Positions 1-64,000 of a DNA stretch of 64,000 bases are shown piece by piece. The notes beneath the pieces were generated by a model that was not told where the DNA came from, did no database searches, and worked only from the letters and a program-made list of their open reading frames with translations. Source of the DNA: Betaproteobacteria bacterium (GTDB lineage Bacteria; Pseudomonadota; Gammaproteobacteria; Burkholderiales; Burkholderiaceae_E). Positions within the stretch are counted from its first letter, which is position 1. Every line of letters begins with the position of its first letter. The position numbers and the translations under genes were made by a program. The DNA is taken from positions 1 to 64,000 of the forward strand of contig JAGWVN010000007.1 in NCBI GenBank assembly GCA_018970865.1. Reading direction: 5' to 3'.

Positions 1-538
1 CGGGCGACAGCCGTTCCTCGCCGCGGACATAGCCGCGGGCGATGGTCTCGTAGAACACCGCGTTGCGGCGGTTGGCTTCTCCGCAGTCGCGGGTGGTGAT
101 CAGCCGGGCAGGCACCCCGCCAATGACCGAGTTGGGCGGAAAGACCTGGTTCTGCATCACGATGGAGTGGCCGGCCACGATGGAATTGGCGCCGATGCGC
201 GCGCCGTCCATGATGGTGGCGTTGATGCCGATCAGGCAGCGGTCGCCGATCTCGCAGCCATGCAGCGTGACATGGTGGGTGATGGAGCAGTCCTCGCCCA
301 CCACGGTGGGGGTGCTCACCCCGACATGCACCATCACGAAGTCCTGCAGGTTGGTGCGCGCGCCGATGCGGATCTCGTGCATCTCGCTGCGCATGACCAC
401 ATAGGGCCAGATGGAGGCGCCGGCGCCGACATGGATGCGCCCATAGAGCTGCGCGGTGGGGTGCAGCAGGGCGAGCGATTCGAGGACGACTTCCTTGCCG
501 ATGTGCGGCTGGGCGAGCGGGGGTGAGGCGGGGTGCAT
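1..538 (-). CDS. gamma-carbonic-anhydrase-like hexapeptide-repeat protein (partial, C-terminus outside window)
   Basis: Reading leftward from an ATG at 538, the protein is a left-handed beta-helix of imperfect hexapeptides (for example IGARTN, VGEDCS, IGDRCL, IGANSI). Histidines fall where gamma-carbonic anhydrases and their YrdA/PaaY/CaiE relatives bind metal: one in VMVH, one in the THH segment and one in LHGC. The family forms trimers; some members hydrate CO2 or act as thioesterases, and many have no proven activity. The stop codon is not in the window, so at least 179 residues are present. The start lies 17 bases from the hydrolase gene on the same strand, so the two are probably co-transcribed. 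The family call is firm; enzymatic activity is not. Confidence 0.85.
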   Translation of the reverse strand, partial: MHPASPPLAQPHIGKEVVLESLALLHPTAQLYGRIHVGAGASIWPYVVMRSEMHEIRIGARTNLQDFVMVHVGVSTPTVVGEDCSITHHVTLHGCEIGDRCLIGINATIMDGARIGANSIVAGHSIVMQNQVFPPNSVIGGVPARLITTRDCGEANRRNAVFYETIARGYVRGEERLSP

Positions 539-555
539 GGCGGTGGGGGTGAGGG

Positions 556-1404
556 TCAGGCCGCGGGCAGGCTCATCAGCAGCGTGTCCACCTCGGCCAG
601 GAAGGCGGACTCGAAGGCGCGGGTGTAGTGCGGGCCGTGGCCGCATCCCGGCATGGCGATGACCGTGGCCTGCGGGTTGGCGGCGAGCAGTCGCTGCTCG
701 TGGCCGGGCAGCAGCGCCGCGCCCATGCCGCCGTCGGCCTGGATGACCCGCACCGGGCAGCGGAAGCGGCGATCGGCGTGGTTGATGTCGAGCGGCTGCA
801 ACAGCCAGTCGTAGATGCGGGGATCGACCCGGTGCAGGGCCGAGGCGCGGCTGAGCAGATGTCGCTCCGAGGTGTGGTCGGCGGCGGTGCCGCCCATGGG
901 CGAGGGCGCGCTGCGTGCCAGCAGCAGGTAGTCGGCCAGGCCGGCGCCCTCCTCGACCATGCGGCGCTTGTTCGCGCCCATGAGCGTGAACAGGCCGGGG
1001 AAGGCGGAGCGCGCGTACTCCTGCGGATCGCCGAAGTACCAGGGCGGGTCTTCCAGCAGCGCCGCGCGCAGTGGCGTGGGCGATTCGATGGCGAGCATCC
1101 CGGCGATCAGGCCGCCCAGCGAATGGCCGATGACCACCGTGGGGCGGCCGATCTCGTGGAGCGCGGCCTGCGCGTCTGACAGGAAGCCCTGCATGGCGTA
1201 CTCGGCCACCCAGTCGGAGTGACCGTGGCCGCGGAAGTCGAGCGTCCAGACCTCGTGCCGCGGCGCGAGGTGGTGGGCCACTTCTTCCCAGGTGTCGCGG
1301 CACTGCGTGACGCCATGCAGCAGCAGGACCGGCGGCGCGCCGCGCGGGCCGAAGGTGGAGGCGGCCAGCCGCCGGCCTTGATGGTGCAGGGTGATGTCGG
1401 TCAT
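556..1404 (-). CDS. alpha/beta hydrolase
   Basis: The 282-residue protein has the alpha/beta-hydrolase layout. An oxyanion-hole HG follows the LLLHG strand near residue 30, the nucleophile elbow GHSLGG lies near residue 95, and a late histidine sits in GCGHGPHYTRAF close to the C-terminus. Length and order match the general esterase/epoxide-hydrolase/lyase superfamily. No signal peptide is seen, so it is probably cytoplasmic. The substrate cannot be told from sequence. It is transcribed toward the carbonic-anhydrase-like gene and diverges from arsR, with about 150 bases between the two starts. Confidence 0.85.
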   Translation of the reverse strand: MTDITLHHQGRRLAASTFGPRGAPPVLLLHGVTQCRDTWEEVAHHLAPRHEVWTLDFRGHGHSDWVAEYAMQGFLSDAQAALHEIGRPTVVIGHSLGGLIAGMLAIESPTPLRAALLEDPPWYFGDPQEYARSAFPGLFTLMGANKRRMVEEGAGLADYLLLARSAPSPMGGTAADHTSERHLLSRASALHRVDPRIYDWLLQPLDINHADRRFRCPVRVIQADGGMGAALLPGHEQRLLAANPQATVIAMPGCGHGPHYTRAFESAFLAEVDTLLMSLPAA

Positions 1405-1519
1405 GGCGCGGGAACAGAGCGGAGAGCGGAGGTCGGAGAGCGGCAGGAGCGGCCGTGCTGCGCGGTGTCTGCGAGTCTACGCCAGCGCCGCAGGCCTGGC
1501 GCCAGCGCGGTTCCATGGC

Positions 1520-1545
1520 TTGACACGCATCTATATTTCTATAAA
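1520..1545 (+). promoter_or_regulatory. candidate arsR promoter/operator
   Basis: A perfect TTGACA lies at 1520-1525, followed by an AT-rich patch with TATATTTCTATA (1532-1543) and a TATAAA at 1540-1545, in otherwise very GC-rich DNA. The 14-base spacing to TATAAA is short, so the exact -10 is uncertain. Repeated TATA halves directly before an ArsR-type regulator are the usual place for its own operator. Repression here and release by arsenite is inference. The leader before the arsR ATG at 1555 would be very short. Confidence 0.5.
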
Positions 1546-1554
1546 CTTGGAAAC

Positions 1555-1881
1555 ATGAACGAGAAAGCTGCTGTCGCCGCACTCGCCGCCCTGGCTCAGC
1601 AGGCCCGCCTGCGCGTGTTTCGCGCGCTGGTCGGAGCGGGGCCCCAGGGCATGACGCCCGGGGCGCTGTCGGCCATGCTCGACATCCCCGCTTCCACGCT
1701 GTCCTTCCACCTCAAGGAGCTGGTCCATGCCGATCTGGTCAGCGCCGAGCGGGAGGGGCGCAACCTCCACTACCGTCCCGCCCTCGGTCGCATGAACGAC
1801 CTGCTGGTCTATCTCACGGCGCACTGCTGCATGGGCAAGCCCTGCGCCCCGGCCGGTGCCCGGCGCCGCACTGCCTGCTGA
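1555..1881 (+). CDS. arsR: ArsR-family arsenic-responsive repressor
   Basis: This is a 108-residue winged-helix regulator of the ArsR/SmtB family. The recognition helix is near residues 46-60 (IPASTLSFHLKEL). The C-terminal end carries Cys91, Cys92 and Cys97, followed by Cys108. This resembles the C-terminal three-cysteine As(III) site described for Acidithiobacillus ferrooxidans ArsR (Cys95, Cys96, Cys102), rather than the helix-3 CxC site of the R773 type. The reading frame is open upstream, but ATG 1555 follows the promoter-like patch and gives the normal family length. It heads the arsenic operon and most likely represses it, releasing DNA when trivalent arsenic binds. Confidence 0.9.
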   Translation: MNEKAAVAALAALAQQARLRVFRALVGAGPQGMTPGALSAMLDIPASTLSFHLKELVHADLVSAEREGRNLHYRPALGRMNDLLVYLTAHCCMGKPCAPAGARRRTAC

Positions 1882-1894
1882 CCCGGAGAACCCC

Positions 1895-2359
1895 ATGAAA
1901 CGCTTCCATGTGCATCTGCATGTCGATGATCTCGCCCGGAGCATCGGCTTCTACTCCACCCTGTTTGCGGCCGAGCCCACCCGGGTGGAGGCCGATTACG
2001 CCAAGTGGATGCTCGACGATCCCCGCATCAACTTCGCGATCTCCACCCGCGGCAGCCGGCCCGGCATCGATCACCTCGGCTTCCAGACCGATGACCCCGA
2101 AGAACTCGCGGGCCTGCGGGCACGGGCCGAGGCCGCCGATCTGGCCCTGCTCAACGAGGGCGACACCACCTGCTGCTACGCGCGCAGCGAGAAGCACTGG
2201 GTGACCGATCCGCAGGGCATCGCCTGGGAGCACTTTCACACCCTGGGCAGCATTCCGGTGTTCAGCGAAGGCTCGGCGCAGGGCAGCGCCTGCTGCGCCC
2301 CGGCGGCCCGCGGCAAGCCGGTGGCTGTCCCGATCCGATCGGGCGGGTCCTGCTGCTGA
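1895..2359 (+). CDS. arsI: ArsI/CadI-family VOC dioxygenase (C-As lyase-like)
   Basis: The 154-residue protein is a single-chain vicinal-oxygen-chelate (glyoxalase/bleomycin fold) enzyme. Candidate Fe(II) ligands are His5 or His7, His60 (IDHLGF) and Glu112 (WEHF). A vicinal cysteine pair, Cys93-Cys94 (TTCCYA), matches the trivalent-arsenical site known in ArsI, which cleaves the C-As bond of methylarsenite or trivalent aromatic arsenicals. GGAG sits a few bases before ATG 1895, 13 bases after arsR. Unusually, the tail adds two more CC pairs (133-134 and 153-154), which could bind metalloid or be structural. The CadI name is used for the same family when induced by cadmium, so the true substrate is not settled. 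Confidence 0.85.
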   Translation: MKRFHVHLHVDDLARSIGFYSTLFAAEPTRVEADYAKWMLDDPRINFAISTRGSRPGIDHLGFQTDDPEELAGLRARAEAADLALLNEGDTTCCYARSEKHWVTDPQGIAWEHFHTLGSIPVFSEGSAQGSACCAPAARGKPVAVPIRSGGSCC

Positions 2360-2491
2360 ACGGTAGGCCGGTCCGGCGAGGGCGCGTGTCCAGGGCGCTC
2401 GCCTTGTCGCAATCACGGGTCGCTGTCATGAACGGGTCATCAGCCGGCGCTAGCGTGTCGGGTTCGCCGTACTCCTTCCGGGGGCGTTATC

Positions 2492-3535
2492 TTGCGAGTG
2501 GGCATCAACGGCATGGGTCGCATCGGGCGTCTGGCCCTGCGTGCGGCGCTGGGCGCGGCACAGCGTCCGGCTGATGACCCCCGGGCCGGCAATCGGCTCG
2601 AGGTGGTGCATCTCAACGAGCTGAAAGGTGGGGCCGCAGCCACTGCCCATCTGATCGAGTTCGACAGCGTGCAGGGCCGCTGGCGAAGCCGCATCAGCGC
2701 TGACGGCCATGACGCCGTCCGCATCGATGACCGGCGCCTGGGCTTTTCCGAGCATGCCAGCCCGGCGGACATCCCCTGGGGTGATCTCGGCGTGGACCTG
2801 GTGCTCGAGTGCACCGGCAAGTTCCTCACCCCCGAGACCCTGCAAGGCCACCTCGATCGCGGCGCACGGCGCGTGATCGTGGCCGCACCGGTCAAGGTCG
2901 GCGATGTGCTCAACATCGTGGTGGGTGTCAACGATCACCGCTATGAGCCGGCAAGGCACCGGATCGTGACGGCGGCCTCGTGCACCACCAACTGCCTGGC
3001 GCCCGTGGTCAAGGTGGTTCACGAGGCGATCGGCATCCGGCACGGCCAGATCACCACCATCCACGATCCCACCAACACCAATGGGGTGGTCGATGCGCCC
3101 CACAAGGATCTGCGTCGCGCGCGCAGCGCCCTGCTCAGCCTGGCCCCCACCACCACCGGCAGCGCCACCGCGATCGCCCTGATCTATCCCGAGCTCAAGG
3201 GCAAGCTCAACGGTCACGCGGTGCGCGCGCCGGTGCTCAATGCCTCGCTCACCGACTGCGTCTTCGAGCTCAGGCGGGAGGCCAGTGTCGCCGAGGTCAA
3301 TGCGCTGTTCGCCGCGGCGGCCCGCGGGCCGCTCGCCGGCATCCTCGGCTACGAGGAGCGGCCGCTGGTCAGTGCCGACTATGCGCGCGACACCCGCAGC
3401 GCGATCGTCGACGCCCTCTCCACGATGGTGACCGACGGCACCCTGCTGAAGGTCTATGCCTGGTACGACAACGAGATGGGCTACGCCTGCCGGATGGTCG
3501 ATCTCGCCTGTCAGCTGCAGCGTCACGGGGTCTGA
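2492..3535 (+). CDS. gap: ArsJ-associated glyceraldehyde-3-phosphate dehydrogenase
   Basis: The 347-residue GAPDH starts at a TTG. The next in-frame ATG would remove the beta-strand and the GxGxxGR NAD-binding turn ([10 protein letters not shown]), so TTG is needed. The catalytic cysteine is about residue 164 in SCTTNC. In arsenic operons such a GAPDH, paired with ArsJ, uses arsenate in place of phosphate to make the unstable 1-arseno-3-phosphoglycerate, which ArsJ exports. The pairing here is exact, as arsJ begins 8 bases after the stop. A 132-base gap separates it from arsI, so it may have its own leader or promoter. A second, glycolytic GAPDH elsewhere in the genome is expected. Confidence 0.9.
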
Positions 3536-3542
3536 GCCGCTC

Positions 3543-4814
3543 ATGCACGCCGGCACCCGCAATTACGCCATCGTCACCGCCGCCTACTGGGGGTTCACCC
3601 TCACGGACGGCGCGCTGCGCATGCTGGTGCTGCTGCACTTCTACCGCCTGGGCTACTCGCCGTTCACGCTGGCCTTCCTGTTCCTGCTCTACGAGGCGAT
3701 GGGGGTGGTGGCCAACCTGATCGGCGGGTGGCTCGCCACGCGCTATGGCATCAAGCGCATGCTCACCGTCGGCCTGGTCACCGAGATCAGCGGCTTCCTG
3801 CTGATGTCGGCGCTCTCGCCGGACTGGTCGGTCGCGATGTCGGTGGCCTGGGTGGTGGCGGCGCAGGGTGTCTGCGGGGTGGCCAAGGACCTCACCAAGA
3901 CCGCCAGCAAGTCGGCGATCAAGGCCACGGCGGGCGAGGCCTCCGGGCGGCTGTTCCGCTGGGTTGCCTTTTTCACGGGCAGCAAGAACGCGATGAAGGG
4001 CGTGGGCTTCTTCCTGGGCGGGGTGCTGCTGCAGGGCGCGGGCTTCCAGCACGCGCTCTGGATCATGGCCGGCTTGCTGGCGATCGTGCTCCTGGGGGTT
4101 GTCGGTTTCGTGCCGCCGATGATGGGCAGGAGCAAGGCTTCGGCGTCGGCGCGCGAGCTGTTTGCCAAGAACCGCGGCATCAATCTGCTCGCCGCCGCTC
4201 GGGTTGCCCTCTTCGGCGCGCGCGATGTCTGGTTCGTGGTCGGCGTCCCGGTCTTTCTGTACGCCTCGGGCTGGAGCTTCACGATGGTCAGCGGCTTCGT
4301 CGCGCTCTGGACCATCGGCTATGGCATGGTCCAGGCCGCCGCGCCGGCGCTCGTCCGACGCAGCGATGACGGCCTGTCGGCCGAGGTTCCTGCCGCCCGG
4401 CTGTGGTCTGCGCTGCTTGCGCTCGTGCCGATCGGGCTGGCGGGCCTGGTTGCCCTGCAGGTGCCCAACCTGCAGTGGGTGGTGGTGAGCGGGCTTGCCC
4501 TGTTCGGCTTTGCCTTCGCAGTCAATTCCTCGGTTCACTCCTACCTGGTGCTTGCCTATGCCGGCTCCGAGAAGGCGGCCGAGGATGTCGGCTTCTATTA
4601 CGCCGCCAACGCGCTGGGACGGTTCTTCGGCACCCTGCTTTCGGGTCTGCTCTACCAGTGGGGCGGCCTGCTGCTGACGCTGATCGGCTCGGCAGCCACG
4701 CTGCTGATCTGCTGGCTGATCACCCTGGGGCTGCCGGTCAGGCACGAACGCGATGCGCAGCCCATGGGCGGTACCCCGCAAGAAGCTCGCGGTGTCACCG
4801 GCGCCGCCCGCTGA
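3543..4814 (+). CDS. arsJ: ArsJ organoarsenical efflux MFS permease
   Basis: This 423-residue integral membrane protein of the major facilitator superfamily has about 12 hydrophobic segments. It has the typical ArsJ opening (NYAIVTAAYWGFTLTDGALR) and a KDLTKTASKSAIK loop between the N-terminal helices. ArsJ exports 1-arseno-3-phosphoglycerate, the product of the GAPDH encoded 8 bases upstream, giving net arsenate removal once the product hydrolyses outside. An earlier in-frame ATG lies inside gap, but ATG 3543 matches family length. It is in the middle of the arsenic operon. Confidence 0.9.
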   Translation: MHAGTRNYAIVTAAYWGFTLTDGALRMLVLLHFYRLGYSPFTLAFLFLLYEAMGVVANLIGGWLATRYGIKRMLTVGLVTEISGFLLMSALSPDWSVAMSVAWVVAAQGVCGVAKDLTKTASKSAIKATAGEASGRLFRWVAFFTGSKNAMKGVGFFLGGVLLQGAGFQHALWIMAGLLAIVLLGVVGFVPPMMGRSKASASARELFAKNRGINLLAAARVALFGARDVWFVVGVPVFLYASGWSFTMVSGFVALWTIGYGMVQAAAPALVRRSDDGLSAEVPAARLWSALLALVPIGLAGLVALQVPNLQWVVVSGLALFGFAFAVNSSVHSYLVLAYAGSEKAAEDVGFYYAANALGRFFGTLLSGLLYQWGGLLLTLIGSAATLLICWLITLGLPVRHERDAQPMGGTPQEARGVTGAAR

Positions 4815-4842
4815 CCCACGCCCTCCCAGCATCGGAGTCCCC

Positions 4843-5337
4843 ATGAGCGACAAGACCTACCATGTTCTCTTCGTGTGCACCCACAACTCGGCGCGCTCGA
4901 TCATGGCCGAAGGCATCCTGAACAGCCTCGGCCACGGACGCTTCCGCGGGTTCTCTGCCGGCAGTCATCCCGGCCCGTCGGTGCACCCCTTCGCCCTGAA
5001 GGCCCTGGCGGCCCTGCGCATGCCTGCCGACGGTTATCGCAGCAAGGACTGGAGCGAATTCGCGCGTGCGGGTGCGCCCGAACTCGACTTCGTATTCACG
5101 GTCTGCGACAAGGCCGCGGGGGAAGTGTGTCCGGTCTGGCCGGGTCAACCGATGACCGCGCACTGGGGGGTGGCCGATCCAGCGCTCTTCGAGGGCACCG
5201 ATGAGGAGAAGGACAAGGTGTTCCGTGACACCGCCATGGTGCTCAAGCGCCGCATCGAGCTGATGCTGGCGCTGCCGCTGGCCTCGCTCGATCGCATGGC
5301 CATCCAGCGCGAGGTGCGCGAGATCGGTCGACGATAG
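4843..5337 (+). CDS. arsC: thioredoxin-type arsenate reductase (LMW phosphatase fold)
   Basis: The 164-residue protein has the low-molecular-weight tyrosine-phosphatase P-loop CTHNSARS, with Cys12 and Arg18, and two further cysteines, Cys88 and Cys96 (TVCDKAAGEVCP). These match the three-cysteine relay of the Staphylococcus/Bacillus type ArsC, which reduces arsenate to arsenite and is recycled by thioredoxin. An aspartate near 112 fits the acid residue of the DP loop. ATG 4843 follows GGAG at close to normal spacing. It supplies arsenite to the ACR3 pump encoded immediately downstream. Confidence 0.92.
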   Translation: MSDKTYHVLFVCTHNSARSIMAEGILNSLGHGRFRGFSAGSHPGPSVHPFALKALAALRMPADGYRSKDWSEFARAGAPELDFVFTVCDKAAGEVCPVWPGQPMTAHWGVADPALFEGTDEEKDKVFRDTAMVLKRRIELMLALPLASLDRMAIQREVREIGRR

Positions 5338-5341
5338 CCCG

Positions 5342-6415
5342 ATGGCCGACCTCCCGGGCCGGCGGCCCGACCCGGTGCCCGCGCCCATGAGCCGCTTCGA
5401 GCGCTACCTCAGCGTCTGGGTGGCGCTGTGCATCGTGGCCGGCATCGCGCTCGGCCGGTGGCTGCCCGGGCCGTTCCAGGCCATCGGCGCCATGGAAGTG
5501 GCGCAGGTCAACCTGCCGGTGGGCCTGCTCATCTGGGTGATGATCATCCCCATGCTGCTGAAGGTCGACTTCGGTGCCCTGCATCAGGTCCGGCAGCACT
5601 GGCGCGGCATCGGGGTCACGCTGTTCGTCAACTGGGCGGTGAAGCCCTTCTCGATGGCCCTGCTCGGCTGGCTCTTCATCCGCCAGGTGTTCGCGCCCTG
5701 GCTGCCCGCCGATCAGCTCGACAGCTATGTCGCGGGCCTCATCCTGCTGGCGGCTGCGCCCTGCACAGCCATGGTCTTCGTGTGGAGCCGGCTCACCGGC
5801 GGCCATCCGCTGTTCACCCTCAGTCAGGTGGCGCTCAACGACACCATCATGGTGTTCGCCTTTGCGCCCATCGTGGCGCTGCTGCTGGGCCTGTCGGCCA
5901 TCACCGTGCCCTGGGACACGCTGCTGGCCTCGGTGGTGCTGTACATCGTCATCCCGGTGCTCATCGCCCAGGTCTGGCGAAGGGCGCTGCTGGCGCGCGG
6001 GCAGGCTGCCCTCGAGGCGGCGCTCGCCCGCATCGGCCCCTGGTCCGTCGGCGCGCTGCTGGCCACGCTGGTGCTGCTCTTCGCCTTCCAGGGCGAGGCC
6101 ATCCTGCGGCAGCCCCTGGTCATCGCCATGCTGGCGGTGCCCATCCTGATTCAGGTCTTCGGCAATGCCGCGCTGGCCTACTGGCTCAACCGCCGGCTGG
6201 GCGAGTCGCACAGCGTGGCCTGCCCCTCGGCGCTGATCGGCGCGAGCAACTTCTTCGAGCTGGCGGTGGCCGCCGCCATCAGCCTGTTCGGCTTCGAATC
6301 GGGGGCCGCGCTGGCCACGGTGGTGGGCGTGCTGATCGAGGTGCCGGTGATGCTGCTGGTGGTGCGCATCGTCAACCGCAGCCGCGGCTGGTACGAGGCG
6401 GGCGCGCGGCGCTGA
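5342..6415 (+). CDS. acr3: ACR3-family arsenite efflux permease
   Basis: The 357-residue membrane protein has about ten transmembrane segments and the ACR3 signature around Cys141 (AAPCTAMVFVW), the conserved cysteine needed for As(OH)3 transport in characterised ACR3 proteins. A charged residue in the late VLIEVPVML helix is also typical. The start is either ATG 5342, 4 bases after the arsC stop, or ATG 5387 (MSRFERYLSVW); the extra 15 residues are Pro/Arg-rich and dispensable, and neither start has a strong ribosome site. It ends the arsenic operon and exports arsenite made by ArsC. Confidence 0.93.
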   Translation: MADLPGRRPDPVPAPMSRFERYLSVWVALCIVAGIALGRWLPGPFQAIGAMEVAQVNLPVGLLIWVMIIPMLLKVDFGALHQVRQHWRGIGVTLFVNWAVKPFSMALLGWLFIRQVFAPWLPADQLDSYVAGLILLAAAPCTAMVFVWSRLTGGHPLFTLSQVALNDTIMVFAFAPIVALLLGLSAITVPWDTLLASVVLYIVIPVLIAQVWRRALLARGQAALEAALARIGPWSVGALLATLVLLFAFQGEAILRQPLVIAMLAVPILIQVFGNAALAYWLNRRLGESHSVACPSALIGASNFFELAVAAAISLFGFESGAALATVVGVLIEVPVMLLVVRIVNRSRGWYEAGARR

Positions 6416-6471
6416 GGCGTCGTCGTCCGCCGGCAGCCTCATCCTGGGCCTGCCGTTGGCTGTTCGCCAAG

Positions 6472-6495
6472 AATCAGATTAGACTTAGTCTGATT
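6472..6495. promoter_or_regulatory. inverted repeat before the Phd/VapC pair (candidate operator)
   Basis: Perfect arms AATCAGA (6472-6478) and TCTGATT (6489-6495) flank a 10-base AT-rich centre. Extending to 12-base arms gives 9 of 12 matches. It lies 22 bases before the antitoxin ATG. Antitoxins of the Phd/YefM family usually bind such palindromes over their own promoter and repress it, more tightly with the toxin. Binding here is inferred. Confidence 0.55.
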
Positions 6496-6516
6496 GATTC
6501 CGGAAAGAGGACGGCA

Positions 6517-6753
6517 ATGGAAAGCGTGAACATCTATGCCGCAAAGACCCAGCTGTCCCAGCTGGTGGACAAGGCCGCCGCGGGGGAGGATGTCATCGTC
6601 AGCCGGCATGGCAAGCCGCTGGTCCGGATCACAGCCCTCGCGTCCGCACGACGCCCGGTGATTTTCGGGCTGCTCAGGGGCAAGCTGAAGATTGCCGACG
6701 ACTTCGATGCACCGCTGCCCGACGAACTGCTGGCGGGCTTCGAGAGGCGCTGA
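6517..6753 (+). CDS. Phd/YefM-family antitoxin
   Basis: The 78-residue protein has the Phd/YefM N-terminal DNA-binding fold (AAKTQLSQLVDKAAAGEDVIVSR) followed by a short C-terminal tail that would wrap the toxin. GGAAAGAGG precedes ATG 6517 at good spacing. The stop codon overlaps the toxin start by one base (TGATG), so the two are translationally coupled. It should neutralise the PIN-domain toxin and autoregulate through the palindrome at 6472-6495. Confidence 0.9.
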   Translation: MESVNIYAAKTQLSQLVDKAAAGEDVIVSRHGKPLVRITALASARRPVIFGLLRGKLKIADDFDAPLPDELLAGFERR

Positions 6754-7130
6754 TGCGGCTGCTGCTGGATACCCACATCTTCCTGTGGGCGCTGTCTGGT
6801 TCATCCCGGCTGAAACCCGCAGCCCGGCGCCTTATCCAGGACGCGGGTGAAGTCCATGTCTCGGCAGCGTCCCTCTGGGAAGTCGCCATCAAGGTGCGCC
6901 TGGGGCGGCTCAAGGCAGATCCTCATCAGATTGCCGCTGCGATCGAGCCCAGCGGCTTCATCGAACTGCCGGTTCGAGCCTCGCACGCCGCCGGTGTCGC
7001 GGCGCTCGAAGCCCACCACAACGATCCCTTCGACCGCCTCCTGCTCGCCCAGGCGCTGGCAGAGCCGCTGCGTCTGCTCACCGCCGATCCGGTGCTGGCG
7101 CGGTACAGCGACATCGTCATCCTGGTCTGA
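6753..7130 (+). CDS. PIN-domain toxin (VapC type)
   Basis: The 125-residue PIN-domain protein has the acidic set expected for a Mg-dependent RNase: Asp6 (LLLDTH), Glu43 (SLWEVAIK), Asp94 (PFDRLLLAQA) and Asp112 (TADPVL). VapC toxins of this subgroup, paired with Phd-type antitoxins, cleave tRNA or rRNA in several bacteria; the target here is unknown. All catalytic residues are present, so it looks active. The position directly after acr3 suggests a stabilising or passenger module of the accessory region. Confidence 0.92.
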   Translation: MRLLLDTHIFLWALSGSSRLKPAARRLIQDAGEVHVSAASLWEVAIKVRLGRLKADPHQIAAAIEPSGFIELPVRASHAAGVAALEAHHNDPFDRLLLAQALAEPLRLLTADPVLARYSDIVILV

Positions 7131-7207
7131 TCGTCGGGCTCGCGTCGGCCAGGGTTGCAGGCGTCCACCCGAGGGCCGGTGACGGTCCTCGTCCAGGGGC
7201 CGCTTCC

Positions 7208-7264
7208 AGTCGACCTCACTAGTCGACGTCGCCAGCCGACGTCACCAGCCGACGTCACCAGCCG
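7208..7264. repeat. 13-base tandem repeat, about 4.4 units
   Basis: Units AGTCGACCTCACT (7208), AGTCGACGTCGCC (7221), AGCCGACGTCACC (7234) and AGCCGACGTCACC (7247) are followed by a partial AGCCG (7260). The third and fourth units are identical. The array starts outside and ends inside the 3' end of the glycosyltransferase gene, whose stop codon lies in the fourth unit. The unit is not a multiple of three, so copy change alters the C-terminus of the protein. Confidence 0.85.
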
Positions 7265-8307
7265 ATCTGCCGCGCCATCGCCGGCGGCGGCGCACGACGC
7301 CCGGCCATCACCCGCAGCACCACGCCGGCCCGCGCCCATTCCCCATGCAGCAGCCGCTCTGCCACCACCAGACCCAGGCTCGCCCAGACCAGCGGCCACA
7401 GCCAGGGCCAGAAACGCCGCGTGACCCGCAGCCGATTGACCGCGCCGAAGTGTTCCGAGAGCGGCGACTTGTTGCGCACGCCCTGCGGCGAGCCGGTGCT
7501 TGCGCCCTCGCGGTGCCGGGCCCGTGAGCGCAGGGCCACGGCAGGCCGAAAGCCCGCGCGACGGGCGCGCTCGGCCCAGTCGATCTCCTCGTAGTAGAGG
7601 AAGTAGCGCTCGTCCATGGGGCCCACCCGTTCGAGCAGCCGCCGACTGGCGTAGAGGCATGCGCCCACCGGGTAGTCCACCGGGGTGAGCACCGGATCGC
7701 TGCCGAGGGGCAGCGCTGTCTGGTGCGTTCCGGTAGCAATCAAGTGGTGATAGCGACCGGCCACGGCCTGCACCCGGCCCGGTTCCTCCCAGTGCATCAG
7801 CACCGAGCCGATCGGGCCGAGGCTATCATCCACCGCCGCTGCCAAGCAGACCTGCGCCAGGGCGTCCGGGGCGAGTGCGAGGTCGTTGTTGAGAATCCAG
7901 AAGCCTTTGTAGCCCGCCCGAAGACCCCATCGCAGCACTGCGTTGGCGCCGCCGGCGTAGCCAAGATTGCGGGTCAGGGTCCAGAGCCAGAGCCGGTCCC
8001 AGGCCGGCGGTGCACCGCCGGCGCCTTCTTGAGTTGGCGCCAAGGCGGTCACCGATCTGACCTCATCGGCAACCGGCGCCAGAGTTGCTTCCGCGGGCGT
8101 CTCGCGCCAACCCCATCGCGCGCCTAGCTGCGAGCGTATCTCGCACACCGAGTCGTCATTCGAAGCGTTATCGCACACCACCAGATCGAATCGCGCTCCT
8201 TGCTGTCCCGCGAGACTCTCCAGGCAGGTGTTGGTATGGCGCGCTCCCTTCCAGTTGATGACGATGACCAGAACCACATGAACCTCGATGCAGGGAAACC
8301 CGCGCAC
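7255..8307 (-). CDS. family 2 glycosyltransferase (rhamnosyltransferase-like)
   Basis: The 350-residue protein begins with the GT2 nucleotide-sugar binding strand (VIVINWKGARHTNTCLESL) and has VVCDNASNDDS, a metal-site-like LNNDLAL near residue 145, and a late YYEEIDWAERARRAGF acceptor motif typical of rhamnosyl-type GT-A enzymes. Transfer of a sugar to an LPS core or O-antigen chain is likely. A GTG at 8277 (eleventh codon) is an alternative start. An approximately 40-residue insertion after the second beta strand (around residues 65-105) is longer than usual. The C-terminus runs into a 13-base repeat. A GT9 gene lies just upstream on the same strand. Confidence 0.85.
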   Translation of the reverse strand: MRGFPCIEVHVVLVIVINWKGARHTNTCLESLAGQQGARFDLVVCDNASNDDSVCEIRSQLGARWGWRETPAEATLAPVADEVRSVTALAPTQEGAGGAPPAWDRLWLWTLTRNLGYAGGANAVLRWGLRAGYKGFWILNNDLALAPDALAQVCLAAAVDDSLGPIGSVLMHWEEPGRVQAVAGRYHHLIATGTHQTALPLGSDPVLTPVDYPVGACLYASRRLLERVGPMDERYFLYYEEIDWAERARRAGFRPAVALRSRARHREGASTGSPQGVRNKSPLSEHFGAVNRLRVTRRFWPWLWPLVWASLGLVVAERLLHGEWARAGVVLRVMAGRRAPPPAMARQIGW

Positions 8308-8421
8308 GGGTGTGCGGGCGGGCGGAAGTGTTGCATCGTTCGCCCGTGTGTGTCGACATGCGTTGGATCGTGGGGAAAAGGACCGCCGTGCCGGTCCGTC
8401 TGATCTCGACGGCCGGACTTC

Positions 8422-9402
8422 TCAGCGGGGCAGGGCGGCCATGATCTGATCTGGCGTCATTCGCTCGAACCAGCGGCCGCTCGGCACTTTGCCGAAGGTT
8501 TCATACGCGGGGTCGTAGGTTGTCTCGTCGGTCCAGAGTGCGCGGGCGCCGGGAGGGCACTTGCGAAGAGGATGAGTCGGGCCGAACAGCGCCAGAGTCG
8601 GCACGCCGACAGCTCCCGCGAGATGCATGAGACCGCAGTCGGTGGTGATCACCGCGCGCGCACCGCGCAGCACTGCTGCAGCCTGATTCAGTGTCGTTCT
8701 TCCCGCCAGATTGATGACATCTGAGCTTGCCGTCGGGTAGGCCTCGCGCTCTGCTTCGCTACCCAGAAAGACAACCGGTCCAAGCTCACGACAGCGCTGC
8801 AGCACGGCGTCGAACAGCTCTGCCGGCAGGCGCCGCACCATACTGTTCTCGCGGGCATTGATGCCACCGGCGTTGATCAGAACCCGGTAGCCTGCTGGCA
8901 GCGCCCCAGGAAGGGCTTCCGAAGCCTCCTCCCGCGAGCCCCGGGGTGGGTCCAGGGCGCGGTCGCTGGCGTCAACGGGATGCCCAGCGGCAGCCAGCAG
9001 GTCAAGATAGCAGTCGATCTCATGCTGGATCGCACCGTATGAAACCGCGATCGAATGCCAGCGTCCTTCGCCGAATCGATCGAAACCGATGCGAGACGGG
9101 ACGCCAGACATGCGCGCAATGACGCCGAACACCTGATGCTTGTCGAGCACAAACACCCTATCCGCTCGCGCAAGTCTTGCCATCAGACGGGGCAGCCTCC
9201 AGCTGCCCGATGCGGTCAGGGCACGCTCGTCGAATGTTTCGATCCTGTCACAAGCCGGATGACCAGCGATGGCCGCAGCGCTGCGTTGACCAACCAATGC
9301 CGTTATCCGGGCGTTGGGCATCGCGCGCCGCAACTGCCGAAGCAGAGGCGTACACATCAGCAGGTCGCCCAGCGCGCCGAATTTCCACACCAGCACATTC
9401 AT
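8422..9402 (-). CDS. family 9 glycosyltransferase (ADP-heptose:LPS heptosyltransferase-like)
   Basis: The 326-residue GT-B fold protein has the GT9 start (WKFGALGDLLMCTPLLRQLR) and the C-terminal nucleotide-binding segment (TDCGLMHLAGAVGVPTLALFG). WaaC, WaaF and WaaQ belong to this family and add heptose to the LPS inner core. The FGPTHPL loop after the binding segment is also typical. The exact acceptor is not clear. It lies 114 bases upstream of the GT2 gene on the same strand and fits a small LPS-assembly unit. No membrane segments are seen, so it would work at the cytoplasmic face. Confidence 0.87.
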   Translation of the reverse strand: MNVLVWKFGALGDLLMCTPLLRQLRRAMPNARITALVGQRSAAAIAGHPACDRIETFDERALTASGSWRLPRLMARLARADRVFVLDKHQVFGVIARMSGVPSRIGFDRFGEGRWHSIAVSYGAIQHEIDCYLDLLAAAGHPVDASDRALDPPRGSREEASEALPGALPAGYRVLINAGGINARENSMVRRLPAELFDAVLQRCRELGPVVFLGSEAEREAYPTASSDVINLAGRTTLNQAAAVLRGARAVITTDCGLMHLAGAVGVPTLALFGPTHPLRKCPPGARALWTDETTYDPAYETFGKVPSGRWFERMTPDQIMAALPR

Positions 9403-9726
9403 GGCGGCAGTTCATTCCAGGTCATGGCAAGCATCTCGCCGCGATGGCGCCCAGGGAGGCGGTGTAGCAACCCTGACGAAGCGGCGCGCGGATCGTGCGC
9501 ATGAGTTGTTTCCCGCGTCAGTCCATGGCCCGCACAGCCGGCAGCTCAATCGCCGGATTGTCGCTCAGCGGAGCCACCGCTTCTACGCTCATGCAGCACT
9601 TCTGGATTGCGTACTTGTCGCTCTGCTGGAGCGGCAACCCGTCCGCCTGCTGCATCGGGCGGATCAGCGTGCCTCCTGCCGCGAAGACCGAGCGCCTCGA
9701 GCCTCGCTCTTACCCGCCCGCCCGGT
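9403..9726. other. non-annotated stretch between GT9 and SNF2 genes
   Basis: This 324-base stretch holds only one short reading frame with coding-like codon use (9518-9655, minus strand, listed separately). The remainder, 9403-9517, shows no gene, no clear promoter and no strong hairpin. Confidence 0.5.
9518..9655 (-). CDS. possible small protein downstream of the SNF2 helicase
   Basis: A 45-codon frame from ATG 9655 encodes a small soluble protein (MQQADGLPLQQSDK...) with two adjacent cysteines. Codon third positions are mostly G or C, as in the neighbouring genes, and the frame is open back to a stop at about 9702, 61 codons in all. An AGGAGG lies about 15 bases before the ATG and only 4 bases before an in-frame CTG, so the true start is unclear. 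It sits about 70 bases after the SNF2 stop, on the same strand. I do not recognise the family. Confidence 0.35.
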   Translation of the reverse strand: MQQADGLPLQQSDKYAIQKCCMSVEAVAPLSDNPAIELPAVRAMD

Positions 9727-11352
9727 TCAGGTCGCCAGCGCGGTCTTGCGCACCTCGCGCACATGCTTGCACTCGCCGCGGTACTCGAAGCCCGGGCAGG
9801 TGCACTGCAGATGACCGCCGCGGCCGAAGCTCACGCGGTATGACTTCTTCGGATCCTTCGAACTTGGGAACTCCCAGGCGCCGGTCTCCAGCAGCGGGGC
9901 GTCGGCTGGCAGGGCGGCCACCATCTCCCCGATGATGTCCAGGCGCGTGCCCTCCTGGCCGCTGGCGCGGGCGGCCTTGGCCTCCTGAAGCAGCGCCGGG
10001 CCCAGTCGGGCGAGCTCATTCTGGAGTTCGTTCAGCAGCGATGCATCCGGCAGCTCATCAGCCTCCACGGCCCGGACCAGTCGCAGCTTCGCTTCCAGGA
10101 GGCGGGCGATGTAGCCATCGAGCGTGCCTTCGGCCAGCAGGTATTCCACCGTGACCTGCCGCTGCTGGCCGATGCGGTAGCAGCGGTCTTCGGCCTGCAG
10201 GTGGTTGGCGGGCACCCAGTCGAGATCCTGGAAAATCACATGGGTGGCCGCGGTGAGGTTCAGCCCCACGCCGCCGGCGATCAGGTTGCACAGCATCACC
10301 GTCACGCCGGGGTCGTTCTGGAAGGCGTCCATGGCGGCCATGCGCTGGGTCGCGGTGTCGGCGCCGGTGATGCTGACCGCCTGCGCGCCCAACGCCTTCC
10401 TGTGGCGGGTGATGCCCTCGGTGTAGCAGGTGAAGACGATGAGCTTCTGGCCGGTGGCCACCACATCCCGGATCCGTTCGGCGCAGGCCGCGTGCTTGGC
10501 CTTGTGCAGGGCAAGACGCAGCCGGGTGATGCGGGCCAGGAACTCGGTGTCATTGGGGCGGCTGGCGTCGGCGCGCAGGAACCACTCGAGAAAGTCCTGG
10601 TTGGCGTTCCAGGCCGACTCGATGCTGATCGGAACCGGCACCCAGGAACGGATCTTGGGCGGCAGCTCCAGCACATCGTCCTTCCTGCGCCGAAGCATCA
10701 CCTCCTTGAGCAGCAGGTTGAGCTCGGCGAGGTTCGAGGCGCCATCGGTCACCCAGCCGTAGTGGTTGCGATAGGCGCCGCAGTACTGGCGCGCGAAGGC
10801 GATGAAGCTGCGCGCCGCTGGATGACCCACCGCGCGCAGCAGGTTGAAGAGATCGCGCGGGCGGTTGGGCATGGGCGTGCCGGTGAGCAGGAACACCAGA
10901 CGCGGGCCGGACACGCCCGCGCGCCTGTCGTCCGTCACGCCCAGGAGCCTGAGCGCCTGCGAGGAGCGCTGGCTGGCGTTCTTGATGAAGTGGGCTTCGT
11001 CCAGGGCCACGCCGGTCCAGGGCACGGCGCGCAGGCGTTCGCCGTGGCGGGTGAGCAGGTCGTAGTTGACGATCACCCACTGCGGCTGCGGGTGCTGGTG
11101 ACCGGCCACGCCGAGCACCTCGATGCGGGCGGCGGGGTCGACGAGGCGGATCTCGCGCGCCCAGTTGAGCTTGAGCGAGGCGGGGCAGATGACCAGGAAG
11201 ACGCCGCCCGGGGCGGATTCCTTCAGGGCGATGATGGCCTGGCGGGTCTTGCCCAGGCCCATGTCGTCGCCGAGGATGGCCCGGCCGCGACCGGCCAGGA
11301 ACGCCACACCGCTGACCTGGTGCGGGTAGAGCGCATAGGGCGCGAGGTTCAT
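9727..11352 (-). CDS. SNF2-family DEAH helicase with C-terminal SWIM zinc finger
   Basis: The 541-residue protein carries the Swi2/Snf2 ATPase motifs: Walker A DDMGLGKT near residue 30, DEAH near 118, LLTGTP near 155, and the C-terminal helicase motifs (GVGLNLTAATHVIF and RCYRIGQQ near 395). The last 40 residues form a SWIM finger (CxC then CxH: CTCPGFEYRGECKHV), usually a DNA- or protein-binding element. The compact core resembles SMARCAL1-like annealing helicases, so it probably remodels DNA or DNA-protein complexes. It has no methylase or nuclease neighbours, so a defence role is not shown. Its reverse orientation to the adjacent island remnant suggests a separate insertion history. Confidence 0.9.
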   Translation of the reverse strand: MNLAPYALYPHQVSGVAFLAGRGRAILGDDMGLGKTRQAIIALKESAPGGVFLVICPASLKLNWAREIRLVDPAARIEVLGVAGHQHPQPQWVIVNYDLLTRHGERLRAVPWTGVALDEAHFIKNASQRSSQALRLLGVTDDRRAGVSGPRLVFLLTGTPMPNRPRDLFNLLRAVGHPAARSFIAFARQYCGAYRNHYGWVTDGASNLAELNLLLKEVMLRRRKDDVLELPPKIRSWVPVPISIESAWNANQDFLEWFLRADASRPNDTEFLARITRLRLALHKAKHAACAERIRDVVATGQKLIVFTCYTEGITRHRKALGAQAVSITGADTATQRMAAMDAFQNDPGVTVMLCNLIAGGVGLNLTAATHVIFQDLDWVPANHLQAEDRCYRIGQQRQVTVEYLLAEGTLDGYIARLLEAKLRLVRAVEADELPDASLLNELQNELARLGPALLQEAKAARASGQEGTRLDIIGEMVAALPADAPLLETGAWEFPSSKDPKKSYRVSFGRGGHLQCTCPGFEYRGECKHVREVRKTALAT

Positions 11353-11557
11353 GCTGAACTCCTCTTTAGCAGTGGTTGCGCCGGTTGGCAGGGGCCTGCA
11401 ATTCGGATGAACTCGCCCCGGGTGCTGTGTGAAACGGGTGGAGACTACGGTGCGCTGGGCTCACGGGATGAGCCTGCGTGATCGTCGCTGCCGTGGGCTT
11501 CTGCATATGCCGCCCGGTGCAGATTCTCGAGGCACGGGTTCTTCAAGGAGCGTGGCG

Positions 11558-11733
11558 ATGATCCGTCTGACCTGGCTGCTGGCCCTGATGGCCGCGAGGT
11601 TCGCGATGCCTCGGGCCGCCTGCTCGGCCGGGTGGAGGGGGCTGAAGTGCGCGACAGCGCCGGGCGCCTCATGGGCCGCGTCGCGGGAGTGTCTTCTCGC
11701 CAGGCGGCGTTGTACTTCTTCTTCCTGCAGTAG
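11558..11733 (+). pseudogene. small secreted repeat protein, apparently frameshifted
   Basis: AAGGAG (11545-11550) precedes ATG 11558 by 7 bases, and the first codons look like a signal peptide (MIRLTWLLALMAA). After about codon 12 the coding signal moves to another frame that ends at TAG 11731. That frame carries two clear tandem units, EVRDASGRLLGRVEGA and EVRDSAGRLMGRVAGV, followed by a hydrophobic ALYFFFLQ end. Together they look like a short periplasmic protein built of VRDxxGRxxGRVxG repeats, similar to proteins described as four-fold beta-flower, broken by a one-base insertion or two-base deletion near 11590. A programmed shift is possible, but no slippery site is seen. Confidence 0.5.
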
Positions 11734-11798
11734 CGGCGTCGCTCTGCCAAGTGCGGCCCATGCAGTCCAGTGCATGGCAGCGACACCGGGGTCTGGAT

Positions 11799-12350
11799 AT
11801 GGCACGACGCAGGGCGGATGCACCGATTGACCTGACCAGTGCGCATACGCTGACCGCAGGCCTGATTGCTGCCGTGCGATGCCCAGACGGCAAGGCCCAG
11901 GGGTTCCTGCGCGATGGTGCCTGCAAGGGTTTGCGTGTGCGAGTGACCGCGGCCGGGGCGAAGTCCTACGTCTTCGAGTCCGAGGTGAACGGCAAGACGC
12001 TGCGGCAGACCATCGGCGGCATTGGCGCCTGGACCATCGAGGCCGCGCGGATGGAGGCGAACCGACTGCGGGTGCTGGTGGACCAGAACGCCGACCCCCG
12101 GGACCTCGCGCGCCAGCGGGCGGAGGCAGCCCGGGTGGCCCAGGCCGAGGCCGAGGCGCGTGCCCAGGCAGAAGCGCGCGCCCAGGCGGCGCTGGCCCTG
12201 ACCGTGGGGGAAGCGTGGTCGCGCTACATCGAGGAGCGCCGTCCGCGCCTGGGCGAGCGCAACGACGAGCAGGCCAGGGTGGTGTTCGAGTTCGACAAGG
12301 CCGCCCAAGCCGAGCCGGTGAAGCCGGTGCTGGCCGTTGTCGGGGAGTAA
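11799..12350 (+). pseudogene. truncated tyrosine integrase (arm-binding domain only)
   Basis: The 183-residue frame begins with the DUF4102-type arm-DNA-binding domain of P4-like integrases (GLRVRVTAAGAKSYVFESEV and RQTIGGIGAWTIEAARMEA), then a charged Ala/Glu-rich linker and the start of the core-binding domain (TVGEAWSRYIEERRP). The similarity ends near residue 155 and a short unrelated tail runs to the stop. The catalytic domain with the R-H-R-Y residues is missing, against about 400 residues in complete family members, so it cannot recombine. Its position near a tRNA-Asn 3' end fits the remnant of an integrated island. Confidence 0.8.
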
Positions 12351-12359
12351 GGCACAAGC

Positions 12360-12377
12360 GGTATCTTTTGGAATACC
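12360..12377. promoter_or_regulatory. inverted repeat before the RelE/HigA-type pair (candidate operator)
   Basis: GGTAT (12360-12364) and ATACC (12373-12377) form a perfect 5-base inverted repeat with an 8-base centre, ending 3 bases before the toxin ATG. Small palindromes at this place are normal autoregulatory sites for HTH antitoxins. The evidence is position and symmetry only. Confidence 0.45.
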
Positions 12378-12380
12378 ATC

Positions 12381-12704
12381 ATGGAACTTCGCATCTACCT
12401 GACCGCCGACGGTCGGGCGCCCTTCGAGGAATGGCTCTCGGCGCTGCGCGACGTTACAGCTCGTGCCCGTATCCGCGCTCGCCTGGCGCGTGTGCAGGCA
12501 GGGAACATGGGCGACTGCAAGCCGCTACGCGACGGGGTTCAGGAGCTGCGAATCGACCATGGGCCGGGATACCGCGTGTACCTGAGCCGGCAGGGGGCGG
12601 TGCTGGTGCTGCTGCTGTGCGGTAGCGACAAGGCGGAGCAGGACCGCGCCATCCGGCAGGCCGTGGATTACCTGAACGACTGGAAGAACCGAGGCAGACC
12701 ATGA
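12381..12704 (+). CDS. RelE/ParE-superfamily toxin (COG3657 type)
   Basis: The 107-residue protein is of the short HigB-like RelE/ParE subgroup called phage-derived Gp49-like or addiction-module killer protein. Typical segments are APFEEWLSALRD, the central GVQELRIDHGPGYRVYLS and the late LLCGSDKAEQDRAI. Such toxins usually cleave mRNA at the ribosome, but catalysis is not shown for most COG3657 members. The gene lies first in its operon, as in higBA, and overlaps the antitoxin by 4 bases (ATGA). Confidence 0.9.
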   Translation: MELRIYLTADGRAPFEEWLSALRDVTARARIRARLARVQAGNMGDCKPLRDGVQELRIDHGPGYRVYLSRQGAVLVLLLCGSDKAEQDRAIRQAVDYLNDWKNRGRP

Positions 12705-13000
12705 CCCATCCGCGCGACAAGAGCTACGAGGAGTCTCTGGTGCGGGCCCTGCAGGACCCTGCGGAGGCTGCTGCGTACATCGACGCCATGCTCGAGATGG
12801 GCGACCAGGCTGCGCTGCTGCTGGCGCTGCGGCAGGTGGCCGCCGCGCATGGCATGGCCGAGGTGGCCCGCCGTGCCGAGCTGGGCGAGAAGACCTTGTT
12901 CAAGTCGCTGGCCGAGGAGGGCAACCCGACGCTCGCCACGCTGACGCGGGTGCTGCATGCGGTGGGCCTGAGGCTGACCGTGACGCCGGAGCGCGTCTGA
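12701..13000 (+). CDS. HigA-like HTH antitoxin (COG3636 type)
   Basis: The 99-residue protein has a long N-terminal helix region (YEESLVRALQDPAEAAAYIDAML) and a Cro/C1-type helix-turn-helix near residues 50-90 (GMAEVARRAELGEKTLFKSL and NPTLATLTRVLHAVG). This is the standard partner of the COG3657 toxin and would bind both the toxin and the palindrome at 12360-12377. Its ATG overlaps the toxin stop, so translation is coupled. Both genes look intact although the neighbouring integrase is not. Confidence 0.9.
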   Translation: MTHPRDKSYEESLVRALQDPAEAAAYIDAMLEMGDQAALLLALRQVAAAHGMAEVARRAELGEKTLFKSLAEEGNPTLATLTRVLHAVGLRLTVTPERV

Positions 13001-13413
13001 GTGATGCCGCGGCCAGACTAGCTGGTGGCACCTGTTGCGGGGCTTACATCTGGGGACGCGATGACTCAATCCCTAGCCAAACAAGTGCCGCCGTCGAGAT
13101 CCGCTACGCGCGCATCACGAACGCATCTAGGCGTGGGTGCTTGACCGAGCGCGCCGTGCTCGAGGAGGCCATGTTCGACGCCCACGACAGGGTCATGGCG
13201 TGGCTCGAGCAGCTAGCCCGAGTCAGTCGTACGGCGCGGGCATGCCCGGCCGTACCCCTGAGGAAGCCGCTCTGGTGACCGACGCCTCCATTGAATGCGC
13301 GCCGTACCTGCGGTGTCGGCCTCTTGAATCTGTGTTGTCCGGGGGGCACGTTTCCAACGCCGTACCGGCCGCTACATGGCGGCTAAAAAGAGCCCCTCGG
13401 TGACCCCGCCAAG
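13001..13413. other. degenerate gene-poor stretch beside tRNA-Asn
   Basis: No convincing complete gene is visible in this 413-base stretch. One forward frame without an ATG start (roughly 13095-13278, ending at TGA) has ordered, helix-like residues (TERAVLEEAMFDAHDRVMAW) and could be the tail of a lost gene. The frames are short, and base composition is less GC-rich than in the neighbouring genes. It is probably island debris. Confidence 0.4.
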
Positions 13414-13448
13414 AAAAAAGCGCCTGGGGCCAGAAGCTCCAAGCGCTT
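13414..13448 (-). terminator. Rho-independent terminator after tRNA-Asn
   Basis: Arms AAGCGCCTGGGG (13418-13429) and CTCCAAGCGCTT (13437-13448) pair over 12 positions with two G-U or mismatch sites and a 7-base loop. Read on the minus strand, the hairpin is followed by a run of six T (A run 13414-13419). It lies about 20 bases after the tRNA 3' end. Confidence 0.8.
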
Positions 13449-13466
13449 GATTCACAGCTGATGTTT

Positions 13467-13542
13467 TGGCTCCCCGACCTGGGCTCGAACCAGGGACCTA
13501 CGGATTAACAGTCCGGCGCTCTACCGACTGAGCTATCGGGGA
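13467..13542 (-). tRNA. tRNA-Asn (GTT)
   Basis: The 76-base gene on the minus strand has acceptor arms TCCCCGA and TCGGGGA, a D-arm with AGCTCAGTCGGTAGAGC, anticodon GTT in the loop CTGTTAA, and a TTCGAGCC T-loop. The discriminator G and an encoded CCA end the gene. Its 3' end faces the integrase fragment and toxin-antitoxin pair, the usual geometry of a tRNA-borne integration site. Confidence 0.97.
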
Positions 13543-13698
13543 ATGCAGCCCGCAATCATAGCCGCTCGGGCCGGGGTCGGCAAGGCGCGCGGCGCCTGCC
13601 ATCTGCCTTCGGTCGGGCGTGGGCGCCCGCGGCGGCAGCTTTCTGTACACCCGCTGAGTCGGCGTCTAGACTGCGCGACGCGACTCCGATCCTCTTCC

Positions 13699-15780
13699 GT
13701 GCCAGCCTCGCCTCAATCTTCGATCCTTCTGCCCGCCTTGCTGCGGGTGCTCGCGGCGGTCTTCCTGCTGTTTTCCGCGCCCTCCCTGAAGGCACAGCCC
13801 CAGGAGGGCGCCCTGCTCAGCGGTGTGATCGCCCTGGGGTCCGGGCGCAGCGTCCCGCTTCCCGAGGGCCAGTGGAAGCTGGTCGCCGTGCGCCAGCAAC
13901 TCGGTGAGCGGCGCAATCCGCCGAACCTGAACCGCTGGACAGGCTACTTCCTGCGCAACCTCGACGAGGCTGCGCTGATGCCGATGATGGCGGTGTACAC
14001 GGGGCAGGCCACGGGGTCCTTCTGGTCGAACTCGGTCTGCCGGCTCCCGAACAACACGCTGCTGCTCAACCAGTACGGAACCCTGCCAACCGCGCTGGAG
14101 AACCGCTGTTCGGGCCTGCGCGCGGTGAACGCGGCCGCCATGAGCGAGTTCTGGCGCAGCTACTACGAGTACGACCTCGACATCGGCGAACTCTCCGGTC
14201 GTCGCCAGGACGCGCTCAATGTCGCGCTGCTCAAGGTCTTCAAGCTGCGTGACGGCCTCGAGATGGAGATCTTCATCCGTCAGCCCGTGGGCTCGTCGGC
14301 GCGCAAGCTGCGCGAGGAGGTCCGCGCCGATGCCGATGCACCCAGTGCCGTGGCGCTTCATGGCTGGATGGCCAGCTACATTGAGCGCCTGGACAAGTCC
14401 TACCTCGGCAAGCAGCCTCAGGAGTACCCGCTGCTGAGTTTCGATGCGGCTGCCGATCGGTTCACCCGCGTGGCCGAGGCGCCGGCTGCCGATGCCGAGC
14501 GCGCCCGCGAGCAGCTGCGTCGCGAGATCGCGGCCCGCGAGGATGAGCGTCGGGCGCGCGAGCAGGAACGGCAGGCGCTCGAAGCCCGTGCCCGTGAACA
14601 GGAGCGACAGGCTGCGCAGGCCCGTGTGCTTGAGCAGGAGCGGCTGGCCTCGGAAGCCCGCGCCCGAGAGCAGGAGCGGCTGGCCGCAGAAGCCCGCGCG
14701 CGTGAGCAGGAGCGGCTGGCCGCCGAGGCTCGTGTCCGAGAGCAGGCACGCCTTGCGGCCGAGGCGCGTACCCGCGAGGAACAGCGTCAGGCCGCCGAGG
14801 CCCGTGCCCGCGAACAGGAGCGGCTGGCCGCTGAAGCGCGCGCCCGCGAGCAGGAACGCCTGGCCGCCGAGGCACGTATGCGTGAGCAGGAACGCCTGGC
14901 CGCCGAGGCGCGTAATCGTGAGCAGGAGCGCCTCGCCGCCGAGGCCCGCGCCCGCGAGGAGGCGGCCCGCGTGGCCCGTCAGCGCGACGCCGAACTGGCC
15001 CGGCTGCGCGAGCAGCTTGCCCAGCTCGAGGCGCAGAAGGCCAGCGCGCAGGCTGCGACTCCGTCGGCGCCCGCGGCCGCGGCACGCCGCGCGCTGGTCA
15101 TCGGCAATGACAGCTACGCCCAGGTGGCCCGCCTGAACAATGCCCGCGAAGACGCCCGCGCCATGGCCGCCAGTCTGCAGAGCCTGGGCTACCAGGTCAC
15201 CCTGCGGCTCGACCTGCGCGAGCGCGAGATGAAGCAGGCCTTGCGGGTGTTCAAGGCGCAGGTCGAGGGTGGCGACGAAGTGGTGTTCTTCTATGCCGGG
15301 CATGGCGTTCAGCTCGGCGGCAGCAACTACCTGCTGCCGGTGGACATCGCCGGCGAGAGCGAGGATCAGATCCGCGACGAGGCCATCCAGCTGCAGCGCC
15401 TGCTCGACGACATGTCCGAGAAGAAGGCCCGCTTCACCCTCGCCCTGCTCGATGCCTGCCGCGACAACCCCTTCAAGACGGCGGGCCGCAGTCTGGGTGG
15501 CAGAGGCCTTGCGCCCACCAGCGCGGCCACCGGCCAGATGGTCATCTTTTCGGCCGGCGCCGGCCAGCAGGCACTTGACCGCCTCGGGCCCAACGACAAG
15601 GACCCCAACGGCCTGTTCACCCGCGTGTTCCTGCGCGAGATGCACAAGCCCGGGCTGAGTGTCGACCGGGTGGTGCGCAGCGTTCGCACCGAGGTGGTCA
15701 ATCTCGCCCGCTCGGTGGGCCATGAGCAGGTGCCCGCCATCTACGACCAGGTGGTGGGCGAGTTCTTCTTTCGCCACTGA
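13699..15780 (+). CDS. secreted caspase-like peptidase (orthocaspase) with repeat stalk
   Basis: The likely GTG start at 13699 gives 693 residues beginning with a signal peptide (hydrophobic stretch ILLPALLRVLAAVFLLF, then an SLKAQ cleavage area). The reading frame is open further upstream to the tRNA, but those residues are not signal-like. Residues about 35-260 form an unrecognised N-terminal domain. Residues about 285-428 are twelve 12-residue repeats predicted to form a long charged helix. A peptidase C14 domain follows from about 463, with the catalytic dyad His535 (YAGHG) and Cys587 (LLDACRDNP), both intact. Family members cleave after Arg or Lys. The signal peptide suggests periplasmic action; its substrate and trigger are unknown. 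Confidence 0.88.
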   Translation: MPASPQSSILLPALLRVLAAVFLLFSAPSLKAQPQEGALLSGVIALGSGRSVPLPEGQWKLVAVRQQLGERRNPPNLNRWTGYFLRNLDEAALMPMMAVYTGQATGSFWSNSVCRLPNNTLLLNQYGTLPTALENRCSGLRAVNAAAMSEFWRSYYEYDLDIGELSGRRQDALNVALLKVFKLRDGLEMEIFIRQPVGSSARKLREEVRADADAPSAVALHGWMASYIERLDKSYLGKQPQEYPLLSFDAAADRFTRVAEAPAADAERAREQLRREIAAREDERRAREQERQALEARAREQERQAAQARVLEQERLASEARAREQERLAAEARAREQERLAAEARVREQARLAAEARTREEQRQAAEARAREQERLAAEARAREQERLAAEARMREQERLAAEARNREQERLAAEARAREEAARVARQRDAELARLREQLAQLEAQKASAQAATPSAPAAAARRALVIGNDSYAQVARLNNAREDARAMAASLQSLGYQVTLRLDLREREMKQALRVFKAQVEGGDEVVFFYAGHGVQLGGSNYLLPVDIAGESEDQIRDEAIQLQRLLDDMSEKKARFTLALLDACRDNPFKTAGRSLGGRGLAPTSAATGQMVIFSAGAGQQALDRLGPNDKDPNGLFTRVFLREMHKPGLSVDRVVRSVRTEVVNLARSVGHEQVPAIYDQVVGEFFFRH
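14551..14982 (+). repeat. 36-base coding tandem repeat, about 12 units
   Basis: Each unit encodes twelve residues close to RAREQERLAAEA. Several units are identical in protein but vary at third codon positions, so the array has been kept by selection on protein rather than by recent duplication alone. It forms the stalk of the caspase-like protein. Confidence 0.93.
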
Positions 15781-15947
15781 CTCCGCGCGCCTCTGACCGC
15801 CCGCGGACGCCGGGTCTGGCCTTGTGTCGTCTGAGGGATAGGCCAACGGCCGCGCTCGACTGTCTCCCGCCTGAAACATCCTTCGCGTAATACTCAGGGA
15901 TTTGGTTGGATCGACACACCCCTTGTGTCAACCCTGCCCGATGTCCC

Positions 15948-17036
15948 ATGGAACTCGCTGTCGTCATTCCTACCTTCAACGAGGCGGGCAATATCGAGCC
16001 GCTCGTGCAGCGCCTTGAGCATTCGCTCGGGGGCGTGCAATGGGAAGCGATCTTCGTCGACGACGACTCCACTGACGGAACTGCGCAGCGCATCCGGGAG
16101 GTTGCCATGCGCCATCCCTCGGTGCGATGCCTTCGGCGCATCGGACGGCGGGGACTGTCCAGTGCCTGCATCGAGGGGATGCTTTCGTCACATGCGCGGT
16201 ATTTCGCAGTGATGGACGCCGACCTGCAGCATGACGAGTCGCTGCTGCCGAAGATGCTTGCTGCGCTACGCGCAGGCGAGTGTGATCTGGCCATTGGCAG
16301 CCGTTATGTCGAGGGTGGTGGCGTCGGCGAATGGGGGAGTTCGCGGCGCATCATCAGCCGCGTGGCAACCTCGTTGGGCAAGCGCCTGCTGAGGGTCCCT
16401 GTAGGTGACCCGATGAGCGGCTTCTTCATGCTGTCCCGGGAAACATTGGAGGCCTCCGTCAGGCGCTTGTCGGGCGTCGGATTCAAGCTTCTGATTGATC
16501 TCATCCTCTCGATGCCGGCGCTCCCGCGAATCAGGGAATTCCCCTATGTGTTCCGGCCGCGACTGAGCGGTGGCAGCAAGCTCGATCTGCGCACCGCGTG
16601 GGACTACCTGATGCTGCTTGCCGACAAGTCGATCGGGCAGTTCGTGCCGGTTCAATTACTTTCGTTTGCCGCGGTCGGCAGCATTGGTGTGCTGGTGCAT
16701 CTTGCTGTACTGGGCTGTGCCCTTGATCTGCTGTCATTGCCGTTTCCGGTCGCCCAATCTGCCGCGGTCGCCACTGCGATGGTGTCCAACTTCACGCTGA
16801 ACAATGCGCTCACCTACCGCGACAAGCGACTTCGTGGCTGGCGCTGGTTCCGAGGGCTGGCTGGCTTCTGCGCCGCCTGTGCCGTCGGAGCGTTGGCCAA
16901 TGTGGGAGTCGCTTCCTACATGCATGGCGAGCAGAACGGCTGGCTGCTGTCGGCGCTGGCGGGAATCCTCGTCGGTCTGGTCTGGAACTATGCCGTCACA
17001 TCGGTGCTGGTGTGGTCTTCGGGGAAACCGCGGTGA
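15948..17036 (+). CDS. dolichol-phosphate-mannose-synthase-like GT2 fused to a GtrA membrane domain
   Basis: The 362-residue protein starts with a GT2 domain (AVVIPTFNEAGNIEPLV, VDDDSTDGT, and the metal site MDADLQHD near residue 90) related to polyprenyl-phosphate sugar synthases. Its last 130 residues hold four hydrophobic segments of the GtrA/DPMS type (GQFVPVQLLSFAAVGSIG, then VSNFTLNNALTYRDKR). The fusion would make a polyprenyl-phosphate sugar at the inner membrane and help flip or anchor it. ATG 15948 is chosen over an upstream in-frame ATG because the GT2 strand begins at once. It overlaps the next gene by 4 bases, so the sugar donor probably feeds that transferase. Confidence 0.88.
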   Translation: MELAVVIPTFNEAGNIEPLVQRLEHSLGGVQWEAIFVDDDSTDGTAQRIREVAMRHPSVRCLRRIGRRGLSSACIEGMLSSHARYFAVMDADLQHDESLLPKMLAALRAGECDLAIGSRYVEGGGVGEWGSSRRIISRVATSLGKRLLRVPVGDPMSGFFMLSRETLEASVRRLSGVGFKLLIDLILSMPALPRIREFPYVFRPRLSGGSKLDLRTAWDYLMLLADKSIGQFVPVQLLSFAAVGSIGVLVHLAVLGCALDLLSLPFPVAQSAAVATAMVSNFTLNNALTYRDKRLRGWRWFRGLAGFCAACAVGALANVGVASYMHGEQNGWLLSALAGILVGLVWNYAVTSVLVWSSGKPR

Positions 17037-18565
17037 TCGCGCCGGTGTTCCGACGCGGCCTGTCGCTCTCTGACTGGCTCCTTCTTGCGGTGCCAGCGCT
17101 GCTGCATCTCGCCCTTGCACTTGCGATTCACCTGTCCCCCGATGAGGCGCACTACGCGCTCTATGCCAGTCGGCTCGACTGGAGCTACTTCGATCACCCG
17201 CCGCTCATTGGATGGGTGCAGTGGCCGTTCCTTCAGGCAGGCGGCGGCGATCTGCCAATGCGGATCGCACCGATGGCCGCCTGGCTGATCACGGCGCTGA
17301 TCCTTGCCCGCCTGACCGATGCCCTGTTCCCCGACCTGCCGAGAGTGTGGGGCCTGCGCCCCGATCTGCTGCTCTACTGCCTCAGCCTGATGCCCAATCT
17401 GCTCGGAGTGGCCTGGGTACCAGATACCCTGCTCACGGGGCTGTCGTGTGCAGTGATGCTGGTGACCTGGCGGCTCTGTCGACATTCCGGCGAGGCCGAG
17501 AGCCTCGGCCTGTGGGTCCTGCTCGGCGTGCTTCTCGGGTTGGCGGGCCTCAGCAAGTACACCGCCGTGATCTGCGCCGCGGGTGCTGGCGCGGCGTTGT
17601 CCTTGGCGCGCGGGCCGGCGTTGCTGCGCCAGAGAGGATTCTGGATCGCTCTCGCGATCGCCATCCTGTTCGTGCTTCCGGTGTTCGCCTGGAATGCGGC
17701 CCATGACTGGACCTCCTTCCGTTACCAGTTGAGCCGAGCTCACGGCGGTGAGCACTGGCAACTCGTCCGCAGCCTGCAGTTCGCTGCGGTCATCTGGCTG
17801 GCCCATGGTCTGCTGCTGCCGGCCTGCTGGGCGCTGGCCTGGCGGCACACCAGGATCCCCGCATATGGCTCCAACCTGACGCCATTGACATTCACCCTGC
17901 TGTTCGCAGCGCCCGGGCTCGCGGGGCTTGCGCTGCTGGCGGGGCGCGGCGGAACCCTGCCGCACTGGGTGCAGCCTTTTGTGGTGTGCGCCATGCCCCT
18001 GGCCGCGGCAGGCCTGACGCGCTTGTGGGGGGGGCGGCCGCGTGTCGCAGGGCTTGGCCTCATCGCGCAGGCGCTGCTGTGTCTGCTGGCCTTCGCAGTC
18101 ACGGCTGCGGGTGGATGGTCGGCTGCAGCATCAGGCGCCGCTGCGCCGGGGGACGGCGCCCAGGTAAGCAGACAGTCACCCAATCCAATTGCCGATCTGC
18201 ATGGCTGGGATTCGGCTGCGCGTCGCGCTGCCGACATTGCCCGCAACGCGGGCATCGGTACCCTGGCAGTGGTCAACTGGTCCATGGCCAGCCGCATCGC
18301 CTGGTACGCGCGCCCAATGCCAGTCAAGGTGGTGAATGCCCGCACCGATCAGTTCGACCTCTGGTTCGGAACGCTGTCGGGCGCCGAGGATGCTCTGCTG
18401 GTGCAGCACTCCGGAATGGGCCATCCGCTGCCAGTGGGCGGGTATGGCTTCCGGTCCTGCGAAGTCGTCGACACGATGCCTGTCGAGCGCGCCGGCCGTC
18501 GCATCGCGACCTTCAGTTTCCATGCCTGCCGGTACTGGATGGGCGCCGCGGGCCAGGCACAATGA
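17033..18565 (+). CDS. GT39-type polyprenyl-phosphate-sugar glycosyltransferase (ArnT/PMT-like membrane protein)
   Basis: The 510-residue membrane protein has about ten hydrophobic segments and the first-loop signature of the GT39/ArnT group: acidic DEAHYALYASRLDWSYFDHPP near residue 40, followed by W and P residues. Such enzymes take a sugar from undecaprenyl phosphate and add it to lipid A, protein or another acceptor on the periplasmic side. GTG 17033 overlaps the upstream stop (GTGA) and gives a short N-terminus; GTG 17012 is possible. The upstream GT2-GtrA protein is the likely donor maker. The acceptor is unknown. Confidence 0.85.
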   Translation: MIAPVFRRGLSLSDWLLLAVPALLHLALALAIHLSPDEAHYALYASRLDWSYFDHPPLIGWVQWPFLQAGGGDLPMRIAPMAAWLITALILARLTDALFPDLPRVWGLRPDLLLYCLSLMPNLLGVAWVPDTLLTGLSCAVMLVTWRLCRHSGEAESLGLWVLLGVLLGLAGLSKYTAVICAAGAGAALSLARGPALLRQRGFWIALAIAILFVLPVFAWNAAHDWTSFRYQLSRAHGGEHWQLVRSLQFAAVIWLAHGLLLPACWALAWRHTRIPAYGSNLTPLTFTLLFAAPGLAGLALLAGRGGTLPHWVQPFVVCAMPLAAAGLTRLWGGRPRVAGLGLIAQALLCLLAFAVTAAGGWSAAASGAAAPGDGAQVSRQSPNPIADLHGWDSAARRAADIARNAGIGTLAVVNWSMASRIAWYARPMPVKVVNARTDQFDLWFGTLSGAEDALLVQHSGMGHPLPVGGYGFRSCEVVDTMPVERAGRRIATFSFHACRYWMGAAGQAQ

Positions 18566-19389
18566 ATCGCTACCCTGATCTCTTTCCCCCGCCGGGCGCC
18601 GCCTTTCCCTGGCGCATGGCGGCGCTGCTGCTCGCGGGCTTTTCCGTCTTGGCGCTGGCGCAGTGGATGGGGTTGCCGCAGACGGAATCCTATGCGGCGC
18701 TGAAGAAGTTGCTGCTCTCGGTCCTGCCCGCCGACCTGTGGTCGGAACTGACCCATGCTGGTGATCTGCGGGTTCTGCTTTGCCTGCTCAGCCCTCTTCT
18801 TCTGATCCGGCCCATGTTGGTCTATGCGCTGCTCGCAGCGGCGCCGGCCGGCGGACTGGCGTCGGTGATTCTCAAGCGACTCTTTCAGGCTGCCCGCCCG
18901 GAAGAGATATCGGCCGGCATCGCGTATGCGATCGAGACAGCCACAACCCAGCGTTACGACAGCTTTCCCTCGGGGCATGCCCTGACGGTTTTCGCGGTGC
19001 TGGGCATTTTTCTTGGCAGCGTCGTCGGCGGTCATGTGCGCCGCATATGGCTCATCGCACTGGTCTTGGCAGGGTCTGTCATCGCACTGGCGGCGATGTC
19101 GCGGGTGGCGCTGGGTGTGCATTGGCCGCGTGATATCGCCGCGGGGGCGATCCTGGGCTGTCTTCTTGGCAGGGTCGGCATTTCGATCGTTCGAGCCTTT
19201 GCTGTGCAACTGCAATCGCACCGCCTCAACCTTGCCGTGCATGCGCTCATCGTGGTCCTGGGATTTCTGATGCTCAGGGAAGCCTATTCGGACCCGGGCT
19301 CGGCCCGGCTGCCGCAGCTTGCCGTCCTGATGGCGGCGGGCAGCCTGTCGTATCGACTCATCTGGTGGAGGGGCGCGCCTCGGCAATGA
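18562..19389 (+). CDS. PAP2-family membrane phosphatase
   Basis: The 275-residue protein has about six hydrophobic segments and the three PAP2 motifs: KRLFQAARP, PSGHA and SRVALGVHWPRD. The catalytic histidines and arginines are all present. Members remove phosphate from lipid A, undecaprenyl diphosphate or phosphatidylglycerophosphate in the inner membrane. ATG 18562 overlaps the GT39 stop by 4 bases. In this cluster it may recycle the polyprenyl carrier or free a phosphate site for sugar addition; this is inference. Confidence 0.88.
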   Translation: MNRYPDLFPPPGAAFPWRMAALLLAGFSVLALAQWMGLPQTESYAALKKLLLSVLPADLWSELTHAGDLRVLLCLLSPLLLIRPMLVYALLAAAPAGGLASVILKRLFQAARPEEISAGIAYAIETATTQRYDSFPSGHALTVFAVLGIFLGSVVGGHVRRIWLIALVLAGSVIALAAMSRVALGVHWPRDIAAGAILGCLLGRVGISIVRAFAVQLQSHRLNLAVHALIVVLGFLMLREAYSDPGSARLPQLAVLMAAGSLSYRLIWWRGAPRQ

Positions 19390-19464
19390 AGTGTCCGAGT
19401 CTGGCCTGAGGCATCATCTGCGGCACGCCTTCCTCGCCCCGCGATATCTTGAATCCCAATTCCG

Positions 19465-20505
19465 ATGCGTCGCTCATTCATGTCATGGCTGCCGCATGCG
19501 GTGATCGCGGTCGTCGTGTCCGCCGCAACTTTCCTGGATGCGTGCGGTCATGCGCGGGCAAGCACTACCGACCCGGCTGGCGCGCCCGCCTCCAGGCCCG
19601 CCCGCCACATCGACCTTCAGGGCCACCGCGGCGCCCGTGGCCTGTGGCCGGAGAACACCCTGGAGGGCTTCGCGCGCACCCTCGACCTGGGCGTGAGCAC
19701 CCTCGAGCTCGATGTGGTGCCCACCCGCGACGGGGTGCTGGTGGTTCACCACGACCGCACGCTGAACCCTGACATCACCCGCGATGCCGCCGGCCGCTAT
19801 CTCGAGCCGCCCGGGCCCGCGGTCTTCAGCCTCAGCCTGGCCGAGGTGCAGGCCCTGGATGTCGGCCGCATCCGAGCCGGCACCCGCTATGCCCGCAGCT
19901 TCGCCAGCCAGCAGCCGATCGATGGCGCGCGCATCCCGCGCCTGCGTGACCTGTTCCGCCTGGTACGCGAGCGTGGCGACACCCGGGTGCGCTTTGCCAT
20001 CGAGACCAAGCTCTCGCCGCTCAGCCCCGCCGAGTCGCCCGAGCCGGAGGTCTTCGCCCGCATGCTGATGGACGAGATCACCGCCGCCGGCCTGCTCGAC
20101 CGGGTGCAGATCCTGTCCTTCGACTGGCGCACCCTGCAGGCCGTGCAGCGCAGCCACCCCGGCGTGCCCACGGTCTACATCACCGCGCAGTTCGACAGCC
20201 TCGACACCGTCGGCGCGCGCAGCGGCCGCGACTCGCCCTGGGTGGCCGGCTTCACCCATGCGCGGCACGGCTCCATCCCGCGCATGATCCGCGCGGCCGG
20301 CGGCAGCCACTGGTCCTCGTTCTGGCGCGAGCTCACGCCCGAGCTGGTGCGCGAGGCGCAATCGCTGGGATTGAAGGTGCTGGCCTGGACCGTCAACGAA
20401 CCCGAGGCGATGGCCCGACTGCTCGACATGGGCGTGGACGGCCTGGTGACCGACCGGCCCGACCTCGCGATCGGCCTGCTGCGCGAGCGCGGCATCCGCT
20501 GGTAA
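19465..20505 (+). CDS. exported glycerophosphodiester phosphodiesterase
   Basis: The 346-residue protein has an N-terminal export signal with a possible lipobox (LDAC near residue 27), then the GDPD TIM-barrel. The active-site pieces are visible: GHRGARGLWPENT near residue 53, LELDVVPTRDG near 78, and HHDRT near 94, with a late VNEPEAMARLLDMGVDGLVTDRP. It hydrolyses glycerophosphodiesters to glycerol-3-phosphate and an alcohol, probably in the periplasm as GlpQ does. It stands alone, 75 bases after the PAP2 gene and 4 bases before a FAD oxidoreductase. Confidence 0.9.
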   Translation: MRRSFMSWLPHAVIAVVVSAATFLDACGHARASTTDPAGAPASRPARHIDLQGHRGARGLWPENTLEGFARTLDLGVSTLELDVVPTRDGVLVVHHDRTLNPDITRDAAGRYLEPPGPAVFSLSLAEVQALDVGRIRAGTRYARSFASQQPIDGARIPRLRDLFRLVRERGDTRVRFAIETKLSPLSPAESPEPEVFARMLMDEITAAGLLDRVQILSFDWRTLQAVQRSHPGVPTVYITAQFDSLDTVGARSGRDSPWVAGFTHARHGSIPRMIRAAGGSHWSSFWRELTPELVREAQSLGLKVLAWTVNEPEAMARLLDMGVDGLVTDRPDLAIGLLRERGIRW

Positions 20506-20509
20506 GCCC

Positions 20510-21694
20510 GTGACCGAGACGACCCCGCCCGCCCGCTGCGACATCGCGATCATCGGCGGTGGCGTCATCGGATCGGCCGTGGCCTTCTTCCTCGGACAGC
20601 TCGCGCCCGGGGCCACGGTGTGCGTGATCGAGCCCGACCCGACCTACGCCCTGGCCTCCACGCCGCGGGCCTCGGGTGGCTGCCGGGTGCAGTTCTCGTG
20701 CCCCGAGAACATCGACATGTCGCTCTTCAGTCTGCAGTTCATCCGCGACTTCGCCCGGCACGCCTCGGTGCCCGGCCATCCGGCGGAGATCGGCTGGGTG
20801 GAAGGCGGCTATCTCTTCGTGGTGGGCCCCGATCAGGTCGCCGGCCTGCAGGCCAATGTGGCTGCGCAGCGGGCCCGCGGCTGCGAGGTCGACCTGCTCG
20901 GCCCCGCCGAACTGCGCGAGCGCTTTCCCTCGATGCGGGTCGATGATCTCGGCGCCGGCGCGCACACCCCGCGCGATGGCTGGTGCGACCCCGAGGCGAT
21001 GCTGCGCGGCCTGCGGCGCAAGGCCATCGCGCAGGGCGCGGTCTATCTCGCTGACCGGGTGGTGGGCGCCGAGGTCACCGCCACCCAGGTGAGCGCGCTG
21101 CGCCTGGCCGGGGGCGGGCGGCTGGCGGCCGAGGCCGTGGTCAACGCGGCTGGCGCCTGGGCGGGCGAGGTGGCCGCGCTCATGGGCATGCGCCTGCCGG
21201 TGTCGCCGCTCAAGCGCTACGAGCACTACTTCACCTGTGGCGCGCCGATGGAGCGCCTGCCCTATGTGAAGGACCTCGCCCGGCTCGCCTTCCGCTCGGA
21301 AGGAGCGGGCTTTTCAGGGGGGCTGGTGGATGGCTCGGCGCGCCGCGGGGTGGACTTCGCGGTGGACCACGGCTACTTCGAGCGGGTGGTGTGGCCGGCC
21401 GTGGCGCACCGGTTTCCGCCGCTGGAGGCAACGCGCTGCCACCGAACCTGGGCCGGCCTCTACGAGCAGTGCGAACTCGACGGCAACCCGGTGATCGGGC
21501 GCTGGAACCGGGGGCTGCGCAACCTCTACACCGCGGCTGGCTTCTCGGGCCACGGCATGATGCACGCGCCCGCCGCGGGCCGCGCGGTGGCAGAGTTGAT
21601 CGCCTTCGGCGGCTATCAGAGCCTCGATCTCACTCGGCTCGGTGTCGAGCGCGTGGAAGACCACGCGCCGTATCGGGAGCGGGGCATCCTCTGA
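20510..21694 (+). CDS. FAD-dependent oxidoreductase (DAO family)
   Basis: The 394-residue protein starts at GTG 20510, 4 bases after the phosphodiesterase stop. It has the FAD-binding GIGGG-type turn (IIGGGVIGSAVAFFL near residue 12), a central NAAGAWAGEVA motif and a C-terminal AAGFSGHGMMHAPA segment, as in sarcosine- and D-amino-acid-oxidase relatives. The flavin may be covalently bound in some members, but no clear attachment site is assigned here. The likely reaction is oxidation of a secondary amine or amino acid. The substrate is not known. Confidence 0.87.
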   Translation: MTETTPPARCDIAIIGGGVIGSAVAFFLGQLAPGATVCVIEPDPTYALASTPRASGGCRVQFSCPENIDMSLFSLQFIRDFARHASVPGHPAEIGWVEGGYLFVVGPDQVAGLQANVAAQRARGCEVDLLGPAELRERFPSMRVDDLGAGAHTPRDGWCDPEAMLRGLRRKAIAQGAVYLADRVVGAEVTATQVSALRLAGGGRLAAEAVVNAAGAWAGEVAALMGMRLPVSPLKRYEHYFTCGAPMERLPYVKDLARLAFRSEGAGFSGGLVDGSARRGVDFAVDHGYFERVVWPAVAHRFPPLEATRCHRTWAGLYEQCELDGNPVIGRWNRGLRNLYTAAGFSGHGMMHAPAAGRAVAELIAFGGYQSLDLTRLGVERVEDHAPYRERGIL

Positions 21695-21705
21695 TGCCCG
21701 GCTGA

Positions 21706-22926
21706 TCAGTCCTTCAGCACCGTGGCGATGGCATCGGCCACTGCGTCGATGTTGCGGCTGTTCAGCGCGGCCAGGCAGATGCGGCCGGTGCTCACCGCGT
21801 AGATGCCGAACTCGTTGCGCAGCCGATCGACCTGCGCGCTGGTGAGGCCCGAGTACGAGAACATGCCGCGCTGCCGGGTGACGAAGCTGAAGTCGCGGGC
21901 CACGCCGCGCGCCTTGAGCTTGTCAACCAGGGCGGTGCGCATGGCGCGGATGCGCTCGCGCATGCCGGCGAGTTCGGTTTCCCATTGCGCGCGCAGCGCC
22001 GGGGTGGACAGCACCGCCGCCACCACCGACGCGCCATGGGTGGGCGGGTTGGAGTAGTTGGTGCGGATCACGCGCTTGATCTGGCTGGTGACCCTCGCGG
22101 TTTCGTCGCGGTCGGCGGTGACCACCGAAAGCGCGCCCACCCGCTCGCCGTACAGCGAGAAGCTCTTGGAGAACGAGCTCGACACGAAGAACGACAGCCC
22201 CGAGTCCGCGAAGCGCCGCAGCGCGGTGGCGTCGGCCTCGATGCCGTCGCCGAAGCCCTGGTAGGCGCAGTCCAGGAACGCGATCAGGCCGCGCGCCCGC
22301 ACCACCTCGACGATGAGCGCCCACTGCTCGGGGGAGAGGTCGACCCCGGTGGGGTTGTGGCAGCAGGCATGCAGCACCACGATGTCGTTGGCCGGCAGCC
22401 CTTCCAGGCAGGCGATCAGCGCGTCGAATTTCACGCCATGGGTCTGCGGGTCATAGTAGGGATAGGTGTTCACCGGGAAGCCGGCCGCCTCGAAGAGCGC
22501 GCGGTGGTTCTCCCAGCTCGGGTCGCTGATCCAGATGCGCGCGCCGGGCTGCAGCCGGCGCAGGAAGTCGGCGCCGATCTTCAGGCCGCCGGTGCCCCCC
22601 AGGGCCTCGAAGGTGGCCACGCGGCCCGCGGCCAGCAGGGGCGAGCCGGCGCCAAAGAGCAGCTGCTGCACGGCGGCGTTGTATGCGGCCACGCCCTCGA
22701 TGGGCAGGTAGCCGCGCGCCGGCGCACCCTCCAGACGCACCCGCTCGGCCTCGCGGACCGCGCCCAGCAGCGGGATCTTGCCGTTGTCGTCGTAGTAGAC
22801 CCCGACCCCCAGGTTGACCTTGCCGGGCCGGGTGTCGGCGTTGAACGCCTCGGTCAGGCCGAGGATGGGGTCACGGGGCGCAAGTTCGACCGCAGCAAAC
22901 AGGCTCTGGCTCATCTTTTCAGTCAA
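21706..22926 (-). CDS. aromatic/aspartate aminotransferase (class I, TyrB/AspC-like)
   Basis: The 406-residue PLP enzyme carries the class Ia features: NLGVGVYYDDNG near residue 40, GGTGGLKIGADF near 110, the HACCHNPTGVDLS asparagine site, and the PLP lysine in SSSFSKSFSLYGERVG. The late arginine pair and the RGMFSYSGL segment match TyrB/AspC. It transfers the amino group between aspartate or aromatic amino acids and 2-oxoglutarate. ATG 22914 (MSQSLF) may be the true start. It diverges from uvrB across a 265-base region. Confidence 0.92.
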   Translation of the reverse strand: MTEKMSQSLFAAVELAPRDPILGLTEAFNADTRPGKVNLGVGVYYDDNGKIPLLGAVREAERVRLEGAPARGYLPIEGVAAYNAAVQQLLFGAGSPLLAAGRVATFEALGGTGGLKIGADFLRRLQPGARIWISDPSWENHRALFEAAGFPVNTYPYYDPQTHGVKFDALIACLEGLPANDIVVLHACCHNPTGVDLSPEQWALIVEVVRARGLIAFLDCAYQGFGDGIEADATALRRFADSGLSFFVSSSFSKSFSLYGERVGALSVVTADRDETARVTSQIKRVIRTNYSNPPTHGASVVAAVLSTPALRAQWETELAGMRERIRAMRTALVDKLKARGVARDFSFVTRQRGMFSYSGLTSAQVDRLRNEFGIYAVSTGRICLAALNSRNIDAVADAIATVLKD

Positions 22927-23191
22927 GGCGTTGATTTGTCTGGAGAAAAACAGGAGGTAACAAAAGCGGGTGCTTAGTTTTTGTGCACTGCACTAGCTTT
23001 TCGAGGGGGGTTCGGGCGATAATGGCGGATTGGCCGAAGGTCCGGGCACAGATCAGGGTACTGGATGTTTACCCATGGGTCTGGTCAGGGTCGGCGGCGC
23101 CGGCAGACCCAGTCTTGAACGCAGCGCGGTTCAGGCCGGGAGCCCTGATGAATCAAGACTTTACCACGCAGCCTTACCGCCCCCTGAACTG

Positions 23192-25276
<2,085 letters not shown>

Positions 25277-25334
25277 CCCGCCAGAGCCCGCCAACCCATA
25301 CCACTCCCATTCAATTTCTTCTTCGGAAACTCAC

Positions 25335-25856
25335 ATGGCTAAGAAGGAACCGATCTCGCTGGCAATGAACACCCGGGTGCTGTTCGTCTGCATGGGCAAC
25401 ATCTGTCGCTCTCCCATGGCCGAGGGCGTGTTCCGTCAGATGGTGCGCCAGGCCGGCCTCGAGGATGTGGTCAAGGTCTCCTCGGCGGGCACTCACGGCT
25501 TCCATGCCGGCGAAGCTCCCGACAAGCGGGCGCAGGCGGTCACCGCCAAGCGTGGGGTCGACATCTCGGGCCTGCGCGCCCGCAGCGTCGTCGAGAAGGA
25601 CTTCGACGAGCACGACCTCATTCTCGCCATGGACTGGGACAACCTCTCGGCCCTGCAGCAGCTCGCGCCCAAGCGCGCGCACCACAAGCTGCAGCTCCTG
25701 ATGCGCTTTGCCACCGAGCACGAGACGGCCACCATCGCCGACCCGTACTACGGCAATGCGCAGGGCTTCGAGCCGGTGCTCGACTGCATCGAGGATGCCT
25801 GCGCCGGCCTGCTCGAACTGGCCAAGCGCCGGGCCACGCAGGTGGCCGCTGCCTGA
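25335..25856 (+). CDS. low-molecular-weight protein tyrosine phosphatase
   Basis: The 173-residue protein has the P-loop C-x5-R-S (VCMGNICRSP, Cys19 and Arg25) and the general-acid DPYYG loop near residue 136. It lacks the extra cysteines of the arsC product in this window, so a phosphatase rather than an arsenate reductase role is expected. Such proteins regulate exopolysaccharide or stress responses by removing phosphate from tyrosine. It lies 58 bases after uvrB and 470 bases before iscR, an order seen in other betaproteobacteria. Confidence 0.9.
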   Translation: MAKKEPISLAMNTRVLFVCMGNICRSPMAEGVFRQMVRQAGLEDVVKVSSAGTHGFHAGEAPDKRAQAVTAKRGVDISGLRARSVVEKDFDEHDLILAMDWDNLSALQQLAPKRAHHKLQLLMRFATEHETATIADPYYGNAQGFEPVLDCIEDACAGLLELAKRRATQVAAA

Positions 25857-26255
25857 GTCGGATGGGCGCCGGGCCGCTGTTCGTGCCGGCGTCTTTCCCT
25901 GCCGCCTGAGCGCAGGCCGCCCCTGCCTGCGCGCGGGTCGGCACTGCCATGCCGGCGTGGCCGCGGGAGCGCCTGCGCCATCGCCCCGGTGGGTTCGGCC
26001 GTCCTCTGGCTGAGGTTGCCGATGTCCAGCCTGCCGCTCCCGGCACGGTCTGCCGGGCGCGCGTTTTTCCATGACCTTCGCAGGGTTTCTTGCCTGGGCG
26101 TCGGCGGGCGCCCCCCAGCGAACATGCGCGTGCCCCGGGCGTCGCAAAATGACTACAGAGTTTTCTGGCGGCAGAAGAGGGATTACTTGATCAGCCTGAT
26201 CGGGATATACTGTCCTCGTCTTGTCTAGGACAAACCAACCCTCTACCCATCCGGG
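25857..26255. other. intergenic region before the isc operon
   Basis: No reliable gene is visible in these 399 bases. A hairpin with arms CGCCGG (25867-25872) and CCGGCG (25886-25891), followed by TCTTT, could end transcription of the phosphatase gene. The 3' 100 bases become AT-richer toward the isc promoter. The minus-strand frame crossing it lacks family features and is judged a shadow. Confidence 0.5.
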
Positions 26256-26289
26256 ATTCTTGACAGTTTTACTCGGATAAAGGTAGAGT
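26256..26289 (+). promoter_or_regulatory. isc operon promoter with IscR type-1-like site
   Basis: TTGACA at 26260-26265 is followed by a T-run and ACTCGG (26271-26276), together resembling the type-1 IscR site (TTGAC, AT-rich centre, TACTCGG). A -10-like TAGAGT lies at 26284-26289 after an 18-base spacer. The site would let [2Fe-2S]-IscR block RNA polymerase at the -35, giving feedback on Fe-S supply. A ribosome site AAGGGA (26315-26320) precedes the iscR ATG. The match is by eye. Confidence 0.7.
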
Positions 26290-26326
26290 CCTCCCGTCAC
26301 ACAGGCCGTCTCACAAGGGAATCGCC

Positions 26327-26854
26327 ATGCGTCTGACCACCAAGGGCCGCTTTGCCGTCACTGCGATGATCGATCTGGCCATGCGCCAGCATCAGGGCCC
26401 CGTTACCTTGGCCGGCATCAGCCAGCGCCAGAAGATTTCTCTGTCCTATCTCGAGCAACTCTTCGGCAAGCTGCGCCGCCACGAACTGGTGGAAAGCACC
26501 CGCGGCCCCGGCGGCGGCTACACCCTGGCGCGCAGCGCCAAGGATGTCACCGTGGCCGACATCATCTTCGCGGTTGACGAGCCCATCGACGCCACCCAGT
26601 GCGGCGGCAAGGAAAACTGCGTCGAGAACGGCCAGTGCATGACCCACGAGCTCTGGTCCAACCTGAACAAGAAGATCGTCGAGTTCCTCGACTCGGTCAC
26701 GCTCGCCAACATGGTCGAGCAGCAGCGTTCCCGCGAAACCCGCCAGGCACCCCGGCAGATTTCGGTGCTGCGCGAGCACCGGGCGGCGCTCGAATTCCCC
26801 ACCTCCACGCTGCAGCCCATCCGCGTCGACGGCACCCGTCTGACCAACACCTGA
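26327..26854 (+). CDS. iscR: Fe-S cluster assembly transcription factor IscR
   Basis: The 175-residue Rrf2-family regulator has an N-terminal winged helix ([18 protein letters not shown]), a wing with GGGYTLAR, and cluster ligands Cys92, Cys98, Cys104 and His107, at the same numbers as in Escherichia coli IscR. With a bound [2Fe-2S] it represses the isc operon through the site at 26256-26289. When clusters are scarce the apo form regulates other genes. It is the first gene of the operon and 31 bases from iscS. The tail after residue 130 is longer and basic. Confidence 0.97.
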
Positions 26855-26885
26855 GCGGCTGCGCGCGTCCCTTCCGGAGAACCCA

Positions 26886-28097
26886 GTGATCCACCTGCCG
26901 ATCTACCTCGACTACTCGGCCACCACCCCGGTCGACCCCCGGGTGGTGGACAAGATGCTGCCCTATCTGCGCGAAGACTTCGGCAACCCCGCGTCGCGCA
27001 GCCACGCCTACGGCTGGGCAGCCGAAAAGGCAGTCGAGGAGGCCCGCGAGGCGGTGGCCGAGCTGGTCAACTGCGACCCGCGCGAGATCGTCTGGACCTC
27101 CGGCGCCACCGAGTCGATCAATCTGGCTCTGAAGGGCGCTGCGCACTTCTACAAGGATCGCGGCCGTCATCTGGTCACGGTCAAGACCGAGCACAAGGCC
27201 ACGCTGGACACCATGCGTGAGCTCGAGCGTCAGGGCTTCGAGGTGACCTACCTCGATGTCCTCGAGAACGGTCTGATCGACATGGACGCCTTTCAGGCGG
27301 CGCTGCGTCCGGACACCATCCTGGTGTCGGTGATGTTCGTCAACAACGAGATCGGCGTCATCCAGGACATCCCGGCCATCGGCGAGATAACCCGCGCCCG
27401 CGGCATCGTGCTGCATGTGGATTCCGCTCAGGCCACCGGCAAGCTGCCCATCGACCTGGCGTCGCTGAAGGTCGACCTGATGTCCTTCTCGGCCCACAAG
27501 ACCTACGGGCCCAAGGGCATGGGCGCGCTGTTCGTGCGTCGCAAGCCGCGGGTGCGCATCGAGGCGCAGATCCACGGCGGCGGGCATGAGCGTGGCTTTC
27601 GCTCGGGCACGCTGGCCACGCACCAGATCGTGGGCATGGGCGAGGCCTTCCGCATCGCCCGGCTCGAGATGCAGACCGAGAACGAGCGCATCCGCATGCT
27701 GCGCGATCGCCTGTTCGCGGGCCTGTCATCCATGGACGAGGTCTTCGTCAATGGCGACATGGAGCGCCGGGTGCCGCACAACCTCAACATGAGTTTCAAC
27801 TATGTCGAGGGCGAGTCCATGATCATGGCGATCAAGGATCTGGCGGTTTCCAGCGGGTCGGCCTGCACCTCGGCCAGCCTCGAGCCCTCCTATGTGCTGC
27901 GGGCCCTGGGCCGCAGCGACGAACTCGCCCACAGCTCCATCCGTTTCTCGATCGGCCGCTTCACCACCGAGCAGGAGATCGACCATGCCGTCTCCCTGAT
28001 CACCAGCAAGGTGGGCAAGCTGCGCGAGATGTCCCCGCTCTGGGAGATGGTGCAGGAAGGCATCGACCTGAACACCGTCAAGTGGGCGGCGCACTGA
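26886..28097 (+). CDS. iscS: cysteine desulfurase IscS
   Basis: The 403-residue PLP enzyme starts at GTG 26886 with GGAGA upstream. The PLP lysine is Lys205 ([10 protein letters not shown]) and the persulfide-carrying cysteine is Cys327 ([14 protein letters not shown]), one off the E. coli numbering. It takes sulfur from cysteine and passes it to IscU and, via other acceptors, to tRNA thiolation. It is the second gene of the isc operon. Confidence 0.98.
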
Positions 28098-28161
28098 TCC
28101 CTCTCTTTCCCCGGCGGCAGGCCACGAGCCGAACCGCCTCTGGCAGCACGGAGCACTGAAC

Positions 28162-28572
28162 ATGGCATACAGCGAAAAAGTCATCGACCACTACGAGAAC
28201 CCGCGCAATGTCGGCGCCTTCGACAAAGGCGACGCCAGCGTGGGCACCGGCATGGTCGGCGCCCCGGCCTGCGGTGATGTGATGAAGCTGCAGATCAAGG
28301 TCAACGACGAGGGCGTGATCGAGGACGCCCGCTTCAAGACCTACGGCTGCGGTTCGGCGATCGCCTCGAGCTCGCTGGTCACCGAGTGGGTCAAGGGCAA
28401 GACCCTCGATCAGGCGATGGCCATCCGAAACACCGAGATCGCCGCCGAGCTGGCGTTGCCGCCGGTGAAGATCCACTGCTCCATCCTGGCCGAGGACGCC
28501 ATCAAGGCGGCCATCCAGGACTACCGCAGCAAGCACGGCGAGGCCGCCGCCGAGCCGCGCCAGGCCGCCTGA
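28162..28572 (+). CDS. iscU: Fe-S cluster scaffold protein IscU
   Basis: The 136-residue scaffold has the three cluster cysteines Cys37 (APACGD), Cys63 (YGCGSA) and Cys106 (HCSI), with Asp39, and the LPPVK motif at residues 99-103 that HscA recognises. It builds the [2Fe-2S] cluster with IscS and releases it to acceptors with HscA/HscB. The tail after residue 125 (GEAAAEPRQAA) is Ala-rich and dispensable. A 64-base gap separates it from iscS. Confidence 0.98.
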   Translation: MAYSEKVIDHYENPRNVGAFDKGDASVGTGMVGAPACGDVMKLQIKVNDEGVIEDARFKTYGCGSAIASSSLVTEWVKGKTLDQAMAIRNTEIAAELALPPVKIHCSILAEDAIKAAIQDYRSKHGEAAAEPRQAA

Positions 28573-28587
28573 GGCCGGGAGCCCGCC

Positions 28588-28911
28588 ATGGCCATCACCC
28601 TCACCGAAAGCGCCGCGCGCCATGTGTCGCGCTTCATCGAGAAGCGCGGCAAGGGCCTGGGCCTGCGGCTGGGCGTGCGCACCACCGGCTGCTCCGGCAT
28701 GGCCTACAAGCTCGAGTATGCCGACCAGCCCGCCCCCGAAGACCATCAGTTCCAGAGCCACGGGGTCACGGTGTTCGTCGACCCCAAGAGCCTGGCCTAC
28801 ATCGACGGCACCGAGCTTGATTTCGTCCGCGAAGGGCTCAATGAAGGCTTCAAGTTCAACAACCCGAATGTGAAGAGCGAGTGCGGCTGCGGCGAGTCCT
28901 TCAACGTCTGA
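28588..28911 (+). CDS. iscA: A-type Fe-S carrier IscA
   Basis: The 107-residue protein has the A-type carrier cysteines Cys35 (TGCSGM), Cys99 and Cys101 (ECGCGESF). It carries [2Fe-2S] or helps form [4Fe-4S] clusters on target enzymes. The gene lies 15 bases after iscU with GGGAG before the ATG. It is followed by a strong hairpin and T-rich tract at 28936-28964. Confidence 0.97.
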
Positions 28912-28935
28912 GCGCCCGCCTCGGGCGCGTTGACC

Positions 28936-28964
28936 AGAGGCGGCCGAAGGCCGCCTCTTCTTTT
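28936..28964 (+). terminator. hairpin plus T-rich tract between iscA and hscB
   Basis: Perfect 10-base arms AGAGGCGGCC (28936-28945) and GGCCGCCTCT (28949-28958) with a GAA loop are followed by TTCTTTT. This has the form of a Rho-independent terminator, though the T tract is interrupted. It sits inside the isc operon, 17 bases before hscB, so it may be an attenuator that lowers expression of the chaperone genes relative to iscRSUA. Confidence 0.75.
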
Positions 28965-28981
28965 GCAGCCGATTGCCCTTC

Positions 28982-29509
28982 GTGACCGAACCCAACCATT
29001 TCGCCCTGCTCGGACTGCCGCAGGCCTTTCTGATCGACGAGGCGCTGCTCGAGTCGGCGTGGCGCCGCCTTCAGGCGGCGGTCCATCCGGATCGCCACGC
29101 CCAGGGCAGCGATGCCGATCGGCGTCTCGCGTTGCAGAACGCCACCCGCGTCAACGAGGCGGTGCGCGTGCTGCGTGATCCGCAGCGTCGCGCGGCCTAC
29201 CTGTGCGAACTGCGCGGGGTGCCGCTGCAGGCCGAGTCGAACACCGCCATGCCGCCCGCCTTCCTGATGCAGCAGATGGGCTGGCGCGAGGCGCTGGAAG
29301 AAGCCCGCGCCGGCCGTGACCTGGCTGCGCTGGCGCGGCTTCGCGACGAGATCAGCGGCGAACGCGATGCGCTCATCGGCCGCATCGCCGATCTGCTCGA
29401 TGTCCGGGCCGATGTCTCGGGCGCGGCGGCGGCGGTGCGACAGCTGATGTTCCTCGATCGGCTGCTGGAAGAGACCGACCATGCGGAAGAAGACCTGATG
29501 GGGGCCTGA
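28982..29509 (+). CDS. hscB: J-domain co-chaperone HscB
   Basis: The 175-residue protein has an N-terminal J domain with HPD (AAVHPDRHA near residue 34) and a C-terminal three-helix domain (PPAFLMQQMGWREALEEAR) that binds IscU. GTG 28982 gives the usual start MTEPNHFALLGLP; TTG 28973 is an alternative. It brings IscU to HscA and stimulates its ATPase. Confidence 0.95.
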   Translation: MTEPNHFALLGLPQAFLIDEALLESAWRRLQAAVHPDRHAQGSDADRRLALQNATRVNEAVRVLRDPQRRAAYLCELRGVPLQAESNTAMPPAFLMQQMGWREALEEARAGRDLAALARLRDEISGERDALIGRIADLLDVRADVSGAAAAVRQLMFLDRLLEETDHAEEDLMGA

Positions 29510-29546
29510 GCGGCCTTCCTCTCCCACGCCCCTTCACGGATAGCCG

Positions 29547-31418
29547 ATGTCCCTGCTGCAGATCTCCGAACCCGGCATGTCGCCCGAGCCGCACCAGCGC
29601 CGGCTGGCGGTGGGCATCGACCTGGGCACCACGAATTCCCTGGTCGCCTCGGTGCGCCACTCGCTGCCCGAGGTGCTCGACGACGAGGCCGGACATTCGC
29701 TGCTGCCCTCGGTGGTGCGCTACCGGGAGGACGGCAGCGTCGAGGTCGGCGAAGCCGCGGCCCGCCAGGCGGCGGCCGATCCGCACAACACCATCGTCTC
29801 GGTCAAGCGCTTCATGGGCCGAGGTCTGGCCGACGCCACGCGCGTGCCCAGTCCTTATCGCTTCGTCGATGCGCCGGGCATGGTGCGTCTGCAGACCCGC
29901 GCCGGCGAGGTCAGTCCGGTGGAGGTCTCGGCCGAGATCCTGCGCGTGCTGCGCGAGCGGGCCGAGCAGACGCTCGGCGGCGAGCTGGTGGGTGCGGTGA
30001 TCACCGTCCCGGCCTACTTCGATGACGCGCAGCGCCAGGCCACCCGCGATGCCGCCCGGCTGGCCGGCCTGAATGTGCTGCGGCTGCTCAACGAGCCCAC
30101 CGCCGCGGCCGTGGCCTACGGGCTGGACAGCGCGGCCGAGGGCATCTACGCGGTCTATGACCTGGGCGGGGGCACCTTCGACATCTCGGTGCTGCGGCTC
30201 TCGCGCGGGGTCTTCGAAGTGATCGCCACCGGCGGCGACTCGGCGCTGGGCGGAGACGACTTCGACCGTCGCATCGTCGACTGGGCGCTCGGCGAGACCG
30301 GGCTCGATGCGGCGACGCTCGATGGCCACGATCTGCGCGCCCTGCTCGACGCGGCGCGCCGCGCCAAGGAGGCGCTCACCGAGGCCGAGACGGTCACCTT
30401 CGCCGTGCAGCTTTCCAGCGCCAACCGGGTGTCGCTGCCGCTGTCGCGCGCGCGCTTCGAGTCACTCACCCGCGATCTGCTCGAACGCACCCTGCTCGCC
30501 ACGCGGCGGGCGCTGCGCGATGCGCGCCTGAAGCCCGAGGGCGTGGCGGGTGTGGTGCTGGTGGGCGGATCCACCCGCATGCCGCAGGTGTCGCGCGCGG
30601 TGAGCGAGGTCTTCGGGCGCGCGCCGCTCACCGGGCTCGACCCCGATCGGGTGGTGGCGCTGGGCGCGGCCATGCAGGCCAATCTCCTGGCCGGCAATCG
30701 CGCCGCCGGTGACGACTGGCTGCTGCTCGATGTCATTCCCCTCTCCCTCGGACTCGAGACCATGGGCGGTCTGGTCGAGCGCGTCATTCCGCGCAACAGC
30801 ACCATTCCGGTGGCGCGCGCCCAGGAGTTCACCACCTTCCGGGACGGCCAGAGCGCCATGGCCATCCATGTGGTGCAGGGCGAGCGCGAACTGGTGGCCG
30901 ACTGCCGCTCGCTGGCCCGCTTCGAGCTGCGCGGCATTCCGCCGATGGCCGCGGGCGCGGCGCGCATCCGGGTCACCTTCCAGGTGGATGCCGACGGCCT
31001 GCTCTCGGTGAGCGCGCGAGAAACCACCAGCGGCGTGGAGGCCTCGGTGGTGGTCAAGCCCTCCTACGGTCTGGGCGATGACGAGATTGCCACCATGCTC
31101 CAGGCGGCCTTCGGCAATGCCCAGGCCGATGTGCAGGCACGGGCGTTGCGCGAGCAGCAGGTCGAGGCCGATCGCCTGCTCGAGGCCGTGGACGCGGCGC
31201 TTCAGGCCGATGCCGATCTGCTTGGCGCTGACGAGCGCGCCGCGCTCGACGCGCTCATCACCCGGCTGCGCGGCGCGCGCGAGAGCGCCGAGCTGCCGGC
31301 GCTGCGCGCGGCCACCGACTCGCTTGCGCGTGGCACCGAACTCTTCGCCGAGCGGCGCATGGATCGCTCCATCGCCCGCGCGCTCACCGGCCGCCGCATC
31401 GGCGAGCTGGGCAACTGA
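29547..31418 (+). CDS. hscA: Fe-S assembly chaperone HscA
   Basis: The 623-residue Hsp70-family protein has the nucleotide-binding motifs [26 protein letters not shown] and GGSTRMPQV, then a substrate-binding beta domain and helical lid. The length is close to E. coli HscA (616), and it is shorter at the C-terminus than DnaK. It uses ATP to release clusters from IscU via the LPPVK motif. It lies 37 bases after hscB. Confidence 0.97.
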
Positions 31419-31436
31419 TTCCCATCGACTGTCATC

Positions 31437-31775
31437 ATGCCGTTCATTCAGGTCCTTCCCCATGAGTCGCTGTGCCCGCAGGGCAGCCGTTTCGAGGTGC
31501 CCGAGGGCACGGTGCTGTGCCGCGCCCTGCTGCAGCAGGGCATCGAGATCGAGCATGCCTGCGAGCTCTCCTGCGCCTGCACCACCTGCCATGTCATCGT
31601 CCGCCAGGGCGCGGGCTCGCTGGCGCCCTCCAGCGAAGAGGAAGACGACATGCTCGACAAGGCCTGGGGCCTGACCGCGCTGTCGCGTCTGTCCTGCCAG
31701 GTGACCGTGGCCGCCGGCGACCTGGTGGTGGAGATTCCGCGCTACACCATCAACCACGCCCGCGAGGACCACTGA
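31437..31775 (+). CDS. fdx: [2Fe-2S] ferredoxin of the isc system
   Basis: The 112-residue adrenodoxin-type ferredoxin has cluster ligands Cys42, Cys48, Cys51 (CELSCACTTC) and Cys87 (LSCQ), the same positions as E. coli Fdx. A fifth cysteine, Cys46, is also conserved. It supplies electrons for cluster assembly on IscU. The gene lies 18 bases after hscA. Confidence 0.97.
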   Translation: MPFIQVLPHESLCPQGSRFEVPEGTVLCRALLQQGIEIEHACELSCACTTCHVIVRQGAGSLAPSSEEEDDMLDKAWGLTALSRLSCQVTVAAGDLVVEIPRYTINHAREDH

Positions 31776-31777
31776 GC

Positions 31778-31972
31778 ATGCTCTGGACCGATGTCAACGA
31801 GATCGCGATCGCCCTCGACGAGGCCCATCCCGAGGTCGATCCGCTGCAGCTGCGCTTCACCGACCTGCATCAGTGGGTGATGGCCCTGCCGGGCTTTGCG
31901 GACCAGCCGGGCCGCTCCAACGAGAAGATTCTCGAGGCCATCCAGCAGGCCTGGATCGACGAGCGCGACTGA
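31778..31972 (+). CDS. iscX: Fe-S assembly protein IscX
   Basis: The 64-residue acidic protein matches IscX (LWTDVNEIAIALDEAHPEVDPLQLR in part, then NEKILEAIQQAW). It binds IscS and iron and tunes cluster assembly as an adaptor or frataxin-like partner. ATG 31778 lies 2 bases after the fdx stop, so translation is tightly coupled. It ends the isc operon. Confidence 0.95.
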   Translation: MLWTDVNEIAIALDEAHPEVDPLQLRFTDLHQWVMALPGFADQPGRSNEKILEAIQQAWIDERD

Positions 31973-32065
31973 CCATGCCGCAGGCGGTGGGTCACTGGAG
32001 CGCGTCTCGCAGTCAGCCCGTGATCGCCGGCGCGATTCCGCCTCGGGCCGGGGGCTGACCGGTTC

Positions 32066-33001
32066 ATGCCGATCGATCCGGTCGTCCTGTTCTTCCTGCT
32101 CGGCCTGATCGCGCGGCTGTCTCGTTCCGACCTGCGCCTTCCCGAGGCGCTCTACGAGACCCTGTCGGTCTACCTGCTGCTGGCGATCGGCCTGAAAGGC
32201 GGCGCCGAACTCGCCCGCCAGTCGCTGGGCTCGGTGCTGCCGGTGGCGTTCGCCGGGGTGGCGCTCTCGGCCACGCTGCCGCTGCTTGCCTACCCGGTGC
32301 TGCGGCGGGTGGGGCGGCTGGCGCAGGTGGATGCCGCATCGATTGCCGCGCACTACGGTTCGGTCTCGGTGGTCACCTTCGCGGTGGCCCAGAGCCTGCT
32401 CGCCCGCGAAGGCGTGGCGGTGGAGGCGCAGATGCCGGTGCTGGTGGCGCTGATGGAGGCGCCCGGCATCATCGTGGGCATCCTGCTGGCCCGGCGTGGC
32501 GATCTTGCCGGCGTGGGCTGGGGGCGCCTTGCGCACGAGACCCTGTTCGGCAAGGCGGTGTATCTGCTGCTCGGCGGTCTGCTGATCGGCTGGCTGGTGG
32601 GGCCCGAGGGCATGGCGCCGATGAAGCCGCTCTTCGGCGATCTGTTCCGCGGCGTGCTGTGCCTGTTCCTGCTCGAGATGGGGCTGGTGGCCGGCAGCCG
32701 GCTGCCGGAGCTGCGTCGGGCGGGCCCCTTCCTGGTGGTTTTCGGGGTGGTGGCGCCGATGGTGTTCGCCGCCATCGGCCTGGCCTGCGGACGCGCGCTG
32801 GGGCTGTCGGTGGGCGGCTGCGCCATCCTCGCGACGCTGTGCGCCAGCGCCTCCTACATTGCCGCTCCCACGGCCATGCGCATCGCCGTGCCGAAGGCCA
32901 ATCCGGCGCTGTCGATCGGCACCGCGCTGGGCGTGACCTTCCCCTTCAACCTGACTCTGGGCATTCCGGCCTACCTGTGGGCCGCGCGCCAGATCGCCTG
33001 A
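32066..33001 (+). CDS. sbtA: SbtA-like sodium-dependent bicarbonate transporter
   Basis: The 311-residue membrane protein has about ten hydrophobic segments in two inverted halves, with YLLLAIGLKGGAEL in the first and FLLEMGLVAGSRLPEL in the second, and a PTAMRIAVPKANP loop near the end. This is the DUF897/SbtA family, whose cyanobacterial members import HCO3- with Na+. In heterotrophs it may supply bicarbonate for carboxylases, or carry another anion. The next gene encodes its expected PII-like partner. A 93-base gap follows iscX, and no clear terminator separates it from the isc operon. Confidence 0.87.
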   Translation: MPIDPVVLFFLLGLIARLSRSDLRLPEALYETLSVYLLLAIGLKGGAELARQSLGSVLPVAFAGVALSATLPLLAYPVLRRVGRLAQVDAASIAAHYGSVSVVTFAVAQSLLAREGVAVEAQMPVLVALMEAPGIIVGILLARRGDLAGVGWGRLAHETLFGKAVYLLLGGLLIGWLVGPEGMAPMKPLFGDLFRGVLCLFLLEMGLVAGSRLPELRRAGPFLVVFGVVAPMVFAAIGLACGRALGLSVGGCAILATLCASASYIAAPTAMRIAVPKANPALSIGTALGVTFPFNLTLGIPAYLWAARQIA

Positions 33002-33018
33002 GTGCCGGAGCCCTGCCG

Positions 33019-33324
33019 ATGCTTCAGACCCATCCCCGCAAGCTGCTGGTGATCATCGCCGAGGCGGTGCTCGAGCGCACCCTGGTGACCGAGGCGCGCG
33101 CGCTCGGGGCCATGGGCTACACCGTGATCGATGTGCGCGGCGGCGGCATGCATGGCGACCATGATGGCGAGTGGGATGTCGACCGGCAGATCGAGCTGCA
33201 GCTGATCTGTTCGCCCGAGGTCGCCGAACGGGTCGCGGCCCAGGTGCTGGCCACCTACGCGCCGAATTACCGCGTGTCGGTCTACCTGGCCGATGTGTCG
33301 GTGTTCCGCAAGGATCGCTTCTGA
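33019..33324 (+). CDS. sbtB: SbtB-like PII-family regulator
   Basis: The 101-residue protein has a ferredoxin-like PII fold (KLLVIIAEAVLERTLVTEARALGA), a glycine-rich T-loop region (DVRGGGMHGDHDG near residues 42-54) and a final VSVYLADVSVF strand. Adjacent SbtA strongly suggests SbtB, which binds the transporter and cyclic or other adenine nucleotides. The C-terminal CGPxGC redox loop of cyanobacterial SbtB is absent, as the chain ends at FRKDRF. The start is 17 bases after sbtA. Its 3' end overlaps the convergent MFS gene by 43 bases. Confidence 0.85.
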   Translation: MLQTHPRKLLVIIAEAVLERTLVTEARALGAMGYTVIDVRGGGMHGDHDGEWDVDRQIELQLICSPEVAERVAAQVLATYAPNYRVSVYLADVSVFRKDRF

Positions 33325-34535
33325 AGACGGGCCAGCCAGCACATCCCCGCAAAGCCCAGCAGCGACACGCCGGTGAGCACCTCCAGACCCACCGCGTTGC
33401 CGAAGCGCTCGATCAGCGCGGCGTAGGCCATCGGCGCGAGCGCGCCGGCGATCAGGCCCGGAGCGGCGATCCGCCCGAGCGTGGCGGCATAGCCGGCATG
33501 GCCGAACATCTGCAGGCTGACCGTCCCGCGCACGATGGTGATCAGCCCGTTGGAGGCGCCGTAGATCAGGCAGCCGGCCGTCACCACCATGACCTGCGGC
33601 GCGCCGAAGTCCATCACCAGCAGGCCCAGCGGCAGCAGGCCGGTGGAGATCATGCCCACCGCGATCGGCCCGAGATGGCGTTGCAGGCTGAGTTCGGCAA
33701 AGCGCGCGCCGACCTGGGCCACGCCCTTCACCGAGGCGAGCGTGACCGCCGCCGCGGCCGCCAGCCCGAGCGACTGCAGCAGCGTGAGCATGTGGGCCGA
33801 GAGCGCCCCGAACACGAAGCTGTGGGCCGCGAGCAGGCCCGAGAGCACCATCAGCGCGCGGTCTCGCGCCGGGCCTTCCAGGATCGCGGGCTCGGGGGTG
33901 GGGGCCGGCCCGGTGACGGCCGAGGCGGGCGGCGCTGTTCCGGCGGTGGCCGGCGCTTTCCCGGCGGCGGGCGCCGCGCCGGGCGGCGCCTGCAGGCACA
34001 GCCGGTGCAGCGGCACGCAGACCAGCAGATTGAGGATGGCGTAAGCGGCGAACGATCCGCGCCAGCCCCAGTGCGCCGCCATCCAGTGACCGAGCGGCCA
34101 GAAGACCGAGGAGGCCAGGCCGCCGTAGAGCGTGACCATCGAGATCGCTCGGCGCGCGCCCGAGCCTGCCAGGCGGGCCAGCGCCGAGAAGGCGGTTTCA
34201 TAGAGACTGGCCCGCATGGCCAGGCCGAGCAGCGTCCAGGCCGCCACCAGGTGCGCGGGGTGCTGCGCCGCGGCCACCGCCAGCAGACCGATCGTGATGC
34301 CGATGGAGCCCAGGGTCATGACCCGGCGCTCGCCGTGGCGCTCCACCAGCACGCCCATGCGGCGCGACACCAGCCCCGAAACCAGCATCGCCCACGAGAA
34401 GGCGCCGTAGGCCAGCGTGATGCTCCAGCCGGTGTCGGCGGCCATGCCGGTGAACAGCACGGCGGAGCTGTAATAGGTGGTGCCCCAGCCGACGATCTGG
34501 GTGATGCCCAGCGCGGTGATCGTGCGGCCGAGCAC
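33282..34535 (-). CDS. MFS transporter
   Basis: The 417-residue protein has about 12 hydrophobic segments and a cytoplasmic Ala/Pro-rich central loop near residues 195-225. The start (ITQIVGWGTTYYSSAVLF) and the SRRMGVLVERHGERRVM loop 2-3 motif fit a major-facilitator group often annotated as MFS with unknown substrate. It lies 4 bases after lysS on the same strand and so may be in the prfB-lysS operon. Its 3' end overlaps sbtB in convergent direction. Confidence 0.85.
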   Translation of the reverse strand: MLGRTITALGITQIVGWGTTYYSSAVLFTGMAADTGWSITLAYGAFSWAMLVSGLVSRRMGVLVERHGERRVMTLGSIGITIGLLAVAAAQHPAHLVAAWTLLGLAMRASLYETAFSALARLAGSGARRAISMVTLYGGLASSVFWPLGHWMAAHWGWRGSFAAYAILNLLVCVPLHRLCLQAPPGAAPAAGKAPATAGTAPPASAVTGPAPTPEPAILEGPARDRALMVLSGLLAAHSFVFGALSAHMLTLLQSLGLAAAAAVTLASVKGVAQVGARFAELSLQRHLGPIAVGMISTGLLPLGLLVMDFGAPQVMVVTAGCLIYGASNGLITIVRGTVSLQMFGHAGYAATLGRIAAPGLIAGALAPMAYAALIERFGNAVGLEVLTGVSLLGFAGMCWLARLQKRSLRNTDTSAR

Positions 34536-34539
34536 GCGG

Positions 34540-36054
34540 CTACTCGTGCTTGAGCGCGGGGAACAGGATCACATCGCGGATGTTCGGGCTGTCGGTGAGC
34601 AGCATCACCAGGCGGTCGATCCCGATGCCGCAGCCGCCGGTGGGCGGCATGCCGTATTCGAGGGCGCGAACGAAGTCGGCGTCGTAGAACATCGCCTCCT
34701 CGTCGCCGGCCTCCTTGGCCTGCACCTGGGCCTGGAAGCGCGCGGCCTGGTCTTCGGCGTCATTGAGCTCGGAAAAGCCGTTGGCGATCTCGCGGCCGGT
34801 GATGAAGAGTTCGAAGCGCTCGGTGATGCCGGGCCGGGAGTCGGACTCGCGCGCGAGCGGCGAGACCTCCACCGGGTAGTCGATGATGAAGGTGGGTTGC
34901 CAGAGCTGGCTCTCGGCGACCTCCTCGAACAGCGCGAGCGCCAGCGCGCCTGCGCCGGCGTTCCGGTGGCGGGCATCGTTCAGGTTCAGGCCGAGACGGG
35001 CAAGCTCGGCGCGCAGCCAGTCGGGGTCGTGCAGCGGCGCGTCCTGGTAGCGCGGCGCGTACTGCACGATGGCCTGCGCGATGGTCAGCCGCTGGAAGGG
35101 CTGGCCGAGATCGAGTTCGCGACCCTGGTAGCTGAGCGCGGTGGTGCCGGCGGCGGCCTGCGCGCAGTCGCGGATCACCTGCTCGGTGAAGTCCATCAGC
35201 CACCGGTAGTCGGTGTAGGCGGCGTAGAACTCCATCATGGTGAACTCGGGATTGTGGCGCGGGCTGATCCCTTCGTTGCGGAAGTTGCGATTGACCTCGA
35301 AGACCCGCTCGAAGCCGCCGACGATCAGCCGCTTCAGGTAGAGCTCGGGGGCAATGCGCAGGTACATGTCCTGCGAGAGCGCGTTGTGGTGGGTGATGAA
35401 TGGCCGGGCCGCGGCGCCCCCGGGAATGGGGTGCAGCATGGGCGTCTCGACCTCGAGGAAGCCGTGCCCGGTCATGAAGCTGCGGATGGCCGCCAGCGCG
35501 CGGCTGCGGGTGACGAAGGTGCGGCGGGTGTCAGGGTTGACGATCAGGTCGACATAGCGCTGCCGATACCGGGTCTCCTGGTCGTGCAGGCCGTGGAACT
35601 TGTCGGGCAGCGGCCGCAGCGACTTGGCCAGCAGCCGCACCGCGCTGCAGCGCACCGAGAGCTCGCCCTTCATGGTCTTGAAGAGCACGCCCTCGGCGGC
35701 GACGATGTCGCCGAGATCCCAGTGCTTGAAGGCCTCGTGGGCCGCCGGGCCGACGCCCTCGTCGTTCATCCAGAGCTGCAGCCGCCCGGTGGCGTCCTGC
35801 ACGGTGCCGAAGCTGGCCTTGCCCTGCACCCGCTTGAGCATCAGCCGACCGGCGATCGAGACCCGCACCGCGGCCTGCTCGAGCGCCTCGCGGCTGAGCG
35901 CCTCGTGCGCGGCCAGCAGCGGTCCGGCCCGGTCGGCGGGCCGGGCGTCGTTCGGGAAGGCCGGGCCGGCCTCGCGCAGGCGGGCGAGCTTGGCGCGCCG
36001 CTCGGCGATGATCTGGTTCTCGTCGGCGGCGGGCGCGGTGGAGGGTTCGGTCAT
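34540..36054 (-). CDS. lysS: lysyl-tRNA synthetase (class II)
   Basis: The 504-residue class II enzyme has an N-terminal OB-fold anticodon-binding domain ([21 protein letters not shown] in part), motif 1 near [13 protein letters not shown], motif 2 ([20 protein letters not shown]) and motif 3 ([12 protein letters not shown]). The aligned set is complete. It charges tRNA-Lys in the cytoplasm. It follows prfB by 4 bases, the usual prfB-lysS order. Confidence 0.98.
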
Positions 36055-36058
36055 GGTC

Positions 36059-37163
36059 CTAGACGCCCTGCTTCAGGCTGGCGAAGATGAAGGGATCGAG
36101 ATCACCGTCGAGCACGCTGCGGGTGTTGCTGATCTCGACATTGGTGCGCAGGTCCTTGATGCGGGACTGGTCGAGCACATACGAGCGGATCTGGTGGCCC
36201 CAGCCGATGTCGGTCTTGCTGGCCTCGACCTTGTCCTGCTCGGCGCGGCGCTTGCGCAGCTCGAGCTCGAACAGGCGCGCGCGCAGCATCTTCATCGCCT
36301 CGTCCTTGTTGCGGTGCTGCGAGCGGTCGTTCTGGCACTGCACGACGATGTTGGTGGGCAGGTGCGTGATGCGCACCGCCGACTCGGTCTTGTTCACATG
36401 CTGACCGCCCGCGCCCGAGGCACGGTAGACATCGATGCGCAGATCGGCCGGGTTGATGTCGATCTGGATGGAGTCGTCGACCTCGGGGTAGACGAACACC
36501 GAGGCGAACGAGGTGTGCCGACCGCCGCTGGAATCGAAGGGCGACTTGCGCACCAGCCGGTGCACGCCGGTCTCGGTGCGCAGGAAGCCGTAGGCGTACT
36601 CGCCCTCGACCTTGAGCGAGGCGCCCTTGATGCCGGCGGTGTCGCCTTCGGTCTCCTCGAGCACCTCGGTGCGGAAGCCCTTGCGCTCGCAGTAGCGCAG
36701 GTACTGGCGCAGCAGCATCTGCGCCCAGTCCTGCGCCTCGGTGCCGCCGGCGCCGGCCTGGATCTCCATGAAGCAGGGATTGGGGTCGGCCGGGTTGGCG
36801 AACATCCGCCGGAACTCGAGCGCCTCGACCTGCTGCTGCAGGCTGGCGACATCGGTCTCGACCGCCTCCAGGGTGGAGTCATCGCTCTCCTCGCGCGCGA
36901 TGCCGAAGAGTTCATCGGCATCGGACAGGCCGGCCTCGAGCTCGGTGATGCGCAGTACCACCGACTCGAGCAGTTTCTTTTCGCGGCCGAGGTCCTGGGC
37001 GCGCTGGGCGTCGTTCCAGACATCGGGCGCCTCGAGGGCGCGATCGACTTCGATCAGGCGGGTTCGCTTGACATCGAAGTCAAAGATACCCCCGGAGTTC
37101 GATCACCCGACGGCGAAGGTCGGCGATCAGGGCGGCGAGGGCATTGAGGCGTTCGGCTTCCAT
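36059..37163 (-). CDS. prfB: peptide chain release factor 2, made by programmed +1 frameshift
   Basis: ATG 37163 opens a 27-codon frame ([12 protein letters not shown]...) that ends at TGA 37080-37082. Shifting +1 at CTT-TGA continues for 340 codons, giving 367 residues. The long part has the SPF anticodon-like tripeptide (KSPFDSSGG), the GGQ hydrolysis motif ([14 protein letters not shown]) and the RF-1-like fold. RF2 reads UGA and UAA. The frameshift senses RF2 level, as UGA is read slowly when RF2 is low. It leads the prfB-lysS operon. Confidence 0.97.
37079..37094 (-). promoter_or_regulatory. prfB +1 frameshift site
   Basis: On the minus strand the bases CGGGGGTATCTTTGAC include the internal Shine-Dalgarno-like GGGGG, the slippery CTT, and an in-frame UGA followed by C. 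This is the same arrangement as the E. coli prfB site (AGGGGGTATCTTTGAC) and differs by one base at the start. It autoregulates RF2. Confidence 0.95.
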
Positions 37164-37277
37164 GGGATCCTGTCTGGCGCCTCGGGGGACGCACCGGTGC
37201 GAAACCGGCCATTATAGGGAGCCTTGAGAAGGATCGGCCCGATGGCCGATCGCGGGCGGGCCGACCCCGCGCGCCGG

Positions 37278-38267
37278 TCAGCGTTGGGCTTGCGGGTAGG
37301 GCGACCCGCCGATGCTGCTGCGCGGCTCGTACTTGGGCGCGCCCACCCAGCCGAAGTGCAGGGCCAGCGCCACCGCGGCCAGCGCGCTGGTGACGCCGGC
37401 GGCAAAGCCCGCCCCGAGCGGCAGCGAGAACAGCCGCAGCCGCCGGCGCGGCTGCGGCTGGCTCAGCCGCAGCTCGCGAGCCGCCACCCGCACATCGCGG
37501 GTGTGCACCTCGAAGGCATGGGCGAGCGACGCGGCCATGAGGGCCTTGTCGGCGAGCAGGTTGATGCGATCGGGCAGGCCGCGCGAGAGCACCGCGAGCG
37601 CGCGCACGGCGCCGACCGAGAAGATGCGCGGTCCGTCATAGCCGGCACTGCGCAGGCGGCCGTGGAGGTATTCATGCACCTCGTCGCGCGACAGGCGGTT
37701 CAGGCACAGGCGGTGGGTGATGCGGTCATCGAGCGCCCCGAAGGCCTCGAGCGCGAGTCGCTGTTCGAGCTCGGGCGGCCCGACCAGCACCAGGCGCAAC
37801 GCATTGCCGCCGCGACCCACGCCCTGACCGAGCAGGCGCAGATGCTCGAGGGTTTCGAGCGGCATGGACTGCGCCTCGTCGATCAGCACGATCAGCTTCT
37901 CGCCCGAGACCGCGCTGTGGTTGAGGCGGTCGCGCAGGTCGGCGCGCATGCGGCGGGGGTCGGTGCGATGGACCGTCATCCCGAGCCTCTCGGCGAGCAT
38001 CACGTCGATCAGGCGCGGGCTGAGCATGGGGTCGGTGACATGAACCACCCGGTAGCGGTCCGGAGGCAGCTTGCGCAGCAGCCAGCGGCACAGGGTGGTC
38101 TTGCCGGTGCCGTTCTCGCCGATGAGGCTGATGAAGCCGGTCTCGCGGGCGATGACATGCAGCAGCGACCGGGCGGTCTCATGCCGGGTGCCCGGGAACA
38201 CGAGCTGCCTCGGTTCGTTGGCAGTGTCGAACGGCAGGAGCTGCAGGCCGAAGTGCGCGAGATACAT
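37278..38267 (-). CDS. ExeA/MSHA-type AAA ATPase with one C-terminal membrane segment
   Basis: The 329-residue protein has the ExeA-like AAA core (MYLAHFGLQLLPFDTAN at the start, Walker A GENGTGKTT near residue 50, Walker B VLIDEAQSMPLE near 130). A single hydrophobic segment is near residues 285-305, and a short tail lacks a recognisable peptidoglycan-binding domain. Such ATPases help assemble type II secretion or MSHA-like systems, but no secretion genes lie near. It is downstream of recJ on the same strand. Confidence 0.85.
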   Translation of the reverse strand: MYLAHFGLQLLPFDTANEPRQLVFPGTRHETARSLLHVIARETGFISLIGENGTGKTTLCRWLLRKLPPDRYRVVHVTDPMLSPRLIDVMLAERLGMTVHRTDPRRMRADLRDRLNHSAVSGEKLIVLIDEAQSMPLETLEHLRLLGQGVGRGGNALRLVLVGPPELEQRLALEAFGALDDRITHRLCLNRLSRDEVHEYLHGRLRSAGYDGPRIFSVGAVRALAVLSRGLPDRINLLADKALMAASLAHAFEVHTRDVRVAARELRLSQPQPRRRLRLFSLPLGAGFAAGVTSALAAVALALHFGWVGAPKYEPRSSIGGSPYPQAQR

Positions 38268-38318
38268 TCTGCCGATTATCGGCTGCTGCCTGCCGTCGGG
38301 CGCGGAACTTGATCACGC

Positions 38319-40037
38319 TCAGCGCGGCGCGCTCACCTGCTCGATCAGCAGCTGCAGCGAGGCGCGTCCGCCCCAGTCGTTGCGGTTGAGCCGGTAGGCG
38401 ATCAGCGCGCGGCGCGGCAGCAGCTCGGTGCGACCGAATGCGACGGCCGCGAAGGTCTGTCCGCCGATGCGCAGGTCGACCCGCAGGTGTCGCTCCTTGA
38501 GCAGCCGCTGGCCGAGCACCTCGGCCTCGTCGGCGAACACCGGCGCCGGAAAGCCCTGGCCCCACACCGCGCGGTCGATCGCCTCGACCAGGTCGAGGTC
38601 GACCGGTTCGCCGGCCAGCGCGCCGTCGGTGGCGAACTCGGGCGAGAAGGCGCCGGGATCGGCGAGCTCGGCCACGGCCTGCTCGAAGCAGGCGCTGAAG
38701 CGCGCCAGCGCGTCGGCGCGCAGGGTGAGGCCGGCCGCCATGGCATGTCCGCCGAAGCGCAGGACGGCGCCCGGCGCGCGCTTGGCGGCGAGGTCGATCG
38801 CGTCGCGCAGATGCACGCCCGGGATCGAGCGGCCGGAGCCCTGCAGGCAACCCGGCTCGCCGGCCGGCGCGAGCGCCAGGGTGGGGCGGTGGTGGCGATC
38901 CTTCAGCCGCGTGGCCACCAGACCGACCACGCCCGCGTGCCAGTCGGGGCGGTGCACCACCAGCGTGACGGCGCCGTCCGCCGGCTCGCCGACCGCGGCC
39001 AGCGCCTCGTCGCGCATGCGCTCCTCGAGTTCGCGCCGCGAGCGGTTGATGCCGTCGAGCTCGGCGGCGAGCGCATGGGCGCGGTCTTCGTCATCGGTGA
39101 TCAGGCACTCGATGCCCAGGGAGATGTCGGCGAGGCGGCCGGCGGCATTGATGCGCGGCCCCACCCCGAAGCCGATGTCCTGGCAGCCGGCGCTGCGCCA
39201 CTCGCGCCCGGCCACGGCGAACAGCGCCCTCACGCCGGCCTGGGCCTGGCCGGCGCGGATGCGCCGCAGGCCTGCGGATACCAGCAGGCGGTTGTTGCGG
39301 TCGAGCCGGACCAGGTCGGCCACCGTGCCCACCGCGACCAGATCGAGCAGGGCCTGCAGCGCCGGCTCGGGCCGGTCACGGAAGGCGCCCTCGCGGCGCA
39401 GCAGCGCCCGCAGGGCGAGCAGCAGGTAGAACATCACCCCCACGCCGGCGAGGTGCTTGCTGGCGAAGCCGCAGCCTGGCTGATTCGGGTTGACGATCGC
39501 CGCGGCCCGCGGCAGGGCATCGCCGGGCAGGTGGTGGTCGGTGACCACCACATCGATGCCCAGCTCGCGGGCCCGATCGACGCCCTCGAGGCTGGCGATG
39601 CCGTTGTCCACCGTGATGATCAGCGCCGGACGGCCCAGCCGCGGATGCGCCGCGGCGAGATCGACGATCGGCGGGGTGAGGCCGTAACCGTGCTCCAGCC
39701 GGTTGGGCACCAGGAAGTCGACCACCGCGCCCAGCGCGCGCAGTCCGCGGATGCCCACTGCGCAGGCGGTCGCGCCATCGCAGTCGTAGTCGGCCACGAT
39801 CAGCATCGGCTCGCGGGCGGCGATCGCCCGGGCGAGCCGCCGGGCCGCAGGGTCGATGCCGAGCAGGTCGTCGGGCGGCAGCAGATCGCCGAGCGAGGCG
39901 CCGAGTTCGTCGGCGCTGGCGATGCCGCGCGCGGCATACACCCGCGCGAGCACCGGATGCAGGCCGGCAGCCAGCAGCCGGTCGCGCGCCGGTGCCGGGG
40001 CGTGGCGGATGACCAGGCGGGGCGAAGCGCCGCTCAT
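38319..40037 (-). CDS. recJ: single-stranded-DNA-specific exonuclease RecJ
   Basis: The 572-residue protein has the DHH phosphoesterase motifs (DYDCDGATA near residue 82, DNGIAS, VVTDHHLPG) and the DHHA1 segment (GGHAMAAGL near 430), followed by the C-terminal OB-like domain. It degrades single-stranded DNA 5' to 3' in mismatch repair, base-excision repair and RecF-type recombination. ATG 40037 overlaps the upstream stop by 4 bases. Confidence 0.97.
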   Translation of the reverse strand: MSGASPRLVIRHAPAPARDRLLAAGLHPVLARVYAARGIASADELGASLGDLLPPDDLLGIDPAARRLARAIAAREPMLIVADYDCDGATACAVGIRGLRALGAVVDFLVPNRLEHGYGLTPPIVDLAAAHPRLGRPALIITVDNGIASLEGVDRARELGIDVVVTDHHLPGDALPRAAAIVNPNQPGCGFASKHLAGVGVMFYLLLALRALLRREGAFRDRPEPALQALLDLVAVGTVADLVRLDRNNRLLVSAGLRRIRAGQAQAGVRALFAVAGREWRSAGCQDIGFGVGPRINAAGRLADISLGIECLITDDEDRAHALAAELDGINRSRRELEERMRDEALAAVGEPADGAVTLVVHRPDWHAGVVGLVATRLKDRHHRPTLALAPAGEPGCLQGSGRSIPGVHLRDAIDLAAKRAPGAVLRFGGHAMAAGLTLRADALARFSACFEQAVAELADPGAFSPEFATDGALAGEPVDLDLVEAIDRAVWGQGFPAPVFADEAEVLGQRLLKERHLRVDLRIGGQTFAAVAFGRTELLPRRALIAYRLNRNDWGGRASLQLLIEQVSAPR

Positions 40038-41071
40038 GCGGCGGGCGCGGCGAGCGCGGCGAGGGCGTCGAATCGGCGCCACCAGCGCCAGCGCCAGCGG
40101 CGTCCGGTGCCCTCCGCCAGGGTGAGCACCCGGCGTTCGCCCGTGAGCACCACCCGCAGCGGGCCCGTCGCGGCGGCGCGAAGCGCATGCCAGCGCGGGC
40201 CATCGAGCCAGGCGTCGGCCTCGGCCCAGGCCTGGCGCCAGGCATGGGCGTCGCCCAGGCGTCGTGGGGCCCGCCAGGCGTCGAGATCGACCAGCACCGG
40301 GCCGGCATCGCGGCCCCAGTCGGGCAGGGGCTGATCGTGAGCGCAGACCTGCCAGCCGGCCGCGCTGGCCAGGCCGGCCAGGGCAGGGCAGTGGCTGATC
40401 AGCAGGCCGCGCACGGGCGCCGCCGGTGGCCCCGCCACGAACCCGTCCAGCCAGAGGGCATTGACCGGGCGCCTGCCCGTCTGCTCGCGGGCCTGGTTGA
40501 CGGGGTGCTCGTGCCAGCCCATCTGCACTTCGGTGAGCAGGCGACGCCAGGCCCGGGCCGCCGGCCCTGCGGGCTGGTAGGCGATCACATGGCGCCCGCT
40601 GGCCAGCGTCCAGGGCCAGCACTGCAGATCCCAGGGCGCGCCCAGTGCATACCAGGCCTCGGGCCCGGGCGCGTGCAGGCGCAGCCCGGCTGCCTCGAAG
40701 GCCGCCGCGGCGCTGCGGGCGAGCTCGGCGGACTCGGCCGGCTCGAGCGCGAGTTGCGCGGGGTCGGTGAGCAGGGCGTGATCGATGCCCAGATGCAGGT
40801 GGCAGGGGCGAAGGCCCCACCACGGCGGCGTCAGCCCATGGCGGACGCCGCCAAAGGCCTGGATCGCGCTGCCCGCCGGCACGCCGAACTCGGCGCGCAG
40901 CCAGTCGTCCTCGGGCAGTTCGGGCAGGGGATCCCCGCTCAGCTGGCGGTCGTGCGAGACGCGGCCGGCCGCCAGCAGGCGCTGCAGGGCGCTGCCCGGG
41001 GGCAGACGCAGCGCGCCGGCCGGGTCGGCGTCGGGCGCGGCGCCCGCGCACAGCAGGGTGATCGGGTTCAT
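40034..41071 (-). CDS. COG4255-type conserved hypothetical protein
   Basis: The 345-residue soluble protein is Trp- and Ala-rich and has a PPWWGLRPCHLHLGIDHALL segment near residue 80 and a VNALWLDGF segment near 205. It matches proteins annotated as RpfE-type regulatory protein or a distant relative of cofactor-independent phosphoglycerate mutase, always beside recJ in betaproteobacteria. No catalytic motif is clear. The gene overlaps recJ by 4 bases and diverges from lolC with 27 bases between starts, so the two promoters overlap. Confidence 0.75.
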   Translation of the reverse strand: MNPITLLCAGAAPDADPAGALRLPPGSALQRLLAAGRVSHDRQLSGDPLPELPEDDWLRAEFGVPAGSAIQAFGGVRHGLTPPWWGLRPCHLHLGIDHALLTDPAQLALEPAESAELARSAAAAFEAAGLRLHAPGPEAWYALGAPWDLQCWPWTLASGRHVIAYQPAGPAARAWRRLLTEVQMGWHEHPVNQAREQTGRRPVNALWLDGFVAGPPAAPVRGLLISHCPALAGLASAAGWQVCAHDQPLPDWGRDAGPVLVDLDAWRAPRRLGDAHAWRQAWAEADAWLDGPRWHALRAAATGPLRVVLTGERRVLTLAEGTGRRWRWRWWRRFDALAALAAPAA

Positions 41072-41098
41072 GGGCAGCGTCGGAAGGGTGGGGATTCT

Positions 41099-42394
41099 AT
41101 GGCACACTCGCCCGCCGCCTTCCGGATGCCACCTGCCTTGCCGTTTCCGTTCGAACTCCAGATCGGGCTTCGTTACACGCGGGCCGGCCGCCGGGCGGGT
41201 CGACGCGACGGCTTCATCTCGTTCATCTCGGCCATGTCGGTAGCCGGCATCGCGCTCGGGGTGGCGGCGCTCATCACGGTGCTCTCGGTGATGAACGGCT
41301 TCCAGAAGGAGGTCACCGACCGGATGCTGTCGGTGCTCTCGCACATCGAGGTCTACGGACCGCAGGCCGGGCTGGACGATCCGTCGGCGCTGCTGGCGCG
41401 CACTGGTGCGCATCCGCGGGTGGTGGCCGCCGCGCCCTTCGTGGTCGGACAGGCCATCATCGCCCGGGGCGAGACCGTGCGTGGCGCAATCGTGCGCGGC
41501 ATCGATCCGGCGCGTGAACCGGCCGTGGCCGACTTCCTCGCAGGCCCGTCGGGCAGGCTGCTCGCGGGACTGGTGCCTGGCGAATTCGGCGCGCTGGTGG
41601 GCGTGGAGATGGCGCGCCAGCTCATGCTGCAGGTGGGCGACCGCATCGCGCTGGTGGCGCCGCAGGGCACCACCACGCCGGCCGGCGTGGTGCCGCGGCT
41701 GCGGCAGTTCACCGTCACCGGCATCTTCGATTCCGGACACTACGAGTACGACAGCACCCTGGTGCTCACCCATCTGCAGGACGCGGCGCGCCTGTTCCGC
41801 GTGGAGGGCGCCAGCGGCGTGCGCCTGAAGACCTCGCAGATGATGGCCGCGCCGGCCATCGCGCGCGAGCTCTCGGCGGTGCTGGGGCCCGAGTTCCATG
41901 TGCGCGACTGGTCGCGCGAGAACCGCAACTGGTTTGCCGCGGTGGAGATCGAGAAGCGCATGATGTTCATCATCCTCACCATGATCATCGCGGTGGCGGC
42001 CTTCAACCTGATCTCCATGCTGGTGATGACCGTGACCGACAAGCAGTCGGACATCGCCATCCTGCGCACCCTCGGCGCGAGCCCGGCCAGCATTCTCGCG
42101 GTGTTCATCGTGCAGGGCGCGGTGGTCGGGTTGCTCGGCACCGGCCTGGGCGTGGCCGGCGGCGTGCTGCTCGCGCTGAACATCGACGGCGTGGTGGGCG
42201 CGGTGGAACGCCTGTTCGGGTTCCAGGTGCTGCCCAAGGGCATCTATGTGATCAGTCACCTGCCCAGCGATCTGCGCTGGCCCGATGTCGGCCTGATCGC
42301 CGCGGTTTCGTGCACGCTGGCGCTGCTGGCCACCCTCTATCCGAGCTGGCGGGCCTCGCAGGTGCGGCCGGCCCAGGCGCTGCGCTATGAGTGA
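41099..42394 (+). CDS. lolC: LolC/LolE-type lipoprotein-releasing permease
   Basis: The 431-residue protein has an N-terminal transmembrane segment ([23 protein letters not shown] near residue 55), a large periplasmic domain, and three more segments in the C-terminal third ([19 protein letters not shown] and later), which is the MacB/FtsX/LolCE layout. It extracts outer-membrane lipoproteins from the inner membrane with LolD. ATG 41126 ([17 protein letters not shown]) is an alternative start, but GGGG before 41099 is a reasonable ribosome site. Only one LolC/E-like gene is present here, as in many non-enteric bacteria. Confidence 0.93.
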
Positions 42395-43166
42395 ACCGGC
42401 GGCCCGGTCGCCTGGGGGCGCGGGGGGCCGGGCAGGCCCGGGCGCGGGCCCGAGCGCCGGCACGGGCCCGGTGGCCGGCCAAGCGGCCGAGGCGTCGGTG
42501 CTCGCCTGCGCCGGCCTGTGCAAGCGCTATGACGATGGCGGGCTGGGGGTGGAGGTGCTCAATGGCGTCTCGCTTGCGGTGCGGCCCGGCGAGCGGGTGG
42601 CCATCGTCGGCGCGTCCGGCTCGGGCAAGAGCACGCTGCTGCATCTGCTGGGCGGGCTCGATGCGCCGAGCGCCGGCGAAGTGCGATGGGACGGCCAGGA
42701 TGTCTCCGGCCTGGGCGAGACCGAGCGGGGGGTCCGGCGCAACCGGCTGCTCGGCTTCGTCTACCAGTTCCATCACCTGTTGCCGGAGTTCAGCGCGCTC
42801 GACAATGTCGCCATGCCGCTGCGCATCCGTCGTCTGCCGGCCGCGCAGGCGCGGCGCGAGGCCGCTGCCGTGCTCGAGCAGGTCGGCCTGAGCGCCCGGC
42901 TGGCCCACCTGCCGGGCGAGCTCTCGGGCGGCGAGCGTCAGCGGGTGGCGCTGGCCCGCGCCCTGGTCACCCGGCCGCGCTGCGTGCTCGCCGACGAGCC
43001 CACCGGCAATCTCGACCGCGCCACGGCGCGCCAGGTCTTCTCGCTGATCGAGTCGCTCGGTCGCGAGTCGGGCACGGCCTTCATCATCGTCACCCACGAC
43101 GGCGAGCTCGCCGGCCGCGCCGATCGCGTGCTGGCGCTGCGCGACGGCGTGCTTTCGCCGGCCTGA
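42387..43166 (+). CDS. lolD: lipoprotein-releasing ABC ATPase LolD
   Basis: The 259-residue ATPase overlaps lolC by 8 bases. It has Walker [10 protein letters not shown] near residue 77, the Q-loop [10 protein letters not shown], signature LSGGERQ and Walker [11 protein letters not shown], as expected of LolD. Residues 1-35 are an Ala/Gly/Pro-rich extension unlike typical LolD, which may not be functional. A start at a later codon is possible but no strong ribosome site is seen. Confidence 0.95.
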
Positions 43167-43186
43167 GCCGGAACGCGCCGGCCGCC

Positions 43187-44047
43187 GTGCTGGTCGACAC
43201 CCACTGCCACCTCGATGCGCCGGAGTTCGCCGGCGAGGCACTGCTGCAGCGCCGGCAGGCGCTGGCGGCGGGCGTGGGCCTGATCGTGGTGCCCGCGGTC
43301 GAGGCGGGCAACTTCGCGGCGGTGCGCGCGCTGGCGGCCGCCGAGGATGAGGCGGGCCCCGGCGCGGGCTCTGGCTCTGGCGCGCGCTGCGTCTATGCGC
43401 TGGGCATCCACCCGATGTATGTCGATCGGGCGCGCGATGAGGATCTGGACCTGCTGCGCCAGGCGCTCATCGCGGCCGCTGATGATCCCGCCCTGGTGGC
43501 GGTGGGCGAGATCGGGCTCGACGGCTTCGTGCCCGGCCTCGATGCCGACCGCCAGGAGCGCTTCCTGGCGGCGCAGCTGCGCCTGGCCCGCGAGTTCGAC
43601 CTGCCGGTGATCCTGCATGTGCGACGGGCCCAGGACCGGGTGCTCAAGCATCTGCGCCGATGCCGCCCGTCCGGGGGCATCGCCCACGCCTTCAACGGCA
43701 GCCATCAGCAGGCTGGCGCCTTCCTCGATCTCGGGCTGGCGCTCGGCTTCGGCGGCGCGATGACCTTTGCGCGGGCGCTGCAGATCCGTCGCCTGGTGAG
43801 CGAGCTCCCGGCCCATGCGCATGTGCTGGAGACCGACTCGCCCGACATCGCGCCGGCGTGGCGCCATCCCGGCCGCAACGATCCGGCGCAGCTCGCCGGC
43901 ATCGCGGAGGTCTTCGCGCAGCTGCGTGGCCTGAGCGTCGAGCGCGCGTCGGCCGTCGCCACCGCCAATGCGGTGCGGGTGTTGCCGCGGCTCGCGGCCT
44001 GGGTCCGCTGGGCCGGCCATACGCCGGGAGGGGAACCGTCGGCCTGA
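43187..44047 (+). CDS. tatD: TatD-family metal-dependent hydrolase
   Basis: The 286-residue protein starts at GTG 43187 with the metal-binding HCHLD. It contains the metal-site glutamate in VGEIGLDGF, a histidine in VILHVRRAQ, a HAFNGSHQQ loop and the final ETDSPDIAP. TatD enzymes are Mg-dependent 3'-5' DNA exonucleases linked to repair. A 20-residue Gly/Ser insertion near residue 60 is unusual. It lies 20 bases after lolD. Confidence 0.92.
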   Translation: MLVDTHCHLDAPEFAGEALLQRRQALAAGVGLIVVPAVEAGNFAAVRALAAAEDEAGPGAGSGSGARCVYALGIHPMYVDRARDEDLDLLRQALIAAADDPALVAVGEIGLDGFVPGLDADRQERFLAAQLRLAREFDLPVILHVRRAQDRVLKHLRRCRPSGGIAHAFNGSHQQAGAFLDLGLALGFGGAMTFARALQIRRLVSELPAHAHVLETDSPDIAPAWRHPGRNDPAQLAGIAEVFAQLRGLSVERASAVATANAVRVLPRLAAWVRWAGHTPGGEPSA

Positions 44048-44068
44048 AGGCTCGGGCGCAACCGACGC

Positions 44069-46741
44069 ATGGCCGATGGCGGCGCGCGCCGCGTCGCGAA
44101 ATCATGGGTCATGACCCGAGCGGCTCGGTGGTGGCCCGTTCATTCCCTGCTGGCGGCGTGCCCGCCGGGCGCGGTGGTGGTCGGCGTCTGCTGGGGGGTT
44201 CAGCAGCTTGCCGCGCTGCCGTCCGAGCAAGCCTCGCGCGCCTGGCTCATCGCGGGCCTGGGCCTGCTCGCGCTGGGCATCGCGCTGGGGTCGGGGCTGG
44301 GTCGCTGGCGTCTGCGGGCAGCCGCTCGTCCCGTGTCCGCGATCCTGGTGCTCGTCGGCCTGGCCTTCGCCACGGGTGGCTGGGCCCTGCTGCGGGCCCA
44401 TGCCGGCCTGGCCAGCCGCCTGCCGCCGGCGCTGGAGGGCATGGAGCTGGTGGTGCGTGGCACCGTGCTCGACATGCCGGTGCCCTCGGCCCAGGGCTGG
44501 CGCACGCGGCTGCGGATCGAGGCCATCGAGAGCCCCGCGGGGCTTTCGGCCGGGCCGATCACGGCGCGCGTGTCGTGGCCGTCGCCCGAGGCCGGCAGGC
44601 CCGGCGCGGAGCCGGTCGCCGGCCGTGATGCGCCCTTTGTTGCCGGCGAGCACTGGCGGCTGGCGCTGCGCTTGCGCCGGCCGCTGGCGCTGCGCAATCC
44701 CGGGCAGTTCGATGCCGAGCTGCGCGCCCTGGAAGAGGGCATCGATGCCCTGGGCACGGTGCGCGTCGGGCCGCGCGCGGCGGTGCGGCCGCAGCGCCTG
44801 GCGGGCATGTCCTTCGCCCTGCCGGTGCTCGTCGAGCGGGCGCGCACCGCGCTGCGCGATGCCATCGAGCGGGCGCTCGCCGATCAGGCCACGCCGGTGC
44901 GCGGCGTGGTGGTCGCCCTGGTGGTGGGTGACCAGTCGGCCATTCCCGCAGACCACTGGGAACGATTCAATCGCACCGGGGTGGGCCACCTCATGAGCAT
45001 CTCGGGCCTGCACATCACCATGCTCGCGGGTCTGGGCATCTGGTCGGTCCGGCGGCTCTGGCGCAGCGGGCTGCGCCTCCCGGGGCGGGGCGGCCCGGCG
45101 CCGCCCGCGGCCTGGCTGGCCGAGCCGCATGCCGCCTGGGTGGGCGCAGTGGTCTGCGCGTTTGCCTATTCGGCCATCGCGGGCTGGGGGCTGCCCGCCC
45201 AGCGCACCTGCTGGATGCTCGCCGTGGCCGGCTTCGCGCTGCTGGCTGGCCGGGCCCGTGGCGCGCGCGAGGTCCTGTGCACCGCCGCCGCGGTGGTCTG
45301 TCTGCTCGATCCCTGGGCGCCCATGGCTGCCGGCTTCTGGCTTTCGTTCGCCGCGGTGGCCGCGATCATCTGGCATGGCAGCCGGATGCGCCTGGGCCAG
45401 GCTGGCGCCGATCCGGCGATGGCCTCACCGCGGGGATCACCGCGGAGGCCGTGGCGCCCTCGCGCCATCGCGCGAGTCCGCGCGGTGCTCGGCGAGGCCT
45501 GGCGCTCCCAGGTGGCCGCCACCCTCGCGCTGCTGCCGCTGGGCACGCTCTTCTTCGCATCGGTCTCGCTGGTCGGGCCGCTGGCCAATGCGTTCTCCAT
45601 CCCGCTGGTGTCGGGGCTGATCACGCCGCTGGCCCTGGCCGGTGGCGGGCTGGCCCTGCTTCCCGGGCCCCTGGGCGACTGGGTGCTGCAGCTGACGGCC
45701 TGGCTGACCGAAGCACTGCTGGCCGCGCTGGCGGTCTGCGACGGCTGGCGCTGGGCGTCGCTGGTGATCCCCGAGCCCGAGCCGCTCGCGCTGCTGCTCG
45801 CGGTGCTGGCCTGCGCGCTGCTGCTCGCGCCCTGGCCGATTCCGGGCCGTGTGTGGGCCGCCGGCGGCCTGTTGCCGCTGCTGTTCACCCCGGCGCGCGC
45901 GCCACCGCCCGGCGAACTCTGGCTGACCGCCTTCGATGTCGGTCAGGGCATGGCGGTGCTGGTCGAGACCTCGGCCGGGCGGCTGCTCTACGATGCCGGC
46001 CCGGCATGGTCGGGCGACAGCGATGCCGGCTCGCGCGTGCTGGGTCCCTCGCTGCGCGCCCGCGGCATCCACCGCCTGGAGACGATGGTGATCTCGCATC
46101 GCGACACCGACCATGCCGGCGGGGCGCTCTCGCTGCTGCGTCAACTCGCCGTCGACCAGGTGGCGTCGTCCTTGCCCGATGACCATCCTGTGGTGCGATC
46201 CGCGGCCCGGCATCGACGGTGTCGCCGGGGGGATGCCTGGCAGTGGGGCGACACGCGGTTCGAATGGCTGCATCCGGCCGATGACGATCCGCCGCTGGCC
46301 CGGCGCGCCGGCGCCAATCCGCTGAGCTGCGTGCTGCGGGTGCAGTCACCGGCCGGCAGCGTGCTGCTGCCCGGCGACATCGAGGCGGCCCAGGAGGCCG
46401 GGCTGCTCGATCGGCTCGATGCGACGGCGTTGCGGGCCGATCTGCTGGTGGCGCCCCATCATGGCAGCCGCACCTCTTCCACGGCGGGCTTCCTCAAGGC
46501 GGTGGCGCCGCGCTGGGCGATCTTCCAGGTGGGCTACCGCAACCGCTTCGGGCATCCCGCGCCGGCCGTGCTGCAGCGGTATCGCGAGCAGGGCATCGGG
46601 GTGCTGCGCACCGACCGCGATGGCGCCATCAGCATCCGCCTGCGGGCTGGGGCCGAACCGCGCATCGCGCTGTCCCGCCGCGAACCCCCGCGCTACTGGC
46701 GCATGAGCGTGCCCGAGGCGGCCGACGCCGAGGCGCCCTGA
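44069..46741 (+). CDS. comEC: ComEC/Rec2 DNA-uptake channel
   Basis: The 890-residue membrane protein has an N-terminal DUF4131 region with hydrophobic segments (residues about 20-190), the central Competence domain with the signature HLMSISGLHITMLAGL near residue 310, and a C-terminal metallo-beta-lactamase domain (DVGQGMAVLVE, SHRDTDHAGG, HHGSRTSS) near 620-830. It moves single-stranded DNA through the inner membrane during natural transformation. Both ATG 44069 and ATG 44111 could start it. Its presence suggests, but does not show, competence. Confidence 0.95.
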   Translation: MADGGARRVAKSWVMTRAARWWPVHSLLAACPPGAVVVGVCWGVQQLAALPSEQASRAWLIAGLGLLALGIALGSGLGRWRLRAAARPVSAILVLVGLAFATGGWALLRAHAGLASRLPPALEGMELVVRGTVLDMPVPSAQGWRTRLRIEAIESPAGLSAGPITARVSWPSPEAGRPGAEPVAGRDAPFVAGEHWRLALRLRRPLALRNPGQFDAELRALEEGIDALGTVRVGPRAAVRPQRLAGMSFALPVLVERARTALRDAIERALADQATPVRGVVVALVVGDQSAIPADHWERFNRTGVGHLMSISGLHITMLAGLGIWSVRRLWRSGLRLPGRGGPAPPAAWLAEPHAAWVGAVVCAFAYSAIAGWGLPAQRTCWMLAVAGFALLAGRARGAREVLCTAAAVVCLLDPWAPMAAGFWLSFAAVAAIIWHGSRMRLGQAGADPAMASPRGSPRRPWRPRAIARVRAVLGEAWRSQVAATLALLPLGTLFFASVSLVGPLANAFSIPLVSGLITPLALAGGGLALLPGPLGDWVLQLTAWLTEALLAALAVCDGWRWASLVIPEPEPLALLLAVLACALLLAPWPIPGRVWAAGGLLPLLFTPARAPPPGELWLTAFDVGQGMAVLVETSAGRLLYDAGPAWSGDSDAGSRVLGPSLRARGIHRLETMVISHRDTDHAGGALSLLRQLAVDQVASSLPDDHPVVRSAARHRRCRRGDAWQWGDTRFEWLHPADDDPPLARRAGANPLSCVLRVQSPAGSVLLPGDIEAAQEAGLLDRLDATALRADLLVAPHHGSRTSSTAGFLKAVAPRWAIFQVGYRNRFGHPAPAVLQRYREQGIGVLRTDRDGAISIRLRAGAEPRIALSRREPPRYWRMSVPEAADAEAP

Positions 46742-46784
46742 ATCGGCGTCACCCGTCGCGCCCCGATCCGCCGATGACCGGCGC

Positions 46785-47564
46785 TTACTGCGCCGTCCAG
46801 CCGCCGTCGATGGTCCAGGCGGCGCCCCGCACCTGGGCGGCTGCCTCGGAGCAGAGAAAGGCCGCCATCTCGCCGATCTGGCCGGGCGTGACGAAATCCA
46901 CCGAAGGCTGCTTCTCGGAGAGCAGGGCCACCCGGGCCTCGTCGGCGCTGATGCCGGCCTGGGCTGCGCGGGCATCGATCTGCTTCTGAACCAGCGGCGT
47001 GAGCACCCAGCCCGGGCAGATCGCGTTGGCGGTGATGGCGGAGCGGGCGGTCTCGAGGGCCACCACCTTGGTCAGGCCGATGATGCCGTGCTTGGCCGCC
47101 ACATAGGCCGCCTTCTCCACCGAGGCCACCAGGCCATGCGCCGACGCGATGTTGATGATGCGGCCCCAGCCGCGCTCGCGCATGCCGGGCAGGGCGCAGC
47201 GGGTGGTGTGGAAGGCCGCCGAGAGGTTGAGCGCGATCACCGCATCCCAGCGCTCGGTGGGGAAGCGCTCTACCGGGGCCACATGCTGGATGCCGGCATT
47301 GTTCACCAGCACATCCACCCCCACGCCGGCCGCCTGAAGGCGGCTGAACAGGGCTTCGATCTCGGCCGGACGAGAGAGGTCGGCCGCCTCGTAGCGCACC
47401 GTCACGCCGTGGCGTTCGGCGAGCGAGGCACGCAGCCGCGCGATCTCGTCGGCATCGCCGAAGCCGTTGAGCACGAGGTGGGCGCCGCGCTCGGCCAGCG
47501 CCTGGGCGATGCCCAGGCCGATGCCGCTGGTGGATCCGGTGACCAGTGCCGTCTTGCCTTTCAC
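46785..47564 (-). CDS. bdhA: D-3-hydroxybutyrate dehydrogenase (SDR)
   Basis: The 259-residue short-chain dehydrogenase has the TGSTSGIG NAD-binding turn, NNAGIQH, and the YxxxK active site (AAYVAAKHG). The C-terminal EKQPSVDFVTPGQIG and PGWVLTPLVQKQI segments match 3-hydroxybutyrate dehydrogenases. It interconverts 3-hydroxybutyrate and acetoacetate, which in this kind of organism is linked to polyhydroxybutyrate use. It converges with comEC. Confidence 0.93.
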   Translation of the reverse strand: MKGKTALVTGSTSGIGLGIAQALAERGAHLVLNGFGDADEIARLRASLAERHGVTVRYEAADLSRPAEIEALFSRLQAAGVGVDVLVNNAGIQHVAPVERFPTERWDAVIALNLSAAFHTTRCALPGMRERGWGRIINIASAHGLVASVEKAAYVAAKHGIIGLTKVVALETARSAITANAICPGWVLTPLVQKQIDARAAQAGISADEARVALLSEKQPSVDFVTPGQIGEMAAFLCSEAAAQVRGAAWTIDGGWTAQ

Positions 47565-47598
47565 GCTGATGCTCCCTGATAAGATGGCGCGATTCTAC

Positions 47599-47650
47599 AG
47601 GGGGCTCGACGCCCCCTTCTGACTGCGAGGGCGCCGAGCCTTCGCGCCCT
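47599..47650 (+). promoter_or_regulatory. two matched stem-loops in the ridA leader
   Basis: The first hairpin has arms AGGGGGC (47599-47605) and GCCCCCT (47611-47617) with a 5-base loop. The second has arms AGGGCGC (47628-47634) and GCGCCCT (47644-47650) with a 9-base loop. Both are followed by the same bases, CCCTTCTGAC. No T run follows, so they are not simple terminators. They may form a leader RNA control element or a protein site; the function is unknown. Confidence 0.6.
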
Positions 47651-47666
47651 TCTGACGGAAACCCCC

Positions 47667-48017
47667 ATGTCCATCCAGCGTCTGCATGTCGGTCCCCGGC
47701 TTTCCGAACTCGCCATCCACCAGGGCGTGGTCTACCTCGCCGGGCAGGTGGCCGAGGACCCCTCCCAGGACATGGCCGGTCAGACCCGACAGGTGCTGGC
47801 GGCCATCGATCGCCTGCTGGCCGAGGCTGGCAGCGACAAGTCGCGGCTGCTGCAGGTGACGATCTTCGTGACCTCCATGGCCGAGTTCCCCGCCATGAAC
47901 GCGGTCTGGGATGCCTGGGTGGTCCCGGGCCAGACCCCGCCGCGGGCCACCGTGCAGGCGGCGCTTGCGCGGCCCGAGTACAAGGTCGAGATCAAGGTCA
48001 TCGCCGCTCAGGGCTGA
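47667..48017 (+). CDS. RidA-family enamine/imine deaminase-like protein
   Basis: The 116-residue protein is a YjgF/YER057c/UK114 member (GVVYLAGQVAEDPSQDMAGQTRQ, then VTIFVTSMAEFPAMNAVWDAW and PPRATVQAALARPEYKVEI). The catalytic arginine is in PPRAT near residue 92. It probably deaminates reactive imines from PLP enzymes, or acts in a catabolic pathway. It diverges from bdhA across a 102-base gap. Confidence 0.9.
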   Translation: MSIQRLHVGPRLSELAIHQGVVYLAGQVAEDPSQDMAGQTRQVLAAIDRLLAEAGSDKSRLLQVTIFVTSMAEFPAMNAVWDAWVVPGQTPPRATVQAALARPEYKVEIKVIAAQG

Positions 48018-48084
48018 GCGCGCGACCCGGGGCGGGTGCCGGCGCCTGGTCAGTTTCCGGCCCGGGGGCTGCGACCGCCGGCGC

Positions 48085-49161
48085 TCAGCGCCAGCCCGCG
48101 CGGTCGATGATCCGGGCCGCGTTCACCTGGGCGCGGCCGATCTGCGCCACCGGCAGGGTGTCCTGCCGGAACTTGCCCAGGCTCTCGAGCGCGGGGTTCT
48201 TCACCGACACCGTGGGCACGGCCGGCCACTCGTTGTTGCCGTCGGCCAGCAGGCGCTGCGCCTCGTCGGAGGCCAGGTACTCCAGGAAGCGCGCCGCCGC
48301 GTCGCGGTGGGGCGCATGCCGGGCGATGCCCCCGCCCGAGATGTTCATGTGGGTGCCCCAGCTCGCCTGGTTGGGCAGGATCACGCCGATGGCTGCCATC
48401 ATCTCCCGGTCCTGCGGCTTGTCAGAGCGCATCAGACGGGCCAGGTAGTAGGTGTTGGTGAGGGCCACCGCGCACTCGCCGGTGGCCACGGCCTTGATCT
48501 GGTCGGTGTCGCCGCCGCGCGGCGTGCGCGCGAAGTTGGCCACCACGCCGCGGGCCCATTGTTCGGCTGCGGCCTCGCCAAGATGCTCGGACATCGCGCC
48601 GATCAGCGACAGCATGTAGGGATGGGCGCCGGATCGCGTGCAGACCTTGCCCTTGAGCTGCGGGCTGGCCAGGTCTTCGTAGCGGCGCACCGCGTCGGCA
48701 GGCACCAGCGCCCGGTTGTGGATGATCACCCGTGCCCGGGTCGAGACCGCGAACCACTCGCTGCCCTGACCGTCGTCCTTGCCGCGCAGATGCGGCGGGA
48801 TGCGGGCCTGCAGGGTGGTCGAGCGCAGGGGCTGGAACAGCCCCTCGATCTGGGCCTTCCAGAGGCGGGCGGCATCGACCAGCAGCACGACATCGGCGGG
48901 GCTGTTGCGGCCTTCGGTGCGCAGACGCTCCAGCAGCGCCTCGTCCCCGGACTCGATGCGGTTGATGCGGATGCCGGTCTGGCGGGTGAAGTTCGCGTAG
49001 AGGGCCTCGTCGGTCTGGTAGTGGCGCGCCGAGTAGAGGTTGAGCACCGGCTCCTGGGCCAGCGCGGGCGCCGCGGCCGCCGCCAGGGCCATCAGCGCGG
49101 TCGCGGCACGACCGAGACGACTGAGAGTGACGAGGCGGGCGCGCAGGCGGGCGGAGGTCAT
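48085..49161 (-). CDS. iron(III) ABC transporter substrate-binding protein
   Basis: The 358-residue protein has a signal peptide (RAATALMALAAAAAPALAQ) and the FbpA/FutA fold: NLYSARHYQTDEALYANFT, and the tyrosine ligand pair in ALTNTYYLARLM near residue 225. It binds Fe(III) in the periplasm. No permease or ATPase gene lies near, so the partners must be elsewhere. It diverges from the patatin-like gene. Confidence 0.92.
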   Translation of the reverse strand: MTSARLRARLVTLSRLGRAATALMALAAAAAPALAQEPVLNLYSARHYQTDEALYANFTRQTGIRINRIESGDEALLERLRTEGRNSPADVVLLVDAARLWKAQIEGLFQPLRSTTLQARIPPHLRGKDDGQGSEWFAVSTRARVIIHNRALVPADAVRRYEDLASPQLKGKVCTRSGAHPYMLSLIGAMSEHLGEAAAEQWARGVVANFARTPRGGDTDQIKAVATGECAVALTNTYYLARLMRSDKPQDREMMAAIGVILPNQASWGTHMNISGGGIARHAPHRDAAARFLEYLASDEAQRLLADGNNEWPAVPTVSVKNPALESLGKFRQDTLPVAQIGRAQVNAARIIDRAGWR

Positions 49162-49218
49162 GGCGGTTGGCGATCCGGCGAAGTGGGAACGAGGGCGAGT
49201 CTATCCCCGTCGCGAATC

Positions 49219-49240
49219 AGATGCAAATGAGAAGTGTTTT
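49219..49240. promoter_or_regulatory. possible Fur-like site
   Basis: AGATGCAAATGAGAAGTGTT is an AT-rich island in very GC-rich DNA upstream of the iron-binding-protein gene. It includes AATGAGAA, a match to part of the Fur consensus (GATAATGATAATCATTATC). The other half is weak. Regulation by iron is expected for the gene, so this is a low-strength candidate. Confidence 0.35.
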
Positions 49241-49308
49241 TATTGTGGGCGAATCCTTCAGGGGCGACGCCCCGGCCTACAATCGCCAGGACACGACCCG
49301 TCCCCGCC

Positions 49309-50244
49309 ATGAGCCCCGCGTTCCGATCCGCCCGCCGACGCCTGCTGGCTGCCTTGCCCCTCGGCGCCGGGCTGCTGCCGGCCTGCGGCATCATGCCCGG
49401 ACGCTCCTCGCCCCCGGTCGCGTCGCCCGCCCCGTCATCTGCCGGCAACGCGCCCGTCCCGCCTGCGCGCAAGCCGCGCCTCGGCCTGGCGCTGGGGGGC
49501 GGCGCCGCCCGGGGCTTTGCCCATGTCGGGGTGATCGAGGTGCTGGAACAGGCCGGACTGCGGCCCGACCTCGTGGTGGGCACCAGCGCCGGCAGCGTCG
49601 TGGGCGCGCTCTACGCCAGCGGCATGAGCCCGCGCGCGCTGCGCGAGGCGGCCCTGGGGCTGGAGGAGGGCGCCCTCGGCGACTGGACCTTCAGCGCCCG
49701 CGGCGTGCTGCGCGGCCGGGCGCTTCAGGATTCGATCAATCGCTGGGTGGGCTCGCGCCCGATCGAGCGGTTCGCCCTGCCTTTTGCCGCGGTGATGACC
49801 GATCTGTACGACGGTTCGCTGCGCCTGGCGCGCAGCGGCGACGCCGGGCTGGCCGTGCGCGCCTCGAGCGCCGTTCCGGGTGTGTTCGAGCCGGTGCGCA
49901 TCGGCGAACGCGAGTATGTCGATGGCGGGCTGGTCAGTCCGGTGCCGGTGCGCGCCGCGCGGTCGCTGGGCGCCGAGGTGGTGATCGCGGTGGACATCTC
50001 GGCCAAGCCGCGCTTCCAGGACACCGACTCGTTGCCGCGGGTGCTGCTGCAGTCGGTGGCGATCATGTCGCAGCATCTGGCCGCGGCCGAACTGCGCGAG
50101 GCCGACGCCGTGGTGACCCCGCGGGTGGGCGATCGGGGGTCGGCGGATTTCTCGGACCGCCTCGGCGCGATGTCGCTGGGCGCCGAGGCCATGAGAGCGG
50201 CGCTGCCCGATCTGCAGGCGCGGCTTGCGCGCTGGCGAGCCTGA
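49309..50244 (+). CDS. patatin-like phospholipase lipoprotein (RssA-like)
   Basis: The 311-residue protein has a lipoprotein signal with LLPAC at residues 22-26 and then a patatin domain. The oxyanion loop GGGAARG is near residue 65, the nucleophile GTSAGS near 97, and the catalytic Asp in DGG near 207. It resembles E. coli RssA and YchK. It probably hydrolyses a lipid acyl ester, anchored to a membrane. It diverges from the iron-binding-protein gene. Confidence 0.9.
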   Translation: MSPAFRSARRRLLAALPLGAGLLPACGIMPGRSSPPVASPAPSSAGNAPVPPARKPRLGLALGGGAARGFAHVGVIEVLEQAGLRPDLVVGTSAGSVVGALYASGMSPRALREAALGLEEGALGDWTFSARGVLRGRALQDSINRWVGSRPIERFALPFAAVMTDLYDGSLRLARSGDAGLAVRASSAVPGVFEPVRIGEREYVDGGLVSPVPVRAARSLGAEVVIAVDISAKPRFQDTDSLPRVLLQSVAIMSQHLAAAELREADAVVTPRVGDRGSADFSDRLGAMSLGAEAMRAALPDLQARLARWRA

Positions 50245-50276
50245 GCAGCCGGCTCTGGCACCCCGCGCAACCCGCT

Positions 50277-50984
50277 TCAGTGGCTGGGCGGCAGTCCGGC
50301 CGGGTTGTCGCCGCCGGGCAGCAGCGTGCCGGTGAGCGGCAGCATCATGCCCGCGCCGGCAAGCCCGCCGCCGGCCACGGGCGCGCCCCGGGTCGGCGTG
50401 CTGCCGCCGCCGCCGGGAGGGCCACCGGTGGGCGAGCCTGCCGCAGCGGCAGCGGGGTTGTCGGCCCCGCCGACCCAGCCCAGACCGAGCCCATCGGCCA
50501 GCACCCGCCGGGCCCCGTTGAATCGCTTGCTCCAGTAGGACTCGCTCATCTGTTCGACCCGCACGCCGCCGCCGCGCGAGGGCGCGTGCACGAACTGGCC
50601 GTTGCCGATGTAGATGCCCACATGCGAGAAGGTGCGTCGCAGGGTGTTGTAGAAGACCAGGTCGCCCGGCCGCAGCTGGCTGGTGTCGATGGTCTCGCCG
50701 GTTCGGCTGATCTCTTCGGCGCGCCGGGGCAGCACCATGCCTGCGGCCTCCCGGAACACATGGCGCACCAGGCCGCTGCAATCGAGGCCGGTGTCGGGGG
50801 AATTGCCGCCGAACTTGTAGTTGACCCCAAGCAACGACAGCGCCCGCAGCACGAGCTCGGTGCCGCGGTGAGGCTCGGGCGCGGTCTCGGCGCGCGCGGC
50901 CACGACCGGCCACAGCGCGACGCTGGACAGCGTAAGGGCGACCGCGGCTGCGCGCAGCGCGGTTCGGAAACGGGACCGGGGCAT
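50277..50984 (-). CDS. secreted NlpC/P60 cell-wall peptidase
   Basis: From ATG 50984 the 235-residue protein has a signal peptide and an NlpC/P60 domain with catalytic Cys in LDCSGLVRHVF, His in FSHVGIYIG and a second His in FVHAPS. It cleaves peptidoglycan cross-link peptides. The last 75 residues are Gly/Pro/Ala-rich and look disordered. The longer reading frame upstream (12 codons) is not needed for the signal peptide. It converges with the patatin gene. Confidence 0.92.
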   Translation of the reverse strand: MPRSRFRTALRAAAVALTLSSVALWPVVAARAETAPEPHRGTELVLRALSLLGVNYKFGGNSPDTGLDCSGLVRHVFREAAGMVLPRRAEEISRTGETIDTSQLRPGDLVFYNTLRRTFSHVGIYIGNGQFVHAPSRGGGVRVEQMSESYWSKRFNGARRVLADGLGLGWVGGADNPAAAAAGSPTGGPPGGGGSTPTRGAPVAGGGLAGAGMMLPLTGTLLPGGDNPAGLPPSH

Positions 50985-51157
50985 GGCGGCAGGGTAAGGG
51001 CAAAGCCGGCGGGGTGTCAAAATCGACCGGCCGGCCGATGGGGCGCTCGGGCGGGCTGCCCCTGTGCCATGGCAGGCGGCCAGCCGCGCGGCGGTCCGGC
51101 ACCCGCGTCAGGGCGCAGTAAGCGCCGGCAATCAGAATCCGCCCGCGAGGAGGCGAC

Positions 51158-53050
51158 ATGAACCTGAAGTCATTCCACCGGCGTTCGCTGGACGAGCGCG
51201 AGGCATTCTGGGCCGAGCAGGCCGCGCTGATCGACTGGCACACCCCCTTCGAGCGGGTGCTCGATGACAGCCGGCTGCCCTTCACCCGCTGGTTCGTGGG
51301 CGGGCAGACCAACCTCTGCCACAACGCCATCGACCGGCACCTGGCCACCCAGGCCGACAAGCCCGCCCTGATCTTCGTCTCCTCCGAGACCGGCGAGGAG
51401 CGCGTCTTCAGCTTCGCCGAGCTGCATCGTGAGGTCCAGCGCATGGCCGCGATCATGGGCTCGCTCGGCGTGGGCCGCGGCGACCGGGTGCTCATCTACC
51501 TGCCGATGATCCCCGAGGCGGTGTTCGCCATGTATGCCTGCGCGCGCATCGGCGCCATCCACTCGGTGGTGTTCGGCGGCTTCGCCTCGCACAGCCTGGC
51601 CACCCGCATCGACGACGCCCAGCCGCGCCTGATCGTCAGCGCCGACGCCGGCTCGCGCGGCGGCAAGGTGGTGCCCTACAAGCCCTTGCTCGACGAGGCC
51701 CTCGGCCTGGGCAGCCACCAGCCGGCGGCGGTGCTCATGGTCGATCGGGGCCTGGCGGCGTTCAGCCGGGTGGCCGGCCGCGATCTCGATTACGCCGAGC
51801 AGCGCCAGCGCCACTTCGATGCCCAGGTGCCGGTCACCTGGCTCGAGTCCAACGAGATCAGCTACACCCTCTACACCTCGGGCACCACCGGCAAGCCCAA
51901 GGGCGTGCAGCGCGATGTCGGCGGCTACGCGGTGGCGCTCGCGGCCTCCATGAAGCACATCTTCTGCGGCCGTCCGGGCGAGACCTACTTCTCGTCGAGC
52001 GACATCGGCTGGGTGGTGGGCCACTCGTACATCGTCTACGGGCCGCTGCTGGCGGGCATGGCCACCATCCTCTACGAGGGCACGCCGCTGCGCCCTGATC
52101 CCGGCATCCTGTGGGAGCTGGTCGCGCGCTACCAGGTGTCGGTGATGTTCTCGGCGCCCACCGCCATCCGGGTGCTCAAGAAGCAGGATCCGGCCTGGCT
52201 CACCCGCCACGACACCCGCAGCCTGCGCGCGCTCTTCCTGGCCGGCGAGCCGCTCGACGAGCCCACCGCGCGCTGGATCGCCGAAGGTCTTGGCCGGCCG
52301 ATCATCGACAACTACTGGCAGACCGAGACCGGCTGGCCGATCCTCACCGTGGCGCACGGCATCGAGCCGACCCCCACCCGCTTCGGCAGCCCCGGCATGC
52401 CGATGTACGGATTCGATGTCCGCCTGCTGCACGAGCAGACCGGCGAGGAGGTGGGCAACAACGAGAAGGGCGTGGTGGCGATCGTGCCGCCGCTGCCGCC
52501 GGGCTGTCTGCAGACCGTCTGGCGCGATGACGAGCGCTTCGTGAAGACCTATTTCTCGAGCATCCCCGGCCGGCAGGTCTATTCCACCTTCGACTGGGGC
52601 ATCCGCGACGACGACGGCTACTACTTCATCCTCGGCCGCACCGACGATGTCATCAATGTCGCCGGCCACCGGCTGGGCACCCGCGAGATCGAGGAGTCGC
52701 TCTCGAGCCACGCCGCGGTGGCCGAGTGCGCGGTGGTGGGCGTGGCCGACACGCTCAAGGGCCAGGTGGCCATGGCCTTTGCGGTGCTCAAGGACCCGGC
52801 ACTGGTGGCGCAGCCGGCCGACCGCCTGCGTCTGGAGGGCGAGCTCATGGCCACGGTCGACCGGCAGCTCGGCGCGGTGGCCCGGCCCTCGCGGGTGCAC
52901 TTCGTGACGGTGCTGCCCAAGACCCGCTCCGGCAAGGTGCTGCGCCGCTCCATCCAGGCCCTGTGCGAGGGCCGCGATCCGGGCGATCTCACCACCATCG
53001 AGGACCCGTCGGCGCTGGAGCAGGTCCGGGCCGCGGTCAGTCCGGCATGA
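51158..53050 (+). CDS. prpE: propionate-CoA ligase PrpE
   Basis: The 630-residue acyl-CoA synthetase has the ANL motifs YTSGTTGKPKGVQRD near residue 240, YWQTETGWP near 390, and the C-terminal lysine motif KTRSGKVLRRSI near 590. The N-terminal FHRRSLDEREAFWAEQAALIDW matches propionate-CoA ligase. It activates propionate for the 2-methylcitrate cycle. GAGGAGG lies before the ATG. Its end overlaps the convergent srkA gene by 14 bases. Confidence 0.94.
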   Translation: MNLKSFHRRSLDEREAFWAEQAALIDWHTPFERVLDDSRLPFTRWFVGGQTNLCHNAIDRHLATQADKPALIFVSSETGEERVFSFAELHREVQRMAAIMGSLGVGRGDRVLIYLPMIPEAVFAMYACARIGAIHSVVFGGFASHSLATRIDDAQPRLIVSADAGSRGGKVVPYKPLLDEALGLGSHQPAAVLMVDRGLAAFSRVAGRDLDYAEQRQRHFDAQVPVTWLESNEISYTLYTSGTTGKPKGVQRDVGGYAVALAASMKHIFCGRPGETYFSSSDIGWVVGHSYIVYGPLLAGMATILYEGTPLRPDPGILWELVARYQVSVMFSAPTAIRVLKKQDPAWLTRHDTRSLRALFLAGEPLDEPTARWIAEGLGRPIIDNYWQTETGWPILTVAHGIEPTPTRFGSPGMPMYGFDVRLLHEQTGEEVGNNEKGVVAIVPPLPPGCLQTVWRDDERFVKTYFSSIPGRQVYSTFDWGIRDDDGYYFILGRTDDVINVAGHRLGTREIEESLSSHAAVAECAVVGVADTLKGQVAMAFAVLKDPALVAQPADRLRLEGELMATVDRQLGAVARPSRVHFVTVLPKTRSGKVLRRSIQALCEGRDPGDLTTIEDPSALEQVRAAVSPA

Positions 53051-54038
53051 GCGCGGGCTCTTCCATCGCGGCCACCTGCTCGCGCAGCTCGAGCACCCGG
53101 TCCTGCCAGTAGCGGCCGGTGCCAAACCACGGGAAGGCCGCCGGGAACGCGGGATCGGCCCAGCGCCGCGCGATCCAGGCGCTGTAGTGCAGCAGCCGCA
53201 GGGTGCGCAGCGCCTCCAGCAGCAGCAGCTCGCGCCGGTCGAAGGGCTGGAAGGTCTCGTAGCCGGCCAGCACCTCGCGCATCTGCGTGGCCATGGCCAT
53301 GGCGTCGCCCGAGAGCAGCATCCAGAGGTCCTGCACCGCCGGGCCGTTGCGGGCGTCATCCAGGTCGACGAAGTGCGGGCCCTCGTCGGTCCACAGGATG
53401 TTCCCGGCGTGGCAATCGCCGTGCAGGCGCAGCAGCGCCGGGCTGCCGGCCCGTTCGAAGGCGGCGCGTGCGCCGTCGATCGCGCGATCGGCAATGCTGC
53501 GCCAGGCCGGCAGCAGCTCGTCGGGAATCCAGCCGCCCTCGAGCAGGGTCTGGCGCGAGGCCTCGCCCAGCAGCGCCACGCTCACGGTCTCGCGGTGCGC
53601 GAATCGGCTCACCGCGCCCACCCGGTGGATGCGGCCGAGCAGGCGGCCCAGCCAGCGCAGCACGGCCGGGTCATCGAGCTCGGGCGCGCGCCCACCGCGG
53701 CGCGGATAGATCGCGAAGCGGAAATCGCCGTGCCGCAGCAGGGTGCCGTCGCCCAGTGGCAGCGGCGCGACCACCGGCAGCTCGTGCGCGGCGAGTTCGG
53801 CCGCGAAGGCGTGTTCCTCGAGGATCTGCGCGTCGCTCCAGCGGCCGGGGCGATAGAATTTGGCCACCACCGGCGGGCCGTCATCCATCCAGAGCTGATA
53901 CACCCGGTTCTCGTAGCTGTTCATCGCCAGCAGGCGGCCGTCGGGGCGCAGGCCCACGGCCTCGAGCGCGTCGAGCAGCCGCTCCGGGGTGAGCTGGCCG
54001 TAGGGGGTGGCGTCGGGCTCGCGTCCTGGGTCGGTCAT
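53037..54038 (-). CDS. srkA: stress response kinase SrkA-like protein
   Basis: From ATG 54038 the 333-residue protein has the aminoglycoside-phosphotransferase fold of YihE/SrkA: MNSYENRVYQLWM near residue 40, HGDCHAGNILW near 205 (Brenner motif) and VDLDDARNGPAVQDLWML (the metal-binding DxD motif). SrkA is a Ser/Thr kinase that protects cells from stress death in E. coli. The substrate is not known. It converges on prpE, with 14 bases of overlap. Confidence 0.92.
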   Translation of the reverse strand: MTDPGREPDATPYGQLTPERLLDALEAVGLRPDGRLLAMNSYENRVYQLWMDDGPPVVAKFYRPGRWSDAQILEEHAFAAELAAHELPVVAPLPLGDGTLLRHGDFRFAIYPRRGGRAPELDDPAVLRWLGRLLGRIHRVGAVSRFAHRETVSVALLGEASRQTLLEGGWIPDELLPAWRSIADRAIDGARAAFERAGSPALLRLHGDCHAGNILWTDEGPHFVDLDDARNGPAVQDLWMLLSGDAMAMATQMREVLAGYETFQPFDRRELLLLEALRTLRLLHYSAWIARRWADPAFPAAFPWFGTGRYWQDRVLELREQVAAMEEPALMPD

Positions 54039-54095
54039 GGCACCCATCATAGCCCTCGCCATCGGGCACCCCGCTGAGGCTGGAGATTCCCCGTC

Positions 54096-54932
54096 ATGCA
54101 AGCATCCTCGTTCGGCTGGCTGCTCGACCTGATCCTGCTGCCGCTGGCCGGCCCGCTGCTGCTGGCGGCGTTCGGTCTGGTGCTGCTGGTGCGCAAGCGC
54201 CGCTCGGCCTCGGTGCTGTTGCTCGGCTGCGGCATCGGCCTGATCTGGCTGCTCTCGCTGCCCTGGGTGTCCAACCGCCTGTGCGGCGCCCTGGAGAGCG
54301 AGGCCCTGCCGCCGCTCACCGAGGCTCGCCTGCAATCGTTGATGACCGGCGGCAGGCCGCCCGGCGCGGTGGTGGTGGTGGGCGCCGGTGCGCGCGCCGC
54401 GCCCGCGGAAGGGGCCGCGGGACTGCAGCCCGACGCGATCACGCTCGAGCGACTCGCCCAGGCCGCCTGGGTGGTGCGGGTCTCGGGCCTGCGGCTGATG
54501 GTGGCGCCGGGCGCGCCGGCCGGCATCGCCACGGCCGACGCCCAGAGCCTGGCCATGGCGGCCAGCCTGGAGCGCGCCTTCGGCCAGCGCGCGGCCTGGC
54601 GTCAGACTGCGCGCGGCGACACCACCCGCGGCGCGCGCGAGGCCGCGGCGGCGCTGCGCGCCGCTGGCATCACCCGCATCGTGCTGGTCACCCATGCCTG
54701 GCAGATGCACCGGGTGGCCGGCGCCTGGCGCGCCGCTGGCGTGGAGGTCACCCCGGCGCCGCACGGCTCGTGCACGGGCCGGAACGAGATCGGCGCCGAG
54801 CTCGTGCCGTCGGTGACCGCGCTCGACACCTCGCGCCAGGCCCTGGCCGAGTGGGCCGCCCATGTCGGACGCTTCTGGGCCGACCTGTTCGATGGCGGTG
54901 AACCCGACCCGCCCAAGCCGGCATCGGGCTAG
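54096..54932 (+). CDS. YdcF-like DUF218 membrane protein
   Basis: The 278-residue protein has two N-terminal hydrophobic segments (LLDLILLPLAGPLLLAAFGLV and VLLLGCGIGLIWLL) and a DUF218 domain: VVVVGAGARA near residue 90, DTTRGAREAAAALRAAG, and LVTHAWQMHR near 198. Such proteins (ElyC, SanA, YdcF) affect cell-envelope synthesis or bind nucleotide cofactors. The start diverges from srkA with 57 bases between. Confidence 0.87.
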   Translation: MQASSFGWLLDLILLPLAGPLLLAAFGLVLLVRKRRSASVLLLGCGIGLIWLLSLPWVSNRLCGALESEALPPLTEARLQSLMTGGRPPGAVVVVGAGARAAPAEGAAGLQPDAITLERLAQAAWVVRVSGLRLMVAPGAPAGIATADAQSLAMAASLERAFGQRAAWRQTARGDTTRGAREAAAALRAAGITRIVLVTHAWQMHRVAGAWRAAGVEVTPAPHGSCTGRNEIGAELVPSVTALDTSRQALAEWAAHVGRFWADLFDGGEPDPPKPASG

Positions 54933-54968
54933 AATCCGCCACCGTTTCCGCCCTGCCTGGAGCCCCCG

Positions 54969-55376
54969 ATGATCAGCCGTCCTTCGCTGGAATTTGCCGA
55001 TGTCCGCCGCATTGCCGCCGCCGCCGAGGCCCATGCCGTGGCCAATGGCTGGGCGGTCGCGATCGCGATCTGCGATGCCGGCGGCCACCCGCTGTGGCTG
55101 CAGCGCCTGGACGGCACCGCGCCCATCTCCGCGCACATCGCGCCGGCCAAGGCGCGCACCGCAGCACTCGGCCAGCGCGAGTCGCGCATCTACGAAGAAA
55201 TGATCAACAACGGCCGCACCTCCTTCCTGTCGGCGCCGCAGCTCGACGGCCTGCTCGAGGGGGGCGTGCCCATCATGGTCGACGGCCACTGCATCGGCGC
55301 GGTCGGGGTCTCGGGCGTGAAGTCCACCGAGGACGCCCAGATCGCCCGGGCGGGCATCGCCGCGCTCACCGCCTGA
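54969..55376 (+). CDS. GlcG/HbpS-like heme-binding domain protein (DUF336)
   Basis: The 135-residue protein is of the GlcG/HbpS family: IAAAAEAHAVANGWAVAIAICDAGGHPL at the N-terminus, SAHIAPAKARTAALG near residue 55, and the GVPIMVDGHCIGAVGVSG strand near 98. HbpS binds heme in Streptomyces; the role of GlcG-type proteins in gram-negatives is not settled. It lies 36 bases after the DUF218 gene. Confidence 0.88.
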   Translation: MISRPSLEFADVRRIAAAAEAHAVANGWAVAIAICDAGGHPLWLQRLDGTAPISAHIAPAKARTAALGQRESRIYEEMINNGRTSFLSAPQLDGLLEGGVPIMVDGHCIGAVGVSGVKSTEDAQIARAGIAALTA

Positions 55377-55395
55377 CGCCGCGCGGGCCCGCGCC

Positions 55396-56685
55396 GTGGC
55401 CTTCTTCGACCGGTCCTCGCTGAACGACGGGGTCCGCCCCCGCGAAGTCTTCGGCTGGGCGATGTACGACTTCGCCAATTCCGGCTACACCACGGTGGTG
55501 CTCACCGCGGTGTTCAGCGCCTACTTCGTGGGCGGGGTGGCGGGGGGCGCGCCCTGGGCCACCTTCGCCTGGACCGCCGCCCTCTCGCTCTCCTGCCTGC
55601 TGGTCATGGTGGCGGCGCCTGCGCTTGGCGCCTGGGCCGATGCCCACGGCGCCAAGAAGCGGGTGCTGGCCGCTGCAACCATCGGCTGCGTGGCGGCCAC
55701 TGCGGCGCTGGCCTGGGTGGGGCCCGGCGACATCGCGCTCGCGGTGATCGCGATCGTCATCTCCAACTTCTTCTTCAGTCTGGCCGAGGGCGTGGTGGCC
55801 GCCTTCCTGCCCGAACTCGCCCGGCCCCATGCGCTGGGCAAGGTCTCGGGCTGGGGCTGGAGCTTCGGCTACTTCGGCGGCATGCTCACGCTCGGCCTGG
55901 GCCTGGCGGTGGTGCTCTCGGCTCAGGCCCGGGGGCAGGGCGCGGCGCAGTTCGTGCCGCTGACCATGGCCATCACCGCTGGGGTCTATGCGCTGGCCTG
56001 TCTGCCCACCTTCCTGCTGCTGCGCGAGCGCGCGATCGGCCCGGGCGCAGGGCCGGTCGGGCCGGCCGAAGACAGCCTGCAGCGGCTGCGCCGCACTTGG
56101 CGCGAATCAGCCCGCTTCGCCGACTTCCGTCGCATGCTCTGGTGCGGCTGCCTGTACCAGGCCGGCATCGCGGTGGTGATTGCGCTGGCTGCGGTCTACG
56201 CGGAGCAGGCCATGGGCTTCACCCAGGTGCAGACCATGATCCTGATCTTCCTGGTCAACATCGCCGCCGCGGTGGGTGCTTTCGGCTTCGGCTATGCCCA
56301 GGACCGCCTGGGCCACCGGCGCGCCCTGGTGTTCACCCTGCTGGGCTGGATCCTGATGGTGGCCCTGGCCGCCCTGGGCACCTCCGTGGCGCTCTTCTGG
56401 GTTGCCGCCACCATCGCCGGGCTGTGCATGGGGTCGAGCCAGTCCTGCGGCCGCGCGATGGTGGCGGCCATGGCGCCGGCCCAGCGCACCGCCGAGTTCT
56501 TCGGCCTATGGACGCTGGCAGTGCGCCTGGCCGCGATCGTCGGCCCGCTCACCTACGGCGCGGTGACCTGGGCCACCGGCGGCAATCACCGCCTGGCCAT
56601 CGGCGTGACCGGGCTGTTCTTCGTGGCCGCGCTGGGGGTGCTGCGCGGCATCGATCTCGACCGCGCCCGCCGCGCAGCGGCCTGA
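55396..56685 (+). CDS. UMF1/Atg22-type MFS transporter
   Basis: The 429-residue protein starts at GTG 55396 and has about 12 hydrophobic segments. The start WAMYDFANSGYTTVVLTAVFS is the signature of the Atg22/UMF1 family. Yeast Atg22 exports amino acids from the vacuole; bacterial functions are unknown. It lies 19 bases after the GlcG-like gene on the same strand and may be in one operon with it. Confidence 0.9.
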   Translation: MAFFDRSSLNDGVRPREVFGWAMYDFANSGYTTVVLTAVFSAYFVGGVAGGAPWATFAWTAALSLSCLLVMVAAPALGAWADAHGAKKRVLAAATIGCVAATAALAWVGPGDIALAVIAIVISNFFFSLAEGVVAAFLPELARPHALGKVSGWGWSFGYFGGMLTLGLGLAVVLSAQARGQGAAQFVPLTMAITAGVYALACLPTFLLLRERAIGPGAGPVGPAEDSLQRLRRTWRESARFADFRRMLWCGCLYQAGIAVVIALAAVYAEQAMGFTQVQTMILIFLVNIAAAVGAFGFGYAQDRLGHRRALVFTLLGWILMVALAALGTSVALFWVAATIAGLCMGSSQSCGRAMVAAMAPAQRTAEFFGLWTLAVRLAAIVGPLTYGAVTWATGGNHRLAIGVTGLFFVAALGVLRGIDLDRARRAAA

Positions 56686-56748
56686 AGGCTGGCCTGCACG
56701 GCAGCCTGAGCGCCGGTCGGGCGCCTGACCGGGCGCTCACCTGCGTGC

Positions 56749-58275
56749 TCAGGTTCTGGCCAGCGGCGCGCGCCGGGCGATCCAGGGCTCGGCGGCTTCC
56801 AGCTGCGCGGCCAGCGCGAGCAGCCGGGCATCCTCGCCGAAGCGGCCCACCAGCTGCACGCCGATCGGCAGGCCGGTGGCGCTCGTGCCCATCGGCAGGG
56901 AGATGGCCGGCTGCCCGGTCATGTTGGCCAGCGGCGTGAAGGGCGAGTAGCCGACGATGCCCTGGGGTCCGAGCCGGTAGTCGACGAAGTCCGGGTTGCT
57001 CATCGCCCAGCGGCCCAGCCGCGCGGGCGGCTCGGCGAGCACCGGGCACAGCAGCACCTCATGACCGGCATCGGCATCTCCGCCCGGGGTGAAGAACTCG
57101 GCCACGCGCCGGTTCAGGGCGTGCAGGGTGCCCAGCGCGCTCATGTACTGCGGCGCCGACAGGCTGCGGCCGTACTCCCAGGCCGAGCGGGTGGTCGGTT
57201 CGAGTTCGCCGTCCTGCAGCGGCCGGCCCCGCCGCGCGAGGTGGTTCTCGATCGACATCGCGGTGCCGCTGGCCACCACCTTCATCAGCGGCTCGACGAT
57301 CTCCCGGGTGCCCAGCGCGGGTCGCGCCTCCACCACGACATGACCCAGCGAGGCGAGCAGCCGCCCGGCGGCCAGCACGGCTGCGCTCACATCGGGATGC
57401 ACCGGCTCGCCCTCCAGGGTGGTGGCCATCAGCGCCACCCGAAGACGCCCCAGCCCCATGCCCGGGTTGCGCAGCGCGGCCATCGGGTCGGACCAGGCCG
57501 GGGCGCTGTAGGGCGCGCCCGGGTCCGATCCTGCCGTGCAGGCCAGGGCCTGGGCGCTGTCGCGCACCGACACCGAGACCACATGCTCGGTGGCCAGACC
57601 CCCCCAGCCCTCGCCGGCCAGCGGCCCGCTCGGGATCAGGCCGCGGCTGGGCTTGAGTCCGACCAGGCCGCAGCAGGCGGCGGGAATCCGGATGGAGCCC
57701 GCGCCATCGGAGGCATGGGCGATCGGCACGATGCCCGCAGCCACCGCCGCGGCCGCCCCGCCGCTGGAGCCGCCGGCGCTGTGCGCGGGGTTCCAGGGGT
57801 TGCGGGTGGGGCCACCGTAGGCCACCGCCTCGGTGGACGGACTGATTCCCATCTCGGGGCTGGTGCTGCGCGCGAACAGCACGAAGCCGGCGCGCCGATA
57901 CCGGGCGACCAGCGCGCTGTCCACCGGCCAGGCCAGGCGGCCGAACAGCCGCGAGCCCATGGTGGAGGGCAGGTCGGTCGCGGCGGTGGCAAGGTCCTTC
58001 AGCGGCATCGGCACGCCCAGGAAGGGGCGTTCGCGTCGCAGCCGCGCGATGCCGTCCGGCTGCCGCCGGGCCTGCGCGAGTTCGGCATCGAGGGCGTCGG
58101 CTGCGGCGCGGGCCGCGTCGTGCGCCGGGTTGCACAGCGCATTGACCGCCGGATCGATGCGTTCGGCCAGCGAGATCGCATGCTCGAGGGCCTCGCGGGC
58201 GCTGAGTTCACCGCTGGCGATGTGGCGGGCAAGGCCCAGCGCGTCCTGGCCGGGCCAGTGGCATCGGGCTGACAT
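56749..58275 (-). CDS. amidase signature-family enzyme
   Basis: From ATG 58275 the 508-residue protein has the Ser-cisSer-Lys machinery: catalytic Lys in VPMPLKDLATA near residue 90, and the two serines in HSAGGSSGGAAAAVAAG near 165-195. The start MSARCHWPGQDALGLARHIASGEL matches amidases. It hydrolyses an amide bond, possibly in a compound imported by the ABC system to the right. It lies 69 bases downstream of the M81 gene on the same strand and is probably co-transcribed. Confidence 0.92.
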   Translation of the reverse strand: MSARCHWPGQDALGLARHIASGELSAREALEHAISLAERIDPAVNALCNPAHDAARAAADALDAELAQARRQPDGIARLRRERPFLGVPMPLKDLATAATDLPSTMGSRLFGRLAWPVDSALVARYRRAGFVLFARSTSPEMGISPSTEAVAYGGPTRNPWNPAHSAGGSSGGAAAAVAAGIVPIAHASDGAGSIRIPAACCGLVGLKPSRGLIPSGPLAGEGWGGLATEHVVSVSVRDSAQALACTAGSDPGAPYSAPAWSDPMAALRNPGMGLGRLRVALMATTLEGEPVHPDVSAAVLAAGRLLASLGHVVVEARPALGTREIVEPLMKVVASGTAMSIENHLARRGRPLQDGELEPTTRSAWEYGRSLSAPQYMSALGTLHALNRRVAEFFTPGGDADAGHEVLLCPVLAEPPARLGRWAMSNPDFVDYRLGPQGIVGYSPFTPLANMTGQPAISLPMGTSATGLPIGVQLVGRFGEDARLLALAAQLEAAEPWIARRAPLART

Positions 58276-58344
58276 GGCGACTCCGGTTGTGGAAGGGGGG
58301 AGATCGGGCCGGGCCAAACCGCGGCCGCGAACCGGGAACAGAAC

Positions 58345-59853
58345 TCAGGCGGGCTGGAACACCGGCCCGAGCGGCCGCATCCGGATGCCGGGACGCAGCC
58401 GCCGCCAGGGGAAGTCGACCGGGTCGGCGAGCGCCGGCCCGGGCGAGCGCACCACCAGCACCTCGCGCGAGATCGGCTGGAAGTCGGCGCGGAAGTGCAC
58501 CGAGCTCTTCAGCGCCAGCACCCGCTGGCGCGCGGGCTCCACGCCGAGGTGACGGAACATCTCCTGGTCGGCCGCCTGGCACTTGCGCGAGGCCAGCGCC
58601 ACCCGCACGCCAGGCGCCTGCTCCGAACGCAGCAGCGCCATCGGGCCCAGCGCCATGCGAAAGCCGTTGAACATCGGGCCGGTGCAGCGGAACTGGCCGT
58701 CGCCCAGCCGCTCGACCGTGAAGCGGCCGCGCAGCGGCTGATGCCCGGGCACGCCCGAGACCGCGCCGAGCGCGAAGTCCAGCGTGGCGCCCTGGCCGGC
58801 CTCGTGCGCGCGACTGGCGCTGGCCGCATCGATCAGCAGGCCGAGCACCGCGCCCTCGGCGCGCTGGCCCACCAGCGCCTGCAGCAGCCCCACGGTGTCG
58901 CCATTGCCGCCCGCGCCGGGGTTGTCCTGGGTGTCGGCCAGCACCACCGGCGAGCCCGGCTCGCCGCGCGCCGCGGCCCGGCGCACCGCCTCCTCGGGCT
59001 CGAGCAGCTCGAGGGCGAAGTCCTTCTCGGCCGCGTTCACCGCGTCGGCAAGCTGCGCCACCGCGGCCTGCACCGCCCGGTCATCGTGACCGTAGCCGAC
59101 CACCGACATGCCGCACTCCGGGAAGTCGGCCATCGGGAAGCCGGGAGCGAAGGACAGCGACACGCCGGTCTGTTCCTCGAGGCGCCCGAGCAGCGCATAC
59201 AGGCTGCGGCCAGGCTCGATGAAGGTGCTCTGCGAGGGGATGCCGGTGAGGTAGTCGAAGCCACGGAACGCCTTCGCGAAGCGCTGGCCGCTGCTCAGCA
59301 GGCGCATCAGCATCCCGGCGGCGCGCGCGCCGGTCTCGGCCATGTCGACATGGGGATAGGTGCGGTAGATCGACAGCGCATCGGCGTGACGCACCATGGC
59401 CCGGGTGACATTGGCATGCAGGTCGAGGCTGGCCACCACCGGCACCTCGGCGCCGACCACCTCGCGCACCCGGCGCAGCAGCTCGCCTTCGCCGTCGTCA
59501 TGGTGTTCGGTGACCATCGCGCCATGCAGGTCGAGATAGACGCCGTCGACCCGGCCGGCGGCGCGCAGGCGCGCGATCAGGTCACCGACGATGGTCTCGA
59601 AGGCGTCGCGGGTGACATGGGCCGAGGGCGAGGCGGCTGCCCAGGTGAGCGGCACCAGCCGATGCCCGGCCGAGCGCAGGGCCACGATCGCCCCCTGCAG
59701 CGGCAGGTTGGCGCCGGCCACCGCCTCGAACATCGGCTCGCCGCGCTGGATGGAGGGCCATCCGCCGCCCTGCACGAAGGCCTCGTAGTCGGCCCGCGTG
59801 GGCGCGAAGGTGTTGGTTTCATGCTGCATGCCGCCAACTGCGATCAGGGCCAT
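58345..59853 (-). CDS. M81-family metallopeptidase (MlrC-like)
   Basis: From ATG 59853 the 502-residue protein has the M81/MlrC start (GGMQHETNTFAPTRADYEAF), a DGVYLDLHGAM metal-site region near residue 105, SLDLHANVTRAMV near 140, and VVLADTQDNPGAGGNGDT near 300. MlrC cleaves linearised microcystin in sphingomonads, but most members sit beside peptide ABC transporters with unknown substrates. It diverges from the substrate-binding-protein gene and precedes the amidase, suggesting joint use of an imported peptide or amide. Confidence 0.9.
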   Translation of the reverse strand: MALIAVGGMQHETNTFAPTRADYEAFVQGGGWPSIQRGEPMFEAVAGANLPLQGAIVALRSAGHRLVPLTWAAASPSAHVTRDAFETIVGDLIARLRAAGRVDGVYLDLHGAMVTEHHDDGEGELLRRVREVVGAEVPVVASLDLHANVTRAMVRHADALSIYRTYPHVDMAETGARAAGMLMRLLSSGQRFAKAFRGFDYLTGIPSQSTFIEPGRSLYALLGRLEEQTGVSLSFAPGFPMADFPECGMSVVGYGHDDRAVQAAVAQLADAVNAAEKDFALELLEPEEAVRRAAARGEPGSPVVLADTQDNPGAGGNGDTVGLLQALVGQRAEGAVLGLLIDAASASRAHEAGQGATLDFALGAVSGVPGHQPLRGRFTVERLGDGQFRCTGPMFNGFRMALGPMALLRSEQAPGVRVALASRKCQAADQEMFRHLGVEPARQRVLALKSSVHFRADFQPISREVLVVRSPGPALADPVDFPWRRLRPGIRMRPLGPVFQPA

Positions 59854-60153
59854 CGTCCGCTCCGCGCCTGGGATTGTCGGCGGCGACGATAGCGGCTTTT
59901 GCAGCGCCTTGCCAACCGCGGCCGGCTGCCCCGCGGGTTGCCGGCCGGATTGGACGCGCCCGGTCCGGCCGATGTAGTCTGCGCGACCTCGCGGCGTGGC
60001 GCCGTCGGCCGCACCAGCCTGGCCGGCATGCACCGCTTCGGCGCGAGCGCCGCCCGCCGTCGCATTCCCCTTCGCGGCGTTCCGGCGCGCCCGCGGTTCG
60101 CATCGCGGGTGGTATGGTTCCTGCATTCCCTCCCATCACACAGGAGAAGGCTC

Positions 60154-61755
60154 GTGTCCCTTGCCCAACTGACCCGCCGTCATGCGATGGCTGTCCTGAT
60201 CGCCGGCGCCGGCGCGTTCGCCGCCGCCGCCGCGTCGCCCGTGGCCGCCCAGTCGGTCCTGCGCGTGGTGCCGCACTCGAACCTCGCGGTGCTCGACCCG
60301 ATCTGGACCACCGCCTACATGAGCCGCAACCACGGCTACATGATCTACGACACGCTGTTCGGCACCGACGAGAACGGCAAGGTCAAGCCGCAGATGGTGG
60401 ACACCTACTCCATCAGCCCCGATAACCGGATGTACACCTTCAAGCTGCGCAAGGGCCTGGAGTTCCACGACGGCAAGCCGGTCACTTCGGAAGATGTCAT
60501 CGCCTCGCTGCAGCGCTGGGGCAAGCGCGATGCCATGGGCTCGGCGCTGATGCAGTTCGTGGCGCGCATGGACGCGCCCTCGCCCGACACCTTCCGCATC
60601 TTCCTGGGCGAGGCCTGCGGCTTCGTGATCGAGGCGCTCGGCAAGCCGTCCTCGAATGTGCCCTTCATCATGCCCAAGCGGATCGCCGAGACCGATCCGT
60701 TCAAGCAGATCGAGGAGCACATCGGCTCGGGCCCGTACATCTTCAAGCGCGACGAGTTCAAGCCGGGCGACAAGGCGGTCTATCTCAAGAACCCCAAGTA
60801 TGTGCCGCGCGCCGAGCCGCCCTCGGGCACCACCGGTGGCAAACGGGTGTTCGTCGACCGGGTGGAGTGGAACCTCGCGCTGCGTGACGCCCAGGCCCAG
60901 GTCAACGCGCTGCAGAAGGGCGAGGTCGACATCATCGAGGCCCTGGGCTTCGACTTCTACGAGACCGCCAAGGCCGACGCCAACATCCAGCTGCCGAAGT
61001 ACGCCAACTACGGCCTGCAGTACATGGCCCGCTTCAACCACCTGCACAAGCCCTTCGACAACCCGAAGGTCCGTCAGGCGGTGATCGCCGCGTTCAGCCA
61101 GGAGGCGTTCCTGCGCGCGCAGGTCGGCGTGAAGGACCTGTACAAGCCCTGCGGCTCGATGTTCATGTGCGGCACGCCCTATGGCTCCACGGCCGGCAGC
61201 GACCTGCAGATGAAGTCGAACATGAAGAAGGCCCAGGAGCTGGTGAAGGCCTCGGGCTATGACGGCACCCCCATCGTGGTGATGAAGCCCACCGACCTCG
61301 CCTCCATCCAGAAGCTGCCCGATGTGGCCGCCCAGCTCATGCGTCAGGCCGGCTTCAAGGTCGACCTGCAGGCCATGGACTGGCAGACCCTGGTGGGTCG
61401 TCGCGCCAAGAAAGACGCGCCCGACAAGGGCGGCTGGCACATGTTCCTGACCGCCTGGCAGGCCTTCGACATGTGGAGCCCGATCGCCAATCCCACCATG
61501 GACACCCGTGGCGAGGCCTCCACCTGGTTCGGCTGGGCCAAGGACGAGAAGATGGTCGAGCTGCGCAACAAGTTCATGCGCGCCACCGACGAGGCCGAGA
61601 AGAAGAAGCTTGCCGATCAGCTGCACGCCCGCGCCTTCGAGGTGGGCACCCATGTGATCCTGGGCGAGTACCAGCAGCCGATGGCCGCGCGCAAGAACAT
61701 CAGCGGCTTCTTCGTGACCAATGGCAACATCTACTGGAACCTGAAGAAAGACTGA
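60154..61755 (+). CDS. peptide-type ABC transporter substrate-binding protein
   Basis: GTG 60154 follows AGGAGAAGG and gives 533 residues with a Tat-like signal (TRRHAMAVLIAGAGAFAAAAASPVAAQ). It is a family 5 solute-binding protein: RVVPHSNLAVLDPIWTTAY, FHDGKPVTSEDVIASLQRW near residue 100, and a late IWNLKKD end. The family binds di- or oligopeptides, nickel or other compounds. It is the first gene of an importer whose permeases and one ATPase gene follow; the operon runs off the window. Confidence 0.94.
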   Translation: MSLAQLTRRHAMAVLIAGAGAFAAAAASPVAAQSVLRVVPHSNLAVLDPIWTTAYMSRNHGYMIYDTLFGTDENGKVKPQMVDTYSISPDNRMYTFKLRKGLEFHDGKPVTSEDVIASLQRWGKRDAMGSALMQFVARMDAPSPDTFRIFLGEACGFVIEALGKPSSNVPFIMPKRIAETDPFKQIEEHIGSGPYIFKRDEFKPGDKAVYLKNPKYVPRAEPPSGTTGGKRVFVDRVEWNLALRDAQAQVNALQKGEVDIIEALGFDFYETAKADANIQLPKYANYGLQYMARFNHLHKPFDNPKVRQAVIAAFSQEAFLRAQVGVKDLYKPCGSMFMCGTPYGSTAGSDLQMKSNMKKAQELVKASGYDGTPIVVMKPTDLASIQKLPDVAAQLMRQAGFKVDLQAMDWQTLVGRRAKKDAPDKGGWHMFLTAWQAFDMWSPIANPTMDTRGEASTWFGWAKDEKMVELRNKFMRATDEAEKKKLADQLHARAFEVGTHVILGEYQQPMAARKNISGFFVTNGNIYWNLKKD

Positions 61756-61771
61756 GGCCCGGCGCGCCTGC

Positions 61772-61800
61772 GCCTGCCTGCGCCGCCGGCGCGGGCAGGC
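61772..61800 (+). other. 13-base-pair stem-loop after the binding-protein gene
   Basis: GCCTGCCTGCGCC (61772-61784) pairs with GGCGCGGGCAGGC (61788-61800) with one G-U pair and a GCC loop. No T run follows. It lies 16 bases after the stop of the binding-protein gene and may protect the upstream mRNA or lower permease expression, which is common in ABC operons. It may also be a mobile extragenic repeat. Confidence 0.65.
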
Positions 61801-61894
61801 CTCGCCCCCGGGATCGCGCGGCCTGAACTGCTGCGCCCGCCATCTCGCGCCGCGTCGCCACCGTTCCCGTCCCTCCTGCGTCCTTCGCCGCCCG

Positions 61895-62836
61895 ATGCTC
61901 GCCTTCCTCGCCCGAAGACTCGCCGCCACGATCCCGGTGCTGCTGATCGTGTCGCTGCTGGTCTTCCTCATGCTGCGCCTGACGCCCGGCGACCCGGCGG
62001 CGGTGCTGGCGGGTGACGCCGCCTCGGCCGAGCAGATCGCCCAGATCCGCACCAGCCTCGGGCTGGACCGTTCGATCCCCGAGCAGTACGCGATCTGGTT
62101 CGGCCACCTGCTCGGCGGCGATCTCGGGCAGTCGTACTACTACCGCATGCCGGTCACCAGCCTGATCGCGCAGCGCCTCGAGCCCTCGGTGTCGCTGGCC
62201 CTGATCACCATCCTCATCGCGGTCTCGGTGGCGGTGCCGCTGGGCGTGATGGCCGCCTGGCGCTTCGGCGGATGGCTCGACCGCGGCCTGATGGGCTTCT
62301 CGGTGCTGGGCTTCTCGGTGCCGGTCTTCGTGCTGGCCTATGTGCTGATCTGGGCGGTCTCGCTCAAGCTCGGCTGGCTGCCGGTGCAGGGCTACAAGCG
62401 CATCGCCGACGGCGTGGGTCCCTGGCTCTACCACCTGGTGCTGCCCTCGCTCACCCTGTCGGTGATCTACATCGCGCTGATCGCCCGGGTCACCCGCGCG
62501 TCGGTGCTCGAGACCCTCGGCGAGGACTACATCCGCACCGCCCGGGCCAAGGGTCTGGCCGAGTCGCGGGTGCTGGTGCGCCATGCCCTGGCCAATGCCG
62601 CCGTGCCGATCGCCACCGTCATCGGCATCGGCATCGCGCTGCTGATCGGCGGCGTGGTGGTCACCGAGTCGGTGTATGCCATCCCGGGCCTCGGCCGCCT
62701 GACGGTCGACGCGGTGCTGGCGCGCGACTTCCCCACCATCCAGGGCGTGATCCTGTTCTTCTCCTTCGTCTATGTGGGCATCAACCTGCTGGTCGACCTC
62801 TCCTATGTGTTCTTCGATCCGCGCATCCGCTACTGA
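61895..62836 (+). CDS. ABC transporter permease, DppB-like
   Basis: The 313-residue protein has six hydrophobic segments and the family-typical start (FLARRLAATIPVLLIVSLLVFLML) and RLTPGDPAAVLAG. The EAA-like loop is near residue 215 (YIRTARAKGLAESRVLVRHALAN). It forms half of the peptide-import channel. It lies 139 bases after the binding-protein gene, with a stem-loop between. Confidence 0.94.
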   Translation: MLAFLARRLAATIPVLLIVSLLVFLMLRLTPGDPAAVLAGDAASAEQIAQIRTSLGLDRSIPEQYAIWFGHLLGGDLGQSYYYRMPVTSLIAQRLEPSVSLALITILIAVSVAVPLGVMAAWRFGGWLDRGLMGFSVLGFSVPVFVLAYVLIWAVSLKLGWLPVQGYKRIADGVGPWLYHLVLPSLTLSVIYIALIARVTRASVLETLGEDYIRTARAKGLAESRVLVRHALANAAVPIATVIGIGIALLIGGVVVTESVYAIPGLGRLTVDAVLARDFPTIQGVILFFSFVYVGINLLVDLSYVFFDPRIRY

Positions 62837-62851
62837 TCGCGCCCGGCAGCC

Positions 62852-63790
62852 ATGACCACCCCTGACGCCTCCCGCTTCGACGCGCTCTCCACCGAGGCCG
62901 CGGCGATCGTCAAGGTCGAGAGCGCCTGGAAGCGGGTGCGCCGCAACTGGTCGGTGCGCATCGGCGGCACGGTGCTGGGTCTGCTGGTGCTGGTGGCGCT
63001 CCTCGCGCCCTGGCTCGGCACGGTCGATCCCACCCTGTTCGACGCCGCCAGCCGTGACCTGCGTCCGGGCAAGACCGGCGAGATCATGACCCTCGAGGGC
63101 GAGACCATCCAGCACACCTTCCTGATGGGCTCGGACTCCTTCGGGCGTGACATCTACAGCCGGGTGATCTTCGGCACCCAGGTCTCGCTGATCGTGGGCG
63201 TGGCCACGGCCATCGTCTCGCTCGCCCTGGGCATCGTGCTCGGCCTGCTCTCGGGCTATCTGCGCTGGCTCGACGGCGCGCTGATGCGGGTGATGGACGG
63301 CGTGATGGCCATACCGGCCATCCTGATCGCGATCGCGCTGGTGGCCATGTGGAAGGGCAGCCTGCTCACCGTGATCGTGGCCATCGCCGTGCCCGAGATT
63401 CCGCGGGTGACCCGGCTGGTGCGCTCGCTGGTGCTCACCATCCGCGAAGAGCCCTATGTCGAGGCGGCGGTCTCGCTGGGCACGCCCACCTGGAAGATCA
63501 TGCTGCGGCACATCCTGCCCAACACCGTGGCCCCGCTGGTGGTGCAGGGCACCTTCATCTGCGCCTCGGGAATCCTGGTGGAGGCGATCCTCTCCTTCCT
63601 GGGGGTCGGCCTGCCGCCCGACATCCCCACCTGGGGCAATGTCATGGCCGAGGGCCGCGCGCAGTTCAACGAGTACCCGCACAACATCTTCTTCCCCGGA
63701 ATCTTCCTGGCGGTGACGGTGCTGGCGGTGAACATCCTCGGCGACGGGTTGCGCGACACCCTCGACCCCAAGATGGCCAAGCGGGTATGA
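62852..63790 (+). CDS. ABC transporter permease, DppC-like
   Basis: The 312-residue protein has the DppC-type N-terminal segment, the FLMGSDSFGRDIYSRVIFGTQVSL motif near residue 88 and the EAA loop VEAAVSLGTPTWKIMLRHILPN near 205. It is the second half of the channel. It lies 15 bases after the first permease gene and overlaps the next gene by 4 bases. Confidence 0.94.
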   Translation: MTTPDASRFDALSTEAAAIVKVESAWKRVRRNWSVRIGGTVLGLLVLVALLAPWLGTVDPTLFDAASRDLRPGKTGEIMTLEGETIQHTFLMGSDSFGRDIYSRVIFGTQVSLIVGVATAIVSLALGIVLGLLSGYLRWLDGALMRVMDGVMAIPAILIAIALVAMWKGSLLTVIVAIAVPEIPRVTRLVRSLVLTIREEPYVEAAVSLGTPTWKIMLRHILPNTVAPLVVQGTFICASGILVEAILSFLGVGLPPDIPTWGNVMAEGRAQFNEYPHNIFFPGIFLAVTVLAVNILGDGLRDTLDPKMAKRV

Positions 63791-64000
63791 GCCAGACCGG
63801 TCCGGTTCTCCAGGTCGAGAACCTCAGCATCGCGCTGCCTGCGGGCGGCGATCGGGCCAGCGCCGTGGCCGATGTCTCGTTCACGGTCGGCCGCGGCGAG
63901 ATCGTCTGCCTGGTGGGTGAGTCGGGTTCGGGCAAGTCGGTGATCGCGCAGGGCGTCATGGGATTGCTGCCGCGGGCGCTGCCGGTCACCGGCGGGCGCA
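63787..64000 (+). CDS. ABC transporter ATP-binding protein (partial, cut by window end)
   Basis: ATG 63787 overlaps the permease stop (ATGA). The visible 71 residues hold the first strand (VLQVENLSIALP) and Walker A GESGSGKS near residue 45. It is the DppD/OppD-like subunit or a fused DppDF; the remainder is outside the window. Confidence 0.93.
   Translation, partial: MSQTGPVLQVENLSIALPAGGDRASAVADVSFTVGRGEIVCLVGESGSGKSVIAQGVMGLLPRALPVTGGR

Follow-up and report, generated by a model that had tools for sequence, protein, structure and literature searches.

A predicted exported caspase with a new N-terminal domain recurs with a second secreted caspase and with OmpA-like and Ig-like partner genes in Burkholderiales

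The role of bacterial caspases has long been an open question, and most of the literature that we found on it is cyanobacterial. A gene from a betaproteobacterium (contig JAGWVN010000007.1, positions 1 to 64,000, the 64,000-nucleotide stretch analysed here and called the window) raises that question in a specific form: what would a caspase-like peptidase do behind a signal peptide, an unrecognised N-terminal domain and a helix of 12-residue repeats? A preliminary description of the sequence had proposed a periplasmic sensor that links envelope state to proteolysis. Here we show that the gene belongs to a caspase family carrying a new domain and a conserved export signal, and that its most interesting lead is the set of partner genes with which it recurs. 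The gene and its upstream neighbour are as follows.

13699..15780, + strand: secreted caspase-like coding sequence, 693 aa plus stop, with a GTG start whose exact position is putative
13467..13542, − strand: tRNA-Asn, directly upstream, context outside the caspase gene

We compared the window gene with its nearest orthologue, G006:C83 (public contig CAIZPE010000083.1), by dN/dS, and found purifying selection only downstream of the GTG at 13699. The DNA 5′ of the GTG has an omega of 0.73, which is non-coding-like; the value falls to 0.16 in the N-terminal domain (purifying selection), to 0.05 where the coil can be aligned and to 0.04 over the caspase domain (strong purifying selection). This profile indicates an open reading frame under protein-level selection that starts at or just 3′ of the GTG. 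Because selection begins there, the signal-like segment is not an artefact of the start call; it lies inside the gene, and the true start is not downstream of it, the point on which the preliminary description had let its export claim turn. An earlier start at ATG 13543 was rejected, as it abuts the antisense tRNA-Asn and the DNA before 13699 evolves in a non-coding-like way.

The enzymatic part of the protein lies at its C terminus.

15085..15753, + strand: Peptidase_C14 caspase domain, residues 463–685 (Pfam E = 2.1e-32)
15301..15303, + strand: catalytic His535 (AGHG), by alignment to MALT1 and homologues
15457..15459, + strand: catalytic Cys587 (LLDACRD), by alignment to MALT1 and homologues
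15151..15153, + strand: Asp485, putative S1-pocket residue, aligned by phmmer to the MALT1 Asp 50 residues before the catalytic His
15451..15453, + strand: Asp585, putative second S1 residue, aligned to the MALT1 Asp two residues before the Cys

PF00656, the one Pfam match over residues 463–685, scores 113.1 bits against a curated cut-off of 21.4, which places the protein in Peptidase_C14. Both catalytic residues are present, as first reported: His535 and Cys587 are invariant across 10 aligned N-domain homologues and form the His–Cys dyad of active orthocaspases, and the window protein is probably an active caspase-like protease. Among solved structures MALT1 is its best match, both in sequence (E = 7e-13) and in predicted fold (E = 5e-12). 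Asp485 and Asp585, equally invariant in the 10-homologue caspase alignment, align with MALT1 aspartates that we take to line the S1 pocket; with such acidic S1 residues Arg or Lys would be expected at P1, and basic P1 specificity is therefore plausible. Unlike the prodomain of type I metacaspases (a zinc finger and a Pro-rich repeat), that of the window protein is an LPxGxW domain followed by an Arg/Glu helix, and the Pfam search gave no zinc-finger match.

13699..13794, + strand: predicted signal peptide, residues 1–32, ending in SLKA with QPQEG following the predicted cleavage site; position and hydrophobic core are kept in homologues at 22–27% identity

At the equivalent place, these divergent homologues have a hydrophobic N terminus ending in [A/S]-Q-[P/A], and the n-, h- and c-region pattern of a Sec signal peptide is retained across them. 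The conservation of this segment supports the predicted export of the window caspase, whose signal peptide contains no lipobox cysteine. Export had also been called unusual for caspases, and this does not hold. When 120 genomes of the same order were scanned with a simple and crude signal-peptide rule, 37 of 66 C14 frames satisfied it, as did 18 of the 22 in the DACR-type subclass to which the window caspase belongs. N-terminal helices, likely signal peptides or transmembrane segments, were described on prokaryotic metacaspases by Asplund-Samuelsson et al. in 2012 (PMC3501461), and such helices on orthocaspases and metacaspases are also documented in PMC6426788. Caspase export is ordinary in these bacteria.

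The segment behind the signal peptide is what sets this family apart.

13795..14484, + strand: N-terminal domain, residues 33–262, with an LPxGxW motif, modelled as mostly beta with C-terminal helices (12-sequence alignment and model)
14038..14109, + strand: Cys114 (14038–14040) and Cys137 (14107–14109), a candidate disulfide, invariant in 12 of 12 aligned N-domains

Common to the 12 aligned N-domains are the LPxGxW motif, the two cysteines and several tryptophans. The domain (about 230 aa) matched no Pfam or NCBIfam family. Structure prediction, which had been suggested as a check, gave a beta-rich model of moderate confidence (pLDDT 72, pTM 0.77) with no significant fold neighbour in the PDB, the best being BT_1490 (E = 0.036, TM 0.34), followed more weakly by DcrB and PsbP-like folds; against a library of viral models the best E value, 0.05, was also non-significant. 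We therefore rejected assignment to a known family, and the description of the domain as unrecognised stands: it is a new domain on an exported caspase family. That it acts as a sensor is a guess, because the model is only of moderate confidence and has no known fold neighbour. Separately, a secreted caspase of another genome (G021, L064:7133-9361) carries, beyond its caspase domain, a C-terminal region that starts ITLPPGNWRL and has two cysteines and an LPxGxW-like motif, a resemblance only.

Of 399 genomes of the order, 8 carry the N-domain; a search of 369 genomes of the class yielded no further one. Plasmid matches were discarded, as they were confined to the caspase domain, with identities of about 40%. 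Wherever it occurs, the domain is joined to this caspase subclass or sits at a contig end in a manner consistent with fusion. The window genome (G000) encodes two N-domain caspases; besides the window gene there is a paralogue whose halves lie at the ends of contigs C143 and C189. An apparently stand-alone N-domain on C143 was thus dismissed, since the gene runs off the contig there and the end of C189 very probably holds its caspase half; the N-domain caspase of G329 is likewise split by the assembly (C135/C45).

A long helical region connects the N-domain to the caspase.

14485..15048, + strand: predicted long helical region, residues 263–450 (AlphaFold helices 263–349 and 359–450)
14551..14982, + strand: tandem 36-bp, 12-residue repeats with consensus RAREQERLAAEA, 11 clear units and one degenerate, residues 285–428
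14983..15039, + strand: short coiled-coil-like segment RDAELARLREQLAQLEAQK preceding the caspase; by alignment, most N-domain homologues have an equivalent

Tandem Repeats Finder (TRF) reported a period of 36 bp and 11.3 copies at 14557–14962, and the self-identity at period 12 is 0.64, a value that 2000 shuffles approached no closer than 0.33. With a clear unit defined as at least 8 of 12 positions matching the consensus, 11 of the twelve units originally counted are clear, whereas the twelfth is degenerate. The long helix itself agrees with the AlphaFold model, in which the break at residues 348–358 falls in low-confidence residues. What is not supported is the 12 × 12 stalk as the essential feature. 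The G006:C83 orthologue, whose caspase is 98% identical to that of the window, has five clear units and a degenerate one, about half the window copy number (which depends on a fragmented assembly of 192 contigs), and the other, more distant N-domain homologues have a Pro/Ala-rich spacer in place of the repeat. The repeat helix is therefore a recent, variable, lineage-specific expansion preceding a more widely kept coil. Despite the differing spacers, most homologues keep this short coil just N-terminal of the caspase, in variants such as ELAKLREEV and LQAQLDQMRKALAQLQA; the Hydrogenophaga homologue (L037) has no counterpart in the caspase alignment.

The composition of the repeat bears on two other explanations. 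Its 144 residues include 36 Arg, beside a protease predicted to be Arg/Lys-specific, as might be expected of an exported housekeeping or processing enzyme in which the N-domain serves as a pro-domain for folding or targeting, self-cleavage occurs in the Arg-rich spacer and the freed caspase processes secreted or surface proteins. Autocatalysis has been reported for the orthocaspase MaOC1 (cited in PMC8283722). Against this, the Pro/Ala spacers of other homologues are not Arg-rich, and the purifying selection and invariant residues of the N-domain are atypical for a pro-peptide; we regard such a processing role as rather unlikely. Very unlikely, in our judgement, is a rigid stalk or ruler that spans the periplasm and reads out envelope spacing or stress as proteolysis. 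A helix predicted over residues 263–450, a repeat with many E-R/R-E pairs spaced i+3/i+4 and a single-helix-like composition, and a unit sequence kept under the low omega of the aligned coil part would all suit a ruler, but a ruler should hold its length, and both the near-halving in the closest orthologue and the Pro/Ala-rich spacers elsewhere speak against it, as does the dependence of the copy number on a fragmented assembly.

15951..19389, + strand: GT2-GtrA glycosyltransferase, PMT_2 glycosyltransferase and PAP2 phosphatase genes, in tandem downstream, context

The GT2-GtrA and PMT_2 genes also lie downstream of the G006 orthologue. On the other side, the stretch at 11751–13000 adjoining the tRNA-Asn holds an integrase fragment (Arm-DNA-bind_3, 199 aa) and then a toxin–antitoxin-like pair (Gp49-like, a sub-threshold match, and a dnstrm_HI1420 antidote), which looks like what is left of an element that had inserted at the tRNA. 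A role as cell-death or anti-phage effector, harmless until triggered, is highly improbable: the protein matches the PADLOC 'caspase' model (3.7e-16), some defence systems use caspase homologues and the tRNA is preceded by this pair and the integrase fragment, but the match spans the generic protease domain only, the neighbours (tRNA-Asn, GT2/GtrA, PMT_2, PAP2) include no PADLOC companion genes, the tRNA-Asn/GT2/PMT_2 locus, which the orthologue in G006 shares, is no defence island, no N-domain homologues were found in viral contigs, and export would be poor placement for abortive infection.

The reading that we prefer, a periplasmic orthocaspase working with a peptidoglycan-associated partner set, draws on genes that recur with the N-domain. 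All 8 N-domain genomes encode a secreted Ig-like protein, compared with 7 of the 391 genomes that lack the domain (Fisher 4e-13), a value that overstates independence because the genomes are phylogenetically related (three genera); the fairer figure is the per-genus one, 3 of 3 N-domain genera against 6 of 156 others (P about 1e-4). A close second secreted caspase (C14 plus DUF4384; E below 1e-110) is also present in all eight, that of G003 being split by contig ends. Within the window genus, the N-domain, the Ig-like protein and the close DUF4384 caspase occur together in G000, G003 and G006, and all three are absent from the other seven genomes. In G003, G047, G094, G212, G271 and G264 the N-domain caspase gene has Ig-like, DUF4384 caspase and OmpA-like genes around it, joined in the last five by a gene for a Zn-ribbon membrane protein, which is present in G329 too. 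Gene order in these clusters varies, and frequent overlaps of about a base give them an operon-like character.

L058:6691-11522: recurring partner module, G047
L078:6027-11499: recurring partner module, G094
L081:3880-9774: recurring partner module, G264
L057:713-3634: recurring partner module, G003
L066:5793-8268: recurring partner module, G000:C32
L162:4576-7769: recurring partner module, G006:C50

The core of the module is the secreted C14–DUF4384 caspase, the OmpA-like protein and the small Ig-like protein, often with the Zn-ribbon protein and the N-domain caspase. In the window genome it lies on another contig, C32 (DUF4384 caspase 5793–7466, Ig-like gene 7508–7963, OmpA-like start cut by the contig end), of which G006:C50 is the complete version, and neither the window gene nor its paralogue adjoins it. 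Because the caspase gene is unlinked to the module there, the partnership in that genome is one of co-occurrence only. We infer a functional link between the N-domain caspase and these partners. Our literature search found no description of this partner set and its second secreted caspase, nor of clusters of caspase and OmpA genes.

We put at about an even chance the proposal that the window protein is a periplasmic orthocaspase with Arg/Lys specificity and a sensing or docking N-domain, and that it works with these peptidoglycan-associated partners. A MALT1-like, basic-P1 orthocaspase would be exported by Sec to the periplasm, or further. Its N-domain would fold compactly, stabilised by a Cys114–Cys137 disulfide, and the LPxGxW domain would dock to or sense an envelope component. 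The caspase would sit at the end of a spacer that finishes in the short coil. Since dimerisation activates the related MALT1 and animal caspases, the coil could serve to bring two caspase domains together; its lack in the Hydrogenophaga homologue counts against the proposal. The active enzyme would then cleave envelope proteins after Arg or Lys, acting with the DUF4384 caspase and the Ig-like protein and usually also with the OmpA-like peptidoglycan-binding protein. The co-occurring OmpA-like and Ig-like partners lend indirect support to the envelope sensor linked to proteolysis that was originally suggested. A more elaborate version, which we think quite unlikely, is a periplasmic two-caspase relay comparable to initiator and effector caspases, in which the LPxGxW protein would be the sensor and the C14–DUF4384 protein the executor, held at the peptidoglycan by the OmpA-like protein and regulated by the Ig-like one.

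Two over-readings of the locus, of its export and of what is a local repeat expansion, are thus corrected. With its new domain and repeatable partner genes, this exported family offers a concrete, testable system of four or five genes, and it predicts a single envelope pathway in which both caspases act.

Several known systems resemble parts of this one. Secreted caspases with Sel1 repeats (L059, L041, L040) or MORN repeats (L060, L061; both repeat names assigned by eye from sequence) occur in the same order, belong to the same subclass as the window caspase and mostly share its layout of signal peptide first and caspase last, but another accessory domain replaces the LPxGxW domain; the MORN form L061 adjoins the same DUF4384 caspase, OmpA-like and Ig-like genes. 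Very long proteins with a C-terminal caspase domain of DSCF/DSCY type and N-terminal parts that look haemagglutinin-like and repetitive by eye were also seen, at L065:7157-9484 (G000:C45, cut by the locus end), L111:2550-8414 (G051) and L109:313-6768 (G050). The MALT1 paracaspase is the best sequence and fold match, with S1 aspartates that align, but the window protein is bacterial and predicted to be exported, and has neither death nor Ig domains nor the MALT1 architecture. Cyanobacterial C14–DUF4384 orthocaspases (PMC8283722) share the architecture of the partner caspase, not of the window protein; unlike them, the partner is predicted to be exported and is operonic with OmpA-like and Ig-like genes. 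Prokaryotic orthocaspases and metacaspases (PF00656, MEROPS C14) have the same domain, His–Cys dyad and acidic S1 pocket, and as a class they show a large diversity of attached domains as well as N-terminal signal or transmembrane helices (PMC3501461, PMC6426788). In contrast to those described, the window protein carries its caspase domain C-terminally, behind an undescribed N-domain and a spacer of Arg/Glu repeat helix.
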